Assembly (NCBI GenBank): GCA_013372975.1
Contig: JABXIS010000022.1
Span: forward strand, 1 to 63,161
Origin: Alphaproteobacteria bacterium
GTDB taxonomy: Bacteria; Pseudomonadota; Alphaproteobacteria; Sphingomonadales; Kordiimonadaceae
Reading direction: 5' to 3'
DNA length: 63,161 nt
Positions 1 through 63,161 of this stretch are shown in pieces. The stretch's first letter is position 1; every line of letters begins with the position of its first letter. The notes under the pieces were generated by a model, which was given only the letters and a program-made list of their open reading frames with translations, was not told the DNA's origin and searched no databases. A program made the position numbers and the translations under genes.

Positions 1-1740
1 CCCACTCCGTGAAAAGCCGCCACGCCGACCGTGATACCAACTTGGGCTATAGTGTTCCGCCCCCCTGGCCGAGGCCGCCTTCGAGAGGATGTCATCAAAC
101 TGGTCACCCCAGCGGTTTTCAACGCCAAGGGCAATTGCATACGGTAGCAATGCTTCAAAATGCTCTGGCGTGCGTTCTGGAGGATTATGAAAATCGAGCC
201 TGTCCTTTTCAGCCACTGACATATACAGCTTCAGCCCTTCAATTTCGTCCAATAGCTGGCGACCATATGGTGTTCGTCGCCCCATGATCAGGCTGAAGAT
301 CCCGCATAACAGAAAACCAGCCAGAAAATAGCCGATCATTCCAGCCGCCAGGAATATCTCGCCGTCTATCAACAACGCGCCACCAAAGGCCCCAAAGGCA
401 GTCAGAAGGATCGCAGCAACTACAATCCCGAAGCCTTCACCATCACCTGATTTGGCAATCACTGACAATCCCCACCAGGCAACTCCTCCCAGAATTAAAA
501 GCCCGACAAGACCAAACAGAAGATTGGCGCTGGCAATCACAGTTACCACCATACACGCCACGAAAAAACCAAGCCCGGCGCCAATAGGGGTGAGATTACG
601 CTTGAAATATTTGCCCTCGCCGCGCCCCACCGCGAAACTGAACTTTTTTACAGCGCCTGCAAAGGTCTGGTCATATTTCTTTCGGATATGAAAACTATCA
701 CCCTCGTTATAAAAAAGATGGGCAGCAATCGCCGCTTCCCCTTTCGAGAGAGAAACACCTGTAGCTACACGGGTAAGCAAAATTCCATCGTCAGTTTCCT
801 TGATTTCGATGAAACCTTTCGCAGCCATAGAGATGATCGCTGCGGTGAAAGCTGTTTCATCCGACTTCTTCTTCATAATGAACCGGCACAAGGCGGGGGA
901 CATTTCACCATATGGCCCGTCAGGTGCGTTGTAGCGGGCAATGATAGCGCCTGCCTTTGGGTCTTTACCTACCTGCTTCCACATCCCGAACAGGAAGAGA
1001 AACAGGATACCAAGCGCTACGCCGCCTACACCGATCCACCCATTGTCAGAAAGGAAACGTTCCGCTTTATCCGCACCAGATGGCCTTGCCACAAATCCAG
1101 TCGGCCATTCCACCAATATGGTTAACCCCTCATTCCGGCTCAGGCGTCGCGGCAACTCGAAGACCAGCTCGTTCGCAGTCAGACGCTCAGGTGTAATATC
1201 GCCGTTCACAACGCCCGAACGGCCTGCTGTTGCTTTGGTCCGTCCTATGTTTGCACCATCCGGCACCCGCACGCGCGCGCTTCCCGCCAGGATCGGGAAC
1301 TGCCAACCATGGCCAATGGCATTGAAATACAATTCATCCGTTTCAGTGAGATGGGTGATTTGCCACGTGGTTTCATAGGCAATTTCATAGGTATGGCTAC
1401 CGCGATTGAGGAGATGATCGGCACTGCCAATGCGCACCCGCTTGCCATTCTGATACGCCCTGACGCTATAAGGCTCGGCTATGCCATCCCGCTTTACCGA
1501 AACAACCTCAAACCCCATACTGATGGCATTCCCACGACTGTCCTTATAGTCAGTGGGAAAATCGCGAAAGATGCCTCGCCTGATATCGCGGCCCTCGGCG
1601 CGAACGGTGATGGTTTCAACTATTTCGACCACGCCGTCTGCCCTTACGGTAATGTCGCTGTCATAGCGCTCGATCTCTTCCGCCGCATACCCAACAGAAG
1701 CCATCAAAAATACGGTTATAAGGCCTACAACCCATCTCAT
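1..1740 (-). CDS. DUF2207 membrane protein, C-terminus cut by window edge
   Basis: About 580 codons are visible and the frame stays open to base 1. The protein starts with a signal peptide (MRWVVGLITVFLMASVGYAA). A DUF2207 extracytoplasmic beta domain follows, then a TM segment near residues 225-240 and the cytoplasmic half with more TM segments near 390-480. The visible end (YSPSWYHGRRGGFSRSG) is the usual Gly/Ser-rich DUF2207 tail, so few residues should be missing. The family is of unknown function and often sits beside LemA, as here. It is the last visible gene of the minus-strand array, 14 bases after a half-length paralogue. Family call is firm; the role in envelope maintenance is inferred from neighbours. 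Confidence 0.85.
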   Translation of the reverse strand, partial: MRWVVGLITVFLMASVGYAAEEIERYDSDITVRADGVVEIVETITVRAEGRDIRRGIFRDFPTDYKDSRGNAISMGFEVVSVKRDGIAEPYSVRAYQNGKRVRIGSADHLLNRGSHTYEIAYETTWQITHLTETDELYFNAIGHGWQFPILAGSARVRVPDGANIGRTKATAGRSGVVNGDITPERLTANELVFELPRRLSRNEGLTILVEWPTGFVARPSGADKAERFLSDNGWIGVGGVALGILFLFLFGMWKQVGKDPKAGAIIARYNAPDGPYGEMSPALCRFIMKKKSDETAFTAAIISMAAKGFIEIKETDDGILLTRVATGVSLSKGEAAIAAHLFYNEGDSFHIRKKYDQTFAGAVKKFSFAVGRGEGKYFKRNLTPIGAGLGFFVACMVVTVIASANLLFGLVGLLILGGVAWWGLSVIAKSGDGEGFGIVVAAILLTAFGAFGGALLIDGEIFLAAGMIGYFLAGFLLCGIFSLIMGRRTPYGRQLLDEIEGLKLYMSVAEKDRLDFHNPPERTPEHFEALLPYAIALGVENRWGDQFDDILSKAASARGAEHYSPSWYHGRRGGFSRSG

Positions 1741-1754
1741 CGTGATATCCCCCA

Positions 1755-2651
1755 TCAAAAAAACCAGAAATCGTCTTCGCCGCCCCAAAGGCTTGACTGC
1801 TTTCTTGGCGCAAACCCGCGTTTCTCGGTCAATTTTCCTGTTTCAACTGCGGTGTCCAGATCCGTGCCTTTCAGCGGGCCAGTGAGCAAGCTTTCCAGCC
1901 TGTGAACCAAGGGATCTGCCCAGGCATTTTCAAGCCCGAACGCCGCCGCATACACTGTATCCGCATCATCGAACTTATAGGTTCCGTCAGCCACGAAGCG
2001 GGGGTTCAGCCTGTCTGCCATTGCAACTTCGATAAAGCGCCGATAGCGGTCAAGTTCCACACGGTCCGGGCAAACCGCTGCTTGTTTGCGCAACATGTTG
2101 CGGCGCCATAACCACAACCCACCTACAGCCGCGACAGGAAACGGCCAATAGGGTGCCAGGACGTCCAACACCGGAACCCCCATGGGTGCACGAGAGATAA
2201 TGGCCGCAACCATGACCGACATGAGAACGGCCAATCCAAACCCCGCCATGATGAAAACACCGCCAGTGCCGGCCTCATGCGTACTTTCACCCCTTAGGCG
2301 CTCAGCGTGGCCCCGGCGAATTTCTTTCAGGCGCAGATAATTGACACGCCCGATGGAAAAATCGCTGCGCCCTACAAGCGCTTCAAACAACCAGTTCGCC
2401 GCTTTGCTTCTTGGCGGCCATACGCTTTCGCGGCGGCTTACTATGATCTCACCGTTATCTTCTGTACGCATTTCTATAAACCCGTCCCGCGCCAATGACA
2501 GGATGGCAACTGCGAAAGTTCGGGTGTCATACCCACCAATATAGATACTGCGCGCGAGCGCAGGCGACATGGCGCGTGGCGGATCATAATCCGCGAACGT
2601 TTCAGGGGCCATTGCATTCCCCGCCGTTGCTCTGTCTCTTATCGAAGCCAT
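1755..2651 (-). CDS. Half-length DUF2207 paralogue (C-terminal half only)
   Basis: 298 residues. It begins where the cytoplasmic half of DUF2207 proteins begins: the segment MSPALARSIYIGG...TRTFAVAILSLARDGFIEM matches the downstream gene's MSPALCRFIMKKK...TAFTAAIISMAAKGFIEI. There is no signal peptide and no N-terminal beta domain. Two TM segments lie near residues 130-175, and the tail is acidic and aromatic instead of Gly-rich. It starts 12 bases after the LemA stop with an AGGG about 11 bases upstream. A partial duplication of the neighbouring gene that is kept in frame is the simplest reading. Whether it is a separate subunit or a decaying copy cannot be told from sequence. Confidence 0.75.
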   Translation of the reverse strand: MASIRDRATAGNAMAPETFADYDPPRAMSPALARSIYIGGYDTRTFAVAILSLARDGFIEMRTEDNGEIIVSRRESVWPPRSKAANWLFEALVGRSDFSIGRVNYLRLKEIRRGHAERLRGESTHEAGTGGVFIMAGFGLAVLMSVMVAAIISRAPMGVPVLDVLAPYWPFPVAAVGGLWLWRRNMLRKQAAVCPDRVELDRYRRFIEVAMADRLNPRFVADGTYKFDDADTVYAAAFGLENAWADPLVHRLESLLTGPLKGTDLDTAVETGKLTEKRGFAPRKQSSLWGGEDDFWFF

Positions 2652-2663
2652 CCAATCGGAGCC

Positions 2664-3230
2664 CTAGAATTGCACCTTTGGAGCCTGCTTCACAGCTTCT
2701 GCTTCGGCGCCATCCAGTTCGAAGAAGTCTGCACGGTCGAAACCAAACATACCAGCCACCACGTTGGACGGAAACTCCTGCACCGCCACATTCATTTCCC
2801 GCACATTGCCATTATAGAAGCGCCGGGCTTTCTGGATATGGTCCTCGATCTCGTGCAACCGATCAGACAGCTTGGAGAAATTGGCATCTGCCTTCAGCTC
2901 GGGGTAGGCCTCGGATACCGCCAGAAGCTGTCGAAGCGCGCCTGTGAGAAGGTTCTCTGATTGCGCCTGATCGGCGGGGCTGCCTTCATTTGACACCGCG
3001 GCCGAACGTGCCCTGATTACATTTTCCAGAGTTTCTTTTTCGTGGGAAGCATAGCCCTTCACGGTTTCCACCAGATTGGGGATCAGGTCATACCGGCGCT
3101 TCATTTGTACACTGATATCGGACCAGGCTTCATTCTTTCGGACCCGAAGACCAACAAGCTTGTTATAGGTGGCTATCAAATAGAGGGCAATCACCCCCAC
3201 TACACCCAAAACGATATATAACGCTGTCAT
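2664..3230 (-). CDS. lemA: LemA family protein
   Basis: 188 residues. One N-terminal TM helix (residues 3-22, YIVLGVVGVIALYLIATYN) is followed by a long helical domain with the LemA signature: RRYDLIPNLVETVKGYASHE, then AYPELKADANF and an FYN motif near residue 138. LemA proteins are N-out or N-in single-pass helical proteins of unclear function that recur next to DUF2207/TPM proteins. The start has a GGGGAG ribosome site 8 bases upstream. It lies within the minus-strand array between a 282-residue membrane protein and the DUF2207 genes. Confidence 0.93.
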   Translation of the reverse strand: MTALYIVLGVVGVIALYLIATYNKLVGLRVRKNEAWSDISVQMKRRYDLIPNLVETVKGYASHEKETLENVIRARSAAVSNEGSPADQAQSENLLTGALRQLLAVSEAYPELKADANFSKLSDRLHEIEDHIQKARRFYNGNVREMNVAVQEFPSNVVAGMFGFDRADFFELDGAEAEAVKQAPKVQF

Positions 3231-3246
3231 AGTTATTCTCCCCTTC

Positions 3247-3306
3247 TTACAGACTCAAAAGGGCTTTCACGCCCAAAACCAGCAAAATTCCAGCAACAAA
3301 AATCAT
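3247..3306 (-). CDS. Possible 19-residue membrane microprotein
   Basis: In the gap between lemA and the upstream membrane gene an open frame encodes MIFVAGILLVLGVKALLSL, essentially one hydrophobic helix. A GGGGG stands 5 bases before this ATG. Two earlier in-frame ATGs (3321, 3318) would give 24 or 23 residues but lack a ribosome site. Hydrophobic character and position inside a membrane-protein operon support it; the length is too short for any statistical case. Confidence 0.35.
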   Translation of the reverse strand: MIFVAGILLVLGVKALLSL

Positions 3307-3333
3307 ATTAACCCCCATCATGTCACATAGCCG

Positions 3334-4182
3334 TCAAAGGTCTGCCGGCGTGTCCTTCATAAACTCTCTCATCGTTGGCTTTGGTTCAAACACCATGCCT
3401 GGCAGTTCAACCGACTTGCCATGTGCTGCGAGATAAAAGTCTATTGCGCCGCGCACATTTCCCGGTTCCTGGTTCGCGTGTTCGAGTGAAACCTTGATCA
3501 CCCCTTCGCCCAGGTTCTTTGCGAAATAGGCTTTGATCCTGCCGAACACACCGCGCCACATGCTCGGGCCGCCCGGATTATCAAATCGCACATAGAGAAA
3601 ATGACCGTGTTTGCCGTGGCGCAGCACCACGTTGCGAATATCTTTCCAAGGTACCCGCCTGGTATATTTCTGCGGGAGCATCAAACCCTCATGGGTGATG
3701 CTTACAAGGTCGTCTGCCACCACCGCTTGCAACAGCGTGGACACGCTCGAAAAAACAATTAATGCAGCAATAAACCAAAGGAAATGACGGGCGATATCAA
3801 ATATCTCAAACTGGCTCTGGACAAGGCCAATGAGTATGAGCGGAATAATGCCCCCCAAAGCATCCAATATCATCACAACACGGCTTTCCCGAACTTCCAA
3901 TGCTGGGTTCATGCCCGATGGCGCCTGGCTTCCCTCAACCGGCCCTGCCAGCAAAAAACGGAAAACATTTTTGCGCATAGCTGCCCGCTCATCGTCTGTG
4001 GCACTGATATAGGCTGCGATACGGAAGGCGACGAACAGAAACCCGACAACTACAAAGCCCATAAGAAGCTCTTTCATCTCGGGTGGGATCAGGGTTTTAG
4101 GATCAATCTTCAAGCCCATCGACAGGAAGACACCCAGAAACACAAGGCTGACCACCAGGTTCATCAATTTACGTGCGATCAT
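3334..4182 (-). CDS. Membrane protein with PH-like domain, unknown function
   Basis: 282 residues starting at the ATG with GGGGG 5 bases upstream; a longer TTG start is possible but unneeded. TM segments are near 10-25, 40-62, 105-128 and 137-160. The soluble C-terminal half (ITHEGLMLPQKYTRRVPWKDIRNVVLR) resembles bacterial PH-like or YdbT-type domains, in which a strand carrying W-D-I precedes 'V'. I do not recognise a named family. It shares strand and spacing with the LemA/flotillin genes, so a membrane-associated scaffold role is a guess. Confidence 0.7.
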   Translation of the reverse strand: MIARKLMNLVVSLVFLGVFLSMGLKIDPKTLIPPEMKELLMGFVVVGFLFVAFRIAAYISATDDERAAMRKNVFRFLLAGPVEGSQAPSGMNPALEVRESRVVMILDALGGIIPLILIGLVQSQFEIFDIARHFLWFIAALIVFSSVSTLLQAVVADDLVSITHEGLMLPQKYTRRVPWKDIRNVVLRHGKHGHFLYVRFDNPGGPSMWRGVFGRIKAYFAKNLGEGVIKVSLEHANQEPGNVRGAIDFYLAAHGKSVELPGMVFEPKPTMREFMKDTPADL

Positions 4183-4274
4183 TTCATCCCCCAAAACCGG
4201 TACGCCTTGCCAACCTGCGCCCCATCATCAGTCTATCCATCCTAAAATCAAACAGTGTTTTAGTCATGCCGGGC

Positions 4275-4418
4275 CTACCCCATGATCGAAACTGCAGCTA
4301 CGGCGAATAGCAGTCCAACAAGGATTGTCCACAGACCCCACCTAAGTGCCTTGGCAAAAGCGCTTTTCGGCTTCCAGTCTAACATCCATTCAAAAAAAAC
4401 TTCGATAATCCCCAGCAT
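4275..4418 (-). CDS. Small single-TM protein (47 aa)
   Basis: The likely start MLGIIEVFFEW gives 47 residues: an amphipathic N-terminus, a basic stretch (WKPKSAFAKALRW) and one TM helix (LWTILVGLLFAVAAVSIMG). It begins 10 bases after the stop of another microprotein whose first residues are alike (MLIIDAFVELF). A longer reading to 89 residues exists, but its N-terminus overlaps that other gene in a different frame and reads as non-coding. No named family is recognised. Confidence 0.6.
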   Translation of the reverse strand: MLGIIEVFFEWMLDWKPKSAFAKALRWGLWTILVGLLFAVAAVSIMG

Positions 4419-4428
4419 GCGACGCTTT

Positions 4429-4557
4429 CTACTTATCCACCTTGGGTACCGGCGCGCCTTTCTTGCGACGCTGATGGTTTTTGACATCTTCGTCTTCCTC
4501 AAACCATTTGGGGAAAACCAAAGAAAACAACTCAACAAATGCATCTATAATCAGCAT
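4429..4557 (-). CDS. Microprotein (42 aa), amphipathic head and charged tail
   Basis: Sequence MLIIDAFVELFSLVFPKWF is followed by an acidic-then-basic tail ending APVPKVDK. A GAGGTG ribosome site lies 9 bases before the ATG, which makes translation likely. The head looks like a membrane-binding amphipathic helix, and its first residues resemble those of the next gene downstream. It lies between the SPFH-tail protein and that gene in the same operon. It is too short for routine gene calling and is easy to overlook. Confidence 0.55.
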   Translation of the reverse strand: MLIIDAFVELFSLVFPKWFEEDEDVKNHQRRKKGAPVPKVDK

Positions 4558-4619
4558 AATTTCCACACCTCAAAGGCTGGTGCAATCACGGCTGCACCAG
4601 ACCGTTTGTTAGATCAGGC

Positions 4620-5075
4620 CTACTCTCTGCCCGCTTCCAGAATAGGAAGGCCCGCCTCAGTCGGGATATAGATGATTTTGTTGCCACTTGCTTCGGCCTC
4701 CTTGAGCCCCTCGATATAGAGATACCGAAGGTATCCTTCGGGGCCACCAAGGCCATTGGCGATGATCTTGTTGGCTTCTGCCACACCTTTCGCACGTTCA
4801 ACCTCGGCCTGCGCCCAGTATTTTGCGGCCTCCAGCTTGGCTTTTGCCTCATTCACGACAATCTGGCGGTTCTGTTCCGCCCGCGCCAATTCAGCCTGCC
4901 CTTGCAGCCCCTGCTGCCAGACATTGATATAAGGATGGGAAATCGGCGCGCCGAGGCAGCCAACCATGCCAACAATCAATAAAAGCCATCCGGCACTATT
5001 TTTAAGGTTGAAGGCCACAACAAAACCTGTGAATGCCAGAACGGCAAATACGGCAAAAATCACTGTCGAAATCAT
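4620..5075 (-). CDS. SPFH-tail-like membrane protein
   Basis: 151 residues with an AGGAG site 7 bases upstream. Two TM segments (about 3-22 and 28-45) lead into a coiled coil rich in Ala/Glu/Lys (QGQAELARAEQNRQIVVNEAK...EVERAKGVAEANKII) and end in YIPTEAGLPILEAGRE. The coiled coil and the '(I)YIPTEAGLPI' ending match the C-terminal part of prohibitin/HflC-type proteins, but the SPFH domain itself is absent. It sits just downstream of flotillin yqiK and could co-assemble with it through the coiled coil. That partnership is inference. Confidence 0.75.
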   Translation of the reverse strand: MISTVIFAVFAVLAFTGFVVAFNLKNSAGWLLLIVGMVGCLGAPISHPYINVWQQGLQGQAELARAEQNRQIVVNEAKAKLEAAKYWAQAEVERAKGVAEANKIIANGLGGPEGYLRYLYIEGLKEAEASGNKIIYIPTEAGLPILEAGRE

Positions 5076-5148
5076 ACTTTTTCTCCTGCTTTAGCGAGGC
5101 TATTGCCGGTGCGGCCGGGGCCACACCGGGTTGGTCTCAACGCAAGGT

Positions 5149-6909
5149 TTATTCAGCCGCTTCAACCGGCTTTGGGGCCTCGGGCACGGGCGCGGGTGCG
5201 GCGGCACCATTGGGCTTGAAGCTTGATGTCAGGCCGTTGAGGTCACCGCCCGCAAGGCCCACTTCGGCCATCAGGCTATCGATCAGAGGTGCCTGCGCCC
5301 GGTATTTTAGAGCCGATGACACCACCCGGTCAGCCAGGTTGCCGTCACCACCGCCTGCGGCAACGTTTTCGCCGTTTACCGTGGTGGCGCCCATACCGTT
5401 CAAGCCATCAAGCTGGATGATCTTGATGTCATCAATGGCTTCCATCGGCTTGGCGCTTTCGCGGATGATCTTCTCAAGGTTGCCGATCAGTTCAAGCTTC
5501 ACTTTCATGTCGATCTGCTGACTTGAAAGCAGGTTGGCCGCTTCATTGAGCGCTTTGTGGCCAGTGGCCTCAACGGCAAAGGTGATCTCGGCTGCTGCTG
5601 CGCGCAACTTCTCGGCTTCTGCTTCCGCTTCGGCTGTGATGCGCGCCTTGTCAGCTTCACCGCGGGCTTTTTCCCGCACGGCTTCTGCAGTATCCGCCGC
5701 AGCCTGCTTCTCGGCCTCCGCGGCGATCTTGATCGCAAGCGCTTCGCGTTCAGCTTCCTTGGCCGCTTCGATCAGTTCAATCTGTTTCTGACGGTCTGCC
5801 ACTTCGGTTTCACGGGACGTGGTCACCTGCTCTTCCGCCTTCACCGCGATGGCGCGGGCCTTGTCAGCTTCTGCGGCAGCTTCAGACTGCTCCTTGGATT
5901 TCTGGCTGATGGCGATATCGCGCTCTTGCTCGGCCAGTTCAACCGCCTTGCGGCGTTCAATATCCTGGGTTTCCACAGCACGGTTTTTGGCGATGTCCTT
6001 TTCCTGGACCACGCGCTCTTTCTCGATGCGCTCTTCTTCCACCGCACGCTCGGCCACGATCTTGGCCTGGTCGGCGTCCCGCTGGCGGTCGGCCTGTTCC
6101 TTGGCAATTTCCGCCATCTGGGCCGCCCGGCGCACCTCAACCTCGCGCTGCTGTGCCAGCCGTGCGTATTCTTCTTCCTTGGCGATCTCGAGCGTTTCCT
6201 TTTCCGCCTGCAGGTTCTTGTTCTTGATCTGCACGGCCGTGTCCTGCTCGATATCGTTACGGATTTTCTTCCGTTGCTCGATCTCTTCCGTGAGGCGCGT
6301 CAGGCCCTCGGCGTCAAAGGCGTTGTTGGGGTTGAAATATTCCATGCCGGTCTGGTCAAGGCCGGTCAGCGACACGGTCTCAAGCTCAAGTCCGTTCTTC
6401 AACAAGTCTTCCGACACCGCCTGCTGCACCTTCTGGACAAACTCCACGCGTTTTTCATGCAGCTCTTCCATGGACATCTCAGCCGCAACGGACCGCAGCG
6501 CATCCACAAACTTGCCTTCCACAAGGTCTTTCAATTTCTCTGGTTGCATGGTGCGCGAGCCAAGGGTTTGGGCAGCGTTGGCAATGGCTTCAACTGTTGG
6601 CTGGGCACGCACGTAAAATTCCGCCACGACATCCACTCGCATACGGTCGCGGGTAATCAGCGCTTGTTCGTTGGCGCGGTGCACAGGGAGGCGAAGCGTA
6701 TTCATGTTCACCGGGATCACTTCATGCAGCACCGGGAACACCAATGCGCCGCCGTTCATAATAACTTTCTGGCCGCCAAAGCCTGTCCGCACGAACGAAA
6801 TTTCCTTCGACGCTCGCGTATAAAGCCGGGCTAGAATTAGCCCGATGGTAAGCATGCCGACGACGGCGATGCCTGCGTAAATTCCAATATTGATCAAATT
6901 ATCTGGCAT
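5149..6909 (-). CDS. yqiK: Flotillin family protein (YqiK-like)
   Basis: 586 residues. An N-terminal TM helix (residues 8-28) precedes the SPFH/band-7 domain (about 30-200, with FGGQKVIMNGGALVFPVLHEV and the VEGKFVDALRSVAAEMSMEE helix). A very long Ala/Glu/Lys/Arg coiled coil (230-440) and a C-terminal Pro/Ala-rich end follow. This order is that of bacterial flotillins, which oligomerise at the inner membrane and organise lipid microdomains. The start has a strong GGAGG site. It is preceded by yqiJ, the usual flotillin partner, and then pspA. A large antisense open frame inside it is an artefact of the repetitive coiled-coil codons. Confidence 0.95.
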   Translation of the reverse strand: MPDNLINIGIYAGIAVVGMLTIGLILARLYTRASKEISFVRTGFGGQKVIMNGGALVFPVLHEVIPVNMNTLRLPVHRANEQALITRDRMRVDVVAEFYVRAQPTVEAIANAAQTLGSRTMQPEKLKDLVEGKFVDALRSVAAEMSMEELHEKRVEFVQKVQQAVSEDLLKNGLELETVSLTGLDQTGMEYFNPNNAFDAEGLTRLTEEIEQRKKIRNDIEQDTAVQIKNKNLQAEKETLEIAKEEEYARLAQQREVEVRRAAQMAEIAKEQADRQRDADQAKIVAERAVEEERIEKERVVQEKDIAKNRAVETQDIERRKAVELAEQERDIAISQKSKEQSEAAAEADKARAIAVKAEEQVTTSRETEVADRQKQIELIEAAKEAEREALAIKIAAEAEKQAAADTAEAVREKARGEADKARITAEAEAEAEKLRAAAAEITFAVEATGHKALNEAANLLSSQQIDMKVKLELIGNLEKIIRESAKPMEAIDDIKIIQLDGLNGMGATTVNGENVAAGGGDGNLADRVVSSALKYRAQAPLIDSLMAEVGLAGGDLNGLTSSFKPNGAAAPAPVPEAPKPVEAAE

Positions 6910-7021
6910 GAACTGCCTCCTTGATTAACCCCCGTAGATCGGAGGAGACGTTACACTTATGGATCGGTTGTTGGCGCGTTGCCTTGTGTGTTTTGGGCAG
7001 CTGTTGCCCCTTCTTGTGGCC

Positions 7022-7684
7022 TTACGCGTCCAACATGTCAGTTTTGGTGTCTCTGATGGCGTAGAAAGTTGAACCAGCCATGCGTACCAACAGCACACCT
7101 GCTCCTTGCTCAAAACTCTCGCCGTCATTATCGGGCGCCACCATCACATAGTGGCTTTGCCCGTATTTATCTTTTAACCGTGCCTGGGCCGGACTACCGA
7201 CACTTGCTGTTCCAAGTGTGATTGTGGCTGGGCGCCCAATGAAGCTATCGCTACCCACGGCTTCGGTCTCATCACGAGGCATGATTTTGGCGAGCACACC
7301 CGCGAAAAGCCGCACACCGGGCAGACAGACCACCAGGGTGATCGCGGCAGCAATCAGGGCCGGCAACATGAAGCCAAAGGTGGCCTCCAATATCTGCTGC
7401 ATGGCAAAACCGGTGATGGAAAAGCTGGTCAGGAAAGCAATCAAGACTACGATCACAGGAACTTCCCGTAGGCGAAGCCACGTAAGAAACTCGCCAAAAG
7501 CGCCGTGGTCGCCCACATCAGCTCCGTCTACGTCGAGCTCCATTTCCGGCATCAGATTGTCCAGAAGGCCTGACAGTGCGAAACCAACCAAAGCGCCAAC
7601 TCCCTCAACGGCAGCAATGAACAGCATAATCGCCAGGGAAACCGAGAACGGCAGGTTGGCACTATCGAGCATGAATTCCATCAT
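7022..7684 (-). CDS. yqiJ: YqiJ-like NfeD/OB-fold inner-membrane protein
   Basis: 220 residues. Hydrophobic helices lie at about 12-40, 72-92 and 100-130, followed by a small beta-rich OB-like domain (FIGRPATITLGTASVGSPAQARLKD...) from about residue 148. This is the DUF1449/YqiJ layout, in which an NfeD-like domain partners flotillin. Two adjacent ATG codons compete as start. It lies between pspA and yqiK on the same strand with about 110-base gaps, so either one transcript or closely staged promoters is possible. Confidence 0.9.
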   Translation of the reverse strand: MMEFMLDSANLPFSVSLAIMLFIAAVEGVGALVGFALSGLLDNLMPEMELDVDGADVGDHGAFGEFLTWLRLREVPVIVVLIAFLTSFSITGFAMQQILEATFGFMLPALIAAAITLVVCLPGVRLFAGVLAKIMPRDETEAVGSDSFIGRPATITLGTASVGSPAQARLKDKYGQSHYVMVAPDNDGESFEQGAGVLLVRMAGSTFYAIRDTKTDMLDA

Positions 7685-7792
7685 CTTTGTAACCCCACGA
7701 ATAGATGATTATTTTTATTGTGCCCCACCGGGCCGGTTAAAGCCCGGCGGAGCAAAGCGCGACCCCCATCTTCGCGCTTAAACTTTTCTGGC

Positions 7793-8464
7793 CTAGGCGT
7801 TTTTGGCCTTCATGGCAGCCAGCCGTTTTTCTACTTCTGACTTGCGGGCCAGGTCCTTCAACTCTGCCATTGCTGCGGCGTCCTGTGTACTGCTGCCCAG
7901 CATATCTGCGGCATGGCCAGATGCCCTGTCAAACGCTGCAGACGCGCGATCCACAGCCTTGTTGATCTCATGGCTGGCTGAAGGATTGCCACTCGCATCG
8001 ATGACCGTATTTTCAGGCATTTCAGCGCGGCGGGCCTTGAAAGCTTTCAACTCTTCCTGCATTTCGGCGCGCTTGCCTTTAAGGGCGTCGATATAGCCTT
8101 CCAGCTCTTTCTCACGCTCAGACGCATCTGCTACTGTTTGTTCAAGCACAGGCACCTGGGCTTCAAGGTCCATCTGGCGGGAGATAGCCGCACCGGCCAA
8201 ATCATCCCGGCCTTCTGCAACGGCCACCTCAATCTGTGAGCCCAATTCCTCGTGTTTACCCGAATTGTCTGCAAGCTTCTTGGATGCCAGGTGGCGTTCT
8301 GCTGTTGCTCTACCAAGCTCGGCCCGCACTTCAGCGATTGCGCCTTCCACCTCGCGGATCGCCTGTTCCATCACCATATCCGGCGACATATTTTCAACGG
8401 CGTCTATGGCGGCATTCACACTGCCTGAAATCAGGCGGCTAACACGTGATGCAATATTGGTCAT
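7793..8464 (-). CDS. pspA: PspA/IM30 family protein
   Basis: 223 residues, almost entirely alpha-helical coiled coil. The N-terminus (SRLISGSVNAAIDAVENMSPDMVMEQAIREVEGAI, shown here only as a landmark at residues 8-42) holds the M-x-Q-A-I-R-E-V/M element found in PspA, IM30/Vipp1 and YjfJ. These proteins coat and stabilise stressed inner membranes as ESCRT-III-like polymers. The gene starts 5 bases after the stop of a small upstream gene. No PspB, PspC or PspF gene is visible here; the partners are YqiJ/flotillin instead, so it is closer to the YjfJ type than to classical PspA. Confidence 0.9.
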   Translation of the reverse strand: MTNIASRVSRLISGSVNAAIDAVENMSPDMVMEQAIREVEGAIAEVRAELGRATAERHLASKKLADNSGKHEELGSQIEVAVAEGRDDLAGAAISRQMDLEAQVPVLEQTVADASEREKELEGYIDALKGKRAEMQEELKAFKARRAEMPENTVIDASGNPSASHEINKAVDRASAAFDRASGHAADMLGSSTQDAAAMAELKDLARKSEVEKRLAAMKAKNA

Positions 8465-8469
8465 ATCCC

Positions 8470-8985
8470 TTACTCCCCACGGTTCGGGTTTGCTTTGATA
8501 ATATCGACAAGCTCCACAAGGGGCTCGGCGATGGCGTTACGCATGATACTGGGATCAAGAGTTGGCGCTTCTTGTGTTACGCTCAGACGCGCCAGTTGAT
8601 CCAGAAGATCTTTCACTCGGCGGGCGGCACCCGCTTCCAATGACGTCAGGCTTTCAAGGACCGGTGGATCCCCGTCCACATCTGCGGCCTCCAATTCTGC
8701 CATTATCCTCGGCAGGGCCACGATCAGCGCCCTCAATAGGGCAGACCTCACGCCTTCATCCTGCTCGATCCTGTCGAGCGCCTGCTTAAGAGGGGCAAGC
8801 GTATCTTCAGTTTGCTCAACAACCCCCTCAAATGTTTCACCACGTTCAGCTTTCAGCCGCGCCTCCTTTACAAGGTAGCGCACCTTCTCGCTCATGGTGA
8901 CGGCATCTCCGGCCTTCAGGCCTGCGATATATTCGGCATCCTCCCGGGACAAGCGAACGCTTAAAGGTACCGACTTTGCGACCAT
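8470..8985 (-). CDS. Probable DNA-binding/helical protein, first gene of the psp-flotillin array
   Basis: 171 residues from the ATG with GGGAGG 5 bases upstream. The first 45 residues (AKSVPLSVRLSREDAEYIAG...VTMSEKVRYLVKEAR) look like a ribbon-helix-helix: a short strand with alternating residues, then two helices. The rest is helical with many Leu, Glu and Arg, fitting a dimerisation region or a PspA-binding coiled coil. No named family is recognised. As the first gene behind an 18-bp palindrome it is a good candidate for the operon's own regulator; that is inference. Confidence 0.7.
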   Translation of the reverse strand: MVAKSVPLSVRLSREDAEYIAGLKAGDAVTMSEKVRYLVKEARLKAERGETFEGVVEQTEDTLAPLKQALDRIEQDEGVRSALLRALIVALPRIMAELEAADVDGDPPVLESLTSLEAGAARRVKDLLDQLARLSVTQEAPTLDPSIMRNAIAEPLVELVDIIKANPNRGE

Positions 8986-9063
8986 GAAGGCCTCCCCCAA
9001 TCTTCGCTTTCAGGCACAAACTCGGCACACCCTGAAAGCGAGCTTCAAAACTTACAGTTTATA

Positions 9064-9081
9064 TGTATGCATTTGCATACA
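9064..9081. promoter_or_regulatory. 18-bp palindrome upstream of the psp-flotillin array
   Basis: TGTATGCATTTGCATACA is an exact inverted repeat of 8 bases around a 2-base centre, 79 bases before the start of the first gene. On the minus strand TTGTAA stands just before it and CATATAAAC just after it, so it lies where an RNA polymerase spacer would be. It is probably a repressor operator; the bound protein is unknown. The remaining bases from 8986 to 9277 show no gene. Confidence 0.55.
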
Positions 9082-9277
9082 CTATTACAAGGGGGCGTTG
9101 CACTTTTTTCATATCTTGGTTACGGCGAAAAATAATGCTCATGGATGTCGGCCCATTAAGCGCCAACAGAGGGGGGGGGTAGATTGATTGAAGAAAAGTG
9201 TCCAAGAGAAATGGCAAGGATGGAAAATTTCGCCCAAACCCTTGTTTACATCTGGGGCACAGCGAGGTGCCTATTCT

Positions 9278-9736
9278 CTATACCGGCAAAACCGTTGCGG
9301 TGCCTGTTGCGATCAATTTCTTTTCGTCACCCTTGAGCGCATAGACCCGGCTTTCCACAGCCACCAGCCGTTTGTTGGCCTTTATCACCTCGGCGCGCGC
9401 AATAAATGCTTCGCCCACACCGGGCGACAACAATTTCACACTATAGTCAGCCGTCACCACATCCCCAACCACACTGGCTGCCGCCCAGGCGGAGACATTG
9501 TCAGACAGAAAACCAATCACACCGCCATGAATAAACCCGTGATGCTGGGTAAGTTCCTTACGGTAGGGCATCTTCAGTTCTGCCACCCCATTTTCGCAGG
9601 TGATCACCTCACACCCGGTCCATAGCGTGAAGGGCGAGGCCTTCACCACCTCACGGATCAAGGCCGTGTTGGCTACTCGCTGCCCTGCGGCGGGATTGGC
9701 GGCCGCCGCTGCGGCCAATTGTGCATTTTGTTCCAT
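9278..9736 (-). CDS. PaaI-family hotdog thioesterase
   Basis: 152 residues with a GAGGA site 6 bases upstream. The hotdog signature is clear: HHGFIHGGVIGFLSDNVSAWAAAS near residues 67-90 (H-G-F-x-H-G-G with the acidic residue on the following helix), then ADYSVKLLSPG and the strand ALKGDEKKLIATGTATVLPV. Such enzymes hydrolyse acyl- or aryl-CoA thioesters in the cytoplasm. It is divergent from a TetR gene with a shared 90-base control region, which suggests repression relieved by a CoA-linked metabolite. Confidence 0.92.
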   Translation of the reverse strand: MEQNAQLAAAAAANPAAGQRVANTALIREVVKASPFTLWTGCEVITCENGVAELKMPYRKELTQHHGFIHGGVIGFLSDNVSAWAAASVVGDVVTADYSVKLLSPGVGEAFIARAEVIKANKRLVAVESRVYALKGDEKKLIATGTATVLPV

Positions 9737-9760
9737 TGTCCGTCCTCGATAATTATTGAT

Positions 9761-9780
9761 TATATAGACTGATCTGTATA
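9761..9780. promoter_or_regulatory. Probable TetR operator between thioesterase and regulator
   Basis: TATATAGACTGATCTGTATA is an imperfect palindrome (7 of 10 pairs match, arms TATA-AGA / TCT-TATA) lying midway between the divergent starts at 9736 and 9827. Its core AGAC-GATCTGT resembles operators of TetR-type repressors. Placement between the two genes supports joint control by the adjacent TetR protein. Confidence 0.55.
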
Positions 9781-9826
9781 ACTTTATTTGAAAGTCAAGC
9801 CAGTCCGGAAAATTTCATCGTAAGCC

Positions 9827-10444
9827 ATGGAAAAGAAAACAGAAAAAAAAGGCGCTTCAAAGAGAAGTAAAGCACCGCAGAACCGGCCCAAACACCAGCA
9901 GGCACTGGTTCAGGCGGCCGCCGTTCTGTTCAGAAAACAGGGATATGCGGCCACAGGCACCGCAGAAATCCTGAAACGATCCGGCGCGCCCCGAGGATCG
10001 CTTTACCACTATTTCCCCGAAGGCAAGGAAGCCATTGGCGCGGCGGCCCTGGAAGCGGCATCAAAGGTTGCCAGCCGCACGTTCCGCGATCTTGCGGCCA
10101 ATACAGAAAGCCCCGCTGATTTCGTACGGGCCTATGCGACACTTCTTGCAGGTTGGATGGAAAAATCGGATTTTACAGACGGCTGCCCTGTGGCAACCAC
10201 CGTCCTCGAAACCGTGCCCGGATCAGACATTATTACACCCGTTGCGCGCACCTCATTCCAGCATTGGCAGCGCACCATTCAGGATATGCTTATGAGCCAT
10301 GGCTGGCATGGAGGCAGAGCGCGTGCCACCGCCACGCTTGTTCTTTCTGCCTTTGAAGGAGCCCTGATCATGGCAAGGGTGGAACAATCCGCGAGCCCGA
10401 TCCACGATACAGCGGAGGAGTTGGCCGCGTTACTTGCCGGTTAA
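9827..10444 (+). CDS. TetR/AcrR family regulator (LmrA/YxaF type)
   Basis: 205 residues. A Lys-rich N-terminus precedes the HTH (residues 25-72: ALVQAAAVLFRKQGYAATGTAEILKRSG then APRGSLYHYFPEGKEAI). The GSLYHYFP-x-GKE form is typical of the LmrA/YxaF subgroup. The C-terminal ligand domain contains DGCPVATTVLET. It diverges from the thioesterase and overlaps the 3' end of the convergent solute-binding gene by 4 bases. It likely represses itself and the thioesterase through the palindrome between them. Confidence 0.92.
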   Translation: MEKKTEKKGASKRSKAPQNRPKHQQALVQAAAVLFRKQGYAATGTAEILKRSGAPRGSLYHYFPEGKEAIGAAALEAASKVASRTFRDLAANTESPADFVRAYATLLAGWMEKSDFTDGCPVATTVLETVPGSDIITPVARTSFQHWQRTIQDMLMSHGWHGGRARATATLVLSAFEGALIMARVEQSASPIHDTAEELAALLAG

Positions 10445-11235
10445 TTTTTCGGGACTTCCAGAAGAGGGCCATACATTTTTTCCAAAAGGTCTGACGCCAG
10501 ATACCGCTGACGAATAGCGCCATATGTGCCATCATCCACCATGGCCTGTGCCGACAGGGCAATAACCTTATGGTCCGCAAAAAGCTTGGACCGGCGCGAC
10601 ACATGCAACCAGACCTCCAGTTGATCCATCACAAAAACATTGCCAATATCCGGCGCGCCAAACCCCTCGTCCTGCAAAGCGCGAAGCACACCTTCAGCCG
10701 GGCCACCGATGGCATCAATGCGCCCCCCACGCAGCATCTTCGCCGCGAGCACATAATCATGGGTGAAGAGCATTTTTTCGAATTCACCAGCCTTTTCAAA
10801 TATATCAAACCGGCCACCACGCATGGCTGCGAGACGCAAGGCTTTCGCCGCTTCCGGTGATTGAATTTCTGTTCCCTTCAACCCAACCACGATAAGCGGC
10901 GATAAAGCCATGCGAACAATCGGCAGCGCGATTTTCTCAGATTGGGGCGACCGCACCATAATGGCCATATCCACATCGCCATTTTCCATCATAAAGGTCA
11001 TACGCCTGTAGGTCACGCGGGATAATCTGATGGATTCGCCAAGCCGCGCGGACAGAAGCCCGAACGCGTCAGGCAACAAGCCGCCTTCTTCCGGAGTCGC
11101 AAACGCATAGGGCGCCAATACACCCACAGCCGCCCGCAACTGTTTTGGCGCTTCCCCATCAGCCTTCGCGGGAGCGGGCTGAAGCCACAATACCAAAGTC
11201 GTCAGCACGCATAAAATGTTCAGTCTGATCCTCAT
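10441..11235 (-). CDS. Exported family-3 solute-binding protein, orphan
   Basis: 264 residues from MRIRLNILCVLTTLVLWLQP, a signal peptide ending near PAKADG. The mature part is a periplasmic binding fold of SBP_bac_3 type (APYAF...GLLPDAFGLLSARLGESIRLSRV; DVDMAIMVRSPQSEK; VGLKGTEI; MLRGGRIDAIGG). No ABC permease or ATPase gene adjoins it. It is one of five such orphans in the window. No ribosome site is evident before the chosen ATG, so the start is uncertain by about 20 codons. Confidence 0.8.
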   Translation of the reverse strand: MRIRLNILCVLTTLVLWLQPAPAKADGEAPKQLRAAVGVLAPYAFATPEEGGLLPDAFGLLSARLGESIRLSRVTYRRMTFMMENGDVDMAIMVRSPQSEKIALPIVRMALSPLIVVGLKGTEIQSPEAAKALRLAAMRGGRFDIFEKAGEFEKMLFTHDYVLAAKMLRGGRIDAIGGPAEGVLRALQDEGFGAPDIGNVFVMDQLEVWLHVSRRSKLFADHKVIALSAQAMVDDGTYGAIRQRYLASDLLEKMYGPLLEVPKN

Positions 11236-11293
11236 GGGAAAAGCATAGGCGCGGGTATTTAAGGATTGGTAACCATAAAGCGCGGAAATAACC

Positions 11294-11326
11294 AAAAAAA
11301 AGCCCCTTCGCTGGTGCGAGGGGGCT
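11294..11326 (-). terminator. Rho-independent terminator
   Basis: On the minus strand an 11-pair stem (AGCCCCCTCGC / GCGAAGGGGCT, one mismatch, loop ACCA) is followed by a run of seven T. It lies about 100 bases after the DUF4926 gene and closes that three-gene unit. The bases 11327-11425 hold nothing else I can name. Confidence 0.75.
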
Positions 11327-11425
11327 GAGGATACGGCGCCGGATAAAGGGGAGGATACCGACGCCAGGGGATTCCCGAATGAGGTAGAGGGGAATCAGGG
11401 CTAAAGGAAACTCAAAGTCTGTTCG

Positions 11426-11674
11426 TCAGGCCTGATGGCCAAGCTGGCTTGCGCTTTGGCGCCAACCGGCAACAACCACCGCTTCGCCAAGGCTGTCAAA
11501 CGCATCGGCATCCAATTCCAAGAGGGTGGACGCGCCACCGCGCGGGTTTGGAAATTCCACGGTATAGACACGCTGGTGGGTAAGGCCCTGGCCAATGATA
11601 GCGCCCATCGCACCCTTCTTGAGGCCAAATTGCTTTACGTCTTTTGCCAGTTTTACGTCGTGAAATTGTTCCAT
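11426..11674 (-). CDS. DUF4926-like small protein
   Basis: 82 residues with an AGGAG site. The pattern FHDVKLAKDVKQFGLKKGAMGAII...YTVEFPNPRGGASTLLELDADAF fits DUF4926, a compact beta protein: 'DVV-L-D-P-GL-G--GTIV' then 'YEVEF' and a final 'L-AD'. The leader (GACGGACAATGGAACAA) nearly repeats that of the PaaI thioesterase gene. It is the last gene of a minus-strand trio. DUF4926 and DUF4279 proteins often occur among small immunity-like or accessory genes, but no toxin is seen here. Confidence 0.7.
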   Translation of the reverse strand: MEQFHDVKLAKDVKQFGLKKGAMGAIIGQGLTHQRVYTVEFPNPRGGASTLLELDADAFDSLGEAVVVAGWRQSASQLGHQA

Positions 11675-11706
11675 TGTCCGTCTCCTAAAATCGTGCCTTT
11701 CAGCTG

Positions 11707-12180
11707 TCAGTTGTCGTTGTGTCCAGGTCTTGTCAAATCATGCAGATCCACATCCAGTGTCACCCCAAGGGCTGCCATCCGGCGCATCTGCTCTGGTGTC
11801 AGCGTCAGGCTTGGCACCGTGGTATAGGCAAATGCCGATACCGCCACATGCGCGCCTTCCGCCCATTTCTGTACTTCATCTTCCTTGCCTTCGAGGCGAT
11901 CCAGAAGGGCATCGATCTGGTCCGAAAGGCAAGTGTTGGCCTTGGGCAATCCGCTATCAAGCCGCCACAGGTTGTGGCTGTTGAGGCGCTGGTGCTGGAG
12001 CGCGCTATGGTGCTCGCCGCCAGGCGCTTCGGGTTCACCCTTCCGCGTTACGAGGCTGGGAAAAACGCCAAGGGACTTGGTGACCGCGTCAGGCGAACTT
12101 TCCATTGTGTCAATCTCCAGGCTAACGCTGATTTCAAAATCAGGGTGAGCTTCCATCTCGTATGCAGGTGCCGTATTCAT
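11707..12180 (-). CDS. DUF4279 domain protein
   Basis: 157 residues from MNTAPAYEMEAHPDFEISVSLEI. The DUF4279 features are present: a strand with SVSLEIDT, 'VTKSLGVFPSLVTRKGE', 'LWRLDSGLP', an LLDRLEGKEDEVQKWAEG helix, then 'SLTLTPEQMRRMAALGVTLDVDLHDL'. Function is unknown; the family is common next to contact-dependent or secreted-toxin loci, with no such toxin visible here. The start follows the preceding stop by one base (TAA-C-ATG), so the two genes are translationally coupled. Confidence 0.8.
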   Translation of the reverse strand: MNTAPAYEMEAHPDFEISVSLEIDTMESSPDAVTKSLGVFPSLVTRKGEPEAPGGEHHSALQHQRLNSHNLWRLDSGLPKANTCLSDQIDALLDRLEGKEDEVQKWAEGAHVAVSAFAYTTVPSLTLTPEQMRRMAALGVTLDVDLHDLTRPGHNDN

Positions 12181-12181
12181 G

Positions 12182-12670
12182 TTATGCCGCCTTGTAGAAC
12201 CTTCGTTTCGGGGAATAGGAGAGCACGTCGCGCTCGCCATATTTGAAGAGCATGAACAGGTCATCCCCGGCGTCATAGCCGTAGAAATCCGGATCAACAT
12301 GCAGCGTAAACCCACCTGTAAAGGTGAAGGTGAAGCAGTCGTCCGTCTCGTCATGCTCGATATTTGTCAGGCTTTCGCCTTCCAGCTTCGACAGAATGTG
12401 GTTCGCCCTCGCGGTATCGCTTTCGCGCCGCCACAGGAGGCGAGCTCCATCGAGGTTCAGGTCCCAATCACAGCTGTAGATCCAAAGGTGCCACTGCCAT
12501 TGTGGTTCCCCGGTCAAGGGGTCCGCATCGCGCGGGGCGCCGAGATCCAGCGTGATAAAGCCGCCAAAGCCCCGCCGCGCACGGGCAATCTTCAGCGGCT
12601 GGCCCTCTCGAAACTCGTTAAACCGTTCCTCGCCCGTCTCACCGGGCCGTATGTGTACTATTGCTGTCAT
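12182..12670 (-). CDS. Hypothetical protein, first of the DUF4279 trio
   Basis: 162 residues, rich in Trp, Phe and acidic residues (WQWHLWIYSCDWDLNLDG; TFTFTGGFTLHVDPDFYGYDAG), reading as a soluble beta protein without TM helix or signal. No family recognised. It is coupled to the DUF4279 gene by a one-base gap. Upstream, a short open frame (DMHGQNGQETEQ-stop) overlaps its ATG as ATGA, so translation may be re-initiated from an upstream reading frame whose own start I cannot identify. Confidence 0.65.
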   Translation of the reverse strand: MTAIVHIRPGETGEERFNEFREGQPLKIARARRGFGGFITLDLGAPRDADPLTGEPQWQWHLWIYSCDWDLNLDGARLLWRRESDTARANHILSKLEGESLTNIEHDETDDCFTFTFTGGFTLHVDPDFYGYDAGDDLFMLFKYGERDVLSYSPKRRFYKAA

Positions 12671-13196
12671 TGCTCAGTTTCCTGTCCATTTTGCCCATGC
12701 ATATCCTGGGCCATTTCTGTTTTGTCGTTTTGCCCCCCGAGGATTGGTGAGGGCTGCTCACCGCGCCCCGGGGGTCCTTTTCTAGCCTCGCAAGTATCTC
12801 ACTCAAAACGTGCCGTACTCGGGTTATTGTCTCGTCTGTCTCGCACCGCTTCGGTGGTGCCTTGGTCTCCTGTGGTTCAACGAAAAACCCCTCCGGAGCG
12901 ATGCTTCGGAGGGGTTCGGAACCTTTTCAACTTTTTGGCCTGTCGGCTTAAAGCTCTCTACCCTCCTGGACGCATGCGAGACGGACGCAAATAAATTGCG
13001 CGCCTTTCTTCACTGCATACATTTTTGTCCAAGAGGTGGTCATGTTCTCAAATCCTAAAACGGGGCCCCTCCAATGAGGCCATCCGATAGTTGCATCACT
13101 AACCGAGCCGCTGCGCAATTGTCAATAAGGAAAATCGCCAAACTTGCAACTTTCTTTCGCAAAGACGAAATTTCCTTTCGAATCCAAGAAATTACT
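12671..13196. other. 526-base non-coding stretch with a possible small transcript
   Basis: No convincing protein gene is present. On the minus strand a perfect TTGACA (13125-13120) with a weak TTAGTG 17 bases on could start a transcript near 13090. About 200 bases later comes a strong terminator-like hairpin at 12916-12883. Within it a 31-codon frame (MTTSWTKMYAVKKG...) begins near 13043 with a weak GAG site. It could be a small RNA, an attenuator for the DUF4279 trio or a leader peptide. The 12671-12882 part holds only a short frame running into the trio's first ATG. Confidence 0.4.
12883..12916 (-). terminator. Strong hairpin plus T-run (terminator or attenuator)
   Basis: AACCCCTCCGAAGC and GCTCCGGAGGGGTT pair over 14 positions with one mismatch around an ATC loop, followed on the minus strand by TTTTTCG. 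It is 280 bases downstream of the GDYXXLXY gene and 213 bases upstream of the DUF4279 trio, so it separates two units or acts as a conditional stop. Confidence 0.7.
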
Positions 13197-13697
13197 TCAG
13201 GAAATTTTTTTAAAATTCTCGTCTGCAAGCCCTGTGATCAGCACGCTACCATCGCCGCCGACATGCAGGATCACATAGCGTGCAGCTTCATATCTCTCCG
13301 CAGTTCCTTCCTCAAAGAAATAGCTTTCAGGCGCAAGCCTGAGAGTATCTCCCCAGCCCCTTGTACGGCGATAGCGAATATGAACCTCAGCGTCGCCTAG
13401 CGGCATTTCATCCGCAAAACGCGCGAAAGATGCCACTCTGTTTTCATCCAGCTTCAACACCGCCAGACCTTGATATGGTTTACCCGAGACAGCCATATTG
13501 TCAGGCATATCTGCCACGCCATACCGCAGGGTCATATAATCCCCCTGCATCAAGGATCGCGGGTCTCGCGGGCCAATCTCAAGCAGCACTTCCCGTCCCT
13601 CGGCCAACAATGTTTCCTTGTCGTTTATGGCTTTCGCCATAAGGACCGTAGCCACCAACAGCATGAAAAGCGCTATACCGAATCTGACCTTAGGCAT
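13197..13697 (-). CDS. GDYXXLXY domain protein
   Basis: 166 residues starting at MPKVRFGIALFMLLVATVLM, one N-terminal TM helix. The family signature occurs as QGDYMTLRYG near residue 60, inside an extracytoplasmic beta domain (LEIGPRDPRSLMQGDY; AVLKLDENRVASFARF; EVHIRYRRTRG). Function is unknown; the family nearly always follows DUF2157 and DUF4401 membrane proteins. Its start overlaps the end of the DUF4401 gene by 8 bases. Confidence 0.9.
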   Translation of the reverse strand: MPKVRFGIALFMLLVATVLMAKAINDKETLLAEGREVLLEIGPRDPRSLMQGDYMTLRYGVADMPDNMAVSGKPYQGLAVLKLDENRVASFARFADEMPLGDAEVHIRYRRTRGWGDTLRLAPESYFFEEGTAERYEAARYVILHVGGDGSVLITGLADENFKKIS

Positions 13698-14763
13698 CGG
13701 CTCTCTCCATATCCTTTGTGCCATGAAGCCACCGATTCAGCACCAGCAGAGCCAGCCCAACAAGCACCATAATGCCTGACTTCACAAGAAGCGTGAAATC
13801 AAGCGCATAATAGAAGCGGCTGACAGCCCAGACGGCACCTATGAACCCTGCAATTCCAAGACTTCTCCAGCCCAAGACATAAGCTGCGACCATCATCAGG
13901 AAAGCCACTCCACCGGCGCCCGGCAGGGCAAAACAGAAGAATAATCCGGCAACCAACAGGCCCCACAACAGCCGAGAGGCCAGACCAACCCGCGCCCAAA
14001 TGAGCAGGGCCACAAGGGCCAGATATTCCACTCCTCCATGGATCAACCACGTCGCCGAAAAAAACTGGCTGTTGCCGAAGAATATATTACCGAATTCACC
14101 GTAGCCCCCAGCCAACAACGCCACCAGGAGGGCTGCAGAACCGACAGGCTGAAGCGAAAAACCTGCCCACGGACGAAACAATGTAGCAGCAGCCATTCCT
14201 AAGCAAACCAACAAGTGACCAGCAGGCCACAGGCTGAAAGCTTGTTGCTCCATCATCTCACCAAACATTGCTTCTGCTTGGGCTACCTCAACGGCTTCAC
14301 CGCCAAACGTCGCCCACAAAGCCACAAGCGAATAAGCCACCAATAATGCCAGCAAATAGCCCCCACGTTCCTTGAACAGGGTTATGAGTGCCACAAGGGT
14401 GGCAAGCCCGAAATTCAGCCAGGCCCAGCCGCTGATATTTTCAAAACCAAAGGCAATAGTCGGAATTCCCGCCAAAACAAGCGCAGCCCCCATTTGTTGT
14501 CCAAGAATACCCGGCACGCTATTCCTCAGATAGAAGCCAAACAAAACAAACCCCACGCCCGGGACAGCAATCTGGCCTGCCAGCGCCAGAACACTGCCAA
14601 AAGCCGCAACAAAAAGGATGGCAGAGATCCAGCCGCCTAAGGCAGCAAGCGCCGAAACCAGAAGCGCCTGTTTCTCATGGGGGACACCAGAGGTCGCACC
14701 GCATGCCTCGACCACGCTTTCTTCGAGCCCAAGCGCATCCGTGAATGATCGACGTTCAATCAT
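13690..14763 (-). CDS. DUF4401 membrane protein
   Basis: 357 residues starting at MIERRSFTDALGLEESVVEACG. After the short cytoplasmic N-terminus there are about ten TM helices rich in Leu, Ala and Gly, with the C-terminal half typical of DUF4401 (GYGEFGNIFFGNSQFFSATWLIHGGVEY...). Its ATG overlaps the stop of the DUF2157 gene as ATGA. The DUF2157-DUF4401-GDYXXLXY set is a recurrent bacterial operon whose role is not known. Confidence 0.85.
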   Translation of the reverse strand: MIERRSFTDALGLEESVVEACGATSGVPHEKQALLVSALAALGGWISAILFVAAFGSVLALAGQIAVPGVGFVLFGFYLRNSVPGILGQQMGAALVLAGIPTIAFGFENISGWAWLNFGLATLVALITLFKERGGYLLALLVAYSLVALWATFGGEAVEVAQAEAMFGEMMEQQAFSLWPAGHLLVCLGMAAATLFRPWAGFSLQPVGSAALLVALLAGGYGEFGNIFFGNSQFFSATWLIHGGVEYLALVALLIWARVGLASRLLWGLLVAGLFFCFALPGAGGVAFLMMVAAYVLGWRSLGIAGFIGAVWAVSRFYYALDFTLLVKSGIMVLVGLALLVLNRWLHGTKDMERADA

Positions 14764-15782
14764 TGCCCGCTCCTCTTCGTAAGCGCCATAAGAGGCCGCA
14801 CCGCAATGACAAATCCAGCGGTACCGGCAAACCCCACAGCCCCGCACATGAGGAAAGTCAAGAAACCAAAATCACCAATATGTTTGGCAATCAGTGCGAT
14901 CGGATAGATCGTCAATGAACTGGCAATCCCGGCAAAGGAAAGTACAGCAGCAAAACTGCTACCTATTCGATAGATGGCCAACCAAAGAAAAATGGCCAAA
15001 CAGGAAAGGCCAGCCAAAAAGATTTTTGGGTCATGGTTTTCCTCAAACCCGAACATCACTGCACCCATCCATGTAGCGGTGGCGAAATGGCCGATGGAAA
15101 TCAGCTGAAGTGTACCAGCAAGCCACCAAGTGCGCAGGCGATGCAAGCGAGCTGCCGGAAGATGCAACACCAACAAGATCAGCGCCATGCCACCGCCGGC
15201 GATAAAGCTCACCCATTTTCCGTCCAGAAAACCAAATGGCACTCCAACTTGATCCAGGTATGTGTGAGTGGCAACAAGAGCCACCAACGACCACAAGAGC
15301 ACATGGGCTGCGCTTAGCGACACCAGCATCCACGGCAGCGACAGCATGGCCCAGCCAAAAAACAGCTCCCACGCATCTGCCCCGGTTTGATAGGTTTGGC
15401 CAAAGTAGGCCATAAGCACGCCAAGCATCATGGTTGTGGCCAAACCTGCCGCCTGCCCCTTGAGGCTATCGGCACCTAACCGCCACCAAAGACCAAAAGA
15501 TAGGAAAAGCCCCGCAAAGATCAGGGCAAATTTATGCATTTTTGCGAGATCAGCCCAATTGAAGGCAAAGAAAAACAACACGCCGGCCACAAGGTGCAAC
15601 ACACCAAGACTTACAAGCGCATGTTCCAGATAGCTGCGCCACTGTGCCTCTGGCCGGACCAAGGTATGCGCTGCCGCCCACTGATTGCTGCCAATATGTC
15701 TTTTTTGTCCTAGCAGCCACACAGTAGAAAGCGAAATACCGCTTGCAGCTCTACTCTCGGCTAGTGAATGATCCTGTTCCAT
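14760..15782 (-). CDS. DUF2157 membrane protein
   Basis: 340 residues from MEQDHSLAESRAASG, with GGGGGG a few bases upstream. A soluble N-terminal segment (LVRPEAQWRSYLEHALVSLGV) leads into about nine TM helices, with the typical FFFAFNWADLAKMHKFALI segment near residues 72-95 that marks DUF2157. First gene of the three-gene membrane operon. It starts 42 bases after the FAH-like gene, so that gene may be co-transcribed upstream. Confidence 0.85.
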   Translation of the reverse strand: MEQDHSLAESRAASGISLSTVWLLGQKRHIGSNQWAAAHTLVRPEAQWRSYLEHALVSLGVLHLVAGVLFFFAFNWADLAKMHKFALIFAGLFLSFGLWWRLGADSLKGQAAGLATTMMLGVLMAYFGQTYQTGADAWELFFGWAMLSLPWMLVSLSAAHVLLWSLVALVATHTYLDQVGVPFGFLDGKWVSFIAGGGMALILLVLHLPAARLHRLRTWWLAGTLQLISIGHFATATWMGAVMFGFEENHDPKIFLAGLSCLAIFLWLAIYRIGSSFAAVLSFAGIASSLTIYPIALIAKHIGDFGFLTFLMCGAVGFAGTAGFVIAVRPLMALTKRSGQ

Positions 15783-15824
15783 GATGCCCCCCAAACTCTG
15801 GCCTGAATTGTGACCTGCCAGCAA

Positions 15825-16964
15825 CTATTCCACAATAGTATTTTCCAGCTCGCCCATCTTTGGAACAGCGATATGCACCATATCTCCGGGCTTCAGATAC
15901 CGGCCCAGTTTCTGTTCCTCGCGGATATAACGATCCACCACCCACTGCTGCATCGGCCTGTCCCATCCACCCAACAGAAAATCAAGCGCGCCGCGCACTT
16001 TGTGCATAGTGCGGATGCCATCAAAAACTGTGCCCGAAGGCGTGCCTGACATTATCATGGCACGCGCTGGTACCCTGCCTTTCTCGAACGGCAGAGCCAC
16101 TTGCTTCCCGCCATACAACCATGACCAGCCCTTGCGCTGCTCTGCCTCAAGAAGGATGGTATTCAGATTCCAAACCATGCGCGGCACAGGCGCCTGTTGG
16201 CGTGTCTTGCCATTCACAGCCAGACTGAGTGTAAGCCCTTCGGCGAACGCTCGCGTATCCGCCGGAATCACGAAAAGGTTGCCCACAGGCAGGAATCCGA
16301 TGGCACTTTTACCCGTGGTGAACCCCTGCCCGGATTCGATATCAAAAGCATTGATGTGGCGCAGGAGTTTGGCGCGGTCCGTCACGTCATTGCACAGCAT
16401 CAGGCCAAAAACATTGGACGCGCGCACCGGCGGAAAATCCCGGAGCGGCACGAAACACAGTTCCACTTCATAATCCAAAAGGGCCTCTCCGGCCGAAACA
16501 GATGCATTCCATGGTGTCGGCTGCACCATTTTCGGGAACAGAAATGGCCCGTCTTCCACTTCAGCGTCATCTGCATGGGCCGGGAAATTAGCGCCCGCCG
16601 CAATATGATTCCCCCCCAGTCCAACCGGCATACCAAGGCTGGCCTTCGGCACAGTAACAGCGGCACTTTGGGGGATCACCTCAAGCGCATCCAATATGGC
16701 TTGCCGCCCCAACGCATTATAGAGGATGATGGGATCAAAAACCGGGCGCCCAAGTGCACGAGACAGATCAATACCAGTTACTGTTTCGCCATCGTAACGA
16801 GTTAAGAGGAGAAGCCGGGACGGCATACCATTTTCATAAGTTCGTGCAAACGAAAGAGCTTCTTCTGGCGGTGCGATATCAATACCTTCAGCGCCCGCAG
16901 AATGGGGCAGCCCTGAAAGCAACACCCCAAAAAGAAGCGACAAAGAAACCCGAATATATCCCAT
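15825..16964 (-). CDS. Fumarylacetoacetate-hydrolase-fold protein with signal peptide
   Basis: 379 residues from MGYIRVSLSLLFGVLLSGLPHSAGAEG, which reads as a cleavable signal peptide, with GGGAGGG 6 bases upstream of the ATG. The FAH fold is recognisable: DYEVELCFV (acidic metal ligands), GLMLCNDVTDRAKL, GQGFTTGKSAIGFLPVG, then a MIMSGTPSGT loop. FAH-family enzymes are normally cytoplasmic hydrolases, decarboxylases or isomerases of oxo-acids using Mg2+; an exported member is unusual. The following three genes encode membrane proteins of unknown role. Confidence 0.8.
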   Translation of the reverse strand: MGYIRVSLSLLFGVLLSGLPHSAGAEGIDIAPPEEALSFARTYENGMPSRLLLLTRYDGETVTGIDLSRALGRPVFDPIILYNALGRQAILDALEVIPQSAAVTVPKASLGMPVGLGGNHIAAGANFPAHADDAEVEDGPFLFPKMVQPTPWNASVSAGEALLDYEVELCFVPLRDFPPVRASNVFGLMLCNDVTDRAKLLRHINAFDIESGQGFTTGKSAIGFLPVGNLFVIPADTRAFAEGLTLSLAVNGKTRQQAPVPRMVWNLNTILLEAEQRKGWSWLYGGKQVALPFEKGRVPARAMIMSGTPSGTVFDGIRTMHKVRGALDFLLGGWDRPMQQWVVDRYIREEQKLGRYLKPGDMVHIAVPKMGELENTIVE

Positions 16965-17092
16965 GAAGCGCCCTCCCCTTCCCACCACTATAGGCATGCC
17001 TTTTTATCCAAGTAAATCAGGGTGTTTGCCTGTGAGGGAGTTGCAAGCTACTATAGGGATCCCAAGGGAGCACGATTGGGAAACAACGATCC

Positions 17093-17878
17093 ATGCCCAT
17101 CAACCGGACATGTGGTGCGGTTCGCGCTGCAATTTTGGCAATATTATTGGCGCATCAGCTGCCAGCCAGGGCGGCAGAGCCCGCCCATGTTCTGGCAACA
17201 GATTGGGGCCTGACACTGAAATCAGACGGTTCTGGTTTCTATAACGATCTGGCCAAACTTGTACTACCGTTCGACCACACAGAAATAGAGTATGAAATCA
17301 AACCCTATATGCGGGCAAAGCGGGCATTTCTGGCGGCGGAGTCGTCCTGCCTGTATCCCAACAGCCTTGATTACCTCGTCAGCACCGGCAGCATAGAGAG
17401 CGCCGACGGCTTCATCGCCAGCAAGAGTGTAATCGCGGCGCAATCACACGTCTTCGCCCCCCATGGCAGCGCGCCGCCAACTGGCCCAAAGGACCTGGCA
17501 GGCAAGTTCATTACCTATGCCCTTGGGTCCGATGTCCCAAACTTGCTCAAAGGCGCAAATGCCAGGTTTGTCGCGGTGTCCGATGAAGTGGGAAAAGCCC
17601 GCATGCTTCTTGAGGGCCGCACCGATCTTCTGATTGCCGTGCTGCCAGATGCCAAATTCGTGTTCGAACACCTTGGTACGGACCTGCCCCCCTATGACCC
17701 GGCTTACTCGCTTGACTCCACAGACATTGGTGTAATTTGCCACCAAACGCCTGAAAATATTACCTTCATTGCGGCCGTAAACATCCATATAGCAAGGCTT
17801 CTGGAGACCGGCCAGTTAAGAGAATTTCTGATTTCTCAGGGGTTAAACCCGGATGCCCACATGCCGCATCATGAATAG
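17093..17878 (+). CDS. Exported family-3 solute-binding protein (paralogue of 19755-20546)
   Basis: 261 residues. A signal peptide (residues 1-27, AILAILLAHQLPARAA) precedes a periplasmic binding fold: TDWGLTLKSDGSGFYNDLAKL, MRAKRAFLAAESSCLYPNS, FITYALGSDVPNLL, VSDEVGKARMLLEGRTDLLIAVLPDAKFVFE. No transport genes adjoin. It and the gene at 19755 share most of these segments in order, and they bracket a divergent regulator block. It converges on the DUF1870 gene with a 10-base overlap. Ligand unknown; a sensory or scavenging role is possible. Confidence 0.8.
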   Translation: MPINRTCGAVRAAILAILLAHQLPARAAEPAHVLATDWGLTLKSDGSGFYNDLAKLVLPFDHTEIEYEIKPYMRAKRAFLAAESSCLYPNSLDYLVSTGSIESADGFIASKSVIAAQSHVFAPHGSAPPTGPKDLAGKFITYALGSDVPNLLKGANARFVAVSDEVGKARMLLEGRTDLLIAVLPDAKFVFEHLGTDLPPYDPAYSLDSTDIGVICHQTPENITFIAAVNIHIARLLETGQLREFLISQGLNPDAHMPHHE

Positions 17879-18249
17879 ACGATGTCCACAGTTTTGCCGT
17901 CACGCCTGAGGGCCCGGGCAAGCCGCCCAACAAGCGCACAGTGGCACCTATAGGCCAGCATTGGCGGGATTGGGCTCATGTCCGGCCCTGCTTTCTTGAA
18001 ATCCATTGCGTTTTTGAAAAGCTTGAGCGTGATCTCTTCCCGGCTGACGGCTCGTACAAGGGCTTCCGCGAGGCGCCTTTCCACTTCGCGGTCCAGATCG
18101 GCAACAAGGCCACCTTCTCGTTCTGGCACAGGCTCACTACCGCGTTCCCACATTTTGATCTGCGTTTCAGTCGCCAGCGTAAGCATGGATACATCGCGTT
18201 CGGCAAGGCCAAGGCCTTCGCGTAGAACTCTGAATTCAGCAGGTGTCAT
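17869..18249 (-). CDS. DUF1870-type HTH protein
   Basis: 126 residues from MTPAEFRVLREGLGLAERDVSML, the usual opening of DUF1870 (MTP-E---LR--LGL----A--L...). The helix-turn-helix continues TQIKMWERGSEPVPE, where canonical members have 'R-W--G--PIP'. The remainder is helical. These are Xre-like DNA-binding proteins of poorly known role. It is divergent from the DUF2306-like/PadR operon across a 119-base region carrying a perfect palindrome. Confidence 0.75.
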   Translation of the reverse strand: MTPAEFRVLREGLGLAERDVSMLTLATETQIKMWERGSEPVPEREGGLVADLDREVERRLAEALVRAVSREEITLKLFKNAMDFKKAGPDMSPIPPMLAYRCHCALVGRLARALRRDGKTVDIVYS

Positions 18250-18326
18250 TTCCGCTCCCTCGTTGCGAACAGGGTTGCGATAAATCTGCGCCAAAAACAA
18301 GCCTCTTGATTTTTTCCAATATGCAT

Positions 18327-18346
18327 CTATATAAATATTTATATAG
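18327..18346. promoter_or_regulatory. Perfect 20-bp AT palindrome, probable PadR operator
   Basis: CTATATAAATATTTATATAG is exactly self-complementary. It lies 22 bases before the ATG of the operon that encodes a PadR protein. PadR-type repressors bind AT-rich dyads of about this length, so autoregulation is likely. It may also affect the divergent DUF1870 gene, whose start is 78 bases away. Confidence 0.65.
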
Positions 18347-18368
18347 TTTAGACCGAGGTACGACAGCA

Positions 18369-19130
18369 ATGGATATAATCAACACAGCCTTCCTATGGGT
18401 TCACATCGCCGCGGGTTTCATTGGCCTGTCGGTCTATTGGATTCCGATCTTTTCTCGAAAAGGCGGAGCAAACCATCGGCGATATGGAAAAATATTCGTA
18501 AACGCCGGCTATATCGTGGTGGGTGCTGCAATATTGTCTATCGGCATGCGGGCCGTGCGTACAATCATGGCCGACATTCCGTTTGAAGAGGCGGCAAATT
18601 TCTGGGGGTTTGCGATCTTCCTTACATACCTGTCATTGATTGCCTTCATCATGCTCAGGTTCGGTACGCTTGTACTAACTGAAAAGAAAGATCCTACGCG
18701 TTTGGCCAACACGGCCAACATGGCACTTGGTGGGGGTGCAATAATTGGCAGCATCGCTGTTATTGCTTATGCCCTGATCGTCAAGCCGCCGCTGATGATT
18801 GTGCTTTTGTCATTGTCCCCAATCGGGTTGCTGACAGGACCACAAATCATAGGATATTTCAAAGGCAGGGAAACATCGAAGCGCGCCTGGTGGTATACCC
18901 ATATGGGCACAATGATCGGTGCCGGCATCGCCTTTCACACCGCATTTTTTGTTTTTGGCGCCACAAGGCTGTTTGACCTGGGCATCAAAGGGCCCTACGC
19001 CTTTATACCGTGGATTTTGCCTACCCTGATCGGCGTGCCAGCCAATATTATCTGGGAGCGGTATTACCGCAAAAAATTCAATGATCCCAAGCCCGGCCGG
19101 AAAGCCATCGCACAAGAGGATATCGCATGA
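18369..19130 (+). CDS. DUF2306-like membrane protein, PadR operon
   Basis: 253 residues with about seven TM helices. The opening (FLWVHIAAGFIGLSVYWIPIFSRKG-x-x-HRRYGKIFV) has the His before AAG and the K-G-x-x-H-R-x-x-G loop seen in DUF2306-type membrane proteins. A second conserved-looking His region is THMGTMIGAGIAFHTAFFVFG. Function is unknown. The ATG was chosen because a longer frame would read through the palindromic operator. The stop overlaps the PadR start as ATGA. Confidence 0.75.
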   Translation: MDIINTAFLWVHIAAGFIGLSVYWIPIFSRKGGANHRRYGKIFVNAGYIVVGAAILSIGMRAVRTIMADIPFEEAANFWGFAIFLTYLSLIAFIMLRFGTLVLTEKKDPTRLANTANMALGGGAIIGSIAVIAYALIVKPPLMIVLLSLSPIGLLTGPQIIGYFKGRETSKRAWWYTHMGTMIGAGIAFHTAFFVFGATRLFDLGIKGPYAFIPWILPTLIGVPANIIWERYYRKKFNDPKPGRKAIAQEDIA

Positions 19131-19681
19131 GCCTGCCCCACATTCTGCTTGGCATGATGAACCAGCCGGTCAGTGGTTATGATATCAAACAAGAGTTTGA
19201 TCATTCCCTAAAACATTTCTGGTTTGCAGAACTGAGCCAGATTTATCCGGCGCTCAAAAAACTGGTTCGTGAAGGCTTGGCAGAGGTACATTCAGCAGCT
19301 TCAGAAAAAGGGCCTGACAAAAAGCTATACAGCCGCACTTTAAAGGGAAGTGAGGCTTTGTCGGCATGGCTGAAATCTGAACCTGCCACTGCCCCCGTGC
19401 GCCATGGTTTCATGGGGCAATTATTCTTTATGGGAAATAGGGAAGATCCGCACGTTGCCCTTGCCTTTTTCCAAGACCTGCTTGCCCATTTCAGCGCCCG
19501 CCGCAAAGCCCTGGAAGCAGTGGAAGCTAACTGGAAAGCAAACGATCCATCATATCCAGACAAGCTACCCGATGAGCCCTTCTATATGCAGATGACGCTG
19601 GACATCGGCCTCAACCTTCAGAAGACCTACGAAGATTGGTGTATCCGGTCGATTGCTCGTATTGAAGCAAGATTAAATTAG
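19127..19681 (+). CDS. PadR family transcriptional regulator
   Basis: 184 residues. A winged-helix domain at the N-terminus (LPHILLGMMNQPVSGYDIKQEF...AELSQIYPALKKLVREGLAEV...KLYSRTLKGSEAL) carries the PadR signature S-G-Y-D-I/L and Q-I-Y-P-x-L-x-x-L. The C-terminal half is the longer coiled helical domain of Vir/AphA-type PadR members. These repress efflux or stress genes and often respond to phenolics. It is the second gene of the operon and likely binds the palindrome at its head. Confidence 0.95.
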   Translation: MSLPHILLGMMNQPVSGYDIKQEFDHSLKHFWFAELSQIYPALKKLVREGLAEVHSAASEKGPDKKLYSRTLKGSEALSAWLKSEPATAPVRHGFMGQLFFMGNREDPHVALAFFQDLLAHFSARRKALEAVEANWKANDPSYPDKLPDEPFYMQMTLDIGLNLQKTYEDWCIRSIARIEARLN

Positions 19682-19754
19682 AATTTCTTAATTTTACTTT
19701 TGTCCTTTGTTAATTTTTTTGCCCTAGCCTGATTGGTGTTCTGGGGCTGGAAAC

Positions 19755-20546
19755 ATGGGAAGTTTTATGCGGATACTGATAGCCGCCACAATCATGACAA
19801 TGCTGAATCTGGGAGCATCCAGTGGTGTTCGCGCCCACCACCCGGAGGTGGCGAAGCCCCATATTTACGCCACAGGATGGGGCATTACGCTCGCAAGCGA
19901 CGGTTCCGGCTTCTACAATGATTTCGCCCGCTTCACCCTTGGCCCGGACAGCACGGAAAACACCTATATTGTAAGCCCTTACAAACGAGCAATGCGCCAG
20001 TTTCGCAATGACAAACGTGCGTGCGTATACCCCAAAAGCGTGGACGTCCTGATCCGCACAAACGATTGGGCGGTCGGGGATGCCTTCATCGAAAGTGATG
20101 CCATGATGCGGTCTCCCATTCGTATTTTCTCGCGCCAGGGTGTGCCGGCCATCTCAGGCACAAGAAACCTGAAAGGCCTGTCGCTTGGCTATGCGCTTGG
20201 GTCTCGTATTCCAGACTCTCTAGGCCCAATCGGCGCCAAATACACCCCTGTCGCCGACGAGGTGAACAAAGCCAAAATGTTACTTTTGGGTACTGTGGAT
20301 ACAATAGTTGCCAATATGCCCGATGCCTTTTTTGTCTTTGAAAGCCTCGGCAGCCCATTACCTGCACATGATCCAAATTACGACCCTGTGCCCGTACCGC
20401 GTATTCGCATCGTTTGCCATGATACGGAGGCAAATCGGAATTTTATTGAAGCATTTAATGCACGCCTCAACATGCTGACCAGCGGGCCAGAGATGGCAAA
20501 CTTTATGAAGAAAAACAGGTTGGACCCAAGTCAGTTCCTACCATGA
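19755..20546 (+). CDS. Exported family-3 solute-binding protein (paralogue of 17093-17878)
   Basis: 263 residues; the internal ATG at 19767 with GGGAAG in front is an equally good start (MRILIAATIMTMLNLGASS signal). Shared blocks with the earlier paralogue are ATGWGITLASDGSGFYNDFAR, YKRAMRQFRNDKRACVYPKS, LSLGYALGSRIP, VADEVNKAKMLL and MPDAFFVFESLGSPLP. No ABC transporter partner is nearby. The A+T-rich 70 bases before it probably contain its promoter. Confidence 0.8.
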   Translation: MGSFMRILIAATIMTMLNLGASSGVRAHHPEVAKPHIYATGWGITLASDGSGFYNDFARFTLGPDSTENTYIVSPYKRAMRQFRNDKRACVYPKSVDVLIRTNDWAVGDAFIESDAMMRSPIRIFSRQGVPAISGTRNLKGLSLGYALGSRIPDSLGPIGAKYTPVADEVNKAKMLLLGTVDTIVANMPDAFFVFESLGSPLPAHDPNYDPVPVPRIRIVCHDTEANRNFIEAFNARLNMLTSGPEMANFMKKNRLDPSQFLP

Positions 20547-20555
20547 TTCTCCGGG

Positions 20556-21479
20556 TTAGCGCACCTTTTCCCCGACTTTGAAACGCCTCAACAATCGACC
20601 GTCCTGCACTATCAGGCCGATCGCAATCAATGCCATCCCAAAACCATGGGCGGCCAGAAACCTCTCGCCCAAAAACAGGATACCGAATGTGGTGGCCACA
20701 ACGGGAATCGTTAGTGTCACAAGGGACGCGCTGGTTGCCCCTGCATCAGCAATCAGGCGAAAATAGATCAGGTAAGCCAACGCCGTGGACAATAACGATA
20801 ACGACAACAATGCCGTCCAGACCTTGGCCTCTGGCAAAGGGCCAGAAAACGGCTGATCAACAATGATGGCCACAGGCACCAACATAATCGCCGCCATAAA
20901 GACCTGGCCAAAAGCCATCTGCACAGGCTTCAAGCCCAACGCAATGAAGCGGCGCCCGTACACAACACCAAAAGCATAAGAAAGCGATGCCGCCAGCACC
21001 GCCAGCTGCCCCATCAGTTCGCCGGTCATCCCCATGAGGGCACCTGGTCCGATAATTGAAACCACCCCAATAAAGCCGATTAAAACACCCCCAAGCCGGG
21101 ACGGTGTCAACTTTTCGTCTTGTGTCAGTAAATGAGCCACAAACACGGTAAAAAGGGGCATCGTAGCATTGAGGATAGATGCAAGACTGGAAGTAATCTG
21201 AGTTTGCCCCCAAACGATCAGGCAGAAGGGGAATATATTGTTGAGAAGCCCCATGAGAGCCAACGCCCGCCAGATCCTGGCAGGTCTTTCCGCCGCCACA
21301 CCGGGCAAAGACACTCCCGTTACCTTCATGAACAGGAACAATCCAAACGCCGCCAGCGACACCCTTGCCGCAACAACTGTCAAGGTCGGTAGTCCTGTAA
21401 GCGCAATCTCGATCGCGAGAAAAGATGCCCCCCACAAGACTGATAACATGGCCAGCATGCCCCATTCCCTGGCACCCAT
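20556..21479 (-). CDS. EamA/DMT family transporter
   Basis: 307 residues from MGAREWGMLAMLSVLWGASFLAIEIAL, ten predicted TM helices in two EamA repeats. The first repeat begins at LSVLWGASF and the second at LAASLSYAFGVVYGRRFI, and the C-terminal repeat has LLSTALAYLIYFRLIADAG and LTIPVVATTFGILFLGERF, typical of drug/metabolite exporters. A longer N-terminus is open but lacks coding character. Substrate unknown. Its stop is 10 bases from the convergent solute-binding gene. Confidence 0.9.
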   Translation of the reverse strand: MGAREWGMLAMLSVLWGASFLAIEIALTGLPTLTVVAARVSLAAFGLFLFMKVTGVSLPGVAAERPARIWRALALMGLLNNIFPFCLIVWGQTQITSSLASILNATMPLFTVFVAHLLTQDEKLTPSRLGGVLIGFIGVVSIIGPGALMGMTGELMGQLAVLAASLSYAFGVVYGRRFIALGLKPVQMAFGQVFMAAIMLVPVAIIVDQPFSGPLPEAKVWTALLSLSLLSTALAYLIYFRLIADAGATSASLVTLTIPVVATTFGILFLGERFLAAHGFGMALIAIGLIVQDGRLLRRFKVGEKVR

Positions 21480-21629
21480 ATGACTTTTGGCTGGTGTCAC
21501 CTGATGATCCTTTTGACAAGGCCATTCCTTAGGCCTGGCTGAATGGCGACTGTATGCCAAACAATCCTTTAAGGCACGCCAAAATCGGACGCTAAACTGG
21601 ATCAAAAAGCTTTGAACATGAGAATAAAG

Positions 21630-22202
21630 TCAGGCGCCGCGATCATAATCCAGATCAGCAAGCAGGTGGGTTACAGCACCGTTTTCGCCGAAAGGCATGA
21701 CGAGCGATTCACCGAACACAGGCATGCCATTGCGGGTAACAAAATTGCCTGCAGTTCGCACCGGGCGCTTCAACGCCACCACCTGATCCATGATTTTCCG
21801 GGATCTGGCGGCTCGATTTTTACCCGGGAATTCACTGACCAGCTTTCCTGTCATTTCTGCGCCAAACAAAACAGTCAATCCGGTCCCATACACACGGTAG
21901 CGATAATCAATACTGCCGTCTGGTTGCACCTCGCGCTCTACCAAAAAAATGTTAGGCAGATGCCGAGGTTTTTCAGCAGGATTAAACCGCGAACGCGGCG
22001 GAAGGTGCTGCCCACCTTCCCTTAGAGACAGATAATATTCGAACATCTCACGGAGCTGACTGCTGCGCAGTCCCGCCTTGATAGCATCCTCTCCCAACAA
22101 AAGCTGCATATCGGCATCAGCGGAAGGAATGTCTTCAAGACCATCACCTGAGCCCAGATCCAGAGACAAGTCCAAACTATTGTCGTCACCATCAATCGGC
22201 AC
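21630..22202 (-). CDS. PAS_5-type PAS domain protein
   Basis: 190 residues. After an acidic leader (SLDLSLDLGSGDGLEDIPSADAD), the alphaproteobacterial PAS_5 pattern follows: FEYYLSLREGGQHLPPRSRFNP, LPNIFLVEREVQPDG, YRYRVYGTGLTVLFGAEMTGKLVSEF, then MPVFGESLVMPFGENG. Stand-alone PAS_5 proteins are small cytoplasmic sensors of unknown ligand. The tyrosine-rich 'YRYRVYGT' and 'TGK' are diagnostic. It is a single-gene unit; the DMT transporter begins 150 bases downstream on the same strand. Confidence 0.85.
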   Translation of the reverse strand: MPIDGDDNSLDLSLDLGSGDGLEDIPSADADMQLLLGEDAIKAGLRSSQLREMFEYYLSLREGGQHLPPRSRFNPAEKPRHLPNIFLVEREVQPDGSIDYRYRVYGTGLTVLFGAEMTGKLVSEFPGKNRAARSRKIMDQVVALKRPVRTAGNFVTRNGMPVFGESLVMPFGENGAVTHLLADLDYDRGA

Positions 22203-22525
22203 CGCATTATCCCGAATTGTTTAATTCCAGAAGATAGAGACTATCCTCAAACTCTTTCGGTTTGGTAAATTAGGCCCCTAGCTCACCGGCCACGGCAGTG
22301 AAACATTGACAGCCGATAAACGCTCTTTTAAGCCCGAAACAATTACCCTATGGCACCTACGGGCAGCCGCGACCTATCGCACGTATTGCACTGTTTATCG
22401 CAAAGACCGCCTGTAGACTGAAGCCGATGATAGGGTGCACAACAATATAACAATATAACATAAAGTGTGCCAACTCACTCTAGAAGCTGGGACCACTCCA
22501 AAGACGATAGTTCTGGGGAAATACC
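22203..22525. promoter_or_regulatory. 323-base intergenic region with likely promoters
   Basis: No gene is seen. On the plus strand TTGACA occurs at 22306-22311. Nearer the receptor gene is the repeat AACAATATAACAATATAAC at about 22441-22460, flanked by GTGCAC and GTGTGC. These may form the control region of the divergent PAS and receptor genes; no single promoter is clear. Confidence 0.3.
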
Positions 22526-24616
22526 ATGAAGACCAAGGCCCTCACCATGGCCCGCAGCGCCGTTCTGGCTGGCGCAAGTGCGATGCCCCTTTTCGCAACC
22601 TCTGCAATTGCCAATGAAAGTGCTGCGGCGACGACGAGTGCGACGACAGACGTTAACCACCAGTCATTCGATACGGATTTCTTTTCCCAGTATGCGCCCC
22701 AGAACGCGCTGGACATGGTTCGTCGGCTCCCTGGTTTTGTTTTTGATGCGGGTTCAAGTGCACGCGGGTTTGGTGGTACAGCAGGAAATGTACTGATTGA
22801 TGGCGCGAGGCCGACATCCAAGTCTGGCGGGCTAGAAGAGGCTCTTTCTCGCATACCCGCAAGCCAAGTTGCCCGCATCGAAGTGCAGCGCGGAGCCATA
22901 GGCGCTGGCGAGGCAGCCGGTCAAAATATGGTGGCCAATGTAGTGCGGCTGAAAAATGTCAGTTCCGGCACGTGGCTTGTCGCACTGCGCAAGTTCGGCG
23001 ACAAGAAGGTCATGCCATCTACAGAGGGAACCTTCAGCACCCAACTGGCGGGATGGGAAACCTCTTTCAAGATGGTTACCTTTTTTAAGGACGAAAGCCG
23101 CGAAGCTGTTATTGACAATCGAGATGCTGCCGGTGTGTTGCAAAACCGGCAAACTGAACACCGGCTGGAACGCAATCGCGATGCCACCTTCTCGTTTGAT
23201 GCTGGCCGCGATGCATTGGGGGGGCGCCTCCAACTTAACGGCCGTTTCGGTTTCGATAGCTGGTATGGCGATACCGAACGCTTGGGTCGCGGAACCGGCC
23301 CTTCAAACGGGCCCGTGACCGACCGCTTTTTCGACGACCACAATTGGGAAGAATATTCGGGTGAATTTGGCGCTGACTGGTCCCGCACCTATGCTTCAGG
23401 CTGGAAGTGGCGCATGATCGGCCTCACCACTTTTTCAGATTGGACAGCCGTCGACGATATTTTGTTGGAAGCCCCATTGGCCATGCCTACAAGCTCCGCA
23501 AAATATATTGCCAAACAAAAAACATCGGAGACAATTTTCCGAACAACCTTTGGTAAAAATGGTAGCAGCAGCATTCGGCCTGAGTTTGGCATTGAAGGTG
23601 CCTTTAACACGCTCGATAGCAGCCTGGAGATCACACAGACTGACGGCGGCGGCAACCAGCTTTCCTATCTGCCACCCAACCCCGTACGGGTAGAGGAATT
23701 GAGGGCTGAAGCCTTCACCAATGTAGTATGGCAGGCGACCGACAAATTGTCAGTTGACAGTGGCTTGAAGTTGGAAATCTCCCGCATCTCCACCTCCGGC
23801 CATACAGATCAGGCACAAACGTTCAAGTTTCTGAAACCATCCATCGGCTTCACCTACAAAGCAAACGACAAAATGCAAGTTGGCCTGAAAGCAGAACGCA
23901 GTGTTGGTCAGCTGGATTTTGGTGATTTTGCCTCCAGCGCAGACGCTGCGGATGACCGTGTGATCGCGGGCAACCCGGACCTGAAACCGGACCGGACAGA
24001 CAGGCTGGAAGGCACGCTGGATTTTCAATATAGTGATCGAGGCGCCTTGTCCCTCACCCTGTTCCATGAATGGAAACAGGATGTATTGGAGCGCACCATC
24101 TTGCCAGGTGGTGGGCAGGCACGCGCCAACGTGGGCAGCGCAAAACGCTGGGGGCTTGAGGCCAGCGCCAGCATTCCGCTTGAAAACATCCTCAAGGGCG
24201 GCCTGCTCGAGATCGACGTATTTGCCAAGGAAAGCAGTTTTCTTGATCCGATCACCAACCAACACCGTCGCCTACATGATTTTGTACCGCTCGAATATTT
24301 CATCGATTTCAGGCATGACATCCCGAATACAGATTGGGCGTGGGGCGTTGAATATGATTCCGCTTTCAACTGGCACGGCTATTTCGTTGAAGAGTTCGAA
24401 GACTTTCAGGGCAGCGACAGGTGGGACCTGTTCATTGAAACAACGCAGTTCCTTGGCGTGAAGATGAAACTGACATCATTCTACACCTTCGGAGTGCAAC
24501 GAGATCGCCATCGTTTCCTCTATGCTGGTAGCCGTGGGGGCGACTTCCTTGGCACCGAAGTATCCCGCCGTACGCGAGATACCGGTTTCCTGCTTGAAGT
24601 TTCGGGACAGTTCTAA
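22526..24616 (+). CDS. TonB-dependent receptor, plug-barrel type (first of pair)
   Basis: 696 residues. A signal peptide (ending SAIANES) precedes a plug domain at 60-150: ALDMVRRLPGFVFDAG, GFGGTAGNVLIDGARP, LSRIPASQVARIEV. A roughly 540-residue barrel ends in Phe (LLEVSGQF). It is the outer-membrane type that imports a ligand using TonB energy. Barrel motifs such as NPDLKPDRTDRLEGTLDFQ are typical of carbohydrate-type receptors. No iron-uptake or substrate genes adjoin. It is closely related to the receptor at 25877, and a two-domain TonB-like gene lies between them. Confidence 0.93.
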   Translation: MKTKALTMARSAVLAGASAMPLFATSAIANESAAATTSATTDVNHQSFDTDFFSQYAPQNALDMVRRLPGFVFDAGSSARGFGGTAGNVLIDGARPTSKSGGLEEALSRIPASQVARIEVQRGAIGAGEAAGQNMVANVVRLKNVSSGTWLVALRKFGDKKVMPSTEGTFSTQLAGWETSFKMVTFFKDESREAVIDNRDAAGVLQNRQTEHRLERNRDATFSFDAGRDALGGRLQLNGRFGFDSWYGDTERLGRGTGPSNGPVTDRFFDDHNWEEYSGEFGADWSRTYASGWKWRMIGLTTFSDWTAVDDILLEAPLAMPTSSAKYIAKQKTSETIFRTTFGKNGSSSIRPEFGIEGAFNTLDSSLEITQTDGGGNQLSYLPPNPVRVEELRAEAFTNVVWQATDKLSVDSGLKLEISRISTSGHTDQAQTFKFLKPSIGFTYKANDKMQVGLKAERSVGQLDFGDFASSADAADDRVIAGNPDLKPDRTDRLEGTLDFQYSDRGALSLTLFHEWKQDVLERTILPGGGQARANVGSAKRWGLEASASIPLENILKGGLLEIDVFAKESSFLDPITNQHRRLHDFVPLEYFIDFRHDIPNTDWAWGVEYDSAFNWHGYFVEEFEDFQGSDRWDLFIETTQFLGVKMKLTSFYTFGVQRDRHRFLYAGSRGGDFLGTEVSRRTRDTGFLLEVSGQF

Positions 24617-24977
24617 AAGCCTCCAATGAACGCTATCTGGAACACGCCGAAAAAACCCGTGGCTGGTGGGGTGCCAGCTCACGGGTTGTGTCCGGAGCCT
24701 TAGGGGGTAATGAAAGGGGTGTTCCCGGACACCACACAAATAGGAAGAAAACCATGGCCCTGAAATGCACAAAATATCACAAGTAATTTATCGACCGAGC
24801 CTGGGCCTTGCCGCTCCAGGGCATCGGCGACAAAGATTTGGCGTTAATTTGATATAAACGAATGGTGGGTATTCTGCCTCACGAGGTACGGACCACCCGA
24901 AGCGCAAAGCGCCTTTTTCCGCACCGCATTTGTACCGCGTTTGTTTATCACCAGTCATTCCGCAAGGAGAACGCGCA
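24617..24977. other. Intergenic region with two nested hairpins
   Basis: AACCCGTGGCTGG (24654-24666) pairs with CCAGCTCACGGGTT (24674-24687) with one bulge. GTGTCCGG (24688-24695) pairs with CCGGACAC (24725-24732). Neither has a T-run on the plus strand, so these are more likely a 3' stability structure than an intrinsic terminator. The A-rich side would serve as a terminator only for minus-strand transcription. The rest (24733-24977) probably carries the promoter of the TonB gene; TTTGATATAAAC near 24850 resembles a -10. Confidence 0.4.
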
Positions 24978-25694
24978 ATGCTTTGGAAGCCCGCCAAACC
25001 CCTTTTGGTATCAGGCCTCGCGACTTTGATGATCGCGACGATGCCGTCTGTCAGCGCACAGGACAACGCGCTCGCCAGTTGGGGCGAAAAGGTTTATGAC
25101 GCCTTCACATCTAAACAACGCTACCCCCGCCGGGCGCTCGACGCCAAATTGGAAGGTGTGGTGAAAGTGGAAGTTACGGTCGCCCAGAACGGCGATATCG
25201 TTGGCTTCAGGATCAACCAGTCCTCCGGCCACAATGTTCTTGATGGCTCTGTTCTTGAAATACTGAACAGAATCAACCCTCTGCCGCCACTGCCCGAGGG
25301 GCTGACCGATTTCAACTTCAAGATCCCGCTTCGGTTCAATATGGACGAACAGGCTACGAAGCTTGGTGCCGATGTGCAGATGGCTGAAGCGGTGAACGCC
25401 AAGCCTGACTGGAAGGGTTGGCAGAAATCCGTTTCTCGTGTCCTGGCTAAGAACCAGGGCTACCCAACTCAGTTGATCGAGGAGGGCATTGAGGGAACCG
25501 TACGCATGAAAGTACAGGTAGGCGGCGATGGCACCATCCTCGCGCAGCAGATTGTGGAAAGCTCTGGCAACCCAATTCTCGATGACGAGGCAGTTGACCT
25601 GATGCGTAGAATCAGCTTCCCCGCTCTTCCAGAACAACGCGACAGCGTATCCCTGACTATTCCGCTTAGCTACAAGCTAAACTCTAAAAGCTAA
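24978..25694 (+). CDS. Periplasmic protein with two TonB C-terminal domains
   Basis: 238 residues, start chosen by AAGGAG 8 bases upstream. An N-terminal signal (LLVSGLATLMIATMPSVSAQ) is followed by two TonB_C-like domains. The first (about 40-115) has RYPRRALDAKLEGVVKVEV, QNGDIVGFRINQSSGHNVLDGSV. The second (about 155-235) has GYPTQLIEEGIEGTVRMKV, GDGTILAQQIVESSGNPILDD. There is no Pro-rich spacer, so it may be a secreted or loosely anchored TonB-like coupling protein and not a classical TonB. It lies between two paralogous receptors. Confidence 0.85.
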   Translation: MLWKPAKPLLVSGLATLMIATMPSVSAQDNALASWGEKVYDAFTSKQRYPRRALDAKLEGVVKVEVTVAQNGDIVGFRINQSSGHNVLDGSVLEILNRINPLPPLPEGLTDFNFKIPLRFNMDEQATKLGADVQMAEAVNAKPDWKGWQKSVSRVLAKNQGYPTQLIEEGIEGTVRMKVQVGGDGTILAQQIVESSGNPILDDEAVDLMRRISFPALPEQRDSVSLTIPLSYKLNSKS

Positions 25695-25729
25695 GCGCCC
25701 GACCGTCACGACCTGAGGCAACAACAAAC

Positions 25730-25757
25730 AGCCCGGCATAAAAGCCGGGCTTTTCTT
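25730..25757 (+). terminator. Rho-independent terminator of the TonB-like gene
   Basis: AGCCCGGC and GCCGGGCT pair perfectly (8 bp) around ATAAAA, followed by TTTCTTTAT. It is 36 bases after the stop. Confidence 0.85.
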
Positions 25758-25876
25758 TATTCTGCCGCTTGTCGCGCCCATTATGCCGCTTACCCCGGCT
25801 TGTATTCCCCTAAGCTCAATCGCACCCTAGTCAAGCTCCGAACACCGCCAAAATTGGCTACCATTCGGAGCAGACA

Positions 25877-27928
25877 ATGAAAAAAATATTGATGACAGCC
25901 CTTTTATCAACCACCGCATTTGCCCCAGCGATTCATGCAGCGGAAAACAACCTCATGATGGCTACAGCCACCAACACGGTGCAGGAGACACAATCCTATG
26001 AGGCCGTTTTCTTCGCCCCCTACACCCCTCAGACTGCGCTGGACATGATCAACCGCCTGCCCGGCTTTCTTCTGGATAGCGGCACAGAAGCACGCGGTTT
26101 TGGTGCAACCGCTGGCAATGTGCTGGTGGACGGCGCCCGCCCCGCAAATAAAGCTGGTGGTATCGAAGAGGTGCTCACCCGCATTCCTGCAGCACAGGTT
26201 GCGCGCATTGAAGTACGCATTGGTGCCAACAGCGCAGGTGAAACCGCCGGACAAACCATGGTTGCCAACATTATCCGCAAAAAAGACACGTCCACGGGCA
26301 CTTGGACAGCGGCCCTGCATTCCATGGACGGTGGTATTGTCCGCCCTTCGTTTGACGCCAACTTCAGCACCAAACTGGGCGCTTGGGAAGCCACTGTGAA
26401 GCTGGACACCTCTTACGAACGTTATGACCGTGAAGCAGTCATCACTTCATCTGATGCCCAGGGCCAAACAACCGGCACCGCGGCCGAGGTATTCCGCAAT
26501 GGCCCGAAAGATATCAGCCTTTCGTTCGATGCATCCCGCCCGGCTTTCGGTGGCAAGCTGCAGTTGAACGGCATGATCTCCCGCGAGGACTGGATCTGGG
26601 ATAACGACCGTCTGTCCCATGACCTGACAGATGATCGCCTCACCACCGCTACCATTGATGGCGGCTGGCAGAACTATAGCGGTGAGTTTGGCGCAGATTG
26701 GTCACGCAAGCTAGATAGTGGCTGGAACCTGCGTCTGCTTGGGCTGTTTTCCATGAATGACGAGCGTTCGGAGGACAATACAACAAGTGGCATCACAGAT
26801 GGTGCGCTTGACGAAACAGGCCTGTTTGTGAGCGACTGGACCTTCACTGAAACAATTGTGCGTACGACGATGGGCAAGGCCAAGGGCAAACTGAAGCCGG
26901 AATTTGGCATTGAGGGCGCGCTCAATACCATGAAGAACCGTTTTCATATGCTGATCACCGATGGTGATGGCCTCGCAACTTTCGCACCTGATGATAGCCG
27001 CGCCGACGTAAGGGAATATCGGGCTGAAGCTTTTGGCAATGTGATCTATGACGCAGGCAAGAGACTGACCCTCAATGCCGGCCTGCGAGCAGAAGTTTCG
27101 CGCATTTCATCGGGCCCCGATACGGCCCGGTCCTTCACCTATCTCAAACCTTCTGCTGGCATCAACTATAAGGTCTCTGAAAAACTGCAGCTTGGCATCT
27201 CGTTCCGCCGATCAGTTGGCCAGCTCAGCTTCGCCGATTTTGCAGCCAGTAATGACGCGCTTGACGGTCGGGTTTTCGAAGGCAATGCCAACCTTCGCCC
27301 TGACCGCACGGACCGGCTTGAAGCGACGCTGGACTACCGCCTGAATGCCCGCAGCGCCCTGTCCGTAGAGCTGTTCCACGACTGGAAAAAAGACGTGCTT
27401 GAGCAGGTGGTGCTGGACGGTGGCGGCACCGGCATCGCCAATACAGGTAGCGCGCGCCAATGGGGCGCGACAGCCAAGGCAACCGTCGGCCTTGATGGTT
27501 TCATCAAAGGCGGCCTTCTGGACCTGCGCCTCTATTTGAAAGACAGCACGTACACCGACCCGGTAACAAACCTTGCGCGCAACCTTTCGGACGAATTCCC
27601 GCTGGTATGGAGCGCAAGCTTCCGCCAGGACATCTCAGGCACCAAATGGTCATATGGCGCCACCTATAATTCCAAGGAAGAAAGGGACCTTTATTACCCA
27701 GCTGACCGGTCGCACTATACCTGCGGCGAACGTGTTTCAGCCTTTGTGGAAACCAGCCAGTTCTTTGGCGTGAAAACCCGCCTGTCGGTGAACAATATCT
27801 TCGGTGATGATCTCTTGCGCGAACGCGACTATTTCACAGGCGACCGCACAGGGGCATTTTCAAGTTCCGAGGTGAAAGATTATCGCCGGAACGCCACATT
27901 CAAACTGACAGTCTCTGGCAAATTCTGA
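25877..27928 (+). CDS. TonB-dependent receptor, plug-barrel type (second of pair)
   Basis: 683 residues with a signal peptide (ALLSTTAFAPAIHAAE). The plug repeats the first receptor almost motif for motif: ALDMINRLPGFLLDSG, GFGATAGNVLVDGARP, LTRIPAAQVARIEV, AGQTMVANIIRKKD. The barrel includes EFGADWSRKLDSGWNLRLLG and NANLRPDRTDRLEATLDY, ending KLTVSGKF. It most likely arose by duplication of the 22526 gene, with the TonB-like gene kept between. It is transcribed alone, between two terminators. Ligand unknown. Confidence 0.93.
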   Translation: MKKILMTALLSTTAFAPAIHAAENNLMMATATNTVQETQSYEAVFFAPYTPQTALDMINRLPGFLLDSGTEARGFGATAGNVLVDGARPANKAGGIEEVLTRIPAAQVARIEVRIGANSAGETAGQTMVANIIRKKDTSTGTWTAALHSMDGGIVRPSFDANFSTKLGAWEATVKLDTSYERYDREAVITSSDAQGQTTGTAAEVFRNGPKDISLSFDASRPAFGGKLQLNGMISREDWIWDNDRLSHDLTDDRLTTATIDGGWQNYSGEFGADWSRKLDSGWNLRLLGLFSMNDERSEDNTTSGITDGALDETGLFVSDWTFTETIVRTTMGKAKGKLKPEFGIEGALNTMKNRFHMLITDGDGLATFAPDDSRADVREYRAEAFGNVIYDAGKRLTLNAGLRAEVSRISSGPDTARSFTYLKPSAGINYKVSEKLQLGISFRRSVGQLSFADFAASNDALDGRVFEGNANLRPDRTDRLEATLDYRLNARSALSVELFHDWKKDVLEQVVLDGGGTGIANTGSARQWGATAKATVGLDGFIKGGLLDLRLYLKDSTYTDPVTNLARNLSDEFPLVWSASFRQDISGTKWSYGATYNSKEERDLYYPADRSHYTCGERVSAFVETSQFFGVKTRLSVNNIFGDDLLRERDYFTGDRTGAFSSSEVKDYRRNATFKLTVSGKF

Positions 27929-27940
27929 TCCACCAGACTC

Positions 27941-27969
27941 AAAAAGCCCGGCTCATGGCCGGGCTTTTT
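27941..27969. terminator. Bidirectional terminator
   Basis: AAAAAGCCCGGC and GCCGGGCTTTTT pair over 12 bases around TCATG. T-runs on both strands serve the receptor gene on plus and the convergent acyl-CoA dehydrogenase on minus. Confidence 0.9.
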
Positions 27970-27990
27970 CGTTTCTCATATCGTGGTCAC

Positions 27991-29094
27991 TCAGGCCGCT
28001 TTTGAAAGCTTCTGAAATTGCTTGAGGTGATAATCCGTATCGCCGAACCAGTGATCAATCATCACCAGCCGCTTGGCCACATGCGCCAGCTCCAGCTCCC
28101 ATGTCACGCCGATACCGCCGTGCATCTGCACTGCCTCTTCGGCCACCATGCGCCCGGTTTTGCCCATAAAGGCCTTGGCGGCACTCATATGTTTGTCGCG
28201 GTCTTCCGCATCCAGCTTGGAAGCCGCCAGAAGAACAATTGAGCGTGCCTGCTCGATCTCAAGGCAGACATCAACCATGCGGTGTTGCAGCACCTGAAAC
28301 TTGCCAATAGGCACGCCAAATTGTGTGCGCGTGCGCAAATATTCAAGCGTGGCATCGCGTGCATTCTCCATCGCGCCCAGGCTTTCGGCACACAGCGCCA
28401 GCACGGCCCGCGCGATCGCCCGACCGAGCGCCTCTTCGGCGGCGGCACCAGCCAACACCACATCATCAGCGCCTACGGCCACATCAGCGAAAGAAACCTC
28501 CGCCGCGCCAAATCCATCATGGGTTTTAAAGGCCCGCATAGATACGCCTTCGGCATCCGAGGCCACCAGCGCCAGCACAAGCTTGTCACCATCCTTTGCG
28601 GATACGATCAGGCTGTCTGCATCCCCACCGTTGAGGACCATGGTTTTGGCACCCGAGAGCTTGCCGCCCTCGATTTTAGCATCCACGCGCGCCGCGTTAT
28701 AGCGTGCGCCTGTTTCATAGTGCGCAAGTGCAAGCTTGTGCCCGCCCGCAATTACCTCATCAAGAAGTTCAGCACCGCGGCCTGCCACGCCTTCTTCTGC
28801 CAAAATGCCAGCTCCCAATACAGCGGTGGCCAGGAAAGGCTCCACAACGATACCCCTGCCCAGTTCTTCAGCCACCACCATGATATCAAGGCCACTGCCG
28901 CCAAGGCCGCCAACGCGTTCCGGCAAAACTGCCGCCACAAGGCCCAGTTCCGCCATTTGTGCCCAAACGGCTTCATCATGGCCCTTGTCAGCCTTCAGAA
29001 GCTTCAAGCGGCTATCAAAATCACATTGCTCGCGTACAAAGCGGGACACCATGTCCTTGAGCATGCGGTGGTCATCGGAAAGATTGAAATCCAT
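27991..29094 (-). CDS. Acyl-CoA dehydrogenase, short subunit
   Basis: 367 residues with GGGGAGGG just upstream. The fold is an acyl-CoA dehydrogenase: N-terminal helical domain (DDHRMLKDMVSRFVREQ), middle beta domain, C-terminal helices (RTQFGVPIGKFQVLQHRMVDVCLEIEQARS; MHGGIGVTWELELAH). It lacks the usual active-site Glu in recognisable form. The partner gene 15 bases upstream encodes the longer type. Such short/long pairs form heterotetramers in PimCD and ChsE1/E2-like systems acting on dicarboxyl-, steroid- or other unusual acyl-CoAs. Substrate here is unknown. Confidence 0.9.
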   Translation of the reverse strand: MDFNLSDDHRMLKDMVSRFVREQCDFDSRLKLLKADKGHDEAVWAQMAELGLVAAVLPERVGGLGGSGLDIMVVAEELGRGIVVEPFLATAVLGAGILAEEGVAGRGAELLDEVIAGGHKLALAHYETGARYNAARVDAKIEGGKLSGAKTMVLNGGDADSLIVSAKDGDKLVLALVASDAEGVSMRAFKTHDGFGAAEVSFADVAVGADDVVLAGAAAEEALGRAIARAVLALCAESLGAMENARDATLEYLRTRTQFGVPIGKFQVLQHRMVDVCLEIEQARSIVLLAASKLDAEDRDKHMSAAKAFMGKTGRMVAEEAVQMHGGIGVTWELELAHVAKRLVMIDHWFGDTDYHLKQFQKLSKAA

Positions 29095-29109
29095 GTCTAT
29101 GCCCTCCCC

Positions 29110-30309
29110 TTAAAGCCCAAGGATCATTTTTGAGATGATGTTGCGCTGAATTTCATTTGAACCGCCATAGATGGAATATTTCCGGCGATTGAAATATTGG
29201 CCTGCAAACAAGTGCGCGCCATCCGGCCCGATCGGTTCTTCGTTCGATCCCATCTGGTCCAGCTCCGGCATAAATGGCAGCGCCATCGGGCCCACGGCCC
29301 GGCGCATCAAATCACTGAGCTCCTGCCGGATCACCGATCCCTTGATCTTGAGCATCGAACTTTCCGCGCCCGGTGCGCCGCCAGCCTGCGCCGCCGCAAG
29401 CACGCGCAGGTTGGTAAGCTCCATGGCCATCAGGTCAATTTCCACATTGGCCATGCGCTCGGCGAAATGCGCGTCATCAATCAGTTTGCCGCCTTCGCCG
29501 TCGTCGGTCTCGGACGCCAACTTCTTCAATTTCTTCAGCGTTTCCTTGGCCGATGCCACACCCGCAATGCCCACACGCTCGTGCTGCAGCAGATATTTGG
29601 CATAGGTCCAGCCCATGTTTTCCTGCCCCACCAGGTTTTCGGCAGGTACTTTCACGTTATCGAAGAAAACCTCATTCACCTCATGGCCGCCTTCAATCGT
29701 GATGATCGGGCGCATCTCCACGCCCGGTGTATCAAGGTCAATGAGCAGGAAGCTGATGCCGGTTTGCGGCTTGCCTTCTGATGACGTGCGCACCAGACAG
29801 AAAATCCAGTCTGCATACTGGCCAAGGGTGGTCCATGTTTTCTGGCCATTGACGATATAATGATCGCCCTCGCGCACGGCTTTGGTTTTCAGGCTGGCAA
29901 GGTCAGATCCTGATCCCGGCTCTGAATAGCCCTGACACCACCAATCGGTACCATCAAGGATACGCGGCAGATAATGCGCCTTCTGTTCATCCGACCCAAA
30001 GGCGATCAGCACGGGGCCAAGCATCGAGAGGCCAAATGGCGGTAACTCAGGCGCGCCCGCGCGCACACATTCTTCCTCGAAAATATGTTTCTGGAACGGC
30101 GTAAAACCAGATCCACCATGCTCTTTCGGCCAGGCGTGTGCCACCCACTGCTTTTCCTGCAGTGTGCGCTGCCAGTTCAGATAGTCCTCTTTCTCAAGCG
30201 CCAGCCCGGCCTTGGTGCGTGCCGACACATGGGCCGGCAGCCGCTCTTCAAGGAAGGCCCGCACCTCGGCACGGAAAGCCAGATCTTCTTCACTATATTC
30301 AAGACGCAT
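29110..30309 (-). CDS. Acyl-CoA dehydrogenase, long subunit
   Basis: 399 residues from MRLEYSEEDLAFRAEVRAFL, chosen because AAGGGG lies 6-7 bases upstream; a longer start lacks a ribosome site. FAD-dependent desaturase signatures are clear: WWCQGYSEPGSGSDLASLKT, YIVNGQKTWTTLGQYADW, and a C-terminal IYGGSNEIQRNIISKMIL. It is first in a two-gene operon with the short subunit. The pair oxidises an acyl-CoA to the enoyl-CoA. No other beta-oxidation gene is nearby. Confidence 0.93.
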   Translation of the reverse strand: MRLEYSEEDLAFRAEVRAFLEERLPAHVSARTKAGLALEKEDYLNWQRTLQEKQWVAHAWPKEHGGSGFTPFQKHIFEEECVRAGAPELPPFGLSMLGPVLIAFGSDEQKAHYLPRILDGTDWWCQGYSEPGSGSDLASLKTKAVREGDHYIVNGQKTWTTLGQYADWIFCLVRTSSEGKPQTGISFLLIDLDTPGVEMRPIITIEGGHEVNEVFFDNVKVPAENLVGQENMGWTYAKYLLQHERVGIAGVASAKETLKKLKKLASETDDGEGGKLIDDAHFAERMANVEIDLMAMELTNLRVLAAAQAGGAPGAESSMLKIKGSVIRQELSDLMRRAVGPMALPFMPELDQMGSNEEPIGPDGAHLFAGQYFNRRKYSIYGGSNEIQRNIISKMILGL

Positions 30310-30427
30310 ACCCCGCCCCTTCTCGCTTATTTCCATTTTCAGGATTTGAGAGTAGAGCAGACAGCTTCGCCTTCAAGGAGAGATTGCGCAATATGTCCAA
30401 GAATCTCAAGAATTCAGAGAGGCGTGG

Positions 30428-30835
30428 TTATTTGCCATAAAGCTTCATCAGCCGCGCCGACAGATCAAGCGCCGTGAAAGGCTTCAGAAAATAGCCCTTG
30501 CCCCCCAGCTCTTTCGCCCGCTGGATATCTCTGGTTTGCTGGCTTTCGGACACGAACATCACTGGCGTGCGGGATTTATGCAGATCATATCTGATAAGGC
30601 GTGGGTTCCTGAGCACTTCCACAAATTCAAAACCGCTCATGCCATGAAGCCGAACATCGCTGATGATGAGATCATATCTGTTTCGGTCAAGGGCCTTCAA
30701 GGCATCTGATCCATCTGCAACTTCATCGATCTGGTCAAATCCCGCGATCTCCAGACCTTCAAAAATTGTATCACGAACACCAATATCGGCGTCCGCAACA
30801 AGTGCCCGTTTGCCTGACCGGTCTTTCACTGTCAT
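30428..30835 (-). CDS. Stand-alone response-regulator receiver protein
   Basis: 135 residues: one REC domain. An acidic pair (DADIGVRD), the phospho-acceptor Asp in LIISDVRLHGMSGFEF near residue 58 and Lys in YFLKPFTALDL are present. There is no output domain. GGGGG precedes the ATG by 8 bases. No kinase gene adjoins, though a kinase-C-terminal remnant lies 2 kb away at 32411-32539. It resembles CheY-like adaptor proteins rather than a transcription factor. Confidence 0.9.
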   Translation of the reverse strand: MTVKDRSGKRALVADADIGVRDTIFEGLEIAGFDQIDEVADGSDALKALDRNRYDLIISDVRLHGMSGFEFVEVLRNPRLIRYDLHKSRTPVMFVSESQQTRDIQRAKELGGKGYFLKPFTALDLSARLMKLYGK

Positions 30836-31091
30836 GAATGTGCCCCCATCTGACGGCCAAAAGCCTGCACCGCCCGACTTGTATGTTTTATCATTCTTAA
30901 TGATTCAAATTAATCGCCTGTAGGCAATTTTCAACAGTTATTCAAATAATAAACCAATTGTGATGCGCCGCCTTTTAAGACGGTGGCGTTAATAATTTCT
31001 CAATAGACAAAGCCTATATAAAATCTTACCAGTCTGGTACGAATTTGATCGGGGGTCGGGTTTCGACCAGACCATAGAAGATGGACCCTAT

Positions 31092-31976
31092 ATGACTATT
31101 TCACGCATGTGGCCTGTTCTGGCCATCTCGTTTTCCACCCTGATGAGCCCCACTGCATTTGCCGAAGAAAGCCTTTTTGGCAGCGGCAAGATTTTGGCCA
31201 CGCCCGGCGTGATCCAGGTTGAAGGTGCAGGCGGAAGCGGCCTCAGCGCATGGGCAATGATCTCCGGCTATGGCACAAATCGGCAAATTGGCGGCAGTGC
31301 TCACCATACATTTGTCACCACCAATGATTTCACCCTTAACGCCACCGGCGTAACCATGGGGTTCTACGACCGGGTGGAACTAAGTTTTACCCGCCAATGG
31401 TTCGACACCGGCAGCGCGGGCGGACGCCTTGGCCTGGGTGACGGTTTCAATTTCAACCAGGATATCGTGGGTGCAAAAGTGCGCCTGTTTGGCGACGCTG
31501 TGTATGACCAGGACACATGGATGCCGCAGGTCAGCGTGGGCGCCCAATATAAAAAAGCGGACAAAGGCGCGATCGTGCGTGCAGTTGGCGCCCAGGAGGA
31601 TGACGATTTCGATTTCTATCTGGCTGCCAGCAAAATCCTGCTGGACAAAAGCCTTGTTCTTTCGGGCACCGCACGCCTGACCCGCGCCAACCAGTTTGGC
31701 CTTTTGGGCTTTGGCGGCCCCAATGGCGATAACAGATCGCTCCAGTTTGAAGGCAATGTGTCCTACCTGATCGACAACAGCCTTGTGGCAGGGTTGGATT
31801 ACCGCACAAAACCTGACAATCTGGCGTTCGCAGAAGAAGATGATGCCTATGCCCTTTTCCTGGCTTGGCTGCCATCCAAACATGTGAGCGTAACCGCCGC
31901 CTATACCGATCTTGGCAAAATTGCCCTTCAGGGCCGCCAACAGGGCCTTTATCTGTCGCTGCAAGTAGGATTTTAA
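31092..31976 (+). CDS. DUF3034 outer-membrane-like protein
   Basis: 294 residues with a signal peptide (SRMWPVLAISFSTLMSPTAFAEE). The mature part shows alternating beta strands ending in YLSLQVGF, as in DUF3034. Landmarks include LFGSGKILATPGVIQVEGAGGSGL, MGFYDRVELSFTRQWFD, and a strand rich in acidic residues (QEDDDFDFYL). The family is likely a small beta-barrel of unknown function. It is translationally adjacent to an exported truncated hemoglobin (2-base gap). The AT-rich upstream contains TATATAAAAT near 31015 as a likely -10. Confidence 0.9.
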   Translation: MTISRMWPVLAISFSTLMSPTAFAEESLFGSGKILATPGVIQVEGAGGSGLSAWAMISGYGTNRQIGGSAHHTFVTTNDFTLNATGVTMGFYDRVELSFTRQWFDTGSAGGRLGLGDGFNFNQDIVGAKVRLFGDAVYDQDTWMPQVSVGAQYKKADKGAIVRAVGAQEDDDFDFYLAASKILLDKSLVLSGTARLTRANQFGLLGFGGPNGDNRSLQFEGNVSYLIDNSLVAGLDYRTKPDNLAFAEEDDAYALFLAWLPSKHVSVTAAYTDLGKIALQGRQQGLYLSLQVGF

Positions 31977-31978
31977 TC

Positions 31979-32395
31979 ATGAGAACAATCAAGACACTCG
32001 CTTTGGGCCTGATGGTTGCCCTCACGCAGCCCGCCATCGCCGACAGCCTGTTTGAAGAACTTGGCGGACTGGACAGCATCACCCGCTTCACCAACCGCCT
32101 CGTGGATCTTACCTTTGAAGACCCGCGCACAGCTCACCAGTTCAAACAAACCAAGAAAGACCGTTTGGCCAAACTGCTGGTGGATCAGATTTGCGAACTT
32201 TCAGGCGGCCCCTGCAAATACAAGGGCGTGAACATGAGGAAATCCCATGTGAAGCTTGATATCACGGAAGCAGAGTTTAACGCGCTTGTAGAACAGCTTC
32301 AGCAGGCTATGGACGAAGAAGGCGTGCCCTTCCACAGCCAGAACAAGCTTCTGGCGATCCTTGCGCCCATGAAACGGGATATCGTGGAACGCTAG
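31979..32395 (+). CDS. Exported truncated hemoglobin (group I type)
   Basis: 138 residues with a signal peptide (LALGLMVALTQPAIA). The globin part starts LFEELGGLDSITRFTNRLVD. The helix 'LAKLLVDQICELSGGPCKYKGVNMRKSH' carries the proximal His (K-S-H) that binds haem. It follows DUF3034 by 2 bases, so the two are co-transcribed. Periplasmic truncated hemoglobins are uncommon; roles in NO or O2 chemistry at the envelope are inferred from the family. Confidence 0.9.
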   Translation: MRTIKTLALGLMVALTQPAIADSLFEELGGLDSITRFTNRLVDLTFEDPRTAHQFKQTKKDRLAKLLVDQICELSGGPCKYKGVNMRKSHVKLDITEAEFNALVEQLQQAMDEEGVPFHSQNKLLAILAPMKRDIVER

Positions 32396-32410
32396 GCTTC
32401 GAAAACCGAC

Positions 32411-32539
32411 CTAAATCACATAATGCACCGCAGCCTGCTGCGGTGCATTTTCGTTCAGCAGGTGGGGCAGATCAATACTGACAGTGGTGCCATTGTCTTT
32501 GCTTGAATGCACTGTAAGCCTGACCCCCACGTGCTCTTT
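32411..32539 (-). pseudogene. C-terminal remnant of a histidine kinase
   Basis: An open frame of 42 codons with no start reads HVGVRLTVHSS...NGTTVSIDLPHLL near its beginning, which is the last strand pair of a HATPase_c domain (G-x-x-L-x-V-x-S-x-x-x-x-G-T-x-V-x-I-x-L-P). A TAA stop lies directly upstream in frame, so the rest of the kinase is gone. It sits between the globin and the molybdenum-hydroxylase genes. It points to a deletion or rearrangement here. The plus-strand globin terminator hairpin lies inside it. Confidence 0.55.
32422..32453 (+). terminator. Rho-independent terminator of the DUF3034-globin operon
   Basis: A perfect 12-bp stem (AATGCACCGCAG / CTGCGGTGCATT) around CCTG is followed by TTCGTT. 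It lies 27 bases after the globin stop. Bases 32456-32628 contain the upstream part of the kinase remnant and nothing else recognised. Confidence 0.85.
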
Positions 32540-32628
32540 TTACCGGAAAAATGTAAACGAGGTATTGACGACAGTAGTTAACAAACATGCAATAGTTGCA
32601 GCCGCCATATGCTCGCAATATCAAACCG

Positions 32629-34866
32629 TCAAGCTGCTCCGATTTTCCGGTATGGCAACCAGCGAACGCGCCGGCCGCCCGCGCGCTTGAGCGCATTCAT
32701 GATCGCGGGTGCAGCGGGCGGGATCGCCATTTCGCCGGCCCCTGAGGGGGCTTTGTCGCTACCGGTAATGATCACGTCAATTTCCGGTGGGGCTTCTGTC
32801 ATCCGCATCATCGGATAGGTATCAAAATTGCGGCCAGGCACAACACCACCTTCGTACGTGATCTCCTGCCCCAGCGCTGTTGAAAGGCCGTCGTTCACAC
32901 TGCCCTCACACTGGCTTCTGAGACCGTCGGGGTTGATCACCACGCCGACATCAATGGCCACCCAAACCTTATGCACACGAAATTCGCCGTTCGGCAGTTT
33001 TTCCACATCCGCCACCTGTGCACAATAGCCCCCGAACGTGAAATGCCCGGCAATACCAAGTGCCCGCCCGGTAGGCATCTGCCGGCCCCAACCCGATGCA
33101 TCTGCCACCGCCCTCAACACACCCTTCAAGCGGCCGGTATCAAACACAGGGCCACCGTGGCCATCATATTTGAGCTCACGGTCAGTGCCCAGAAGCTCCA
33201 GCCTCAGGTCAAGCGGGTCACGACCAAACTCTTCCGCCACTTCATCAAGGAAAGTCTGGACCACGAAAGCATTGGCCGTATGGGCGGGCGCCCGCCAACT
33301 GCCACGCGGCATCCCTGACTTCATCGAGAAATATTCAAGCCGATAATTTGGCACCAGCCCGGCAGGGAAATCGTCGGGGTACAGATCCGGTGTCCAATAT
33401 TCTTCTTCGGGCACGCCGTTTCGGCGATAATATTTGGATGCGCCCGCAAGCCGATGCTCCCACGATACAAGCTTACCGCCCGCGTCAAACGCCGCCACTA
33501 TTTCATGATGGCCTGCCGGGCGATAGAAATCGTGCGCCAGATCATCCTCGCGTGTCCAGATAACCTTGATCGGAAGCCCCGTGGCTTTTGAAAGATAAAC
33601 CGCCTCAGCGGCATGGTCGCTTGTCAGCCTGCGGCCAAAGCCACCCCCCAACCGGGTGAAATGCACATCAATCGACAGGCGGTCTAGCCCAGTGATCGCA
33701 TTGGTAATGCGGCTGACACCAGAAGGGCTCTGGAACGGGCCGATTACCGTGGCCCTATCTGCCCGCACATGGGCAATAGCGTTCTGAGGCTCTAGCTGCG
33801 CATGGGAAACAAAAGGCTGTCGATACTGCCGCTTGATGGTCCTCGCTGCACCCGCTTTGGCCGCATCCACATCACCATCATTGCGCGGTATCTGGCCCTG
33901 TCCGTTCGCAAGCTTCGCCTTGCAATCGATATCAAACTGCATGGTACTTTCGTGGGTGTAGGGGCCCTTATCCCATTCGATATCCAACAGGTCCCGTGCC
34001 TTCTTGGCCGCCCAGAAACTATCAGCCACTACTGCCACACCCGCCGCCAGATAAGTATAGAATTTATCTGTATCCGGGCGCGGCATCACCACAATATCCA
34101 CAACACCCTTCACCTGCCGGGCGCGGCTGTCATCAACAGATTTCACCTGCCCATCCAGATAGGGGGAGCGAGCCACAACAGCAACCTTGGCGCCTGGGTA
34201 TGTGGCATCCAGGCCAAATATCGGCTTGCCAGTAACAATATCCCAAATTGCTTTCTGCTTCTGCGGCGTGCCAACAAGACGAAAGTCAGCCTTCGCCTTC
34301 AAAGTAGGTTCAAACCCTTCCTCAAGCGAGACTTCCGCTGCCGCGGCAGCCAGTTCAGCATAGGTCAGGCGCTGCCCGGTTTCACCGTGGATAACAAACG
34401 ATTTTTCGGTCCGCAGGCTGTCTTTGGAAACCCCGAGGCGAGTGGCCGCTGCGCGAACCAAAAGCTCACGTGCAATGCCGCCCAAACGCCGGATCGCACC
34501 CCAGGCATCAGGTACACTTGTCGACCCACCCGATCCTTGCGGCACTACTTTCCAAGCAAAATTGCCGTCATCCCGGCGTATGATCATCAGGGGCATGGCT
34601 TCCACCACAACCTGATCAAAATCGGCATCCAGTTCTTCGGCCAACATCATGGGCACCGCTGTAGCAGACCCCTGTCCCATATCGGGGTTGGGATACATGA
34701 TGGTGATCTGGCCATCGGGTGCAATACGCACAAGGGGACCAACCATTGCATTGTCTGAGCCCACATCTTTGGCTCGTGCGTCTTTGATTATGCCAGAACA
34801 GAGAACCAGCGCTCCGAATGCGCCTGTGTACCGAAGAAGATCTCGTCTTGAAACAACGCTGGTCAT
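32629..34866 (-). CDS. Molybdenum hydroxylase large subunit, Tat-exported, orphan
   Basis: 745 residues from MTSVVSRRDLLRYTGAFGAL, with GGGGAGAC before the ATG. The twin-arginine motif (SRRDLLR) marks Tat export. It belongs to the isoquinoline 1-oxidoreductase/aldehyde dehydrogenase large-subunit group: YPNPDMGQGSATAVPMMLAEEL, FTRLGGGFGRRL, and an active-site Glu in GAGEMAIPP near residue 725. These enzymes bind molybdopterin cytosine dinucleotide and need a small 2Fe-2S subunit, which is not encoded within this window. Substrate unknown. Confidence 0.92.
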   Translation of the reverse strand: MTSVVSRRDLLRYTGAFGALVLCSGIIKDARAKDVGSDNAMVGPLVRIAPDGQITIMYPNPDMGQGSATAVPMMLAEELDADFDQVVVEAMPLMIIRRDDGNFAWKVVPQGSGGSTSVPDAWGAIRRLGGIARELLVRAAATRLGVSKDSLRTEKSFVIHGETGQRLTYAELAAAAAEVSLEEGFEPTLKAKADFRLVGTPQKQKAIWDIVTGKPIFGLDATYPGAKVAVVARSPYLDGQVKSVDDSRARQVKGVVDIVVMPRPDTDKFYTYLAAGVAVVADSFWAAKKARDLLDIEWDKGPYTHESTMQFDIDCKAKLANGQGQIPRNDGDVDAAKAGAARTIKRQYRQPFVSHAQLEPQNAIAHVRADRATVIGPFQSPSGVSRITNAITGLDRLSIDVHFTRLGGGFGRRLTSDHAAEAVYLSKATGLPIKVIWTREDDLAHDFYRPAGHHEIVAAFDAGGKLVSWEHRLAGASKYYRRNGVPEEEYWTPDLYPDDFPAGLVPNYRLEYFSMKSGMPRGSWRAPAHTANAFVVQTFLDEVAEEFGRDPLDLRLELLGTDRELKYDGHGGPVFDTGRLKGVLRAVADASGWGRQMPTGRALGIAGHFTFGGYCAQVADVEKLPNGEFRVHKVWVAIDVGVVINPDGLRSQCEGSVNDGLSTALGQEITYEGGVVPGRNFDTYPMMRMTEAPPEIDVIITGSDKAPSGAGEMAIPPAAPAIMNALKRAGGRRVRWLPYRKIGAA

Positions 34867-35043
34867 ATCTGTCTCCCCGCAAAATATCTGATTTGATATA
34901 CCATAGCATTTTTCAAGCATGCCCGGCTTGCGGCTGGTCGCAAAAAGCCTTCGGCCCATCGAAAAAAAGCGTCTAAAGATAGAGTTAACCATTGGTGTGC
35001 GATGCTTGAAACGCGGAAGTATTGCCTTGTACCATAACGATCC

Positions 35044-35835
35044 ATGGGGAGAACGTTCACCTTGGCAAAATGCTTTGGTTTCATCATGTTGCTGGCAACC
35101 TTCCTGCTGAGCGCGACAACTGCTTTAGCTGACGTGCATATCTTCACGGAGGAATACCCCCCCTATAACTATCGGCAAGACGATGGCGAAATCGTTGGAT
35201 ACGCCACACAACTTGTTCGGCTGGTGATGGACGAAAGCGGGCTACAGTACGACATTAGTCTCGCACCCTGGACACGGGCCGTCCGTTTCACGGAAACTTC
35301 CGATTCAACACTCATCTATTCAATTGCCAGAACAGAAGTGCGAGAGAAGCGCTTCCATTGGCTGGTTCCCCTTGCAGCAGATACCTACCATTTATTCGGT
35401 TCTGCAACACGCAACCATGCGGTTACGAGAGAAACGTTGCAATCCGGCGCGTTTTCACTGGTATGCATCGCTGCCGATATTTCATGCCTTCTTCTAGAGA
35501 GAATGGGCGTCCCGGAAAAAGCCATTGTACGTCAGGCCGATCTGGACAGGCCTGGTAGCCTGAAGCTGGTTGAAACCGGCCGAGTGGACTTTTTTGTTGG
35601 GGGTATCCGGGATTATCACATCAATATTGTGGAAATGGGTTTCCGTCGGGATGCATTCAAACCGGTCTTTGACCTAAACCTTGGAATGACACTCTACCTA
35701 GGCGGGGGATTAGGGCTGAATCCCGTCTATAGAGAAGCCATTCAATCCGCCTACAATCGCCTATTGGAAAGCGGCGCATACCAGAAACTGCAGCAGGAAA
35801 CATTCGGCTCGCTGGTACCAAAAGCCAACCGCTAG
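35044..35835 (+). CDS. Exported family-3 solute-binding protein, orphan
   Basis: 263 residues. The signal peptide (FGFIMLLATFLLSATTALA) is followed by HIFTEEYPPYNYRQDDGEIVGYATQLVRLVMDESG, an SBP_bac_3 opening. WTRAVRFTETSDSTLIYSIARTEVREKRF and VDFFVGGIRDYH follow. Two Cys (SLVCIAADISCLL, about residues 140 and 146) may form a disulfide. No transporter is adjacent. It diverges from the molybdenum enzyme across 177 bases. Its start context ACGATCCATG is the same as at 17093. Confidence 0.8.
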   Translation: MGRTFTLAKCFGFIMLLATFLLSATTALADVHIFTEEYPPYNYRQDDGEIVGYATQLVRLVMDESGLQYDISLAPWTRAVRFTETSDSTLIYSIARTEVREKRFHWLVPLAADTYHLFGSATRNHAVTRETLQSGAFSLVCIAADISCLLLERMGVPEKAIVRQADLDRPGSLKLVETGRVDFFVGGIRDYHINIVEMGFRRDAFKPVFDLNLGMTLYLGGGLGLNPVYREAIQSAYNRLLESGAYQKLQQETFGSLVPKANR

Positions 35836-35847
35836 CCTTTCATTCCA

Positions 35848-36765
35848 TCAGAAAATGCCTGTACGGGTAAGCTTGGTGAACATTTCAAGCGCCATGGTCC
35901 CCACATAAGAGTTGCCAAACTGGTCCAGTTCAGGCGCCCAGACGGCCACACTCATTGTCCCCGGCACCACCGCGAGAATACCGCCACCCACGCCGCTTTT
36001 GGCAGGCAAGCCAACGCGGTAGGCAAAGCTACCCACACTGTCGTACATGCCGCAGGTTAACATCACCGCATTGATGCGCTTGGCCTGCGCCGCCGAGAGA
36101 ACGGCCGAATCATGCATTTCGGTATAGCCGCCGGTTGCCAGAGGCAAACCCGCCAACGCCAAGTCCTCGCACGACATGGCCATCGCGCACTGGAAACAAT
36201 AGGTCTCCAACAGGTCTTCCACATCCATATGGATATTGCCGTAGCCCTTCATCAGGTGTGCCATGGCGCGGTTGAGGCTGGCATGGCCCAGTTCAGAGCG
36301 CATCACCACGTCGTCCACATCCACCTTGTCGTTCATGGCCAGATACCGGAGAAAATTGCGAATGCGATGTTTGGCATCGCCTTTCAGGCTCATCAGCAGA
36401 TCGAGGGTCGCCAAGGCACCGGGATTGATAAACGGATTGCGGGGCACCCCGTGCTCCATCTCCAGCTTGATCATGCTGTTGAAGCGGTCGCCCGAAGGTT
36501 CCTTGCCCACCCGGGTCCAGACCATATCGCCAAAATGGGACATGGCCAGTTCAAGCACAAACAGTTTGGAAATACTTTGGATCGAAAAGGGTTCGTGCGC
36601 ATCGCCTGTGCTGAAACGTTCGCCTGATGCCAACTGAATGGCCATACCGAATTTGCGCGCCGGCACCTCCGCCAACGCCGGGATATAATCCGCCACCTTG
36701 CCTTTGCCAAAGCCGGGTTCCACCGCCTCGGCGATATAGTCAAGCGTTGCCTGATAATCGAGCAC
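35848..36765 (-). CDS. glsA: Glutaminase A
   Basis: 305 residues using the GTG with AGGGG 8 bases upstream; another GTG 24 bases earlier would add eight residues. It hydrolyses glutamine to glutamate and ammonia. The serine-type glutaminase motifs are all visible: GKVADYIPAL, FSIQSISKLF (S-x-x-K nucleophile motif), RNPFINPGAL, SGMYD-like CGMYDSVGSFAYRVGLPAKSGVGGG, AVWAPELDQFGNS. It is single-gene, converging on the solute-binding gene with a 12-base gap. Confidence 0.97.
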   Translation of the reverse strand: MLDYQATLDYIAEAVEPGFGKGKVADYIPALAEVPARKFGMAIQLASGERFSTGDAHEPFSIQSISKLFVLELAMSHFGDMVWTRVGKEPSGDRFNSMIKLEMEHGVPRNPFINPGALATLDLLMSLKGDAKHRIRNFLRYLAMNDKVDVDDVVMRSELGHASLNRAMAHLMKGYGNIHMDVEDLLETYCFQCAMAMSCEDLALAGLPLATGGYTEMHDSAVLSAAQAKRINAVMLTCGMYDSVGSFAYRVGLPAKSGVGGGILAVVPGTMSVAVWAPELDQFGNSYVGTMALEMFTKLTRTGIF

Positions 36766-36960
36766 GCATCCGCCCCTTTTGTTGTTCACCCCAAATTAGA
36801 CGCATGAGAGCCGGAAAAAAAGACCACAAATGCAAACCGGACGCAGCCAACTGACATAGTTTTGCCATTAAGAACCGCCAAAAGCGCGCCGCGCTTGCCT
36901 CAAATCAAGGAAAGGTGAAGCAGCTGCGACTTTAAGACGCTTTGCCTTTACCGGCGTTTT

Positions 36961-38124
36961 ATGGCATTGAAGCGCACGGAATATATCGCCCCAATGGGGC
37001 ATGAAGAGAATGAAATGCAAGACGGTATGACAGTTGAAGAAAAGGTAGCACGCGAGGCGGAAGCACCCGTGCGGTCAGGTAAACACCCTGAAGCAGCAGA
37101 CTTTCCGCTCAAGGAAGCCCGCCGCTTGGTGAAAGACCTGTGGAAGCCTGATGCCCGCATCTACTGGACCGACTTCACGCTCTCGGCAATGATCGGTTGG
37201 GGTGCTGTTGCGGTTGCAACCCTCGCACCCCTTTATTCTGGCTTGCAGATTCTGGCGCTCGTTATTGCCACGCTTGGGCTATATCGGGCTGTTATTTTCA
37301 TTCACGAGATTGCACATTTCCGTAAAGGCACCTTCACAGCGTTCCGCCGCTTCTTCAACGCAGCCTGTGGCATGCCCATGATGGTGCCGGCATATACCTA
37401 TGCCGATGTACATATCGACCACCACAAGCCACAAGTCTACGGCACTGCGGAGGACGGCGAATACCTGCCGTTCGCTGTAGATGAACCCTGGAAGATTGTG
37501 GCCTTTATTGTGCAGGCCATTATTGTACCCGCACTGTTGATCGCTCGCTTCACCATCCTGATGCCGCTCACGCTGATCATTCCGCCCCTGCGCCGCAATG
37601 TGTGGCAGCGCGCCAGCTCGCTGGTTATTGATTTCACATACTTGCGGCCCGAGCCAAAGAAGGATCAGGTATCTGGCTGGATGCTAGAGGACATTTTCAC
37701 AGGTATCTATGCATATGCGGCCTTTGCCCTGATGTATGCAGGCATCCTGCCTTGGGAATTCCTGGGCGTTTGGTATGTGGTGACAATCCTGATTTTTGTC
37801 CTCAACGGTTTCCGGACACTGGCTGCCCACGCCTATCGGAACGGCGGGCGCGAGCGCATGACCCAGCAAGAAGAATTCCTCGACAGTGTGGATATTCCGG
37901 GTAACCGCTATATCTCTGCGCTGTGGGCGCCTGTGGGCCTGCGCTTTCACGCCACCCACCACTTGTTCCCGGGCATGCCATATCATTCGCTCGAGAAGGC
38001 CTATTTCCGCCTGAAGGCAGACCTGCCGGATAATCGCCTGTATCTTGAAGCTACGCGCAAGAACCTGTGGTCTGCTGTGGCGCAGCTATGGCGCGAAGCC
38101 AAAGCTGCAAAGAAGGCGGCCTAG
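36961..38124 (+). CDS. Fatty acid desaturase family protein
   Basis: 387 residues; starts at the first, twelfth or nineteenth codon (MQDGMTVEEK) are possible, none with a clear ribosome site. Di-iron His boxes are HEIAH near residue 118, HIDHH near 156 and HATHH near 325, with four TM helices between. It is a membrane desaturase or hydroxylase acting on acyl chains or carotenoid-like substrates. The C-terminus is Lys/Ala-rich. It converges on the XRE gene with a 4-base overlap. Confidence 0.92.
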   Translation: MALKRTEYIAPMGHEENEMQDGMTVEEKVAREAEAPVRSGKHPEAADFPLKEARRLVKDLWKPDARIYWTDFTLSAMIGWGAVAVATLAPLYSGLQILALVIATLGLYRAVIFIHEIAHFRKGTFTAFRRFFNAACGMPMMVPAYTYADVHIDHHKPQVYGTAEDGEYLPFAVDEPWKIVAFIVQAIIVPALLIARFTILMPLTLIIPPLRRNVWQRASSLVIDFTYLRPEPKKDQVSGWMLEDIFTGIYAYAAFALMYAGILPWEFLGVWYVVTILIFVLNGFRTLAAHAYRNGGRERMTQQEEFLDSVDIPGNRYISALWAPVGLRFHATHHLFPGMPYHSLEKAYFRLKADLPDNRLYLEATRKNLWSAVAQLWREAKAAKKAA

Positions 38125-38339
38125 CCGCCTTCCAGAAAGAACAACTCGTCCACCTGCACCTTCAGGACATACGCCATCTTCGCTGCCAGCAACGCGGACG
38201 GCACGAATATCTGATTTTCCACCGTATTGATGGTTTTGCGGGTGACGCCCACTGCGGCGGCCAAATCCGCCTGCGTCATCTTGTGCTGGCCGCGCAATTC
38301 CTTCAGCCGGTTCCCCAAAGTTGCGTCTTCCAGCTTCAT
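38121..38339 (-). CDS. Small XRE regulator, module A
   Basis: 72 residues, a single HTH_3 domain: LGNRLKELRGQHKMTQADLAAAVGVTRKTINTVENQIFVPS then a final helix (VQVDELFFLEGG). It is the YozG-like short XRE type that is usually encoded with a small membrane protein. Its ATG overlaps the stop of the 157-residue membrane protein as ATGA. The same pair recurs at 39869-40566. Autorepression through GGTTAC-containing repeats upstream is likely. Confidence 0.93.
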   Translation of the reverse strand: MKLEDATLGNRLKELRGQHKMTQADLAAAVGVTRKTINTVENQIFVPSALLAAKMAYVLKVQVDELFFLEGG

Positions 38340-38809
38340 TGGCCTGCCTCGTCAGCTGCATCTTCATCTGCGCGCAACAACATGCCGAAACGAATGGCCG
38401 GCACCGTCGCCGCCAAAATGAAGCCTGCCTGCACCCAATAACCAAGCGGCCATTCAGTAAAGCGGGCCACAAGCACACAGGCAAACACACCAGCTGTCGC
38501 CACAACATATCCCGTCTTGAAGGCAGCAGCCCTGAGGGCTAGCGCGCGTTCATCCTCAAGCGCGGATATGGCGCCCGGTTGGTGATCCCGCACCCTGAAG
38601 AAGGCCCTGTTGCGCCAAACTGCAACAAAAACAGCCAACACCCCCAGAAGGGATGACAGTACAGCGACTGGCGTGAAGATTGATCCCTGTCCACCGTAGG
38701 CACGGATCAGGTCAACGCCAAGCATGCCCGCCAACATCAAAAAAAGACCCAATCCAAACCACAGAAAAAAACGCGCCTGCTGTCGCGCCAGTGTTTCAAT
38801 ATCAGTCAT
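38336..38809 (-). CDS. Four-TM membrane protein, module A
   Basis: 157 residues: TM helices near 15-35, 45-62, 100-118 and 124-142 with the loop AFFRVRDHQPGAISALEDERALALR between the second and third. The C-terminus is acidic (RADEDAADEAGQ), as in its counterpart in module B. No named family is recognised. It pairs with an XRE protein through a 4-base overlap. Confidence 0.8.
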   Translation of the reverse strand: MTDIETLARQQARFFLWFGLGLFLMLAGMLGVDLIRAYGGQGSIFTPVAVLSSLLGVLAVFVAVWRNRAFFRVRDHQPGAISALEDERALALRAAAFKTGYVVATAGVFACVLVARFTEWPLGYWVQAGFILAATVPAIRFGMLLRADEDAADEAGQ

Positions 38810-38834
38810 GATCTCGCTCCCGTCATGTCAATCG

Positions 38835-38884
38835 ACAAGTAACCTTTACGTTACCATTAAAGGCGAGTCAATGTAACCTTTATT
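38835..38884 (-). promoter_or_regulatory. Operator region of module A
   Basis: Read on the minus strand, TAAAGGTTAC occurs twice, about 38884-38873 and 38847-38838. A third GGTAAC lies between. TTGACT stands between the copies as a possible -35. These GGTTAC half-sites match those in front of module B at 39800-39835, which suggests that the small XRE protein binds here. Confidence 0.5.
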
Positions 38885-38895
38885 ACTCTTTTTGG

Positions 38896-38945
38896 TTTTG
38901 GGAAAAATGACCCGCCCTCTGTGCTTAGGGGGATGAGGGCGGGTC
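38896..38945 (-). terminator. Terminator of the glutathione transferase gene
   Basis: On the minus strand GACCCGCCCTC pairs with GAGGGCGGGTC (11 bp, 15-base loop), then ATTTTTCCC. A second stem GCAGCCCC/GGGGCTGC lies at about 38960-38991, between it and the gene. Confidence 0.75.
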
Positions 38946-39025
38946 AAGGCCTCAGCGGAGCAGCCCCATGGATGGAGAGGTGGGGCTGCCGGGGGTTCGC
39001 CGAGGTTGCGAGGTTGGTTTTCTAA

Positions 39026-39673
39026 TTAAGCATAGAGCGCTCTGCTTCGGGCTACAGCCGGGCGGGCATTACAGCGTTCACGCCATGCCTGGACATTCTT
39101 GAAGTTATCCAGCTCAACCACTTCGGCCGCGCCATAAAATTCTTCGATGCAATTCACCCAAGGGAAAGTGGCGATATCGGCAATGCTATAGTCATCACCC
39201 ACAAGATAGTCCTTGCCTTCAAGCTGCTTGTCGAGCACGCCAAGAAGGCGCTTGGCTTCACCTACATAGCGCTCTACCGGGTAAGGATGATCGCATTTAT
39301 CCTTGGCGTATTTGAAGAAATGCCCAAGCTGCCCAAACATGGGGCCCACGCCGCCCACTTGGAAGAAAAGCCATTGGATGGCTTCGGACCGCTGGCGTGG
39401 ATCTGAGGACAAAAGTTTGCCAGTTTTTTCTGCCAGATGCAGCAGGATCGCGCCCGATTCAAAAACATTCAGCGCTTTGCCGTCGGGGCCTTCCGGATCC
39501 ACGATTGCGGGGATTTTGTTGTTGGGGTTGATAGCCAGAAACTCTGGCTTGAACTGATCCCCTGCACCGATATCCACTCGGTGATAGTCATACGCCAAGC
39601 CAAGCTCCTCAAGCGCAATGGAGGCTTTTTGGCCGTTCGGGGTGTTCAGGGAATAAAGCTGGATCGGTTTCAT
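39026..39673 (-). CDS. Glutathione S-transferase (YfcG/YghU type)
   Basis: 215 residues. The thioredoxin-like N-domain has LYSLNTPNGQKASIALEELG and NPNNKIPAIVDPEG, the T-P-N/N-K-I-P pattern of Nu-class transferases such as YfcG, which show disulfide-reductase activity. The helical C-domain has LGVLDKQLEGKDYLVGDDYSIADIATFPWV. It is a single gene between the two XRE/membrane modules. Confidence 0.95.
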   Translation of the reverse strand: MKPIQLYSLNTPNGQKASIALEELGLAYDYHRVDIGAGDQFKPEFLAINPNNKIPAIVDPEGPDGKALNVFESGAILLHLAEKTGKLLSSDPRQRSEAIQWLFFQVGGVGPMFGQLGHFFKYAKDKCDHPYPVERYVGEAKRLLGVLDKQLEGKDYLVGDDYSIADIATFPWVNCIEEFYGAAEVVELDNFKNVQAWRERCNARPAVARSRALYA

Positions 39674-39785
39674 AAGGCTCTCTGTTTTGTCATGTCGTCA
39701 TATCGGCAGTAGAGATCGGAACGCCGGATAGTTTCTGCAAGCCCCTGCCCGATCACGACTTCGCGACCAAATTTTCAAGAACTCC

Positions 39786-39835
39786 TTGACATGGGAAACA
39801 TATAACCCTATTTGATACCTATAGGTTACATATAG
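39786..39835 (+). promoter_or_regulatory. Promoter and operator of module B
   Basis: TTGACA (39786-39791), a 17-base spacer and TATTTG (39809-39814) form a sigma-70-type promoter. The -10 lies inside an inverted repeat with arms TATAACCCTAT (39801-39811) and ATAGGTTACATA (39820-39831), sharing GGTTAC with module A. A repressor bound here would block initiation. Confidence 0.65.
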
Positions 39836-39868
39836 AAACCCAAAGATACCAGACAGAGAGGTCTTACA

Positions 39869-40360
39869 ATGATATTTCCACCCAAAGACGCAAGCCCAGC
39901 CCAGGTTGCTGATCAATTCGTCCAGCGCACCATCATCGGCATGATGTTGCTGTCCATCAGCTATGGAGGAAAGGCGGCAATGTCGATAGTGCCCACAGGC
40001 GTGGTCAAGGTCATCGCGCCTGTCTCAGTTCTTCTGAGCGTTGCGATCGTGCTTGTGGTTGCACCGGGATTTATCCGGTATTTCGCGCTGCGCAAGGCCG
40101 GCGGAGGCAATTGCCCTGAGGCAGACAGCTATATCACCCAGATGTACAGGGAAGCTGCCGTATGGGCGTTCAGCTTCACCTTTATCCTGCTTATGGCGCT
40201 GGGCTTTGGAACAGAACTTGGGCTCCATACCTGGCCAACAGCTTTTGTTCTCAACGGCACCATCGCCCTCAGCCTCGCGGCACTGGCGTTCAGCTTCTAT
40301 CGTCTCACCCGCGATACGGATGAAGAAGACGATGATTTTGATCAGGAGCAAGGAGCATGA
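39869..40360 (+). CDS. Four-TM membrane protein, module B
   Basis: 163 residues with AGAGAGG about 12 bases upstream. TM helices lie near 23-42, 48-68, 92-112 and 118-142. The C-terminal tail is strongly acidic (DTDEEDDDFDQEQGA). It is not obviously similar in detail to the module A membrane protein, but matches it in length, TM count, tail charge and gene order. The stop overlaps the XRE start as ATGA. Confidence 0.8.
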   Translation: MIFPPKDASPAQVADQFVQRTIIGMMLLSISYGGKAAMSIVPTGVVKVIAPVSVLLSVAIVLVVAPGFIRYFALRKAGGGNCPEADSYITQMYREAAVWAFSFTFILLMALGFGTELGLHTWPTAFVLNGTIALSLAALAFSFYRLTRDTDEEDDDFDQEQGA

Positions 40361-40566
40361 GCGGCACGCTAGATAACCGCATCAGGGTATATCGTGCCGA
40401 GCACCGCATGAGCCAGGGCGACCTTGCGGACGCTATCGGCGTCAGCCGCAAGACGATCAGCACCATCGAAGTTGGGCGGTTTGTACCCTCCACCATCATT
40501 GCACTGAAGATCGCGCGGCATTTTGGCGTCGCTGTGGAAGAAATTTTCAACCTGACTGAAGAATGA
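40357..40566 (+). CDS. Small XRE regulator, module B
   Basis: 69 residues, single HTH_3 domain: LDNRIRVYRAEHRMSQGDLADAIGVSRKTISTIEVGRFVPS, then ALKIARHFGVAVEEIFNLTEE. It is a near relative of the module A regulator, with the same position after a four-TM protein. It likely represses its own operon through the inverted repeat at 39801-39831. Confidence 0.93.
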   Translation: MSGTLDNRIRVYRAEHRMSQGDLADAIGVSRKTISTIEVGRFVPSTIIALKIARHFGVAVEEIFNLTEE

Positions 40567-40627
40567 ACAAGCCGGAAAACCGGCTCAAACAATATAAGCC
40601 CAAGTCACGACAGCAAAGGAGACAACC

Positions 40628-40778
40628 ATGACCAAAGGAAAGAAACCACTCTGACCGCCCTAATTTGGGTCGCGGCAATGTGGAGATGGTTTTCCTGATT
40701 ACACTGACGGGAGCGATTATAGCGCTTGGCATCATCAGCCAGAACATTAGGTGCGAACGGAGCCTTGGCACAGGCTGA
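40628..40778 (+). pseudogene. Third small gene of module B, one-base frameshift
   Basis: AAGGAG lies 7 bases before an ATG that opens only MTKGKKPL and stops. Removing one base next to the ATG gives a 50-residue frame: a polar start (PKERNHSDRPNLGRGNVE), one TM helix (MVFLITLTGAIIALGIISQ) and a tail NIRCERSLGTG. In-frame translation without a shift could only use the internal ATG at 40686 (30 residues). A sequencing error, recent mutation or programmed shift would each explain it. The remaining gap to 40847 has only a terminator. Confidence 0.45.
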
Positions 40779-40800
40779 CGGGTAAGTCAGACTATCAAAG

Positions 40801-40824
40801 AAGGGCGGGGAACCTCCCCGCCCT
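40801..40824. terminator. Terminator between module B and the aminotransferase
   Basis: AAGGGCGGGGA and TCCCCGCCCTT form an 11-bp perfect stem around AC, followed by TTATAC on plus and CTTTGA on minus. It likely ends transcripts from both sides, although T-runs are weak. Confidence 0.7.
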
Positions 40825-40847
40825 TATACGTCTGCATGTATATATTC

Positions 40848-42026
40848 TCAGTCGTCGCTCATAGCGGCGCGTGCGGCCTCAAGCGCTTTGAGGCCATCCA
40901 CATGCATCTGCTGGCGCCCAAGGGCATCAGCAAGGGCCGTCAGGCACAATTCCACATTCTCTTCGCGGGCGGCGGTACCCATCAGACCGATCCGCCACAC
41001 CTTACCTGCAAGCGGGCCCAGGCCTGCGCCGATCTCAAGATCATATTCTTTCAGCAAATGCGCACGCACTGCGGCCTCATCAATGCCCTCGGGCACCTTC
41101 ACCGCATTCAGTTGCGGCAGACGAATATTTGCGTCCACCAGAAATTCAAGCCCCATGCTCTCCAGGCCCGCTGCCAATCCTTCATGCATCACCGCATGCC
41201 GGGCGTGGCTTTCTTCAAGTCCTTCCTCGAACAGCATCACAAGGCTTTCGTGCAGTCCGTATAAGGGGTTCACGGGCGCGGTATGGTGATAGGACCTGCC
41301 ACCCGTGCCGTCCCAGTAGGCCATCACAAGACTGAGATCGAGAAACCAGCTTTGAACCGGCATTTTCCGTGCCCGCACCCGTTCAAGTGCGCGTTCAGAG
41401 AAGCTGACGGGAGAAAGGCCGGGTGTGGAAGACAGGCATTTCTGGCTGCCTGAATAAATGGCATCAATGCCCCACTTGTCCACCTCAACCGGAATACCGC
41501 CCAGGCTGGTCACGGCATCCACAATTGTCAGGCAGTTGTAATCCTGCGCCAGTTTGCACAGCGCTTCCGCATCCGCGCACACACCGGTGGAGGTTTCAGC
41601 ATGCACAAACGCCAGGATTTTGGCGTCGGGGTTGGCCTCAAGAACCATCCCTACCTTGGCGGGCAATGGCGCAGTGCCCCACTCGAATTCGACCATTATG
41701 GCCTCACCGCCCGCGCGCACCACATTTTCGCGCATGCGTTCGCCAAATACACCGTTCTTGACCACAACCACCTTGTCGCCGGGTTCGATCAAATTCACGA
41801 AACACATTTCCATGCCAGCAGAACCGGGCGCAGATACCGGGAAGGTCATCGCGTTTTCAGTTTTGAAAAGGCCGCGCAGGCCGCCCTTGATCTCTTCCAT
41901 CATAACTTGAAACTCAGGGTCTAGGTGCCCCAGCGTCGGGCGCGCCATAGCCTCAAGAACTCGGTCGTGAACGTCAGACGGGCCCGGGCCCATCAGGGTG
42001 CGTTTTGGCGGGATAAATGATTGCAT
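40848..42026 (-). CDS. Class V aminotransferase (alanine/serine-glyoxylate type)
   Basis: 392 residues from MQSFIPPKRTLMGPGPSDVHDRVLEAM; a GGAG lies 6 bases before this ATG. PLP-dependent class V features are P-G-P-S opening, VSAPGSAGMEMCFVNLIEPGDKVVVV, AFVHAETSTGV, TIVDAVTSLGGIPVEVDKWGID and SGSQKCLSSTPGLSPV, in which Lys near residue 190 holds PLP. These enzymes move an amino group from alanine or serine to glyoxylate. It is a single gene. Confidence 0.95.
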   Translation of the reverse strand: MQSFIPPKRTLMGPGPSDVHDRVLEAMARPTLGHLDPEFQVMMEEIKGGLRGLFKTENAMTFPVSAPGSAGMEMCFVNLIEPGDKVVVVKNGVFGERMRENVVRAGGEAIMVEFEWGTAPLPAKVGMVLEANPDAKILAFVHAETSTGVCADAEALCKLAQDYNCLTIVDAVTSLGGIPVEVDKWGIDAIYSGSQKCLSSTPGLSPVSFSERALERVRARKMPVQSWFLDLSLVMAYWDGTGGRSYHHTAPVNPLYGLHESLVMLFEEGLEESHARHAVMHEGLAAGLESMGLEFLVDANIRLPQLNAVKVPEGIDEAAVRAHLLKEYDLEIGAGLGPLAGKVWRIGLMGTAAREENVELCLTALADALGRQQMHVDGLKALEAARAAMSDD

Positions 42027-42187
42027 CATGCACTCCGGAAATTGCTTAAAATATCGGGGCTTGGCTAATGACATAGGTGGGCGCGCCTGTGTGTCGAGCA
42101 GGCTTCAAATCTTTTTAGCCCATATGACGCCACTGAGGCAACCATCTGCCTCTTGACGGCCCGTCCTTTTCACCATTATATAACCAA

Positions 42188-42526
42188 ATGGTTATAGAAA
42201 AAAATACGACATTGGACCGGACTTTTCATGCCCTTGCCGACAGCACACGGCGCGGTATGGTCACAATGCTGGCGAAAGAGGGTTTCAAAACTGCGGGCGA
42301 ACTGGGCGCCCCTTTTGATATTTCGCAACCAGCGGCATCCAAACACCTGAAAGTGCTGGAGAACGCTGGTCTTGTAATTCGGAAACGGCACGGCCGTACC
42401 CATGCTTTCTCACTGAACAGCGAAACATTGGGCGCGGCACGGGGGTGGCTCGAAAGGCATCAGGCATTCTGGGCTGGATCGATGGACCAGCTGGAAGCGC
42501 TGCTTGAAACAGAGGGGGATACATAA
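42188..42526 (+). CDS. ArsR-family HTH regulator
   Basis: 112 residues with a winged helix typical of ArsR/SmtB: DRTFHALADSTRRGMVTMLAKEG, FDISQPAASKHLKVLENAGLVIRKRHGRTHAF, and a C-terminal helix WLERHQAFWAGSMDQLEALLET. The last element is the signature of the ArsR type encoded ahead of SRPBCC/AHSA1 proteins. It lacks Cys metal sites. It starts a four-gene operon. Confidence 0.95.
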   Translation: MVIEKNTTLDRTFHALADSTRRGMVTMLAKEGFKTAGELGAPFDISQPAASKHLKVLENAGLVIRKRHGRTHAFSLNSETLGAARGWLERHQAFWAGSMDQLEALLETEGDT

Positions 42527-42527
42527 A

Positions 42528-42986
42528 GTGGATACCATACCAACAGTGAGTTTAACGCGGGCCTTTGGCGTATCGCCCGCCCGGCTTTATGAGCTGCTTT
42601 CCACCCCTCGCTATATGGAGCGCTGGTTTTCACCCGCACCAGAGATTGGCGTCAGGGTGGAGCTTCATGATTTCAGGGTCGGCGGCGCCTACCAACTTGC
42701 CTATACCCAGCCCGACGGAGCGATCCATATCGTGAAAGGCGAGTTTGTTTCGGTTACACCCGAAAGCCAGATCGTTTTCACCTGGACATGGGAAGACCCT
42801 GATCCCCACGCCGGCATCCTTACGCTCGTTACATGGGATATCGAGGCGGCCGGCGACGGCGCCAACCTCAAAGTCACCCACGAACGGTTGCCCGACCGCG
42901 AGGCGCGCGAGCGGCATGCCGCAGGCTGGGGTGGCACGCTTGATCGCCTCGCCGACATTGCCCAATCGACAGGAGAATTGGCATGA
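42528..42986 (+). CDS. SRPBCC (AHSA1-like) protein
   Basis: 152 residues from the GTG with GAGGGGG 9 bases upstream, one base after the ArsR stop. AHSA1/START-like landmarks: LTRAFGVSPARLYELLSTPRYMERWFSP, then GGAYQLAYTQPDGAIHIVKGEF, IVFTWTWEDPDPHAGILTLVTW, and GWGGTLDRLADI. The family binds hydrophobic ligands. The ArsR-SRPBCC pair is common in proteobacteria, without a known substrate. Confidence 0.93.
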   Translation: MDTIPTVSLTRAFGVSPARLYELLSTPRYMERWFSPAPEIGVRVELHDFRVGGAYQLAYTQPDGAIHIVKGEFVSVTPESQIVFTWTWEDPDPHAGILTLVTWDIEAAGDGANLKVTHERLPDREARERHAAGWGGTLDRLADIAQSTGELA

Positions 42987-43348
42987 GCAAACAAAAGGAA
43001 GTGCCCGAACATGTTGCGCGCTTGCGGCTGATCGCTGCGGCAAAGGATCTGGAAGAAAAACGCATGTTTGGCGGCCACAGCTTTTACCGGAATGGCAATA
43101 TGGTGTGTTGCGCCAGCAAAACCGGCATGATGGCTCGCGTGGGCAAAGAGGCCGAGGCAGAGGCGCTGAAACATCCTCACGCCCTGCCGTTTGATCGAAC
43201 CGGCCGCCGCATGGGCGGCATGGTGGATATCGCACTTGAAGGCATCAAACGAGATGACGACCTTCTGATGTGGGTGGAACGCGCACTTGCCTTCGTATCC
43301 ACCCTGCCGCCAAAGGAACCAAAGAAGAAAAAGGACAAGGTGGCATGA
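42983..43348 (+). CDS. TfoX/Sxy N-terminal domain protein
   Basis: 121 residues overlapping the previous stop as ATGA. The TfoX_N core reads LRLIAAAKDLEEKRMFGGHSFYRNGNMVCCASKTGMMARVGKEAE and then RRMGGMVDIALEGIKRDDDLLMWVERALAF. It has no C-terminal TfoX domain. It was named for competence regulators, but short members often travel with SRPBCC genes and probably do not control competence. The tail is Lys-rich. Confidence 0.9.
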   Translation: MSKQKEVPEHVARLRLIAAAKDLEEKRMFGGHSFYRNGNMVCCASKTGMMARVGKEAEAEALKHPHALPFDRTGRRMGGMVDIALEGIKRDDDLLMWVERALAFVSTLPPKEPKKKKDKVA

Positions 43349-44019
43349 CAGACGCCCGCTTTCCTGCCGACGGGATTGCTTTCCTGCAGGCGCTTGCCAA
43401 TGACAACAGCCGCGACTGGTTCCAGGCCAACAAAAAGCGCTATGAAGCCGATGTAAAGAAACCCGCAGAGCTGTTCACCAAAGCCATTGCAGAAGGGCTT
43501 GCCGACAGCATTGGCACTGCCATGGAGCACAAGATTTTCCGCATCCACCGGGATGTGCGTTTTTCAAAAGACAAAACGCCTTATAACACGCACGTTCGCC
43601 TCGCTTTCTGGCCAACCGGACGCGGTATTAAAACCCCAATGGCGGGGCCTGCCTTTTATCTGTCAATCGAGACAGACGAACTGATCTGTGGTGCCGGCGC
43701 GCTAGGGTTTGCGCCCGACGCCCTTGCCAGATATCGCACCACAGTTTCAGCACCCAAGACCGCCGAGGCGCTCGATAGGCTGTTGGGCGCTCTGTCCCGC
43801 GAAGGGCACCGCATCGACGAACCTGAGCTTAAACGTGTGCCACCCGGGTTTGATGCCGGAACAAAAGCACAAGCTGGGCTCCTGCGCCGCAAGGGCTTGA
43901 GCGCATGGCATCATATGGCGCACTCCACGCCACCGAAGGATATAAACCCGGCAGCCTGCATTGAAGCCTTCACCGGCCTGACCCCGCTTTATGACTGGAT
44001 CGCAGACAGCCTCTTATAA
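43345..44019 (+). CDS. DUF2461 (TIGR02453) family protein
   Basis: 224 residues, start overlapping the TfoX-like stop as ATGA. The DUF2461 landmarks are ALANDNSRDWFQANKKRYEADVKKPAE, HKIFRIHRDVRFSKDKTPYNTH, and LSIETDELICGAGALGFAPDALARYR. Function unknown. It closes the ArsR-SRPBCC-TfoX-DUF2461 operon. Confidence 0.93.
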   Translation: MTDARFPADGIAFLQALANDNSRDWFQANKKRYEADVKKPAELFTKAIAEGLADSIGTAMEHKIFRIHRDVRFSKDKTPYNTHVRLAFWPTGRGIKTPMAGPAFYLSIETDELICGAGALGFAPDALARYRTTVSAPKTAEALDRLLGALSREGHRIDEPELKRVPPGFDAGTKAQAGLLRRKGLSAWHHMAHSTPPKDINPAACIEAFTGLTPLYDWIADSLL

Positions 44020-44133
44020 CTCAATAACCCTCTTTTAACCGGTCGCGGCCATACTGATCAGCGTGACGAAGCAAAAGGCTTCGTTTATGATGGGCGCCAG
44101 ATTGGGCCGCCACGCGAAGAGAGGGAGAGGCAG

Positions 44134-44907
44134 ATGGGGGTATATGCACACGCATTCAAACCACTGCGCGCCCTGTTCCTTGCCCTTGGCCTGGTCAGCA
44201 CACCCAACGCGTTTTTCGCCTCAGTAGCGGCCCAGCCCGATACAGATAGCAGCGTTACCCTTGGCGTCGAAAATATCATGCACCTGCCCTATTATGGCTT
44301 GTGTGACACTGGCTATTGCGGCTATGCGCGCGACCTGTTTGACGCCTTCAGTCGTGACGAAGCCATCAACATTCAATATCGCCCCATGCCGATACCCCGG
44401 CTTCACCGGGTTCTGGTGGCAGGAGAAGTGGACGCCAAATTCCCCGCCCACCCCGACTGGGCAAACAGCTTCAAGGAAGGCGCGGATATCCATTATTCTG
44501 ATCCCGTGATTACCTTTACCGACGGGTATCTTTCGTTGCCCGGACGCACCGGAACGCCCACAAAGGTCGGTACCATGCGTGGTTTCACTCTGGACTTCAG
44601 CCCCCTACCCCGGAAGCCCATGGTGATAGAAGCAAACGCTGAATCAGATCTTTTTCGCCTGCTCGCGCGCGGTCGTGTGGATGCGGCTTATACCAACATC
44701 GGGGTTCTCAAGGCTTATATGGCGCGTGAAGGCATTCCGGAAAGCAGCATCATCTTCAGGCGGGACCTGCCTTACCGGAAAAGCCAGTATTTCATTTCCT
44801 CAGCCAAAAACCCGGATCTGGTCAAGCACTTCAACGGCTGGCTTGCCCGGTCTGGCGATATCCTCGCAGCCCTCCAGCAAAAATATGGTATTTCCCCCAT
44901 AGACTGA
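44134..44907 (+). CDS. Exported family-3 solute-binding protein, orphan
   Basis: 257 residues with GGAGAGG before the ATG and a signal peptide (LRALFLALGLVSTPNAFFASVAA). The binding fold has LGVENIMHLPYYGLCDTGYCGYARDLFDAFS, RPMPIPRLHRVLVAGEVDAKFPA, RVDAAYTNIGVLKAYM. Two Cys near residues 57 and 62 (LCDTGYCG) may form a disulfide, as in the 35044 protein. There is no transporter beside it; the RND pair downstream has its own upstream region. Confidence 0.8.
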   Translation: MGVYAHAFKPLRALFLALGLVSTPNAFFASVAAQPDTDSSVTLGVENIMHLPYYGLCDTGYCGYARDLFDAFSRDEAINIQYRPMPIPRLHRVLVAGEVDAKFPAHPDWANSFKEGADIHYSDPVITFTDGYLSLPGRTGTPTKVGTMRGFTLDFSPLPRKPMVIEANAESDLFRLLARGRVDAAYTNIGVLKAYMAREGIPESSIIFRRDLPYRKSQYFISSAKNPDLVKHFNGWLARSGDILAALQQKYGISPID

Positions 44908-44923
44908 GACCGCCAACTTTTGC

Positions 44924-45048
44924 CATATGCGGCATTTTCCCCACACCAGGAACCAAAAAGCCACACAAGTGTGTTACCGCTTATCATTACAGTTGAACAT
45001 AACAAGAACATGTGTTCAAACCACTGCAAGAAATCATATGCGGCATTT
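44924..45048. repeat. Two copies of a 14-bp direct repeat before the RND operon
   Basis: CATATGCGGCATTT occurs at 44924-44937 and again at 45035-45048. Between them lies TGAACA...TGTTCA (44993-45018), including GAACA-TG-TGTTC. Together with the absence of any gene from 44908 to 45191, this looks like a control region for the RND operon. Confidence 0.45.
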
Positions 45049-45191
45049 GGGGCGCCGCTGTTTTCAAGCTTCTGGCGTTCACCACACGCACGTTTGGAAG
45101 TTTTGTTTCAAGTATACAGCCTGCTTCACGCACACGCCCGGCCGCATCCAAGAATACCCCTTAGAAGGGTTAGTCTAGCGAGGGACATCTC

Positions 45192-48100
45192 ATGCGTTTG
45201 ACACGCCAAAGTCTGAATAATCCTGTCGTGGTCGGTATTGTTGCCGCCGTTGTCATGTTGCTTGGTATTGCCAGCATGCTGAATATGCCGGCGCAACTGC
45301 TGCCGCAGATCGAAAAGCCGATCGTTACTATTGTGAACCAATGGCCAGGCGCTTCGCCCGCAGAGATTGAATCCGAAATCACCGTGCCGGTAGAGGAAGT
45401 ACTTCAGGGCACCCCCGGTATGACAGCGATGCAAAGCTGGAACATGGCCAACTTTGGCTTCATGCAGCTTGAGTTCGCCCTGGAAACAGATATGACCCGC
45501 GCGCTGATCGAGATCATCAGCCGCCTCAACCGTCTGCGCCCGCTGCCGGCAAATGCTGAAAAACCGCAGGTGCAGATGGGTGAGTGGGGTGACGCAAACG
45601 ACCAGCTGATCGAATATTATGTGCAGCAGCTTCCGGGCACCGAAAGCCGTGCACGCGAAAATGCCCGTTGGATGCGTGATATCATTGTGCCGGAACTGCA
45701 GGCGCTTTACGGCGTCTCCAATATCGATTTTTGGGACTACGCCGGCGGCGAAGACCAACTTCAGATCATTTTCGACCCCTACAAGGCGGCGGAACTGGGC
45801 ATCGACATCGCCCGTGTGCCTGCCCGAATTGGCCAATCCACTGATATCTCCAGTGGCTTCGTTGATGTGGGTCGCAAGCAATATACTGTGCGCTATGAAG
45901 GCCGCTATGACATCGATGAACTGAACGGCCTGATCCTTGAATGGCGGAACGGCCTACCAATCACGCTGGGCGACGTGGCACGAGTGGAAATCGGCCCCGG
46001 CCGCACCGACCAGTTCATATACCAGAACGGCAATGACGCCTTCCGTATGGCGATCGCAAAAAGCAATGACGCGAATGTGTTGGAGGCGCTTGCTGGCGTA
46101 AAATCCAAAATCGATGAACTCAATGAAGGCTTATTCAAAGATCGCGGCATGGTGGCCCAATATGCCTTCGACCCCGGCCAATATATCAACCGGTCGATCA
46201 ATCTCCTTGGCAGTAACCTTGTGATCGGCATGCTTTTGGCCGTGGGCACACTGTGGATGTTCCTCAGGCAGTGGCGCGCCACGCTGTTGATCTCCATCGC
46301 CATCCCCACGTCCCTTCTGGCCACCTTTGTGGTGCTCGGGATCGCGGGCCGCACGCTGAATGTGATTTCGCTGGCGGGGCTGGCGTTCGCCACCGGCATG
46401 GTGCTGGACGCCGCCATTGTGGTGCTTGAGAACATCGTGCGCCTGCGCGAACGCGGCGAAACCCCGCGGGACGCCGCCGATATGGGCGCCACACAGGTAT
46501 GGGGGGCGCTTCTGGCGTCCACCGCCACAACGGTCGCGGTATTTATCCCGGTTATGTTCCTCAAGGACGCGGGCGGACAGATGTTTGCCGATCTGGCGCT
46601 GACAATAGCTGTCGGCGTTGCCATCTCGCTTCTGGTGGCGGTAACCGTGCTGCCAACCATGGCGCGTTTCTGGATGCGCAGCCTGCCGGAAACTGACGGC
46701 AGCGAAACATCCTGGGACCGGATGGCCAATTCCATCATGGCAATGACCCAAAGCAAAACCTCGCAGTTGACATTTTCACTTGGACTTGTCGCCCTCTCCT
46801 TTGGGCTCTTCTTTGCGCTCATCCCGCAACTGAACTACCTGCCGCCGGTGAAGCGCGACACGGTGGACAGCTTTCTCTTCTTCCCGCCCGGCACCAATAT
46901 TGATACCGCTGACCGGGAAATCGCACAGGTGGTGGATGCCCGCATCCAGCCCTACCTGAAGGGCGAAAAGGAACCCAAGGTGCGGGATTATTTCTTCTGG
47001 TCGTTCCCCGGCGCTACCGGTGGCTGGCTGGCTTTGAATGCAGAAGACCCGGCCCGCCTGCAGGAACTGCAGAATATTGTGCAAACCGAGGTCATTGCCG
47101 GTATCCCCGATATGTTTGGCTTTACCCTGAGGCGCAGCCTGTTCGGCGGCTTTGGCGGTGAAAACAGCGTGGAAATGCGGATCAGTTCCACGGATCTGGA
47201 TGCCGCCAAAAACGCCGCAATGGCAGGCATGGGCATGGTGATGGGCCAGATTGAAGGCGCTACTGCCAACCCGCAACCTGACCCGTTCGCGGAAACAACC
47301 GAACTCAGGTTTGACCCCAACGACCGCCGCCTGGCCGAAGTAGGCTGGACGCGCCAGGACCTTACCATGGTGATCCTGGAACTGGGGCAAGGCGCTTGGC
47401 TTGGTGAATATTTCGACGGCCAGGGCCAGATGGATATCTATCTGAAAGCGGAACGGTTCCAATCGCCCGAAGACATGGTGGACTTACCGGTGGCAACACC
47501 GCGCGGCGGGCTCGTCCCGCTGGGTGAACTTGCGCAAATCTCCACGGTGCTGGCACCAAACGCCATCGCCCGGTTCGACCGCATCCGTGCATACAGCTTG
47601 CAGGTTAACCCGCCCGAAGGCATGGCATTGGATACGCTGATCAACGAGCTGAAGACCAAGATCGAGCCACAGTTGGTGGCCATGCTACCACAGGACGCCA
47701 CGATCAAATATGCGGGTAGCGCCGATGATCTCGCACAGGCGCTCAAGTCCTTTGGAATCAACTTCCTGATCGCAATTGGGCTTCTCTATTTTATTCTGGC
47801 GGGCCTGTTCCGCTCGCCCGTGGATGCGCTTCTGGTTGTACTTTCCATATTGTCTGCGTGCGCAGGGGGCATGATCGGCATCGCAGTATTGAATGCCATC
47901 AGCTTCACGCCGCTTGATCTCCTCGGCATGATCGGCTTCATCATTCTTCTGGGCCTTGTGGTCAACAATGCCATCCTTCTGGTGGCGCAAACCCGCAAGG
48001 CACAAAGCCGTGGCCTTGGCCGTACCGACGCCGTGCATCAGGCCCTGAAACTGCGCCTGCGGCCCATTTTCATGAGCACACTCACAAGCCTGTTTGGCAT

Positions 48101-48317
48101 GCTGCCCCTGCTGTTGTTCCCCGGCGCGGGATCAGAGATTTATCGCGGCATGGCGGCGGCCATTGTGGGCGGCATGAGCATCTCCACCATCTTTACGCTG
48201 GTGCTGCTGCCAAGCTTGCTGCAGCTGGTGCCAACAAGAATTGCAGACCCGTCGCCGGATCAGCTTCGGCGTTTTGAAGAAGAAGGCGAAGGCCCGAAGG
48301 CCCACCCGGCAGAATAA
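45192..48317 (+). CDS. RND efflux permease (HAE/AcrB family)
   Basis: 1041 residues, twelve TM helices in two halves (first block about 330-490, second about 860-1000) with two large periplasmic loops. Landmarks are LTRQSLNNPVVVGIVAAVVMLLG at the start, AGLAFATGMVLDAAIVVLENIV in TM4, and GFIILLGLVVNNAILLV in TM10. Compared with AcrB, the TM4 Asp pair is D-A instead of D-D and TM10 Lys is Asn, so the proton relay differs. It is first in an operon with its adaptor, an order opposite to most. No outer-membrane channel gene follows. Confidence 0.95.
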   Translation: MRLTRQSLNNPVVVGIVAAVVMLLGIASMLNMPAQLLPQIEKPIVTIVNQWPGASPAEIESEITVPVEEVLQGTPGMTAMQSWNMANFGFMQLEFALETDMTRALIEIISRLNRLRPLPANAEKPQVQMGEWGDANDQLIEYYVQQLPGTESRARENARWMRDIIVPELQALYGVSNIDFWDYAGGEDQLQIIFDPYKAAELGIDIARVPARIGQSTDISSGFVDVGRKQYTVRYEGRYDIDELNGLILEWRNGLPITLGDVARVEIGPGRTDQFIYQNGNDAFRMAIAKSNDANVLEALAGVKSKIDELNEGLFKDRGMVAQYAFDPGQYINRSINLLGSNLVIGMLLAVGTLWMFLRQWRATLLISIAIPTSLLATFVVLGIAGRTLNVISLAGLAFATGMVLDAAIVVLENIVRLRERGETPRDAADMGATQVWGALLASTATTVAVFIPVMFLKDAGGQMFADLALTIAVGVAISLLVAVTVLPTMARFWMRSLPETDGSETSWDRMANSIMAMTQSKTSQLTFSLGLVALSFGLFFALIPQLNYLPPVKRDTVDSFLFFPPGTNIDTADREIAQVVDARIQPYLKGEKEPKVRDYFFWSFPGATGGWLALNAEDPARLQELQNIVQTEVIAGIPDMFGFTLRRSLFGGFGGENSVEMRISSTDLDAAKNAAMAGMGMVMGQIEGATANPQPDPFAETTELRFDPNDRRLAEVGWTRQDLTMVILELGQGAWLGEYFDGQGQMDIYLKAERFQSPEDMVDLPVATPRGGLVPLGELAQISTVLAPNAIARFDRIRAYSLQVNPPEGMALDTLINELKTKIEPQLVAMLPQDATIKYAGSADDLAQALKSFGINFLIAIGLLYFILAGLFRSPVDALLVVLSILSACAGGMIGIAVLNAISFTPLDLLGMIGFIILLGLVVNNAILLVAQTRKAQSRGLGRTDAVHQALKLRLRPIFMSTLTSLFGMLPLLLFPGAGSEIYRGMAAAIVGGMSISTIFTLVLLPSLLQLVPTRIADPSPDQLRRFEEEGEGPKAHPAE

Positions 48318-48339
48318 ACGACAGATAGCAGGATTTTAT

Positions 48340-49428
48340 ATGCGTATTTTTTTGAACAAACAGATTTTGGCGCCGGTCGTTGTAGCCGCAAGCCTGCTTG
48401 CAGGCACGGCGGCGCTTGCACAGGGCATGGGCCAGATGCCACCCGCGCAAGTGGAAGTGGTGGAAGCCACAGAACGGATGATGGCTCCGCAAATGGATGT
48501 GTCTGGCACAGTGATCAGCCTTCACAACAGCCGCATATCTGCCGAAGTAGAAGGCCCTCTTTTGTGGGTGGCTGATGTGGGTACCGCCGTTAAGGAAGGC
48601 GATGTGATCGCCCGGATCGACGACAGGCTGTTAACCGTGGCACTAAGGCGCGCGGAAGCGAACCTGAAACGCCTTGAAGCAGACCTCAAATACCGTGAAC
48701 AGGATGTGAAACGATATAAAGAGCTGGCCGCGCAGAACAACGCCTCGCAGGCTCGATTGGATGAAGCCATCGCCAACCGCGAAATGGCCGTGCAGGAAAT
48801 TGCCGATGCCCGCGCCGCATATGATCGCGCCAAAGGCGATGTCGCCCGCACCCAGATCAAAGCGGCCTTTCCCGGCCATGTGGTTCAGCGGCTGGCAAAC
48901 AAAGGCGAATATCTGACTGTGGGCACGGAAGTTCTGCGCCTTGTGGATACCCAAAACATTGAAATCGCCATGCCTGCCCCAATTGACATCACCCCCTTCC
49001 TGAAGGCCGGCGCTCAGGTTGAGGTGAAAAGCAAACAGGGCATCTACATGCTACCCATTCGCACAATCGTACCAGTAGGTGATGCCGTTTCACGCATGGT
49101 AGAAGTGCGCCTGAGCGCCAAAGCAGAAGACTGGATCGTAAGCACTCCTGTGTTGATCAGTTTACCTAAAGGGCCGCAGGTGAATGCTGTAGCGGTTCCC
49201 CGTGATGCTCTCATCATTAAAGGTGGCAGTATTTATCTGTTCAAGGTGGGTGAGGACGGCACGGCACAACGTGTAGAAGCTGACGTTCAAGCCACTGTGG
49301 GAATGTGGGTAGCTTTAAATAACGGTGTCGCGGCAGGCGACAAGGTGATCGTACGCGGTGGCGAAAGACTTCAGCCTGGTCAAGCCGTGGTAGCCAAACC
49401 CCACACGGTTGCCCCTGCAGGGCAGTAA
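48340..49428 (+). CDS. RND membrane-fusion (adaptor) protein
   Basis: 362 residues with AGGA 6 bases before the ATG. A signal peptide (ILAPVVVAASLLAGTAALA) is followed by the lipoyl half (SAEVEGPLLWVADVGTAVKEGDVIARIDD), a coiled-coil hairpin (LRRAEANLKRLEADLKYREQDVKRYKEL...), a beta-barrel and a C-terminal domain (VIVRGGERLQPGQAVV). No Cys lipid box is seen. It links the RND pump to an outer-membrane channel. It begins 22 bases after the permease stop. Confidence 0.95.
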   Translation: MRIFLNKQILAPVVVAASLLAGTAALAQGMGQMPPAQVEVVEATERMMAPQMDVSGTVISLHNSRISAEVEGPLLWVADVGTAVKEGDVIARIDDRLLTVALRRAEANLKRLEADLKYREQDVKRYKELAAQNNASQARLDEAIANREMAVQEIADARAAYDRAKGDVARTQIKAAFPGHVVQRLANKGEYLTVGTEVLRLVDTQNIEIAMPAPIDITPFLKAGAQVEVKSKQGIYMLPIRTIVPVGDAVSRMVEVRLSAKAEDWIVSTPVLISLPKGPQVNAVAVPRDALIIKGGSIYLFKVGEDGTAQRVEADVQATVGMWVALNNGVAAGDKVIVRGGERLQPGQAVVAKPHTVAPAGQ

Positions 49429-49450
49429 CCACAAAAAATATGAAGTGATC

Positions 49451-49478
49451 AGGGCCCCGATTAGGGCCCTTTTCTTTT
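49451..49478 (+). terminator. Rho-independent terminator of the RND operon
   Basis: AGGGCCC and GGGCCCT pair around CGATTA, followed by TTTCTTTT. It ends the RND operon 23 bases after the adaptor stop. Confidence 0.85.
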
Positions 49479-50910
49479 AGCCCGTCTCGCGGCGGGACAG
49501 CGCCAGATAAACAAGGCCGGATACAAACAGCCCGACAAACCATGCATAGGCATAGATGGTATCAAAGACTGCGGGCACCGTATCAAGAACACCGGCCACA
49601 TGCAGGAACCCAGGCAGGTTGGGCACAATTCCCAGCGCCAGCGCCACAAGTCCGGCCGTGTTCCACGCGCCATATTGACCGTCGTGCCGGAACAGGGCCT
49701 CAACATCCAGATTGCCGCGCCGGAGCAGGAAATAGTCAGCCAGCAATATGCCCGCGACCGGCCCCAGAAGGGCTGAATAACCCACCAGCCAAGTGAATAA
49801 ATAATCGCCCGCACTTTCAAGCAGCTTCCAGGGGAACATGGCAATGCCCAGCCCTGCCGTTATATAGCCCCCGGTGCGGAAGTTTATGCGGCTCGGTGAA
49901 AGGTTTGAAAAACCATAGGCGGGCGCCACCACATTGGCTGCCAAATTGGTGGTCAGGGTGGCAACAACGAGCACCGCCAACGCCACAATCACCCCCACAC
50001 CCCCCATGCGCGCCGCAAGAGCCACAGGATCCCACACCGCTTCGCCATATATCACCACCGATGCACTCGTAACCGCCACCCCAATGAAAGCAAACAACGC
50101 CATCGGCAGCGGCAGCCCAATAGCCTGACCGACCATCTGATCACGCTGGCTTTTCGCAAATCGCGTGAAATCCGGGATATTGAGCGCCATGGTGGCCCAG
50201 AAACCGATCATGGCCGTCAGGCCCGCAACAAAGCTGGGCAGGAACTCGCCTTCCCGCGCGCCACCGTCCGCAAAAGCTGACGGAGCCGACAGCATTGCCC
50301 CCCAGCCGCCGGCCTCCACATAGGCCCAAGCCAAGAGCGCCAGCCCCGCCAAAATCAGGAAGGGTGCGGCCAGTGTTTCCAGCCAGCGGATCGATTCCGT
50401 TCCCCGCCCGATGAAATAGAGATGCAGTGCCCAGAAGGCGAGGAAGCTGGAGGCTTCAGACAGGTTGATACCAATGAGCGGCAAGGCTTCTCCCTCAAGG
50501 GCGCCGTTTGTGAGGCTGTTGAGAATGACATGAATGGCCGAACCACCAACCCATGTTTGAATACCAAACCAGCCACAGGCAACCAAACCGCGGGCTACAA
50601 CCGGGATGCGCGCGCCCTTGGTGCCAAAAGCAGATCGCAACAGGACCGGAAAGGGCACACCATATTGTGCCCCTGCGTGCCCCACTAAAATCATGGGCAC
50701 CAGAACAATCAGATTCCCGAGGAACACGGTGAGCACAGCCTGCCACCAGTTCATACCTTCAGACACCAGCCCGCCTGAGAGCATATAGGCTGGCACGCAG
50801 ACAACCATGGCAACCCAGAGGGCCGCAAAATGTTTATAATCCCAGGTGCGGGCAGCAGTGGGCGTGGGCGCCAGATCCTGGTTCCAGAGGTCTGCATCTG
50901 GTGTGGGCAT
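49477..50910 (-). CDS. NCS1 nucleobase:cation symporter
   Basis: 477 residues from MPTPDADLWNQDLAPT, with GGAGA about 7 bases upstream. About twelve TM helices. NCS1 landmarks are a leading NQDLAPT (the 'N-x-D-x-x-P' element), HAGAQYGVPFPVLLRSAFGTKGARIPVV, GWFGIQTWVGG in TM3, GFWATMALNIPDFTRFAKSQRDQ, and a late DYFLLRRGNLD. Members import uracil, cytosine, hydantoin or allantoin with Na+ or H+. Which substrate cannot be told. Single gene. Confidence 0.93.
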   Translation of the reverse strand: MPTPDADLWNQDLAPTPTAARTWDYKHFAALWVAMVVCVPAYMLSGGLVSEGMNWWQAVLTVFLGNLIVLVPMILVGHAGAQYGVPFPVLLRSAFGTKGARIPVVARGLVACGWFGIQTWVGGSAIHVILNSLTNGALEGEALPLIGINLSEASSFLAFWALHLYFIGRGTESIRWLETLAAPFLILAGLALLAWAYVEAGGWGAMLSAPSAFADGGAREGEFLPSFVAGLTAMIGFWATMALNIPDFTRFAKSQRDQMVGQAIGLPLPMALFAFIGVAVTSASVVIYGEAVWDPVALAARMGGVGVIVALAVLVVATLTTNLAANVVAPAYGFSNLSPSRINFRTGGYITAGLGIAMFPWKLLESAGDYLFTWLVGYSALLGPVAGILLADYFLLRRGNLDVEALFRHDGQYGAWNTAGLVALALGIVPNLPGFLHVAGVLDTVPAVFDTIYAYAWFVGLFVSGLVYLALSRRETG

Positions 50911-51085
50911 AGGCTGGGTCTCCGTTTTTCCCAGGTGGGCAATGGGGTGCAGAGACTCGAAACTGTGCAACGACAGTAGCGCAGGATCAGCCGGTCGCCA
51001 ACGGCTTGTGTTATAGCCAACAAATTTTGTGCACCAGAAATGGACGCCACGATATAAGATTTATTGAAACAACTGGGGAGAAGAT

Positions 51086-51817
51086 ATGTCCGACAGCACC
51101 CACACAATTCCGCTTGAAAGCCTGGCACTGGCCTTTGTGCCGGTGGCGATTGTGATTGCTGTTCTCCATCTGTGGTCCAGAAGCGCCAAAGAAACCGTGT
51201 ATGGTTTCGCCCGGATGGTGCTGCAGCTGTCTTTGATCGGCTATTTCCTCGTGTATCTGTTTGCCACAGAAGCACCCTGGCTGGTGTTGGCCGTGCTTTG
51301 TGTTATGGCACTTGTTTCCAGTTGGATCGCGCTGCGCACATCCCACCTGCCACGCAGAACCGCATACCCCATCGCGCTTTTGGCGATATCCTTAGGTGGC
51401 GGGTTTGTGCTTGCCATGATCACACAAGCGGTGCTGCAACCCGATCCCTGGTTCCGACCGCAGGTGATCATTCCACTTGCCGGTATGATTTTCGCCGCCG
51501 CCATGAACAGTGTCAGCCTCGCAAGCGAGCGGCTGGGCGCTGAAATGAAGCGCGGGGATGATTATCTCACCGCCCGGCCCGTGGCCCTCAGGGCAGCCCT
51601 TATCCCCATCACCAACAGCCTGTTTGCCGTGGGGCTAGTTTCCCTGCCGGGCATGATGACAGGGCAAATCCTTTCCGGTGTGTCGCCGCTAGTTGCGGCC
51701 CGGTATCAGATCATGGTGATGTGTATGATGTTCGCGGCGTCGGGCCTCTCGGCAACATTGTTCCTGCTTTTCGTGCGAAATAGCGTTGAAAAGTCAGCCG
51801 AAGCTAATCCATCATGA
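51086..51817 (+). CDS. fetB: FetB-like ABC permease (UPF0014), ATPase gene missing
   Basis: 243 residues, about seven TM helices. The UPF0014/FetB pattern is clear: FARMVLQLSLIGYFLVYLF, PRQVIIPLAGMIFAAAMNSVSLASERLGAEM-like region near 140, and LVSLPGMMTGQILSGVSPLVAARYQIMVMCMMF near 190. FetB works with the ATPase FetA (YbbL) in iron export; no ATPase lies in the window. The last 14 bases overlap the convergent LytTR regulator gene. Confidence 0.92.
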   Translation: MSDSTHTIPLESLALAFVPVAIVIAVLHLWSRSAKETVYGFARMVLQLSLIGYFLVYLFATEAPWLVLAVLCVMALVSSWIALRTSHLPRRTAYPIALLAISLGGGFVLAMITQAVLQPDPWFRPQVIIPLAGMIFAAAMNSVSLASERLGAEMKRGDDYLTARPVALRAALIPITNSLFAVGLVSLPGMMTGQILSGVSPLVAARYQIMVMCMMFAASGLSATLFLLFVRNSVEKSAEANPS

Positions 51818-52595
51818 TCTGAACAACAGCCTCCTTGTAGCCCCGGCTGAGTTTGAGCCATGCGCCCTTCTGCATTTTCAGCTCATATTCACCATGGCCC
51901 ACCGGCCGCATCTCGGAAACGCGCGTGCTGTCAATGATGGTAGATCGGTGAACGCGTATGAAGGTGCCGGGCAACCTGGTTTCAATATCCTTAAGCACCC
52001 CCCGCAAGAGATAGACACCATCGCCAGTGTGGATTTCCACATAATTGCCCGCACCCTGCAACCATTGTACTTCAGCGACCGGCACAAACTGTACTCGCCC
52101 GTGGCTTCTAACCACAAAACGATCCAGCGTTTGATCCTTCGGCTCTTCAATTTCAGGCACTTCCCTGCCCATGGTTCGCATCAGGGAAGCATAATGCTCA
52201 AAAAGCGCTGTGCTACGCTCCTGCTGAACGGCCTTGATGGCGCGAGCAAGGGCTGTCTGGAACCGTTCCTCGTCAAAAGGTTTCAGAAGATAGTCCACCG
52301 CTTCATGATCAAATGCCTTCACGGCATATTGGTCAAACGCTGTCACAAAAACGGTTGTCGGCAACTGGCTAAGGCCCAGGGCCTCAATCACCGAAAATCC
52401 ATCTTTCTCGGGCATCTGGATATCGAGGAACAGAATATCCACCTGCCCTTCCCTGCAACGCGCGATGGCTTCATCCGCGCTCCGGGCCAAAAACACGTCA
52501 CCAACCGCCCTTTCCTGCCTGAGCAGGCTTCCCAGAAACTGCCGGGCGAGCGGCTCGTCATCCACGACCAAAACATTCAGCAAGCCATCGCTCAT
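51804..52595 (-). CDS. LytTR-type response regulator
   Basis: 263 residues. The receiver domain opens NVLVVDDEPLARQFLGSLL, with phospho-acceptor Asp in DILFLDIQMPEKDGFS near residue 56, Thr in VFVTAFDQYAVKAF and Lys in DYLLKPFDEERF. The LytTR DNA-binding domain occupies about 155-263 (VRSHGRVQFVPVAEVQWLQGAGNYVEIHTG...RVHRSTIID). It overlaps the upstream kinase stop as ATGA. It likely activates an unidentified target, possibly the NTF2-like gene upstream of the kinase. Confidence 0.95.
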   Translation of the reverse strand: MSDGLLNVLVVDDEPLARQFLGSLLRQERAVGDVFLARSADEAIARCREGQVDILFLDIQMPEKDGFSVIEALGLSQLPTTVFVTAFDQYAVKAFDHEAVDYLLKPFDEERFQTALARAIKAVQQERSTALFEHYASLMRTMGREVPEIEEPKDQTLDRFVVRSHGRVQFVPVAEVQWLQGAGNYVEIHTGDGVYLLRGVLKDIETRLPGTFIRVHRSTIIDSTRVSEMRPVGHGEYELKMQKGAWLKLSRGYKEAVVQIMMD

Positions 52596-53677
52596 GCTTT
52601 GGCCTCATGGTCTGAAACCGGGGCAGGCAGGGTGATGGTCACCGCGCACCCCTTCCCCCCTTCTGGAGTTCCAATCTCCAGCGTGGCGGAAGCGCCATAC
52701 AGGGTTTGAAGGCGCTCTTTTGTATTCGCAAGGCCGACACCCGAGGTAACCGCCGAAGGCAAATAGCCGGGCCCGTCATCCATCACCTGAAGCACAAGCC
52801 GGCCCTCTTCAACGTTCCCCGTAACCGATAGCTGCCTCGCAGCAGCCCGTTTTTCGATGCCATGGCGGATGGCATTCTCCACCACAGGCTGAAGGATAAA
52901 GGGGGGCACGTCCAAATCGCCTGCATCAGCGGCCAGCCTTACATCACAAGTGAGACGGTCGCCGAAACGAACTGCTTCTATATCCAGATATTGTTCAAGC
53001 CATTCAAATTCCTGCCGAAGTGGCACAGAGCGTGTATCGCCGCTGTCAAGCACAGTCCGCAGCAAATCCGCCAGCCGCACCAACATGCGGCGCGCCCCTG
53101 CCACATCGGTAGACATCAGCGCCGAAACTGCGTGAAGCGAATTGAACAGAAAGTGCGGTTGTAATTGCATCTGCAACGCCGACAGTTTGGCCCCAGCCAA
53201 GGCCGCTTCAAGCTTGCTGCGTTCAAGATCAAGCATGAGCGCCCGCTCTTTCTCAGTTTCATATCGGGCATGATAGTCGAGGGCGTAAGAAACCCCGAGC
53301 ACGGCCCAATAGATAAGCGCAACAAGATGCAGAAACAGTACTTCGTTTGCCAATGTGGCAGCGAAAGACATGGGCCATTGATCAGCCACAGAAAAACTGA
53401 GCACGGCCGACCAACCCAGAAACAGCACCCCAAAAAGCATGCTCAGAGGTAAATGAATGAAGGCGGCCTTGCGCCAACTTCGGGCGTCATACCGACGCCC
53501 GAGCCAAACAATGAATGGCGTGGCCGGCACCCAGATCCACCAGGCACCAAACGCAATAAGCGCATTCTCAAGTGGCGTGACAGGGATATTCATGCCCCTG
53601 TAGATCAGCCACCCTTGCAAAAAGGAGATGCAGGCCGGGATCGCCCATATCAACAAAAGCAAAGGCAACTTTCTCAT
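52592..53677 (-). CDS. LytS/YehU-type sensor histidine kinase
   Basis: 361 residues from MRKLPLLLLIWAIP; a TTG 12 bases earlier with AAAGGG before it, or a GTG at 53707, are alternatives. Four TM helices (about 5-25, 40-62, 78-100, 112-130) precede a coiled region and the His_kinase domain LQPHFLFNSLHAVSALM (phospho-His in P-H-F), ending in a HATPase with IRHGIEKRAA and DGPGYLP. It partners the LytTR regulator downstream. No input domain is seen outside the membrane. Confidence 0.93.
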   Translation of the reverse strand: MRKLPLLLLIWAIPACISFLQGWLIYRGMNIPVTPLENALIAFGAWWIWVPATPFIVWLGRRYDARSWRKAAFIHLPLSMLFGVLFLGWSAVLSFSVADQWPMSFAATLANEVLFLHLVALIYWAVLGVSYALDYHARYETEKERALMLDLERSKLEAALAGAKLSALQMQLQPHFLFNSLHAVSALMSTDVAGARRMLVRLADLLRTVLDSGDTRSVPLRQEFEWLEQYLDIEAVRFGDRLTCDVRLAADAGDLDVPPFILQPVVENAIRHGIEKRAAARQLSVTGNVEEGRLVLQVMDDGPGYLPSAVTSGVGLANTKERLQTLYGASATLEIGTPEGGKGCAVTITLPAPVSDHEAKA

Positions 53678-53717
53678 CAGGCCATTCAAGACAATATCCC
53701 TTTCCACATCAGAAGCT

Positions 53718-54188
53718 TTATTTCTGCATCATGGCAGCAATTTTGGCAAAGCCTTCGCTATAGTCAAAATAATCCCGCTTGAGCACGATCTTGCCGCGTT
53801 CGATTTTCAAGATGGATACATTACCAACCGGCATGACAAACTCTTCCACAGCCAGCCCCACTGTAGCCCCAGCGGTTTTGGCGGTACCCTTGCTGACCCG
53901 AATAAAATAGGGACCATTCACAAAGGTCATAACATCATTGATATCTGGGTCATACCAGACCGACGTATCCCGTTTCATATTGGATAGAATCTGGCCTTTG
54001 CCTTCCACCCTCAGGTTATGTTCCGGCATCTCGTACACCATGTCGTCGGCCATGAAGGCGGACGCGGCATCAAAATCGAACGTGTCATAAACTTTGAAAA
54101 AAGCTGGTCCTACAATGGCGGGCGCATCCTCGGCCCTGACGGTGATCCCCGAAAACAGGATCATTGCCGCAATCAACAGATATTGCAT
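53718..54188 (-). CDS. Exported NTF2-like (SnoaL/DUF4440-type) protein
   Basis: 156 residues from MQYLLIAAMILFSGITVRAED, a signal peptide. The mature part (VGPAFFKVYDTFDFDAASAFMADDMVYEMPEHNLRVEGKGQILSNMKRDT, given as a positional landmark in residues 25-75) is an NTF2-like cone with ITV... and 'KIERGKIVLKRDYFDYSEGFA' as closing strand. Such folds bind small ligands or catalyse isomerisation. It lies 40 bases upstream of the kinase gene on the same strand, so it may belong to its operon. Confidence 0.8.
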   Translation of the reverse strand: MQYLLIAAMILFSGITVRAEDAPAIVGPAFFKVYDTFDFDAASAFMADDMVYEMPEHNLRVEGKGQILSNMKRDTSVWYDPDINDVMTFVNGPYFIRVSKGTAKTAGATVGLAVEEFVMPVGNVSILKIERGKIVLKRDYFDYSEGFAKIAAMMQK

Positions 54189-54393
54189 GTTACTTCCTTT
54201 CAGCAATTAACCATTGGCCTCCTTTCAAAATCATGGGCGCCACAAGAGCCAACACTTTGGGGCGATGTGTACCATTGATGACACCAACCGCCCGCGCACC
54301 TTCCATACCAACAGCAATCCGGTTCATCCCGCACAGCTGGCTACAGCCCGTTGTCCCGCGCTAGTCAGGGCTCATCAAAAAAAGGAGGAAACC

Positions 54394-54909
54394 ATGAATA
54401 ATCTGAAGGATGGCATCACTTTGGGTGTTGCGGTCACGGGCTGGACAATGGCCGAATATCTGGCAGGCCTGCATAATGATCATTTCGGTGTTGGGCTATG
54501 GACCGGTTTGGGGGCACTGGTTCTTGCGCTATGGGTGCTTTATGCAAAACTGAAATCGGCGGCGAAGACAGAGAAACCTGCCATATGGAAAATCATCACA
54601 GATGGGGCAATCATGTCTTTCATCGGATCGGCCTTCTATGGTGGTTTCCTGATCCTCTATTTCACCGCGATCAACCCCGAATTCTATGATGCTCTTGCGG
54701 CCTACATTCAGGCACATTCCAATGAAGTGGCACCGGGGGCGATTGACCATAGAATTCAGGCAGCGAAAACGGCGTATGCACCCTACACGCAGTTCAAAAC
54801 ATCGCTGATTGGCGGCACGGCAATTGGTGCGCTCGCTTCATTTCTGATCGCAGTGATCCTGAAGCACCGTCAAAAAGGCGCCTCTCCCGTTCAACCCACA
54901 GGCAGATAG
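54394..54909 (+). CDS. DUF4199 membrane protein
   Basis: 171 residues with a strong GGAGG 6 bases upstream. TM helices near 6-24, 33-50, 65-90 and 138-158. DUF4199 landmarks include MNNLKDGITLGVAVTGWTMAEYLAGLH and ITDGAIMSFIGSAFYGGFLILYFTAINPEFYDA. Function unknown. It diverges from the NTF2-like gene and is followed after 76 bases by the degenerate nucleotidase gene on the same strand. Confidence 0.85.
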   Translation: MNNLKDGITLGVAVTGWTMAEYLAGLHNDHFGVGLWTGLGALVLALWVLYAKLKSAAKTEKPAIWKIITDGAIMSFIGSAFYGGFLILYFTAINPEFYDALAAYIQAHSNEVAPGAIDHRIQAAKTAYAPYTQFKTSLIGGTAIGALASFLIAVILKHRQKGASPVQPTGR

Positions 54910-54991
54910 GCGCTCACACAAAACAGCTTATTAGCCCAAATTTAATGTTTCGCTGAAAAGATGAGCTCGAATCACAAGGGTATTCTTGCTT

Positions 54992-56506
54992 ATGTTGCGA
55001 ACGATATTTGGGCTGCTGTGTTTGTCTGTTGTTTTGGGTTTATCAGCCCACGCACAGGCCGCTCAAACGGGCACAGTACCGCCACCAGATGCCCTAAGGG
55101 TGCTCTATTTCTCGTCTTACCCCGAAATCGTTCAAGATGAAGGAAAGCCGGGCCTTGCGGAACTGGCAACCGCAATCGCAGACCAGCAGGCAAACCACGA
55201 TGATGTCTATTTTATCTTTGGTGGCGCGTCTCTCGGCCCGTCCCTTCTGGGAGCGCTGGACAATGGCGCTCATATGATCGACATACTCAATGGTCTGGGC
55301 CCAGAGTTTGTCGCCGTGATGAAACGCGAGTTTTCCTATGGCCTTGATCAATTGATCATCAATGCCTACGCCAGCGCTTTCCCTATGGTAACATCCAATC
55401 TGCTAATGGCTGAAAGCGGCGACCCTATAGACGGCCTGGAATCATCCTTTTTGCTGGAGGGCCAAAACCTGACAATCGGGTTCGTCACCCTCACATCAGC
55501 TAACGCAATCAACGAATATGGCGCTTTGGAAACCCAAATTCTGGACACTGCCCAGACCGTCACAGAAACCGCGTCAAGCCTGAGGGATGCCGGAGCACAT
55601 GCTGTCTTCATCATGGCTGACACAGACTATGATGACCTTAGCCTGTACCGAGAACAGGGCGTTGTTGATGGCATTTTTTATACCCATAACTTCGGGAACC
55701 CCCAGGCGCTGGACGCTCAAGGCATATTGATCAAAGAGGGTCCTTTAGACGGCTTGATCCTTGTTTTGGATATCTGGCATGATGACAATGGCGTCCTCCG
55801 GACAAAAGCGTCAACATTGCCGCTGGCCAAGCATAGCCCTGATCCTGCCATTGCCAGCGTCGTCAATACCTATCAGGAACGGCTTCAGGAACGATTAAGC
55901 CCCCCAATCGCGCAACTTGAATCGTCGTTCAATACCCTGCGCGCCAATGTGCGGACGGGGGAAAATGCGTTCGGTAACTTCGTAGCTGATGCAGTTCGAG
56001 ATCATCTGGATGTGGATGCCTTCCTGCTAAATAGCGGTGCAATTCGGGGTAATCGCCAATATCAAAAAGGTACATCCATTAACCGAGGGGACATTCAGCG
56101 CGAGCTACCCTTTGGGAACCGAACTGCTGTGGTAAGCCTGTCAGGTGCAATGCTGCGGCAAACGATTGAGTATGGTCTGAACTGTGCTGCGATGGCCGAT
56201 GGTTGCGCATTACAGGTATCAAACATCCAGATTCGTTTCGACAGTGGGGCAGACAATGGCGCCAGGGTAAAGGAAATCTTGATAGGCGGCAGACCGCTGG
56301 AAGAAGATCAGATTTATGTTGTCGGCATGTCTGATTTTATGGCACGAGGAAATGATGGATATGACTGGTTAAAGGGGGCCGAGCGGGTTCCTCACAGGGG
56401 CGCTGGCCGCGTCTTGTGGGACCTGATTGCAGAATACTGTGGCCGCAGGGGGATCATAACCCCAACGATAGATGGCCGCATAACAGACATTCGTAAGGCC
56501 AACTAA
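54992..56506 (+). CDS. Exported 5'-nucleotidase family protein, metal site lost
   Basis: About 504 residues from MLRTIFGLLCLSVVLGL (a TTG 6 bases earlier has a better-spaced AAGGG). It is a UshA-type two-domain protein. In the metallophosphatase half the ligands are mostly replaced: the D-x-H motif is SSYPE, G-G-D is GGAS, N-H-E-F-D is KREFS, the T-H motif is ADTDY; only one His (THNFG near 233) is left. The C-terminal substrate domain stays intact (FGNFVADAVRD, LNSGAIRGN, LPFGNRTAVVSLSGAMLRQTIEYG, NDGYDWL). It is 4 bases upstream of a hybrid sensor kinase. Probably a binding protein, not an enzyme. Confidence 0.85.
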   Translation: MLRTIFGLLCLSVVLGLSAHAQAAQTGTVPPPDALRVLYFSSYPEIVQDEGKPGLAELATAIADQQANHDDVYFIFGGASLGPSLLGALDNGAHMIDILNGLGPEFVAVMKREFSYGLDQLIINAYASAFPMVTSNLLMAESGDPIDGLESSFLLEGQNLTIGFVTLTSANAINEYGALETQILDTAQTVTETASSLRDAGAHAVFIMADTDYDDLSLYREQGVVDGIFYTHNFGNPQALDAQGILIKEGPLDGLILVLDIWHDDNGVLRTKASTLPLAKHSPDPAIASVVNTYQERLQERLSPPIAQLESSFNTLRANVRTGENAFGNFVADAVRDHLDVDAFLLNSGAIRGNRQYQKGTSINRGDIQRELPFGNRTAVVSLSGAMLRQTIEYGLNCAAMADGCALQVSNIQIRFDSGADNGARVKEILIGGRPLEEDQIYVVGMSDFMARGNDGYDWLKGAERVPHRGAGRVLWDLIAEYCGRRGIITPTIDGRITDIRKAN

Positions 56507-56510
56507 TTAG

Positions 56511-59135
56511 ATGCCATCCAGTTTGGAAAATGTCAGGCGTGTGGGGAAGACGCTAGGTTTCAGGGTGAAGGGGATTGTCCTTTTGCTATTGGGGCTTCTC
56601 ATTCTGATCTTCTCATTCTCCTATGCATCTCTCAGACAGTCCACCGATCAGGTGAACAGGCTGGCCGAGGGGGCATTGCCCTCTCTTGCCGCCACAATGG
56701 AGCTTTCCCTTCATCTGGAAGGCGTTATTCAAAGCTCTGAACGACTGATGAATGCCAGCATTCAGGCCGAACGGCGGGTAGCCTATGAGCAAACACGTGA
56801 AGCCCTGGCAGCCGGCTCAAGCTTCCTTGCAGCAAACAGTACTTTCGCCTCAAGTCGTGAAATGGAAGAGATTTTTGCAACTCTTTCCACAGCCACAGAC
56901 GATCTGAACACATTGATCGACGAAAAAATGCGGCTTGCCTCGGATCTGGACGCACATCGCCTGAAATTATCGCAATGGTTTGGTGGCCTTAAACAAAGTG
57001 GCGTATCCAACACCGAATATGCCCTTTGGCTGGGCAACGTCGGGCAGATGCTTGGCCAAATGGCGATCCTGACACCCGACATGAACGCCCGCCTCATGCG
57101 AAGGGAGATTTCCAGGATTGGCAGAACCCTGAGAACTCTCGAACAAAATGCTCAATCACTTTCTCCCGCAGCCAGGTCTCTTGCCGCGGAAACAGTCGAT
57201 AACCTGCAAGATCTAATATCAGGCGATATGGGTATATTTGCTATCCTCAACGACTATAGCCGCCACAATCTTCGCGCAAAGGCACTGACCCGTCAGATGC
57301 GTGTAATCACAAGCGAAATGCTGCGTGACCTGAATGCAATTACCAAAGGTGAAATCACCGAAACCCAGGCGTCGGCCCATAGCTTGGTTCAACGCTCGGA
57401 AAGCCAACTGACGGCATTGATTTTAGTTGTAGTTGCAGCGATGACACTTGCTGTTCTTGCTTTTATCTATGTCGACCAACGGGTCATCCAGCGCCTTGGT
57501 CGGCTGCAGCGCAGCGTTAAAGATCGTGCTGATGGCCATGAAGCCGTCATTCCCGTAACAGGGGATGACGAAATCACGGAAATATCGAAGGCCGTACAAT
57601 ATTTTGTCGACGAAATTGATCGCAGGCAACAATCGCTGATCCAGAGTGCGGAACAAGTCCGAGATATCATTCTCCAATCCCCGCAGCCTATGTGTGTTGC
57701 AGCGGAAGGTATCATCCTGTTCCACAATGCCGCCTTTGAGAACCTGTGGACGGGTGATATCGAGCTTTCAGATGTTCCTGCCTATTTACCATCAGACCTA
57801 TTGGCCTCGGGCGATGATACGAGGCAAATGTCCCGCCACGAGATCTGGATGATGGGTCATGAGCCACGCTGGTTCGACATGGCCTCCAGCCCGGCAAACT
57901 GGGAAGGGGTTCACGCCCGCCAGTTGATCCTGGTGGATGTCAGTAGCCAAGTGAAAGTGGAAAAAACACTTAAGGGCGCAAAGGAAAAAGCAGAAGCCGC
58001 AGCACAAGCTAAATCCTCGTTCCTTGCCATGATGAGCCATGAAATTCGCTCGCCCATGAACGGCATTATTTCTGTCGCGGAAATCCTTTCAAAGGAAAAC
58101 ATGGGCCAAGAGCAGCAGCGACTTCTCAGTGTGATAAATCAATCCGCGGAAACACTGCTGACCATCATTAACGACATTCTTGACTTCTCAAAAATTGAAG
58201 CTGGCAAATTAGCCATCGAAAACCTTCCTTTCAACCTGCCTGACCTGGTCAGAAGTGCCGCTGAGCTCCTTGCCGGGGATTTCAAGCAGAAGTCAATCAC
58301 CTTCGAAATCGATATTGATCAAAATCTGCCAGATGAAGTGATGGGGGATGCCAACAGGCTGCGACAAATCCTGTTTAATCTGATCAGCAATGCCGCAAAA
58401 TTCACGGCAGACGGAAGTGTCCGCGTTTCAGCCAAAAAGTCAGGTGACAAGGTCCAAATCTCTGTTGAAGACACAGGAATCGGCATCAGCCCGGATATGC
58501 TTGAACGGCTGTTCCAACCTTTTGAACAGGCAGACACATCGACAGCGCGTCAATTTGGGGGCACTGGGCTGGGACTAAGCATTTGCAAACAGCTGGCCTC
58601 CTTGATGGGCGGAAACCTCGGCGTAACAAGTACTGTCGGGAAAGGGTCTGTATTTACAGTGACACTGCCGCTCAACCCCGCAGGCGTAAATCTCAAAGCC
58701 AAAACTGATATAGCGCTCCAATCGAAAAAACGCGCACATCAGCCTGCTGCACCTTCGGCCAAGCGCCACATTCTGGTTGTAGAGGACAATCCGATAAACC
58801 AGGTGGTTATTACCAAGATTCTGTCTCAACTTTCCTGCAGTTATGACGTCGCTGGCGATGGCATCGAAGCTCTGGGTCAGTTAGAAAACAATCGCTACGA
58901 TCTGATTTTGACAGACCTGCGCATGCCCAACATGGATGGATTTGCAATGGCACGTACCATACGCGAAAGGGAACAAGAAGAAGGCGAACGACTGCCCATA
59001 GTAGCGGTATCGGCCGATGCTATGGAGGAAGCACGCCAGGAAAGCCAAAAATCCGGCATAGATGACTTTATCTCAAAGCCGATCAAAATAGACGAAGTGC
59101 GCGCCTGCCTTGAAACGCACCTACCCGCCACCTAA
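56511..59135 (+). CDS. Hybrid sensor histidine kinase, TorS-like layout
   Basis: 874 residues: TM1 (about 20-42), a 260-residue helical periplasmic sensor, TM2 (about 303-326), HAMP (330-380), PAS (about 385-470), HisKA with SHEIRSPMNG (His about 510), HATPase (GDANRLRQILFNLISNAAKF; DTGIGI; GGTGLGLSI), and a C-terminal receiver (HILVVEDNPIN; phospho-Asp in DLILTDLRMPN near 802; Lys in FISKPIK). No HPt domain follows and no response regulator gene is adjacent, so the next relay partner is elsewhere. The long all-helical sensor recalls TorS, which reads a periplasmic binding protein. Confidence 0.95.
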   Translation: MPSSLENVRRVGKTLGFRVKGIVLLLLGLLILIFSFSYASLRQSTDQVNRLAEGALPSLAATMELSLHLEGVIQSSERLMNASIQAERRVAYEQTREALAAGSSFLAANSTFASSREMEEIFATLSTATDDLNTLIDEKMRLASDLDAHRLKLSQWFGGLKQSGVSNTEYALWLGNVGQMLGQMAILTPDMNARLMRREISRIGRTLRTLEQNAQSLSPAARSLAAETVDNLQDLISGDMGIFAILNDYSRHNLRAKALTRQMRVITSEMLRDLNAITKGEITETQASAHSLVQRSESQLTALILVVVAAMTLAVLAFIYVDQRVIQRLGRLQRSVKDRADGHEAVIPVTGDDEITEISKAVQYFVDEIDRRQQSLIQSAEQVRDIILQSPQPMCVAAEGIILFHNAAFENLWTGDIELSDVPAYLPSDLLASGDDTRQMSRHEIWMMGHEPRWFDMASSPANWEGVHARQLILVDVSSQVKVEKTLKGAKEKAEAAAQAKSSFLAMMSHEIRSPMNGIISVAEILSKENMGQEQQRLLSVINQSAETLLTIINDILDFSKIEAGKLAIENLPFNLPDLVRSAAELLAGDFKQKSITFEIDIDQNLPDEVMGDANRLRQILFNLISNAAKFTADGSVRVSAKKSGDKVQISVEDTGIGISPDMLERLFQPFEQADTSTARQFGGTGLGLSICKQLASLMGGNLGVTSTVGKGSVFTVTLPLNPAGVNLKAKTDIALQSKKRAHQPAAPSAKRHILVVEDNPINQVVITKILSQLSCSYDVAGDGIEALGQLENNRYDLILTDLRMPNMDGFAMARTIREREQEEGERLPIVAVSADAMEEARQESQKSGIDDFISKPIKIDEVRACLETHLPAT

Positions 59136-59138
59136 AGC

Positions 59139-59828
59139 CTATTCTTGCCCATCACGCTGTGGAGCTGGTGCTTTGTCATAGTTGAATGTCTTTGGTACGT
59201 CAGCCCCGCCTGAAATAATGAAAGACATGGCTTCCTCCATCTTCCAGTTGGTTGGTGTTACATATTCAACCGGCACAATCTCAAGATATCCTGATGTTGG
59301 ATTGGGCGTTGTCGGCACATAGACCGCTGCAAGATCCCGACCAGTAGATGTATCTTTGAAGGTACGAGTAACCAGCCCTACCGTCTTCATATCACGCGAC
59401 GGGAACTCGATCAGCACTACTCGTTCCACATCATTTGAACTTGACTGAACCGCATCCGCCAAACGCTTTATCGTCCGGTAGATAGATTTGGCCACAGGGA
59501 TTTGGTCCACTGTATATTCGAAAAGCTTCAGGGCTTTCTGGCCTACGTATCTTGAGGCTATCCAGCCCACCAGATAGAAAAGTATCAACAGTACAAGGAC
59601 AGATAGGGAAGTATTGAAGAAAGGTGATTTGATCACCGCATACATACCATCTTCAGGGCCGATGCTTGCCGTCATCCATTTTATGATGGGCGCAGCCAAT
59701 TCGTTAATGAACCCCAGAATCACATTGACAAGCAACAAGGTAAGCCAAATCGGGATCAGCGTAAAAAGCCCGACCAGCATATTTCTGCGAATCCGTATCC
59801 AGAGGGATGGGCCTGCCTGATGGTTCAT
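59139..59828 (-). CDS. DUF502 membrane protein
   Basis: 229 residues from MNHQAGPSLWIRIRRNMLVGLFTLIPIWLTLLL; GGAGAGC precedes this ATG. Two TM helices (about 17-40 and 72-95) and a cytoplasmic DUF502 domain: VDQIPVAKSIYRTIKRLADAV, FPSRDMKTVGLVTRTFKD, VYVPTTPNPTSGYLEIVPVEYVTPTNWKMEEAMSFIISGG. Function unknown; found across proteobacteria and plants. Ends 3 bases from the kinase stop on the opposite strand. Confidence 0.95.
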   Translation of the reverse strand: MNHQAGPSLWIRIRRNMLVGLFTLIPIWLTLLLVNVILGFINELAAPIIKWMTASIGPEDGMYAVIKSPFFNTSLSVLVLLILFYLVGWIASRYVGQKALKLFEYTVDQIPVAKSIYRTIKRLADAVQSSSNDVERVVLIEFPSRDMKTVGLVTRTFKDTSTGRDLAAVYVPTTPNPTSGYLEIVPVEYVTPTNWKMEEAMSFIISGGADVPKTFNYDKAPAPQRDGQE

Positions 59829-59907
59829 TCTCTGCTCTCCAAGGTTGTCCGATGCCATTTTACTTGTCTATGCGGCAATGGAAAGACTGAAAACCTAATC
59901 TGATAAA

Positions 59908-59997
59908 TGGCGGAGAGTGAGGGATTCGAACCCTCGGTACGCTTGCGCGCACAACGGTTTTCGAGACCGCCCCGTTCGACCGCTCCGGCAACTCTCC
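59908..59997 (-). tRNA. tRNA-Ser (anticodon CGA)
   Basis: A 90-base cloverleaf with encoded CCA. The acceptor GGAGAGT pairs with ACTCTCC, the anticodon loop reads CTCGAAA (CGA, decoding UCG), a long variable arm (GTGCGCGCAAGCGTAC) marks a class II tRNA, and the T-arm has GGTTCGAATCC. It is the only RNA gene seen. The 59829-60232 interval otherwise holds only AT-rich sequence with likely promoters. Confidence 0.97.
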
Positions 59998-60232
59998 GCA
60001 AATGGGGCAAACCCGCATGGGGTAGCGGCGGCGCACCCTACTGCAAGCGCTTTCGTCGTTCAAGGACAAATGAGGCCTTTTCCAACAGCTTGCACTCTTT
60101 CATATTTCCGCGGAAAATATTTACTGGACTAATAAGTCCATTATACTATCTTCAGTTTCTGAAATTTGACGCTCGGACAAACGAGCCTACATTTTGGCTT
60201 AGAAAAGTAATACAGAGGCAGGACAAACAAGT

Positions 60233-61210
60233 ATGGCGCTTCCCCAACAGCTTTCAAAATTGCGGATTCCAGTAATTGGCTCACCGCTTTTCATCATTTC
60301 CAATCCCGATCTGGTGATAGCCCAGTGTAAAGCTGGCATTGTAGGTTCCTTCCCTGCCCTGAATGCGCGCCCGGAGCCTGTACTTGAGGAATGGTTGAAG
60401 CGCATCACCGAAGAATTGGATGCATACAATCAAGCCAATCCGGACAAGCCGGCTGCACCCTTCGCTGTGAACCAGATTGTGCATAAATCCAACAACCGGT
60501 TGATGCATGATGTTGAGATGTGCGTGAAATATAAAGTGCCTGTTGTGATCACATCACTGGGGGCAGTGAAAGAAGTGAACGATGCCATCCATTCCTATGG
60601 TGGTATCGTACTACACGACATCATCAACAACCGCTTCGCCAAAAAAGCGATTGAGAAAGGCGCCGATGGCCTGATCGCTGTAGCAGCGGGCGCAGGCGGG
60701 CACGCGGGCACGCTATCACCCTTCGCTCTGGTACAGGAAATTCGTGAATGGTTTGACGGCCCTCTGGCGCTTTCTGGTTCTATCGCATCTGGTGGCGCCG
60801 TATTGGCAGCCGAAGCCATGGGGGCTGACCTAGGCTATATCGGATCTGCCTTTATCGCTACAGAAGAAGCCAACGCCGACGAGCGCTATAAAAAGGCCAT
60901 CGTTGATTATTGTGCCGACGATATCGTCTACACCAACCTGTTCACAGGGGTACACGGTAACTATCTGGCACCGTCCATTGAGGCCGCGGGCATGGACCCA
61001 CGTAACCTGCCCGAAAGCGACCCATCCAAAATGAACTTTGGCTCTGGCGGCAATTCTGACAAGAAAGCCTGGAAAGACATCTGGGGCTGTGGCCAGGGTA
61101 TTGGTGCGGTGAAAGAGATCGTGCCTGCTGCCAAGATGGTGGATCGGTTGGCAGGCGAATATTTCGCGGCCAAAGAGCGCATCACAGGCTTTGCAAAAGC
61201 TGCGGAATAG
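60233..61210 (+). CDS. Nitronate monooxygenase family protein
   Basis: 325 residues. It is an FMN TIM-barrel of the NMO/2-nitropropane dioxygenase class: LRIPVIGSPLFIISNPDLVIAQCKAGIVGSFPA, the phosphate loop GAGGHAGTLSPFALVQEIREW, and GGAVLAAEAMGADLGYIGSAFIATEEA. Members oxidise alkyl nitronates, and some are enoyl reductases. AGAGGCAG lies 12 bases before the ATG. Single gene closed by a terminator. Confidence 0.95.
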   Translation: MALPQQLSKLRIPVIGSPLFIISNPDLVIAQCKAGIVGSFPALNARPEPVLEEWLKRITEELDAYNQANPDKPAAPFAVNQIVHKSNNRLMHDVEMCVKYKVPVVITSLGAVKEVNDAIHSYGGIVLHDIINNRFAKKAIEKGADGLIAVAAGAGGHAGTLSPFALVQEIREWFDGPLALSGSIASGGAVLAAEAMGADLGYIGSAFIATEEANADERYKKAIVDYCADDIVYTNLFTGVHGNYLAPSIEAAGMDPRNLPESDPSKMNFGSGGNSDKKAWKDIWGCGQGIGAVKEIVPAAKMVDRLAGEYFAAKERITGFAKAAE

Positions 61211-61235
61211 TATCTCCCCCAAAAAACAACTCACA

Positions 61236-61262
61236 AAAAAGCCGGGTTCATCCCGGCTTTTT
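61236..61262 (+). terminator. Rho-independent terminator of the nitronate monooxygenase gene
   Basis: AAAAAGCCGGG and CCCGGCTTTTT form an 11-bp stem around TTCAT, then TATTCC. It lies 25 bases after the stop. Confidence 0.9.
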
Positions 61263-61394
61263 ATTCCTGATCCCTTTCGGCCCCTTCAATCCGCCGTCTC
61301 AAACCTGATATACGCCATTTCAGCGCTTTTGGCGCTGCGCACAGAAACCTCTCCAGCTAGCTTCAATAGAAATCGCTGCTTGAGAGGCCAGACC

Positions 61395-62075
61395 ATGAAA
61401 CATTTTTTGCTTACATTGCTGGGCGTGTTCGCCTTGACTACCAGCACAAACGCTGGTGTGGAGACGCATGTGGAGCGCCATATTCTGCAAACCGACAAGG
61501 GGCCAGAGACCATCCTGATGACCCGGCCTTCCCCGCTGCCCACAGGCCAAATTCCAGTACTGATCGCGCCAGGCGATCGCAATGATACAAAACCAATGTT
61601 TTTTTGGGGTGAGGAACCGGGCAACCTTGGTTGGATCATGGTTCAAACCGAACGTCTGTATCGCGGCTCCAGCGAACAGCTCGATAGCGTTATGACAGCA
61701 ACAGAAGCTTACCTGAACGATCTTGGCCTCGAGGTGGAAGGCTTTCATATCATCGGCTGGAGCGCCAACAGCGGCGCCGCCACTCGCCACGCAGCCAATC
61801 TCGGCGCCCGACTGCAATCTCTAAGCCTGATTCCGGGCTATGGAACAGCGAGTGCGGTCCAAAACCTATGCTCATTCGAACATCTGCAGGTGAACTTCAT
61901 CACTGGCTCACGCGATATTGGCTGGCTCAGGGGCGCAGAGCGCATGCGTGATCAACTGCACAGCTGCGGTGCCTCAAAAATTGCATTCAAGGTCATCGCT
62001 GGGGGCGGTCATGTGCTTGAGGAAATCTCTGGCAAACCGTTATTCGACATTCTGGACAGAGGCCGCCAGCGCTAA
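61395..62075 (+). CDS. Exported alpha/beta hydrolase-like protein
   Basis: 226 residues with GAGAGG 6 bases before the ATG and a signal peptide (KHFLLTLLGVFALTTSTNA). The nucleophile elbow is GWSANSG near residue 125 (Ser at its centre), and HVLEEI near 205 has the catalytic-type His. There is no obvious lid. It is a short periplasmic esterase-like protein of unknown substrate. The TolB-like gene starts 26 bases after its stop, so the two probably form one transcript. Confidence 0.8.
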   Translation: MKHFLLTLLGVFALTTSTNAGVETHVERHILQTDKGPETILMTRPSPLPTGQIPVLIAPGDRNDTKPMFFWGEEPGNLGWIMVQTERLYRGSSEQLDSVMTATEAYLNDLGLEVEGFHIIGWSANSGAATRHAANLGARLQSLSLIPGYGTASAVQNLCSFEHLQVNFITGSRDIGWLRGAERMRDQLHSCGASKIAFKVIAGGGHVLEEISGKPLFDILDRGRQR

Positions 62076-62100
62076 CCCGGCAAACAGAAAGAACCAAGAA

Positions 62101-62979
62101 ATGAAACGATCAATTCTTGCCCTGGTGGGTGTCTGCGCCGTTGCATTCCCTATTTATTCGCTCGGCCTGCTTGCAAAAGATGGTGCCCTGGATAATGGCG
62201 GCACTTTCAGCCCGGACGGCAAAGCCCTTCTATTTCACAGCTTCCGCGAAGGTAAAGGAGAGATATGGGAGATGGACCTTACCACCCTCGCACAAAAGAA
62301 GATCACTGCTGGCGACAATAACGACCGTTGGCCAGACGTTAGCCCGGACGGCCAGAAGGTATCCTTCATCTCCACACGCGACGCGAATTGGGAAGTATAT
62401 ATTATTGGCAGGGACGGCACGGGATTGAAGCGCCTGACCGACAACTATGTTCTTAACCTGGGTGCTACGTGGGGGCCAGATAACGTATCACTAGCCTATG
62501 CCGAACATCGCGATGGTGAGGGTGTATCCGATATATTCATCACCAACATAGATAATGGCAAACGCACAAGAATCGCAGAGAACGGGCTGTGGCCAGATTG
62601 GTCACCTGATGGCAGGTCGATCATTTTTATTCGGCCGGAAAGTGATGAGACAATCAATGTCATTCGCTATGATGTCAAAGAGGGCACGGAACAACAGATA
62701 ACCCAGGGCCTGGGCATGGTAACGTCACCGCGCTGGGCAGCCGACAGCCAGCATATCTATTTCGTGGCGCCAAACAGGGCCGGGAGCCAAACTATCCACC
62801 GGATGGCTGCGGACGGTACTGGCGTCACCGACATTGGTGCCGCAGCAAAGATGGACAGCATGCCCACAGAAAGCCCTGACGGAGCTACCTTTGTTTATGG
62901 CTGGAATAAAGAAGGCAATGATGACCTGTATCTCAGGAATCTGAAAACCGGTGACACCGAAAACCTGACAGGCCAATGA
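62101..62979 (+). CDS. TolB-like PD40 beta-propeller, exported
   Basis: 292 residues with a signal peptide (ILALVGVCAVAFPIYSLGLLA). At least five PD40/WD40-like blades are visible by the repeated 'W/F-S-P-D-G' motif: TFSPDGKALLF, DVSPDGQKVSFIS, TWGPDNVSLAY, DWSPDGRSIIFI and ESPDGATFVY. TolB belongs to the Tol-Pal envelope system, but here there is no TolA, TolQ, TolR or Pal gene, so it is probably a stand-alone propeller. Operon partner of the hydrolase. Confidence 0.85.
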   Translation: MKRSILALVGVCAVAFPIYSLGLLAKDGALDNGGTFSPDGKALLFHSFREGKGEIWEMDLTTLAQKKITAGDNNDRWPDVSPDGQKVSFISTRDANWEVYIIGRDGTGLKRLTDNYVLNLGATWGPDNVSLAYAEHRDGEGVSDIFITNIDNGKRTRIAENGLWPDWSPDGRSIIFIRPESDETINVIRYDVKEGTEQQITQGLGMVTSPRWAADSQHIYFVAPNRAGSQTIHRMAADGTGVTDIGAAAKMDSMPTESPDGATFVYGWNKEGNDDLYLRNLKTGDTENLTGQ

Positions 62980-63023
62980 CCATGCAAATGGAGGACAAGC
63001 TGGCCGATGCTTTGACTCTGCCA

Positions 63024-63051
63024 TTGACTCTGGGGATCAAATACGTATATT
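63024..63051 (+). promoter_or_regulatory. Strong plus-strand promoter-like sequence at right edge
   Basis: TTGACT (63024-63029), a 16-base spacer and TATATT (63046-63051). A further TTGACTCTG lies 12 bases upstream as a direct repeat. It drives something beyond the window. Confidence 0.55.
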
Positions 63052-63062
63052 GCGCGCGAGTT

Positions 63063-63101
63063 GGCGGAAGGAGCCTGATTCCTCCCGCCGCTTTTGCTTT
63101 T
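63063..63101 (+). other. Hairpin with T-rich tail just after the promoter (leader/attenuator?)
   Basis: GGCG...GGAG (63063-63073) can pair with CTCC-CGCC (63082-63089) over about eight pairs with a small bulge, then GCTTTTGCTTTTG. It lies about 12 bases past the expected transcription start, so it may be an attenuator or 5' leader of the next gene. It could instead terminate the TolB transcript. Confidence 0.35.
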
Positions 63102-63161
63102 GAAAAAAGCCAGCGGAAACCGCCCAAAGTATGTGGCGCTTCAAAGGGTTAGGCCCATCCG

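Follow-up and report, generated by a model that had tools for sequence, protein, structure and literature searches.

The described system closest to the gene pair analyzed here appears to be TorT-TorS of Escherichia coli and Vibrio, a TMAO system in which an exported binding protein is likewise encoded beside a hybrid kinase (torT adjoins torS in E. coli MG1655). TorS carries an HPt domain. Binding of TorT to TorS in cells is reported in PMC3795677. In the polyamine receptor NspS-MbaA of Vibrio cholerae, a c-di-GMP enzyme of the membrane is under the control of a periplasmic binding protein (PMC8967002). On the enzyme side, the 5'-nucleotidases UshA, CD73 and c4898 of E. coli have their fold and C-terminal pocket in common with the binding-protein candidate of our pair, and the closest sequence relatives found are alphaproteobacterial nucleotidases of the same subfamily that are not linked to a sensor gene (L082-L123 without L087). 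Bacteria release nucleotides and meet those that stem from lysed cells, phage attack, plant roots and marine organic phosphorus; to our knowledge, hardly any bacterial receptor dedicated to nucleotides outside the cell is known. Among the matches listed in the open PMC literature, a scope that comprises neither subscription papers nor preprints, no title deals with a nucleotidase-sensor pair.

The pair is located in the window, a 63,161-nucleotide stretch of the genome of an alphaproteobacterium of the family Kordiimonadaceae, on the forward strand. The first gene (54992..56506; ATG at 54992, TAA at 56504-56506) encodes a UshA/CD73-like pseudo-5'-nucleotidase of 504 amino acids that is apparently exported, given the predicted N-terminal signal peptide (approximately residues 1-24, a hydrophobic core followed by AQA; 54992..55063) read off the translation. 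The second gene (56511..59135) encodes a hybrid histidine kinase of 874 amino acids, and its ATG follows the nucleotidase stop codon after 4 bases, exactly the spacing given in the first-pass annotation; the downstream neighbor of the kinase, on the opposite strand, is a DUF502 gene (Pfam). In contrast to TorT-TorS, the binding protein here is a two-domain metallophosphoesterase relative rather than a TorT-like periplasmic binding protein, the kinase lacks an HPt domain, and a nucleotide is the presumed ligand. NspS-MbaA differs in that NspS binds polyamines and MbaA contains both GGDEF and EAL domains. In our assessment, the pair quite probably consists of a periplasmic nucleotide receptor and a TorS-like transducer that work in the manner of TorT-TorS; here we infer ligand binding, docking and the direction of the signal.

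When the window protein is aligned with UshA of E. coli (L051), only one of the nine residues for metal binding and catalysis proves to be retained, so that, unlike UshA, CD73 and c4898, it lacks both the dimetal site and the catalytic His-Asp, and its gene is coupled to that of a signalling protein. The D-x-H metal motif is replaced by SSYPE (55112..55126; D41 and H43 of UshA correspond to S42 and P44), GGD by GGAS (55220..55231; D84 to A79) and NHEFD by KREFS (55322..55336; N116 to K111, the catalytic H117 to R112, D120 to S115). In addition, Q254 is replaced by F and, in a second alignment, H217 by D210 (55619..55621), whereas H252 is retained as H232 (55685..55687). The earlier reading, that five of six metal-ligand motifs are replaced and a single His is kept, agrees with this alignment. 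The alternative that the ligands persist at shifted positions was rejected because neither of the two alignments contains such an intact set. No Metallophos domain is matched by Pfam at E<=0.1, and the sole Pfam domain is the C-terminal 5_nucleotid_C (5.5e-30). Judged from these residues, the window protein is a former 5'-nucleotidase that has lost residues required for catalysis.

The same holds for the nucleotidase-like proteins of all 102 pairs that were identified, the window included (hereafter linked proteins). Of the residues D41, D84, N116, H117, H217 and H252, they retain none (27 proteins), one (74) or two (1). The catalytic His is absent from all 102, and its site is occupied by R or K in 100, with K at the neighboring N116 site in 59. 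Five entries that yielded short or wrong frames (L022, L024, L026, L030 and L031) are uninformative in the UshA alignment, L021 was aligned with the UshA set and omitted afterwards, alignment A1 was made without L035, and the fragments L126 and L127 were excluded from the second nucleotidase alignment. An enzyme with an altered chemistry that is independent of the two metals, its reaction being coupled to signalling through the operon, could account for the scattered survival of ligands (H252 in 13, N116 in 40, D41 in 16 and D84 in 7 of the 102), and the R or K that replaces H117 might serve in phosphate binding; nevertheless, with at most two of the six ligands in any protein and the catalytic His universally gone, we consider such an enzyme very improbable. 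Within lineages, the former active-site motifs are conserved in their new forms (e.g., SS-PE, GGAS, KREFS).

The receptor reading draws on the pocket, for which the first-pass annotation had proposed that the substrate-binding domain is retained. This domain (PF02872, residues 308-461; 55913..56374) is present, and none of the six AMP contacts described for CD73 (PMC8677862) is missing from the window protein: R321, N347, R352, F374, F449 and D455 (55952..56356) correspond to R354, N390, R395, F417, F500 and D506, with the CD73 residues numbered along the CD73 alignment. The full pocket is retained in 101 of the 102 linked proteins, F or Y being accepted at the two stacking sites. That binding is separable from catalysis within this family is indicated by CpdB, in which the His117Ala substitution leaves inhibition by adenosine little altered (PMC7922932). 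The structure model of the window protein is weak (mean pLDDT 62.6, worst in the N-terminal domain); its best PDB matches are 3ive and 3ivd with bound cytidine or uridine, followed by CD73, and the best 50 are 5'-nucleotidases and SoxB, with none of the TorT/SBP fold among them.

The ligand of a receptor of the same design might be something other than a simple 5'-nucleotide, such as a nucleotide-sugar, an NAD- or FAD-like dinucleotide, a cyclic nucleotide or an unrelated aromatic compound. Such breadth is known in the family: UshA-type enzymes accept many nucleotide derivatives (PMC8475336) and CD73 also binds caffeine and riboflavin (PMC8677862). Furthermore, 51 of 74 linked proteins have D at the site of N431, an adenine contact of UshA, so that the ligand may differ from AMP. 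Both phosphate-binding arginines and the ribose-binding aspartate (R379, R410 and D504) are, however, invariant in 102 of 102 linked proteins, which favors a ribonucleotide and leaves the other ligands a less likely alternative. The conservation ranks, calculated on 40 thinned linked rows, bear on a further explanation, namely an accessory subunit without a ligand, which stabilizes or tunes the sensor and whose pocket is conserved merely for folding. The lineage-conserved new motifs (SS-PE, GGAS, KREFS) could indeed form a docking surface, but the pocket residues are among the most conserved 4-17% of the columns whereas six of eight former active-site positions rank at 41-57%, and accordingly a subunit of this kind seems improbable to us.

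The partner in the window looks like an intact hybrid kinase as far as its aligned residues indicate. The order of its domains (Pfam) is HAMP (57480..57617, just below the cut-off of 25 bits), a weak PAS, HisKA with the phosphoacceptor (58008..58205), HATPase_c (58344..58676) and a receiver (58770..59108; phosphoacceptor D802 by position in the kinase alignment). In an alignment of 17 kinases that includes the window's own (A2; the split L034 kinase was excluded), the columns of H510, N623, N627, D802, K856 and several glycines of the G box show no variation. An HPt domain, missing according to the first-pass annotation, was not found in the window kinase by Pfam either, so that the HisKA-HATPase-REC-HPt chain of TorS-type kinases is incomplete.

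The helical periplasmic sensor of the kinase occupies approximately 56640..57401 (membrane helices delimited by eye) and is predicted to fold like the helical periplasmic domain of TorS. Its AlphaFold model (pLDDT 85) has as the best PDB matches 3i9y, 3o1h and 3o1i, that is, TorS and TorS-TorT, and the helical sensor fold thus appears to be common to both systems; for 3i9y, Foldseek gives an E-value of 9.3e-5, TMt of 0.75 and TMq of 0.51, with 3o1h and 3o1i next. The periplasmic part alone is matched to TorS-like sensors by hhalign with a probability of 97.6 (E-value 2.7e-12), compared to 0.1 in two reversed controls. The TorS likeness originally suggested by the gene layout is therefore upheld by fold and profile alike. 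A single E. coli TorS sequence gives no hhalign signal against the sensor profile (probability 1.1). The 7 families that match the window sensor do not include PF21689 (TorS_sensor_domain), which is likewise missing, at E<=5, from the best 25 of 49 families for 18 sensors (A3); it scores above the cut-off in the related sensors L162, L163 and L256 and just below it in L166 and in L288, a GGDEF partner of a linked protein. A purely sequence-based relationship of the sensor to PDB entries was considered as well, and the six matches (E>=0.37) were judged to be coiled-coil noise.

Sensors related to these but outside the group provide a further comparison. None of their 20 loci contains a nucleotidase; 10 of the 20 upstream genes, picked by position and N-terminus, were tested, and 9 encode proteins matching solute-binding families (two of these matches fall slightly short of the curated cut-off), which places the nucleotidase in the position of TorT.

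The 102 pairs are distributed over two classes of one phylum and include 18 from Kordiimonadaceae, 57 from the Azospirillum family and 27 from f190, a family of another class. All 18 Kordiimonadaceae with a strong nucleotidase ortholog carry the pair, as do 27 of 27 cases in f190, and all 57 strong sensor matches of the Azospirillum family with a visible upstream side are paired. L232 begins at a contig edge, and L255 and L260 were dropped from one comparison. In each of the 102, the nucleotidase stop precedes the sensor match by 40-308 bases; this distance was measured from the match rather than from the start of the partner frame because many of the starts are merely the first possible start codon, so that some partners seem to overlap. 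This uniform arrangement indicates that the pairing is beyond chance, and the pair predicted from a single locus is conserved in relatives. Of 29 Kordiimonadaceae genomes, the 18 that have the strong ortholog are exactly those that have the sensor, and the remaining 11 lack it (Fisher p 2.9e-8, with kinship ignored); since the sensor profile was built from 17 of these 18 sensors plus L087, only the absence of the sensor elsewhere is informative. Two weak sensor matches in the Azospirillum family (L254, L256) have no nucleotidase, and a third (L255) has only a 277-amino-acid piece about 700 bases upstream. Thus, an exported, binding protein-like gene lies alongside the sensor in all 102 loci, and its product would be the cognate, ligand-binding partner.

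Loss of the metal sites is also what a decaying pseudogene that adjoins a kinase by chance would display. The frames are open, however, dN/dS is 0.04-0.18 in 7 nucleotidase pairs (dS is saturated in 3 of the 7), and the pair persists in 102 loci although the flanking genes differ among the 18 Kordiimonadaceae loci; this explanation was rejected and retains almost no probability. Conserved neighbors were also inspected as a clue to a regulon and given up: only one of the 25 clusters listed is common to Kordiimonadaceae and the Azospirillum family (1 + 5 loci), and the recurrence of flagellar-hook, metallophosphoesterase and ATP-grasp genes is confined to the Azospirillum family.

In contrast to the linked set, 38 of 41 unlinked members of the subfamily keep at least five of the six ligands (six in 31, five in 7, and three, two and one in a single protein each). 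This count excludes L124, which has no N-terminus, the second tandem copy of L110, which retains all six, and the outer group L125-L141. No sensor frame was detected with the sensor profile in the regions fetched for the 41, with less than 1000 bases downstream visible in five (L092, L097, L099, L117 and L122). Three of the 41 (L110, L112 and L123) are degenerate without such a partner in view, so that loss of the ligands also occurs outside the pair. All linked proteins fall into a single clade (SH-aLRT 97 and 100 in two trees) nested among metal-keeping, active-looking enzymes; near-identical rows were thinned and L124 was left out, and 14 named rows that are long or outer, including L123, were removed for the second tree. 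Because the trees give the pairs a common origin, the 102 cases do not count as independent. L123 is placed beside the linked clade on a long branch, and some ligand loss could therefore have preceded the pairing.

At the level of the compared genes, the catalytic residues are lost, the pocket is retained, the pairing is constant and the sensor is TorS-like. With the cutting site lost, the nucleotide-gripping pocket kept and the gene directly ahead of one for a membrane signalling protein, the enzyme has probably become a sensor of extracellular nucleotides. The C-terminal pocket of the pseudo-nucleotidase would grip a 5'-nucleotide (a nucleoside is less likely) without hydrolysis, and the two domains of the protein would close around the ligand through the hinge motion used by active enzymes. 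Closure might then alter docking on the TorS-like helical domain of the partner and so set the output of the latter. In the window, the output would be a His-Asp phosphorelay via HisKA and the receiver that requires an HPt domain encoded elsewhere; in other lineages, it would be an HPt-containing kinase or a GGDEF protein (diguanylate cyclase).

The partners differ accordingly: they are kinases or, in 27 cases, GGDEF proteins. HPt was found in four partners (L044, L239, L252 and L253). For the f190 partners, which make these pairs resemble NspS-MbaA with a pseudo-nucleotidase as the binding protein, Pfam identifies a GGDEF domain in 8 of 8 tested, and a GGEEF motif is present in 24 of 24. The balance tips slightly toward a broader proposal, that of a widespread and undescribed input module for extracellular nucleotides, in which a hydrolase was turned once into a receptor ('pseudonucleotidase'), became stably coupled to a TorS-like sensor and was plugged into hybrid kinases (Kordiimonadaceae, Azospirillum) or diguanylate cyclases (f190), with cationic residues in place of the dimetal center holding the phosphate uncut. 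A single tree that unites active-looking enzymes with dead receptors and outputs of several kinds would trace a possible route from enzyme to receptor. The pair is a concrete candidate for a receptor of extracellular nucleotides in cultured organisms, Azospirillum brasilense among them. Current annotation conceals it: one such protein of Azospirillum ramasamyi bears the label '5'-nucleotidase C-terminal domain-containing protein' together with a term for nucleotide catabolism, and its partner is labelled 'ATP-binding protein'.

The exported 504 aa ORF (54992-56506, +), with an N-terminal signal peptide judged by eye, matches a single Pfam family, PF02872, the C-terminal domain of 5'-nucleotidases. 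Alignment with Escherichia coli UshA (NC_000913) reveals the replacements D41>S, H43>P, D84>A, N116>K, H117>R, D120>S, H217>D and Q254>F, leaving H252 as the single survivor of the nine compared sites; D41, H43, D84, N116, D120, H217, H252 and Q254 belong to the metal and catalytic residues of UshA. The role of H117 in UshA-type enzymes is covered in PMC7922932. The first-pass annotation, which had noted the replacement of the metal-ligand motifs with one histidine left, and a hybrid kinase ORF beginning 4 bases past the stop, was exact on both counts. Judged by its sequence, the protein lacks the dimetal site that defines active 5'-nucleotidases and does not belong among them.

In human CD73, as described in PMC8677862, the base of AMP is stacked by Phe417 and Phe500, the ribose is held by Asn390 and Asp506, and the phosphate by Arg354 and Arg395. 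The equivalents in the window protein, transferred by counting along the CD73 alignment, are F374, F449, N347, D455, R321 and R352, all six identical to the contacts so described. With the metal and catalytic sites changed and these pocket residues identical, the hydrolytic half of the protein is therefore broken and the binding half intact. Cutting is separable from binding in the UshA/CpdB family, going by PMC7922932: UshA takes its substrate at the specificity site in the open enzyme, a large hinge rotation then carrying it to the metals, and in CpdB His117Ala has little effect on adenosine inhibition.

Nucleotidase matches are present in 20 of the 29 Kordiimonadaceae genomes at 1e-5, and a strong ortholog in 18, the window's own genome included; the set comprises, among others, L002 (a Kordiimonadaceae MAG) and L003 (Kordiimonas laminariae). 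The next same-strand ORF is a kinase related to that of the window in all 17 non-self orthologs, the called spacing ranging between an overlap of 44 bases and a gap of 38, and the other neighbours vary. In one assembly, a stop splits the partner kinase (L034:7967-10614, +) from its receiver part. The sensor-domain profile A3 finds the same 18 genomes and no such sensor in the 11 lacking a strong ortholog; because A3 was built from the sensors of the 18, this absence is the informative part.

Counting the window's own, the search for the pair yielded 102 pairs across Kordiimonadaceae, the family of locus L087, and f190, a family in another class of the phylum. The nucleotidase profile A1, searched over 385 alphaproteobacterial genomes, has matches in 93 at 1e-10, and 45 places, counting the one in the window, score below 1e-80; just one of the 60 regions examined around strong and weaker A1 matches, L087, contains a sensor-profile ORF. 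Among the 41 other, unlinked proteins of the cluster (5 with a downstream view under 1000 bases), 38 retain at least five of the six ligands, and three (L110, L112 and L123) are degenerate without a sensor partner. Of the 82 genomes of L087's family, 44 carry sensor places at 1e-25, 61 in total. A nucleotidase lies upstream in 57 of the 58 places with E <= 6.3e-58, the remaining place beginning at a contig edge; of the three weaker ones, two are without a nucleotidase, and beside the third there is an incomplete copy at a distance of some 700 bases. Named plasmid records of Azospirillum carry the same type of pair. The phylum-wide search (398 genomes) added three, all in f190, where the sensor is found in 27 of 147 genomes at 1e-20, with a nucleotidase upstream in 27 of 27. 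The f190 partner is a GGDEF protein (by Pfam in 8 of 8 tested; GGEEF motif in 24 of 24 in one batch of partners). In all 102 pairs the nucleotidase stop precedes the start of the sensor match by 40-308 bases. With a TorS-like sensor as partner and GGDEF as output, the pseudo-nucleotidases of these 27 genomes of one family (L257-L259, L278-L301) make a candidate nucleotide-to-c-di-GMP receptor.

Among the 102 linked proteins, none of D41, D84, N116, H117, H217 and H252 is kept in 27, one in 74 and two in a single protein, and the catalytic His site is occupied by R (97), K (3) or L (2). R379, R410 and D504 are present in every linked protein, both stacking positions are always F or Y, and all six CD73 contacts are retained in 101. 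In a column-conservation ranking of 40 thinned linked rows, R321, N347, R352 and D455 fall in the top 4-7% of columns and the stacking residues at 16-17%. Six of the eight positions that once formed the active site come at 41-57%; the other two are the N116 site (27%) and the H117 site (12%), where R predominates. Seven close nucleotidase pairs have dN/dS of 0.04-0.18, with saturated dS in three. In trees with the ligand columns excluded, the linked proteins form a single clade (SH-aLRT 97 with 94 rows, 100 with 103 rows) among metal-keeping enzymes; the 102 cases probably represent one old event maintained by selection rather than 102 events. The nearest rows in the 94-row tree are L089, which is intact, and L123, which is degenerate and on a long branch; part of the ligand loss may therefore be older than the pairing.

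One genome encodes a degenerate nucleotidase (L110:7016-8635) in tandem with one possessing all six ligands (L110:5400-6953; together L110:5400-8635, -) and, elsewhere, a third, degenerate copy (L112:5470-7101, -). The sensor-profile search found no sensor partner in the fetched regions of these copies. The arrangement may mark a second route from enzyme to binding protein. The window's genome encodes one other 5_nucleotid_C protein (L260, G000:C53:4529-4981), unlinked, in a 624 aa frame.

The AlphaFold model of sensor residues 18-372, from three sequences, is all-helical (pLDDT 85), and the three PDB entries that match it best are all TorS sensor domains, two of which come from TorS-TorT complexes. 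A profile of E. coli TorS and four alphaproteobacterial TorS-like kinases matches the sensor profile along its full length (E 1.5e-31). Once the membrane and HAMP segments are removed, the match probability is still 97.6% (E 2.7e-12), against 0.1% for two reversed controls. E. coli TorS alone gave no match to the sensor profile. The fold match and the profile comparison support the comparison with TorS made initially for the kinase sensor. The Pfam TorS_sensor_domain, absent among the families listed for the A3 sensors, matches the relatives L162 and L163 and is just below the cut-off in L166 and one linked GGDEF partner. Where related sensors occur outside the group, no nucleotidase was found at any of 20 loci, and 9 of 10 upstream proteins tested there have solute-binding family matches (two just below the cut-off); the pseudo-nucleotidase therefore occupies the position held at such loci by a binding protein.

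In every assessable strong case, the gene beside a TorS-fold sensor encodes an exported protein whose pocket is, at the sequence level, intact and whose catalytic site is lost. The pair is probably a receptor of the TorT-TorS kind that differs in the origin of its binding subunit. The pseudo-nucleotidase would bind a 5'-nucleotide; the ligand is argued to carry a phosphate because the two phosphate arginines are invariant, and this phosphate could be held by R112 and K111, which lie where the metals were once bound. The ligand-bound protein would close and then dock on the sensor in the manner of TorT and TorS, whose contact has been seen in cells according to PMC3795677. The window kinase would require an HPt encoded elsewhere; some of its relatives carry their own. 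NspS-MbaA, as presented in PMC8967002, is a precedent for a binding protein governing a c-di-GMP enzyme. No report on such a nucleotidase-sensor pair was found among the open-access PMC titles listed.

A cytosine/purine/uracil permease (49477-50970, -; PF02133, 8.5e-114) is encoded on the opposite strand, some 4 kb ahead of the pair; a nucleobase uptake gene near a putative nucleotide receptor is suggestive, and the permease match is absent from the ORFs of 17 Kordiimonadaceae regions. Between this permease and the pair, a histidine kinase of the LytS type and a LytTR response regulator (51804-53707, -) look like a separate two-component system. In the second Azospirillum-type copy (L243:966-2198, -, and similar loci), a REC-HisKA-HATPase protein comes after the kinase and may take over the relay from it; its cluster is found in 10 loci. 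The pair in Azospirillum ramasamyi has a metallophosphoesterase gene (L267:5190-6023, +) immediately upstream, and a cluster of such genes is represented in 15 Azospirillum-family loci.
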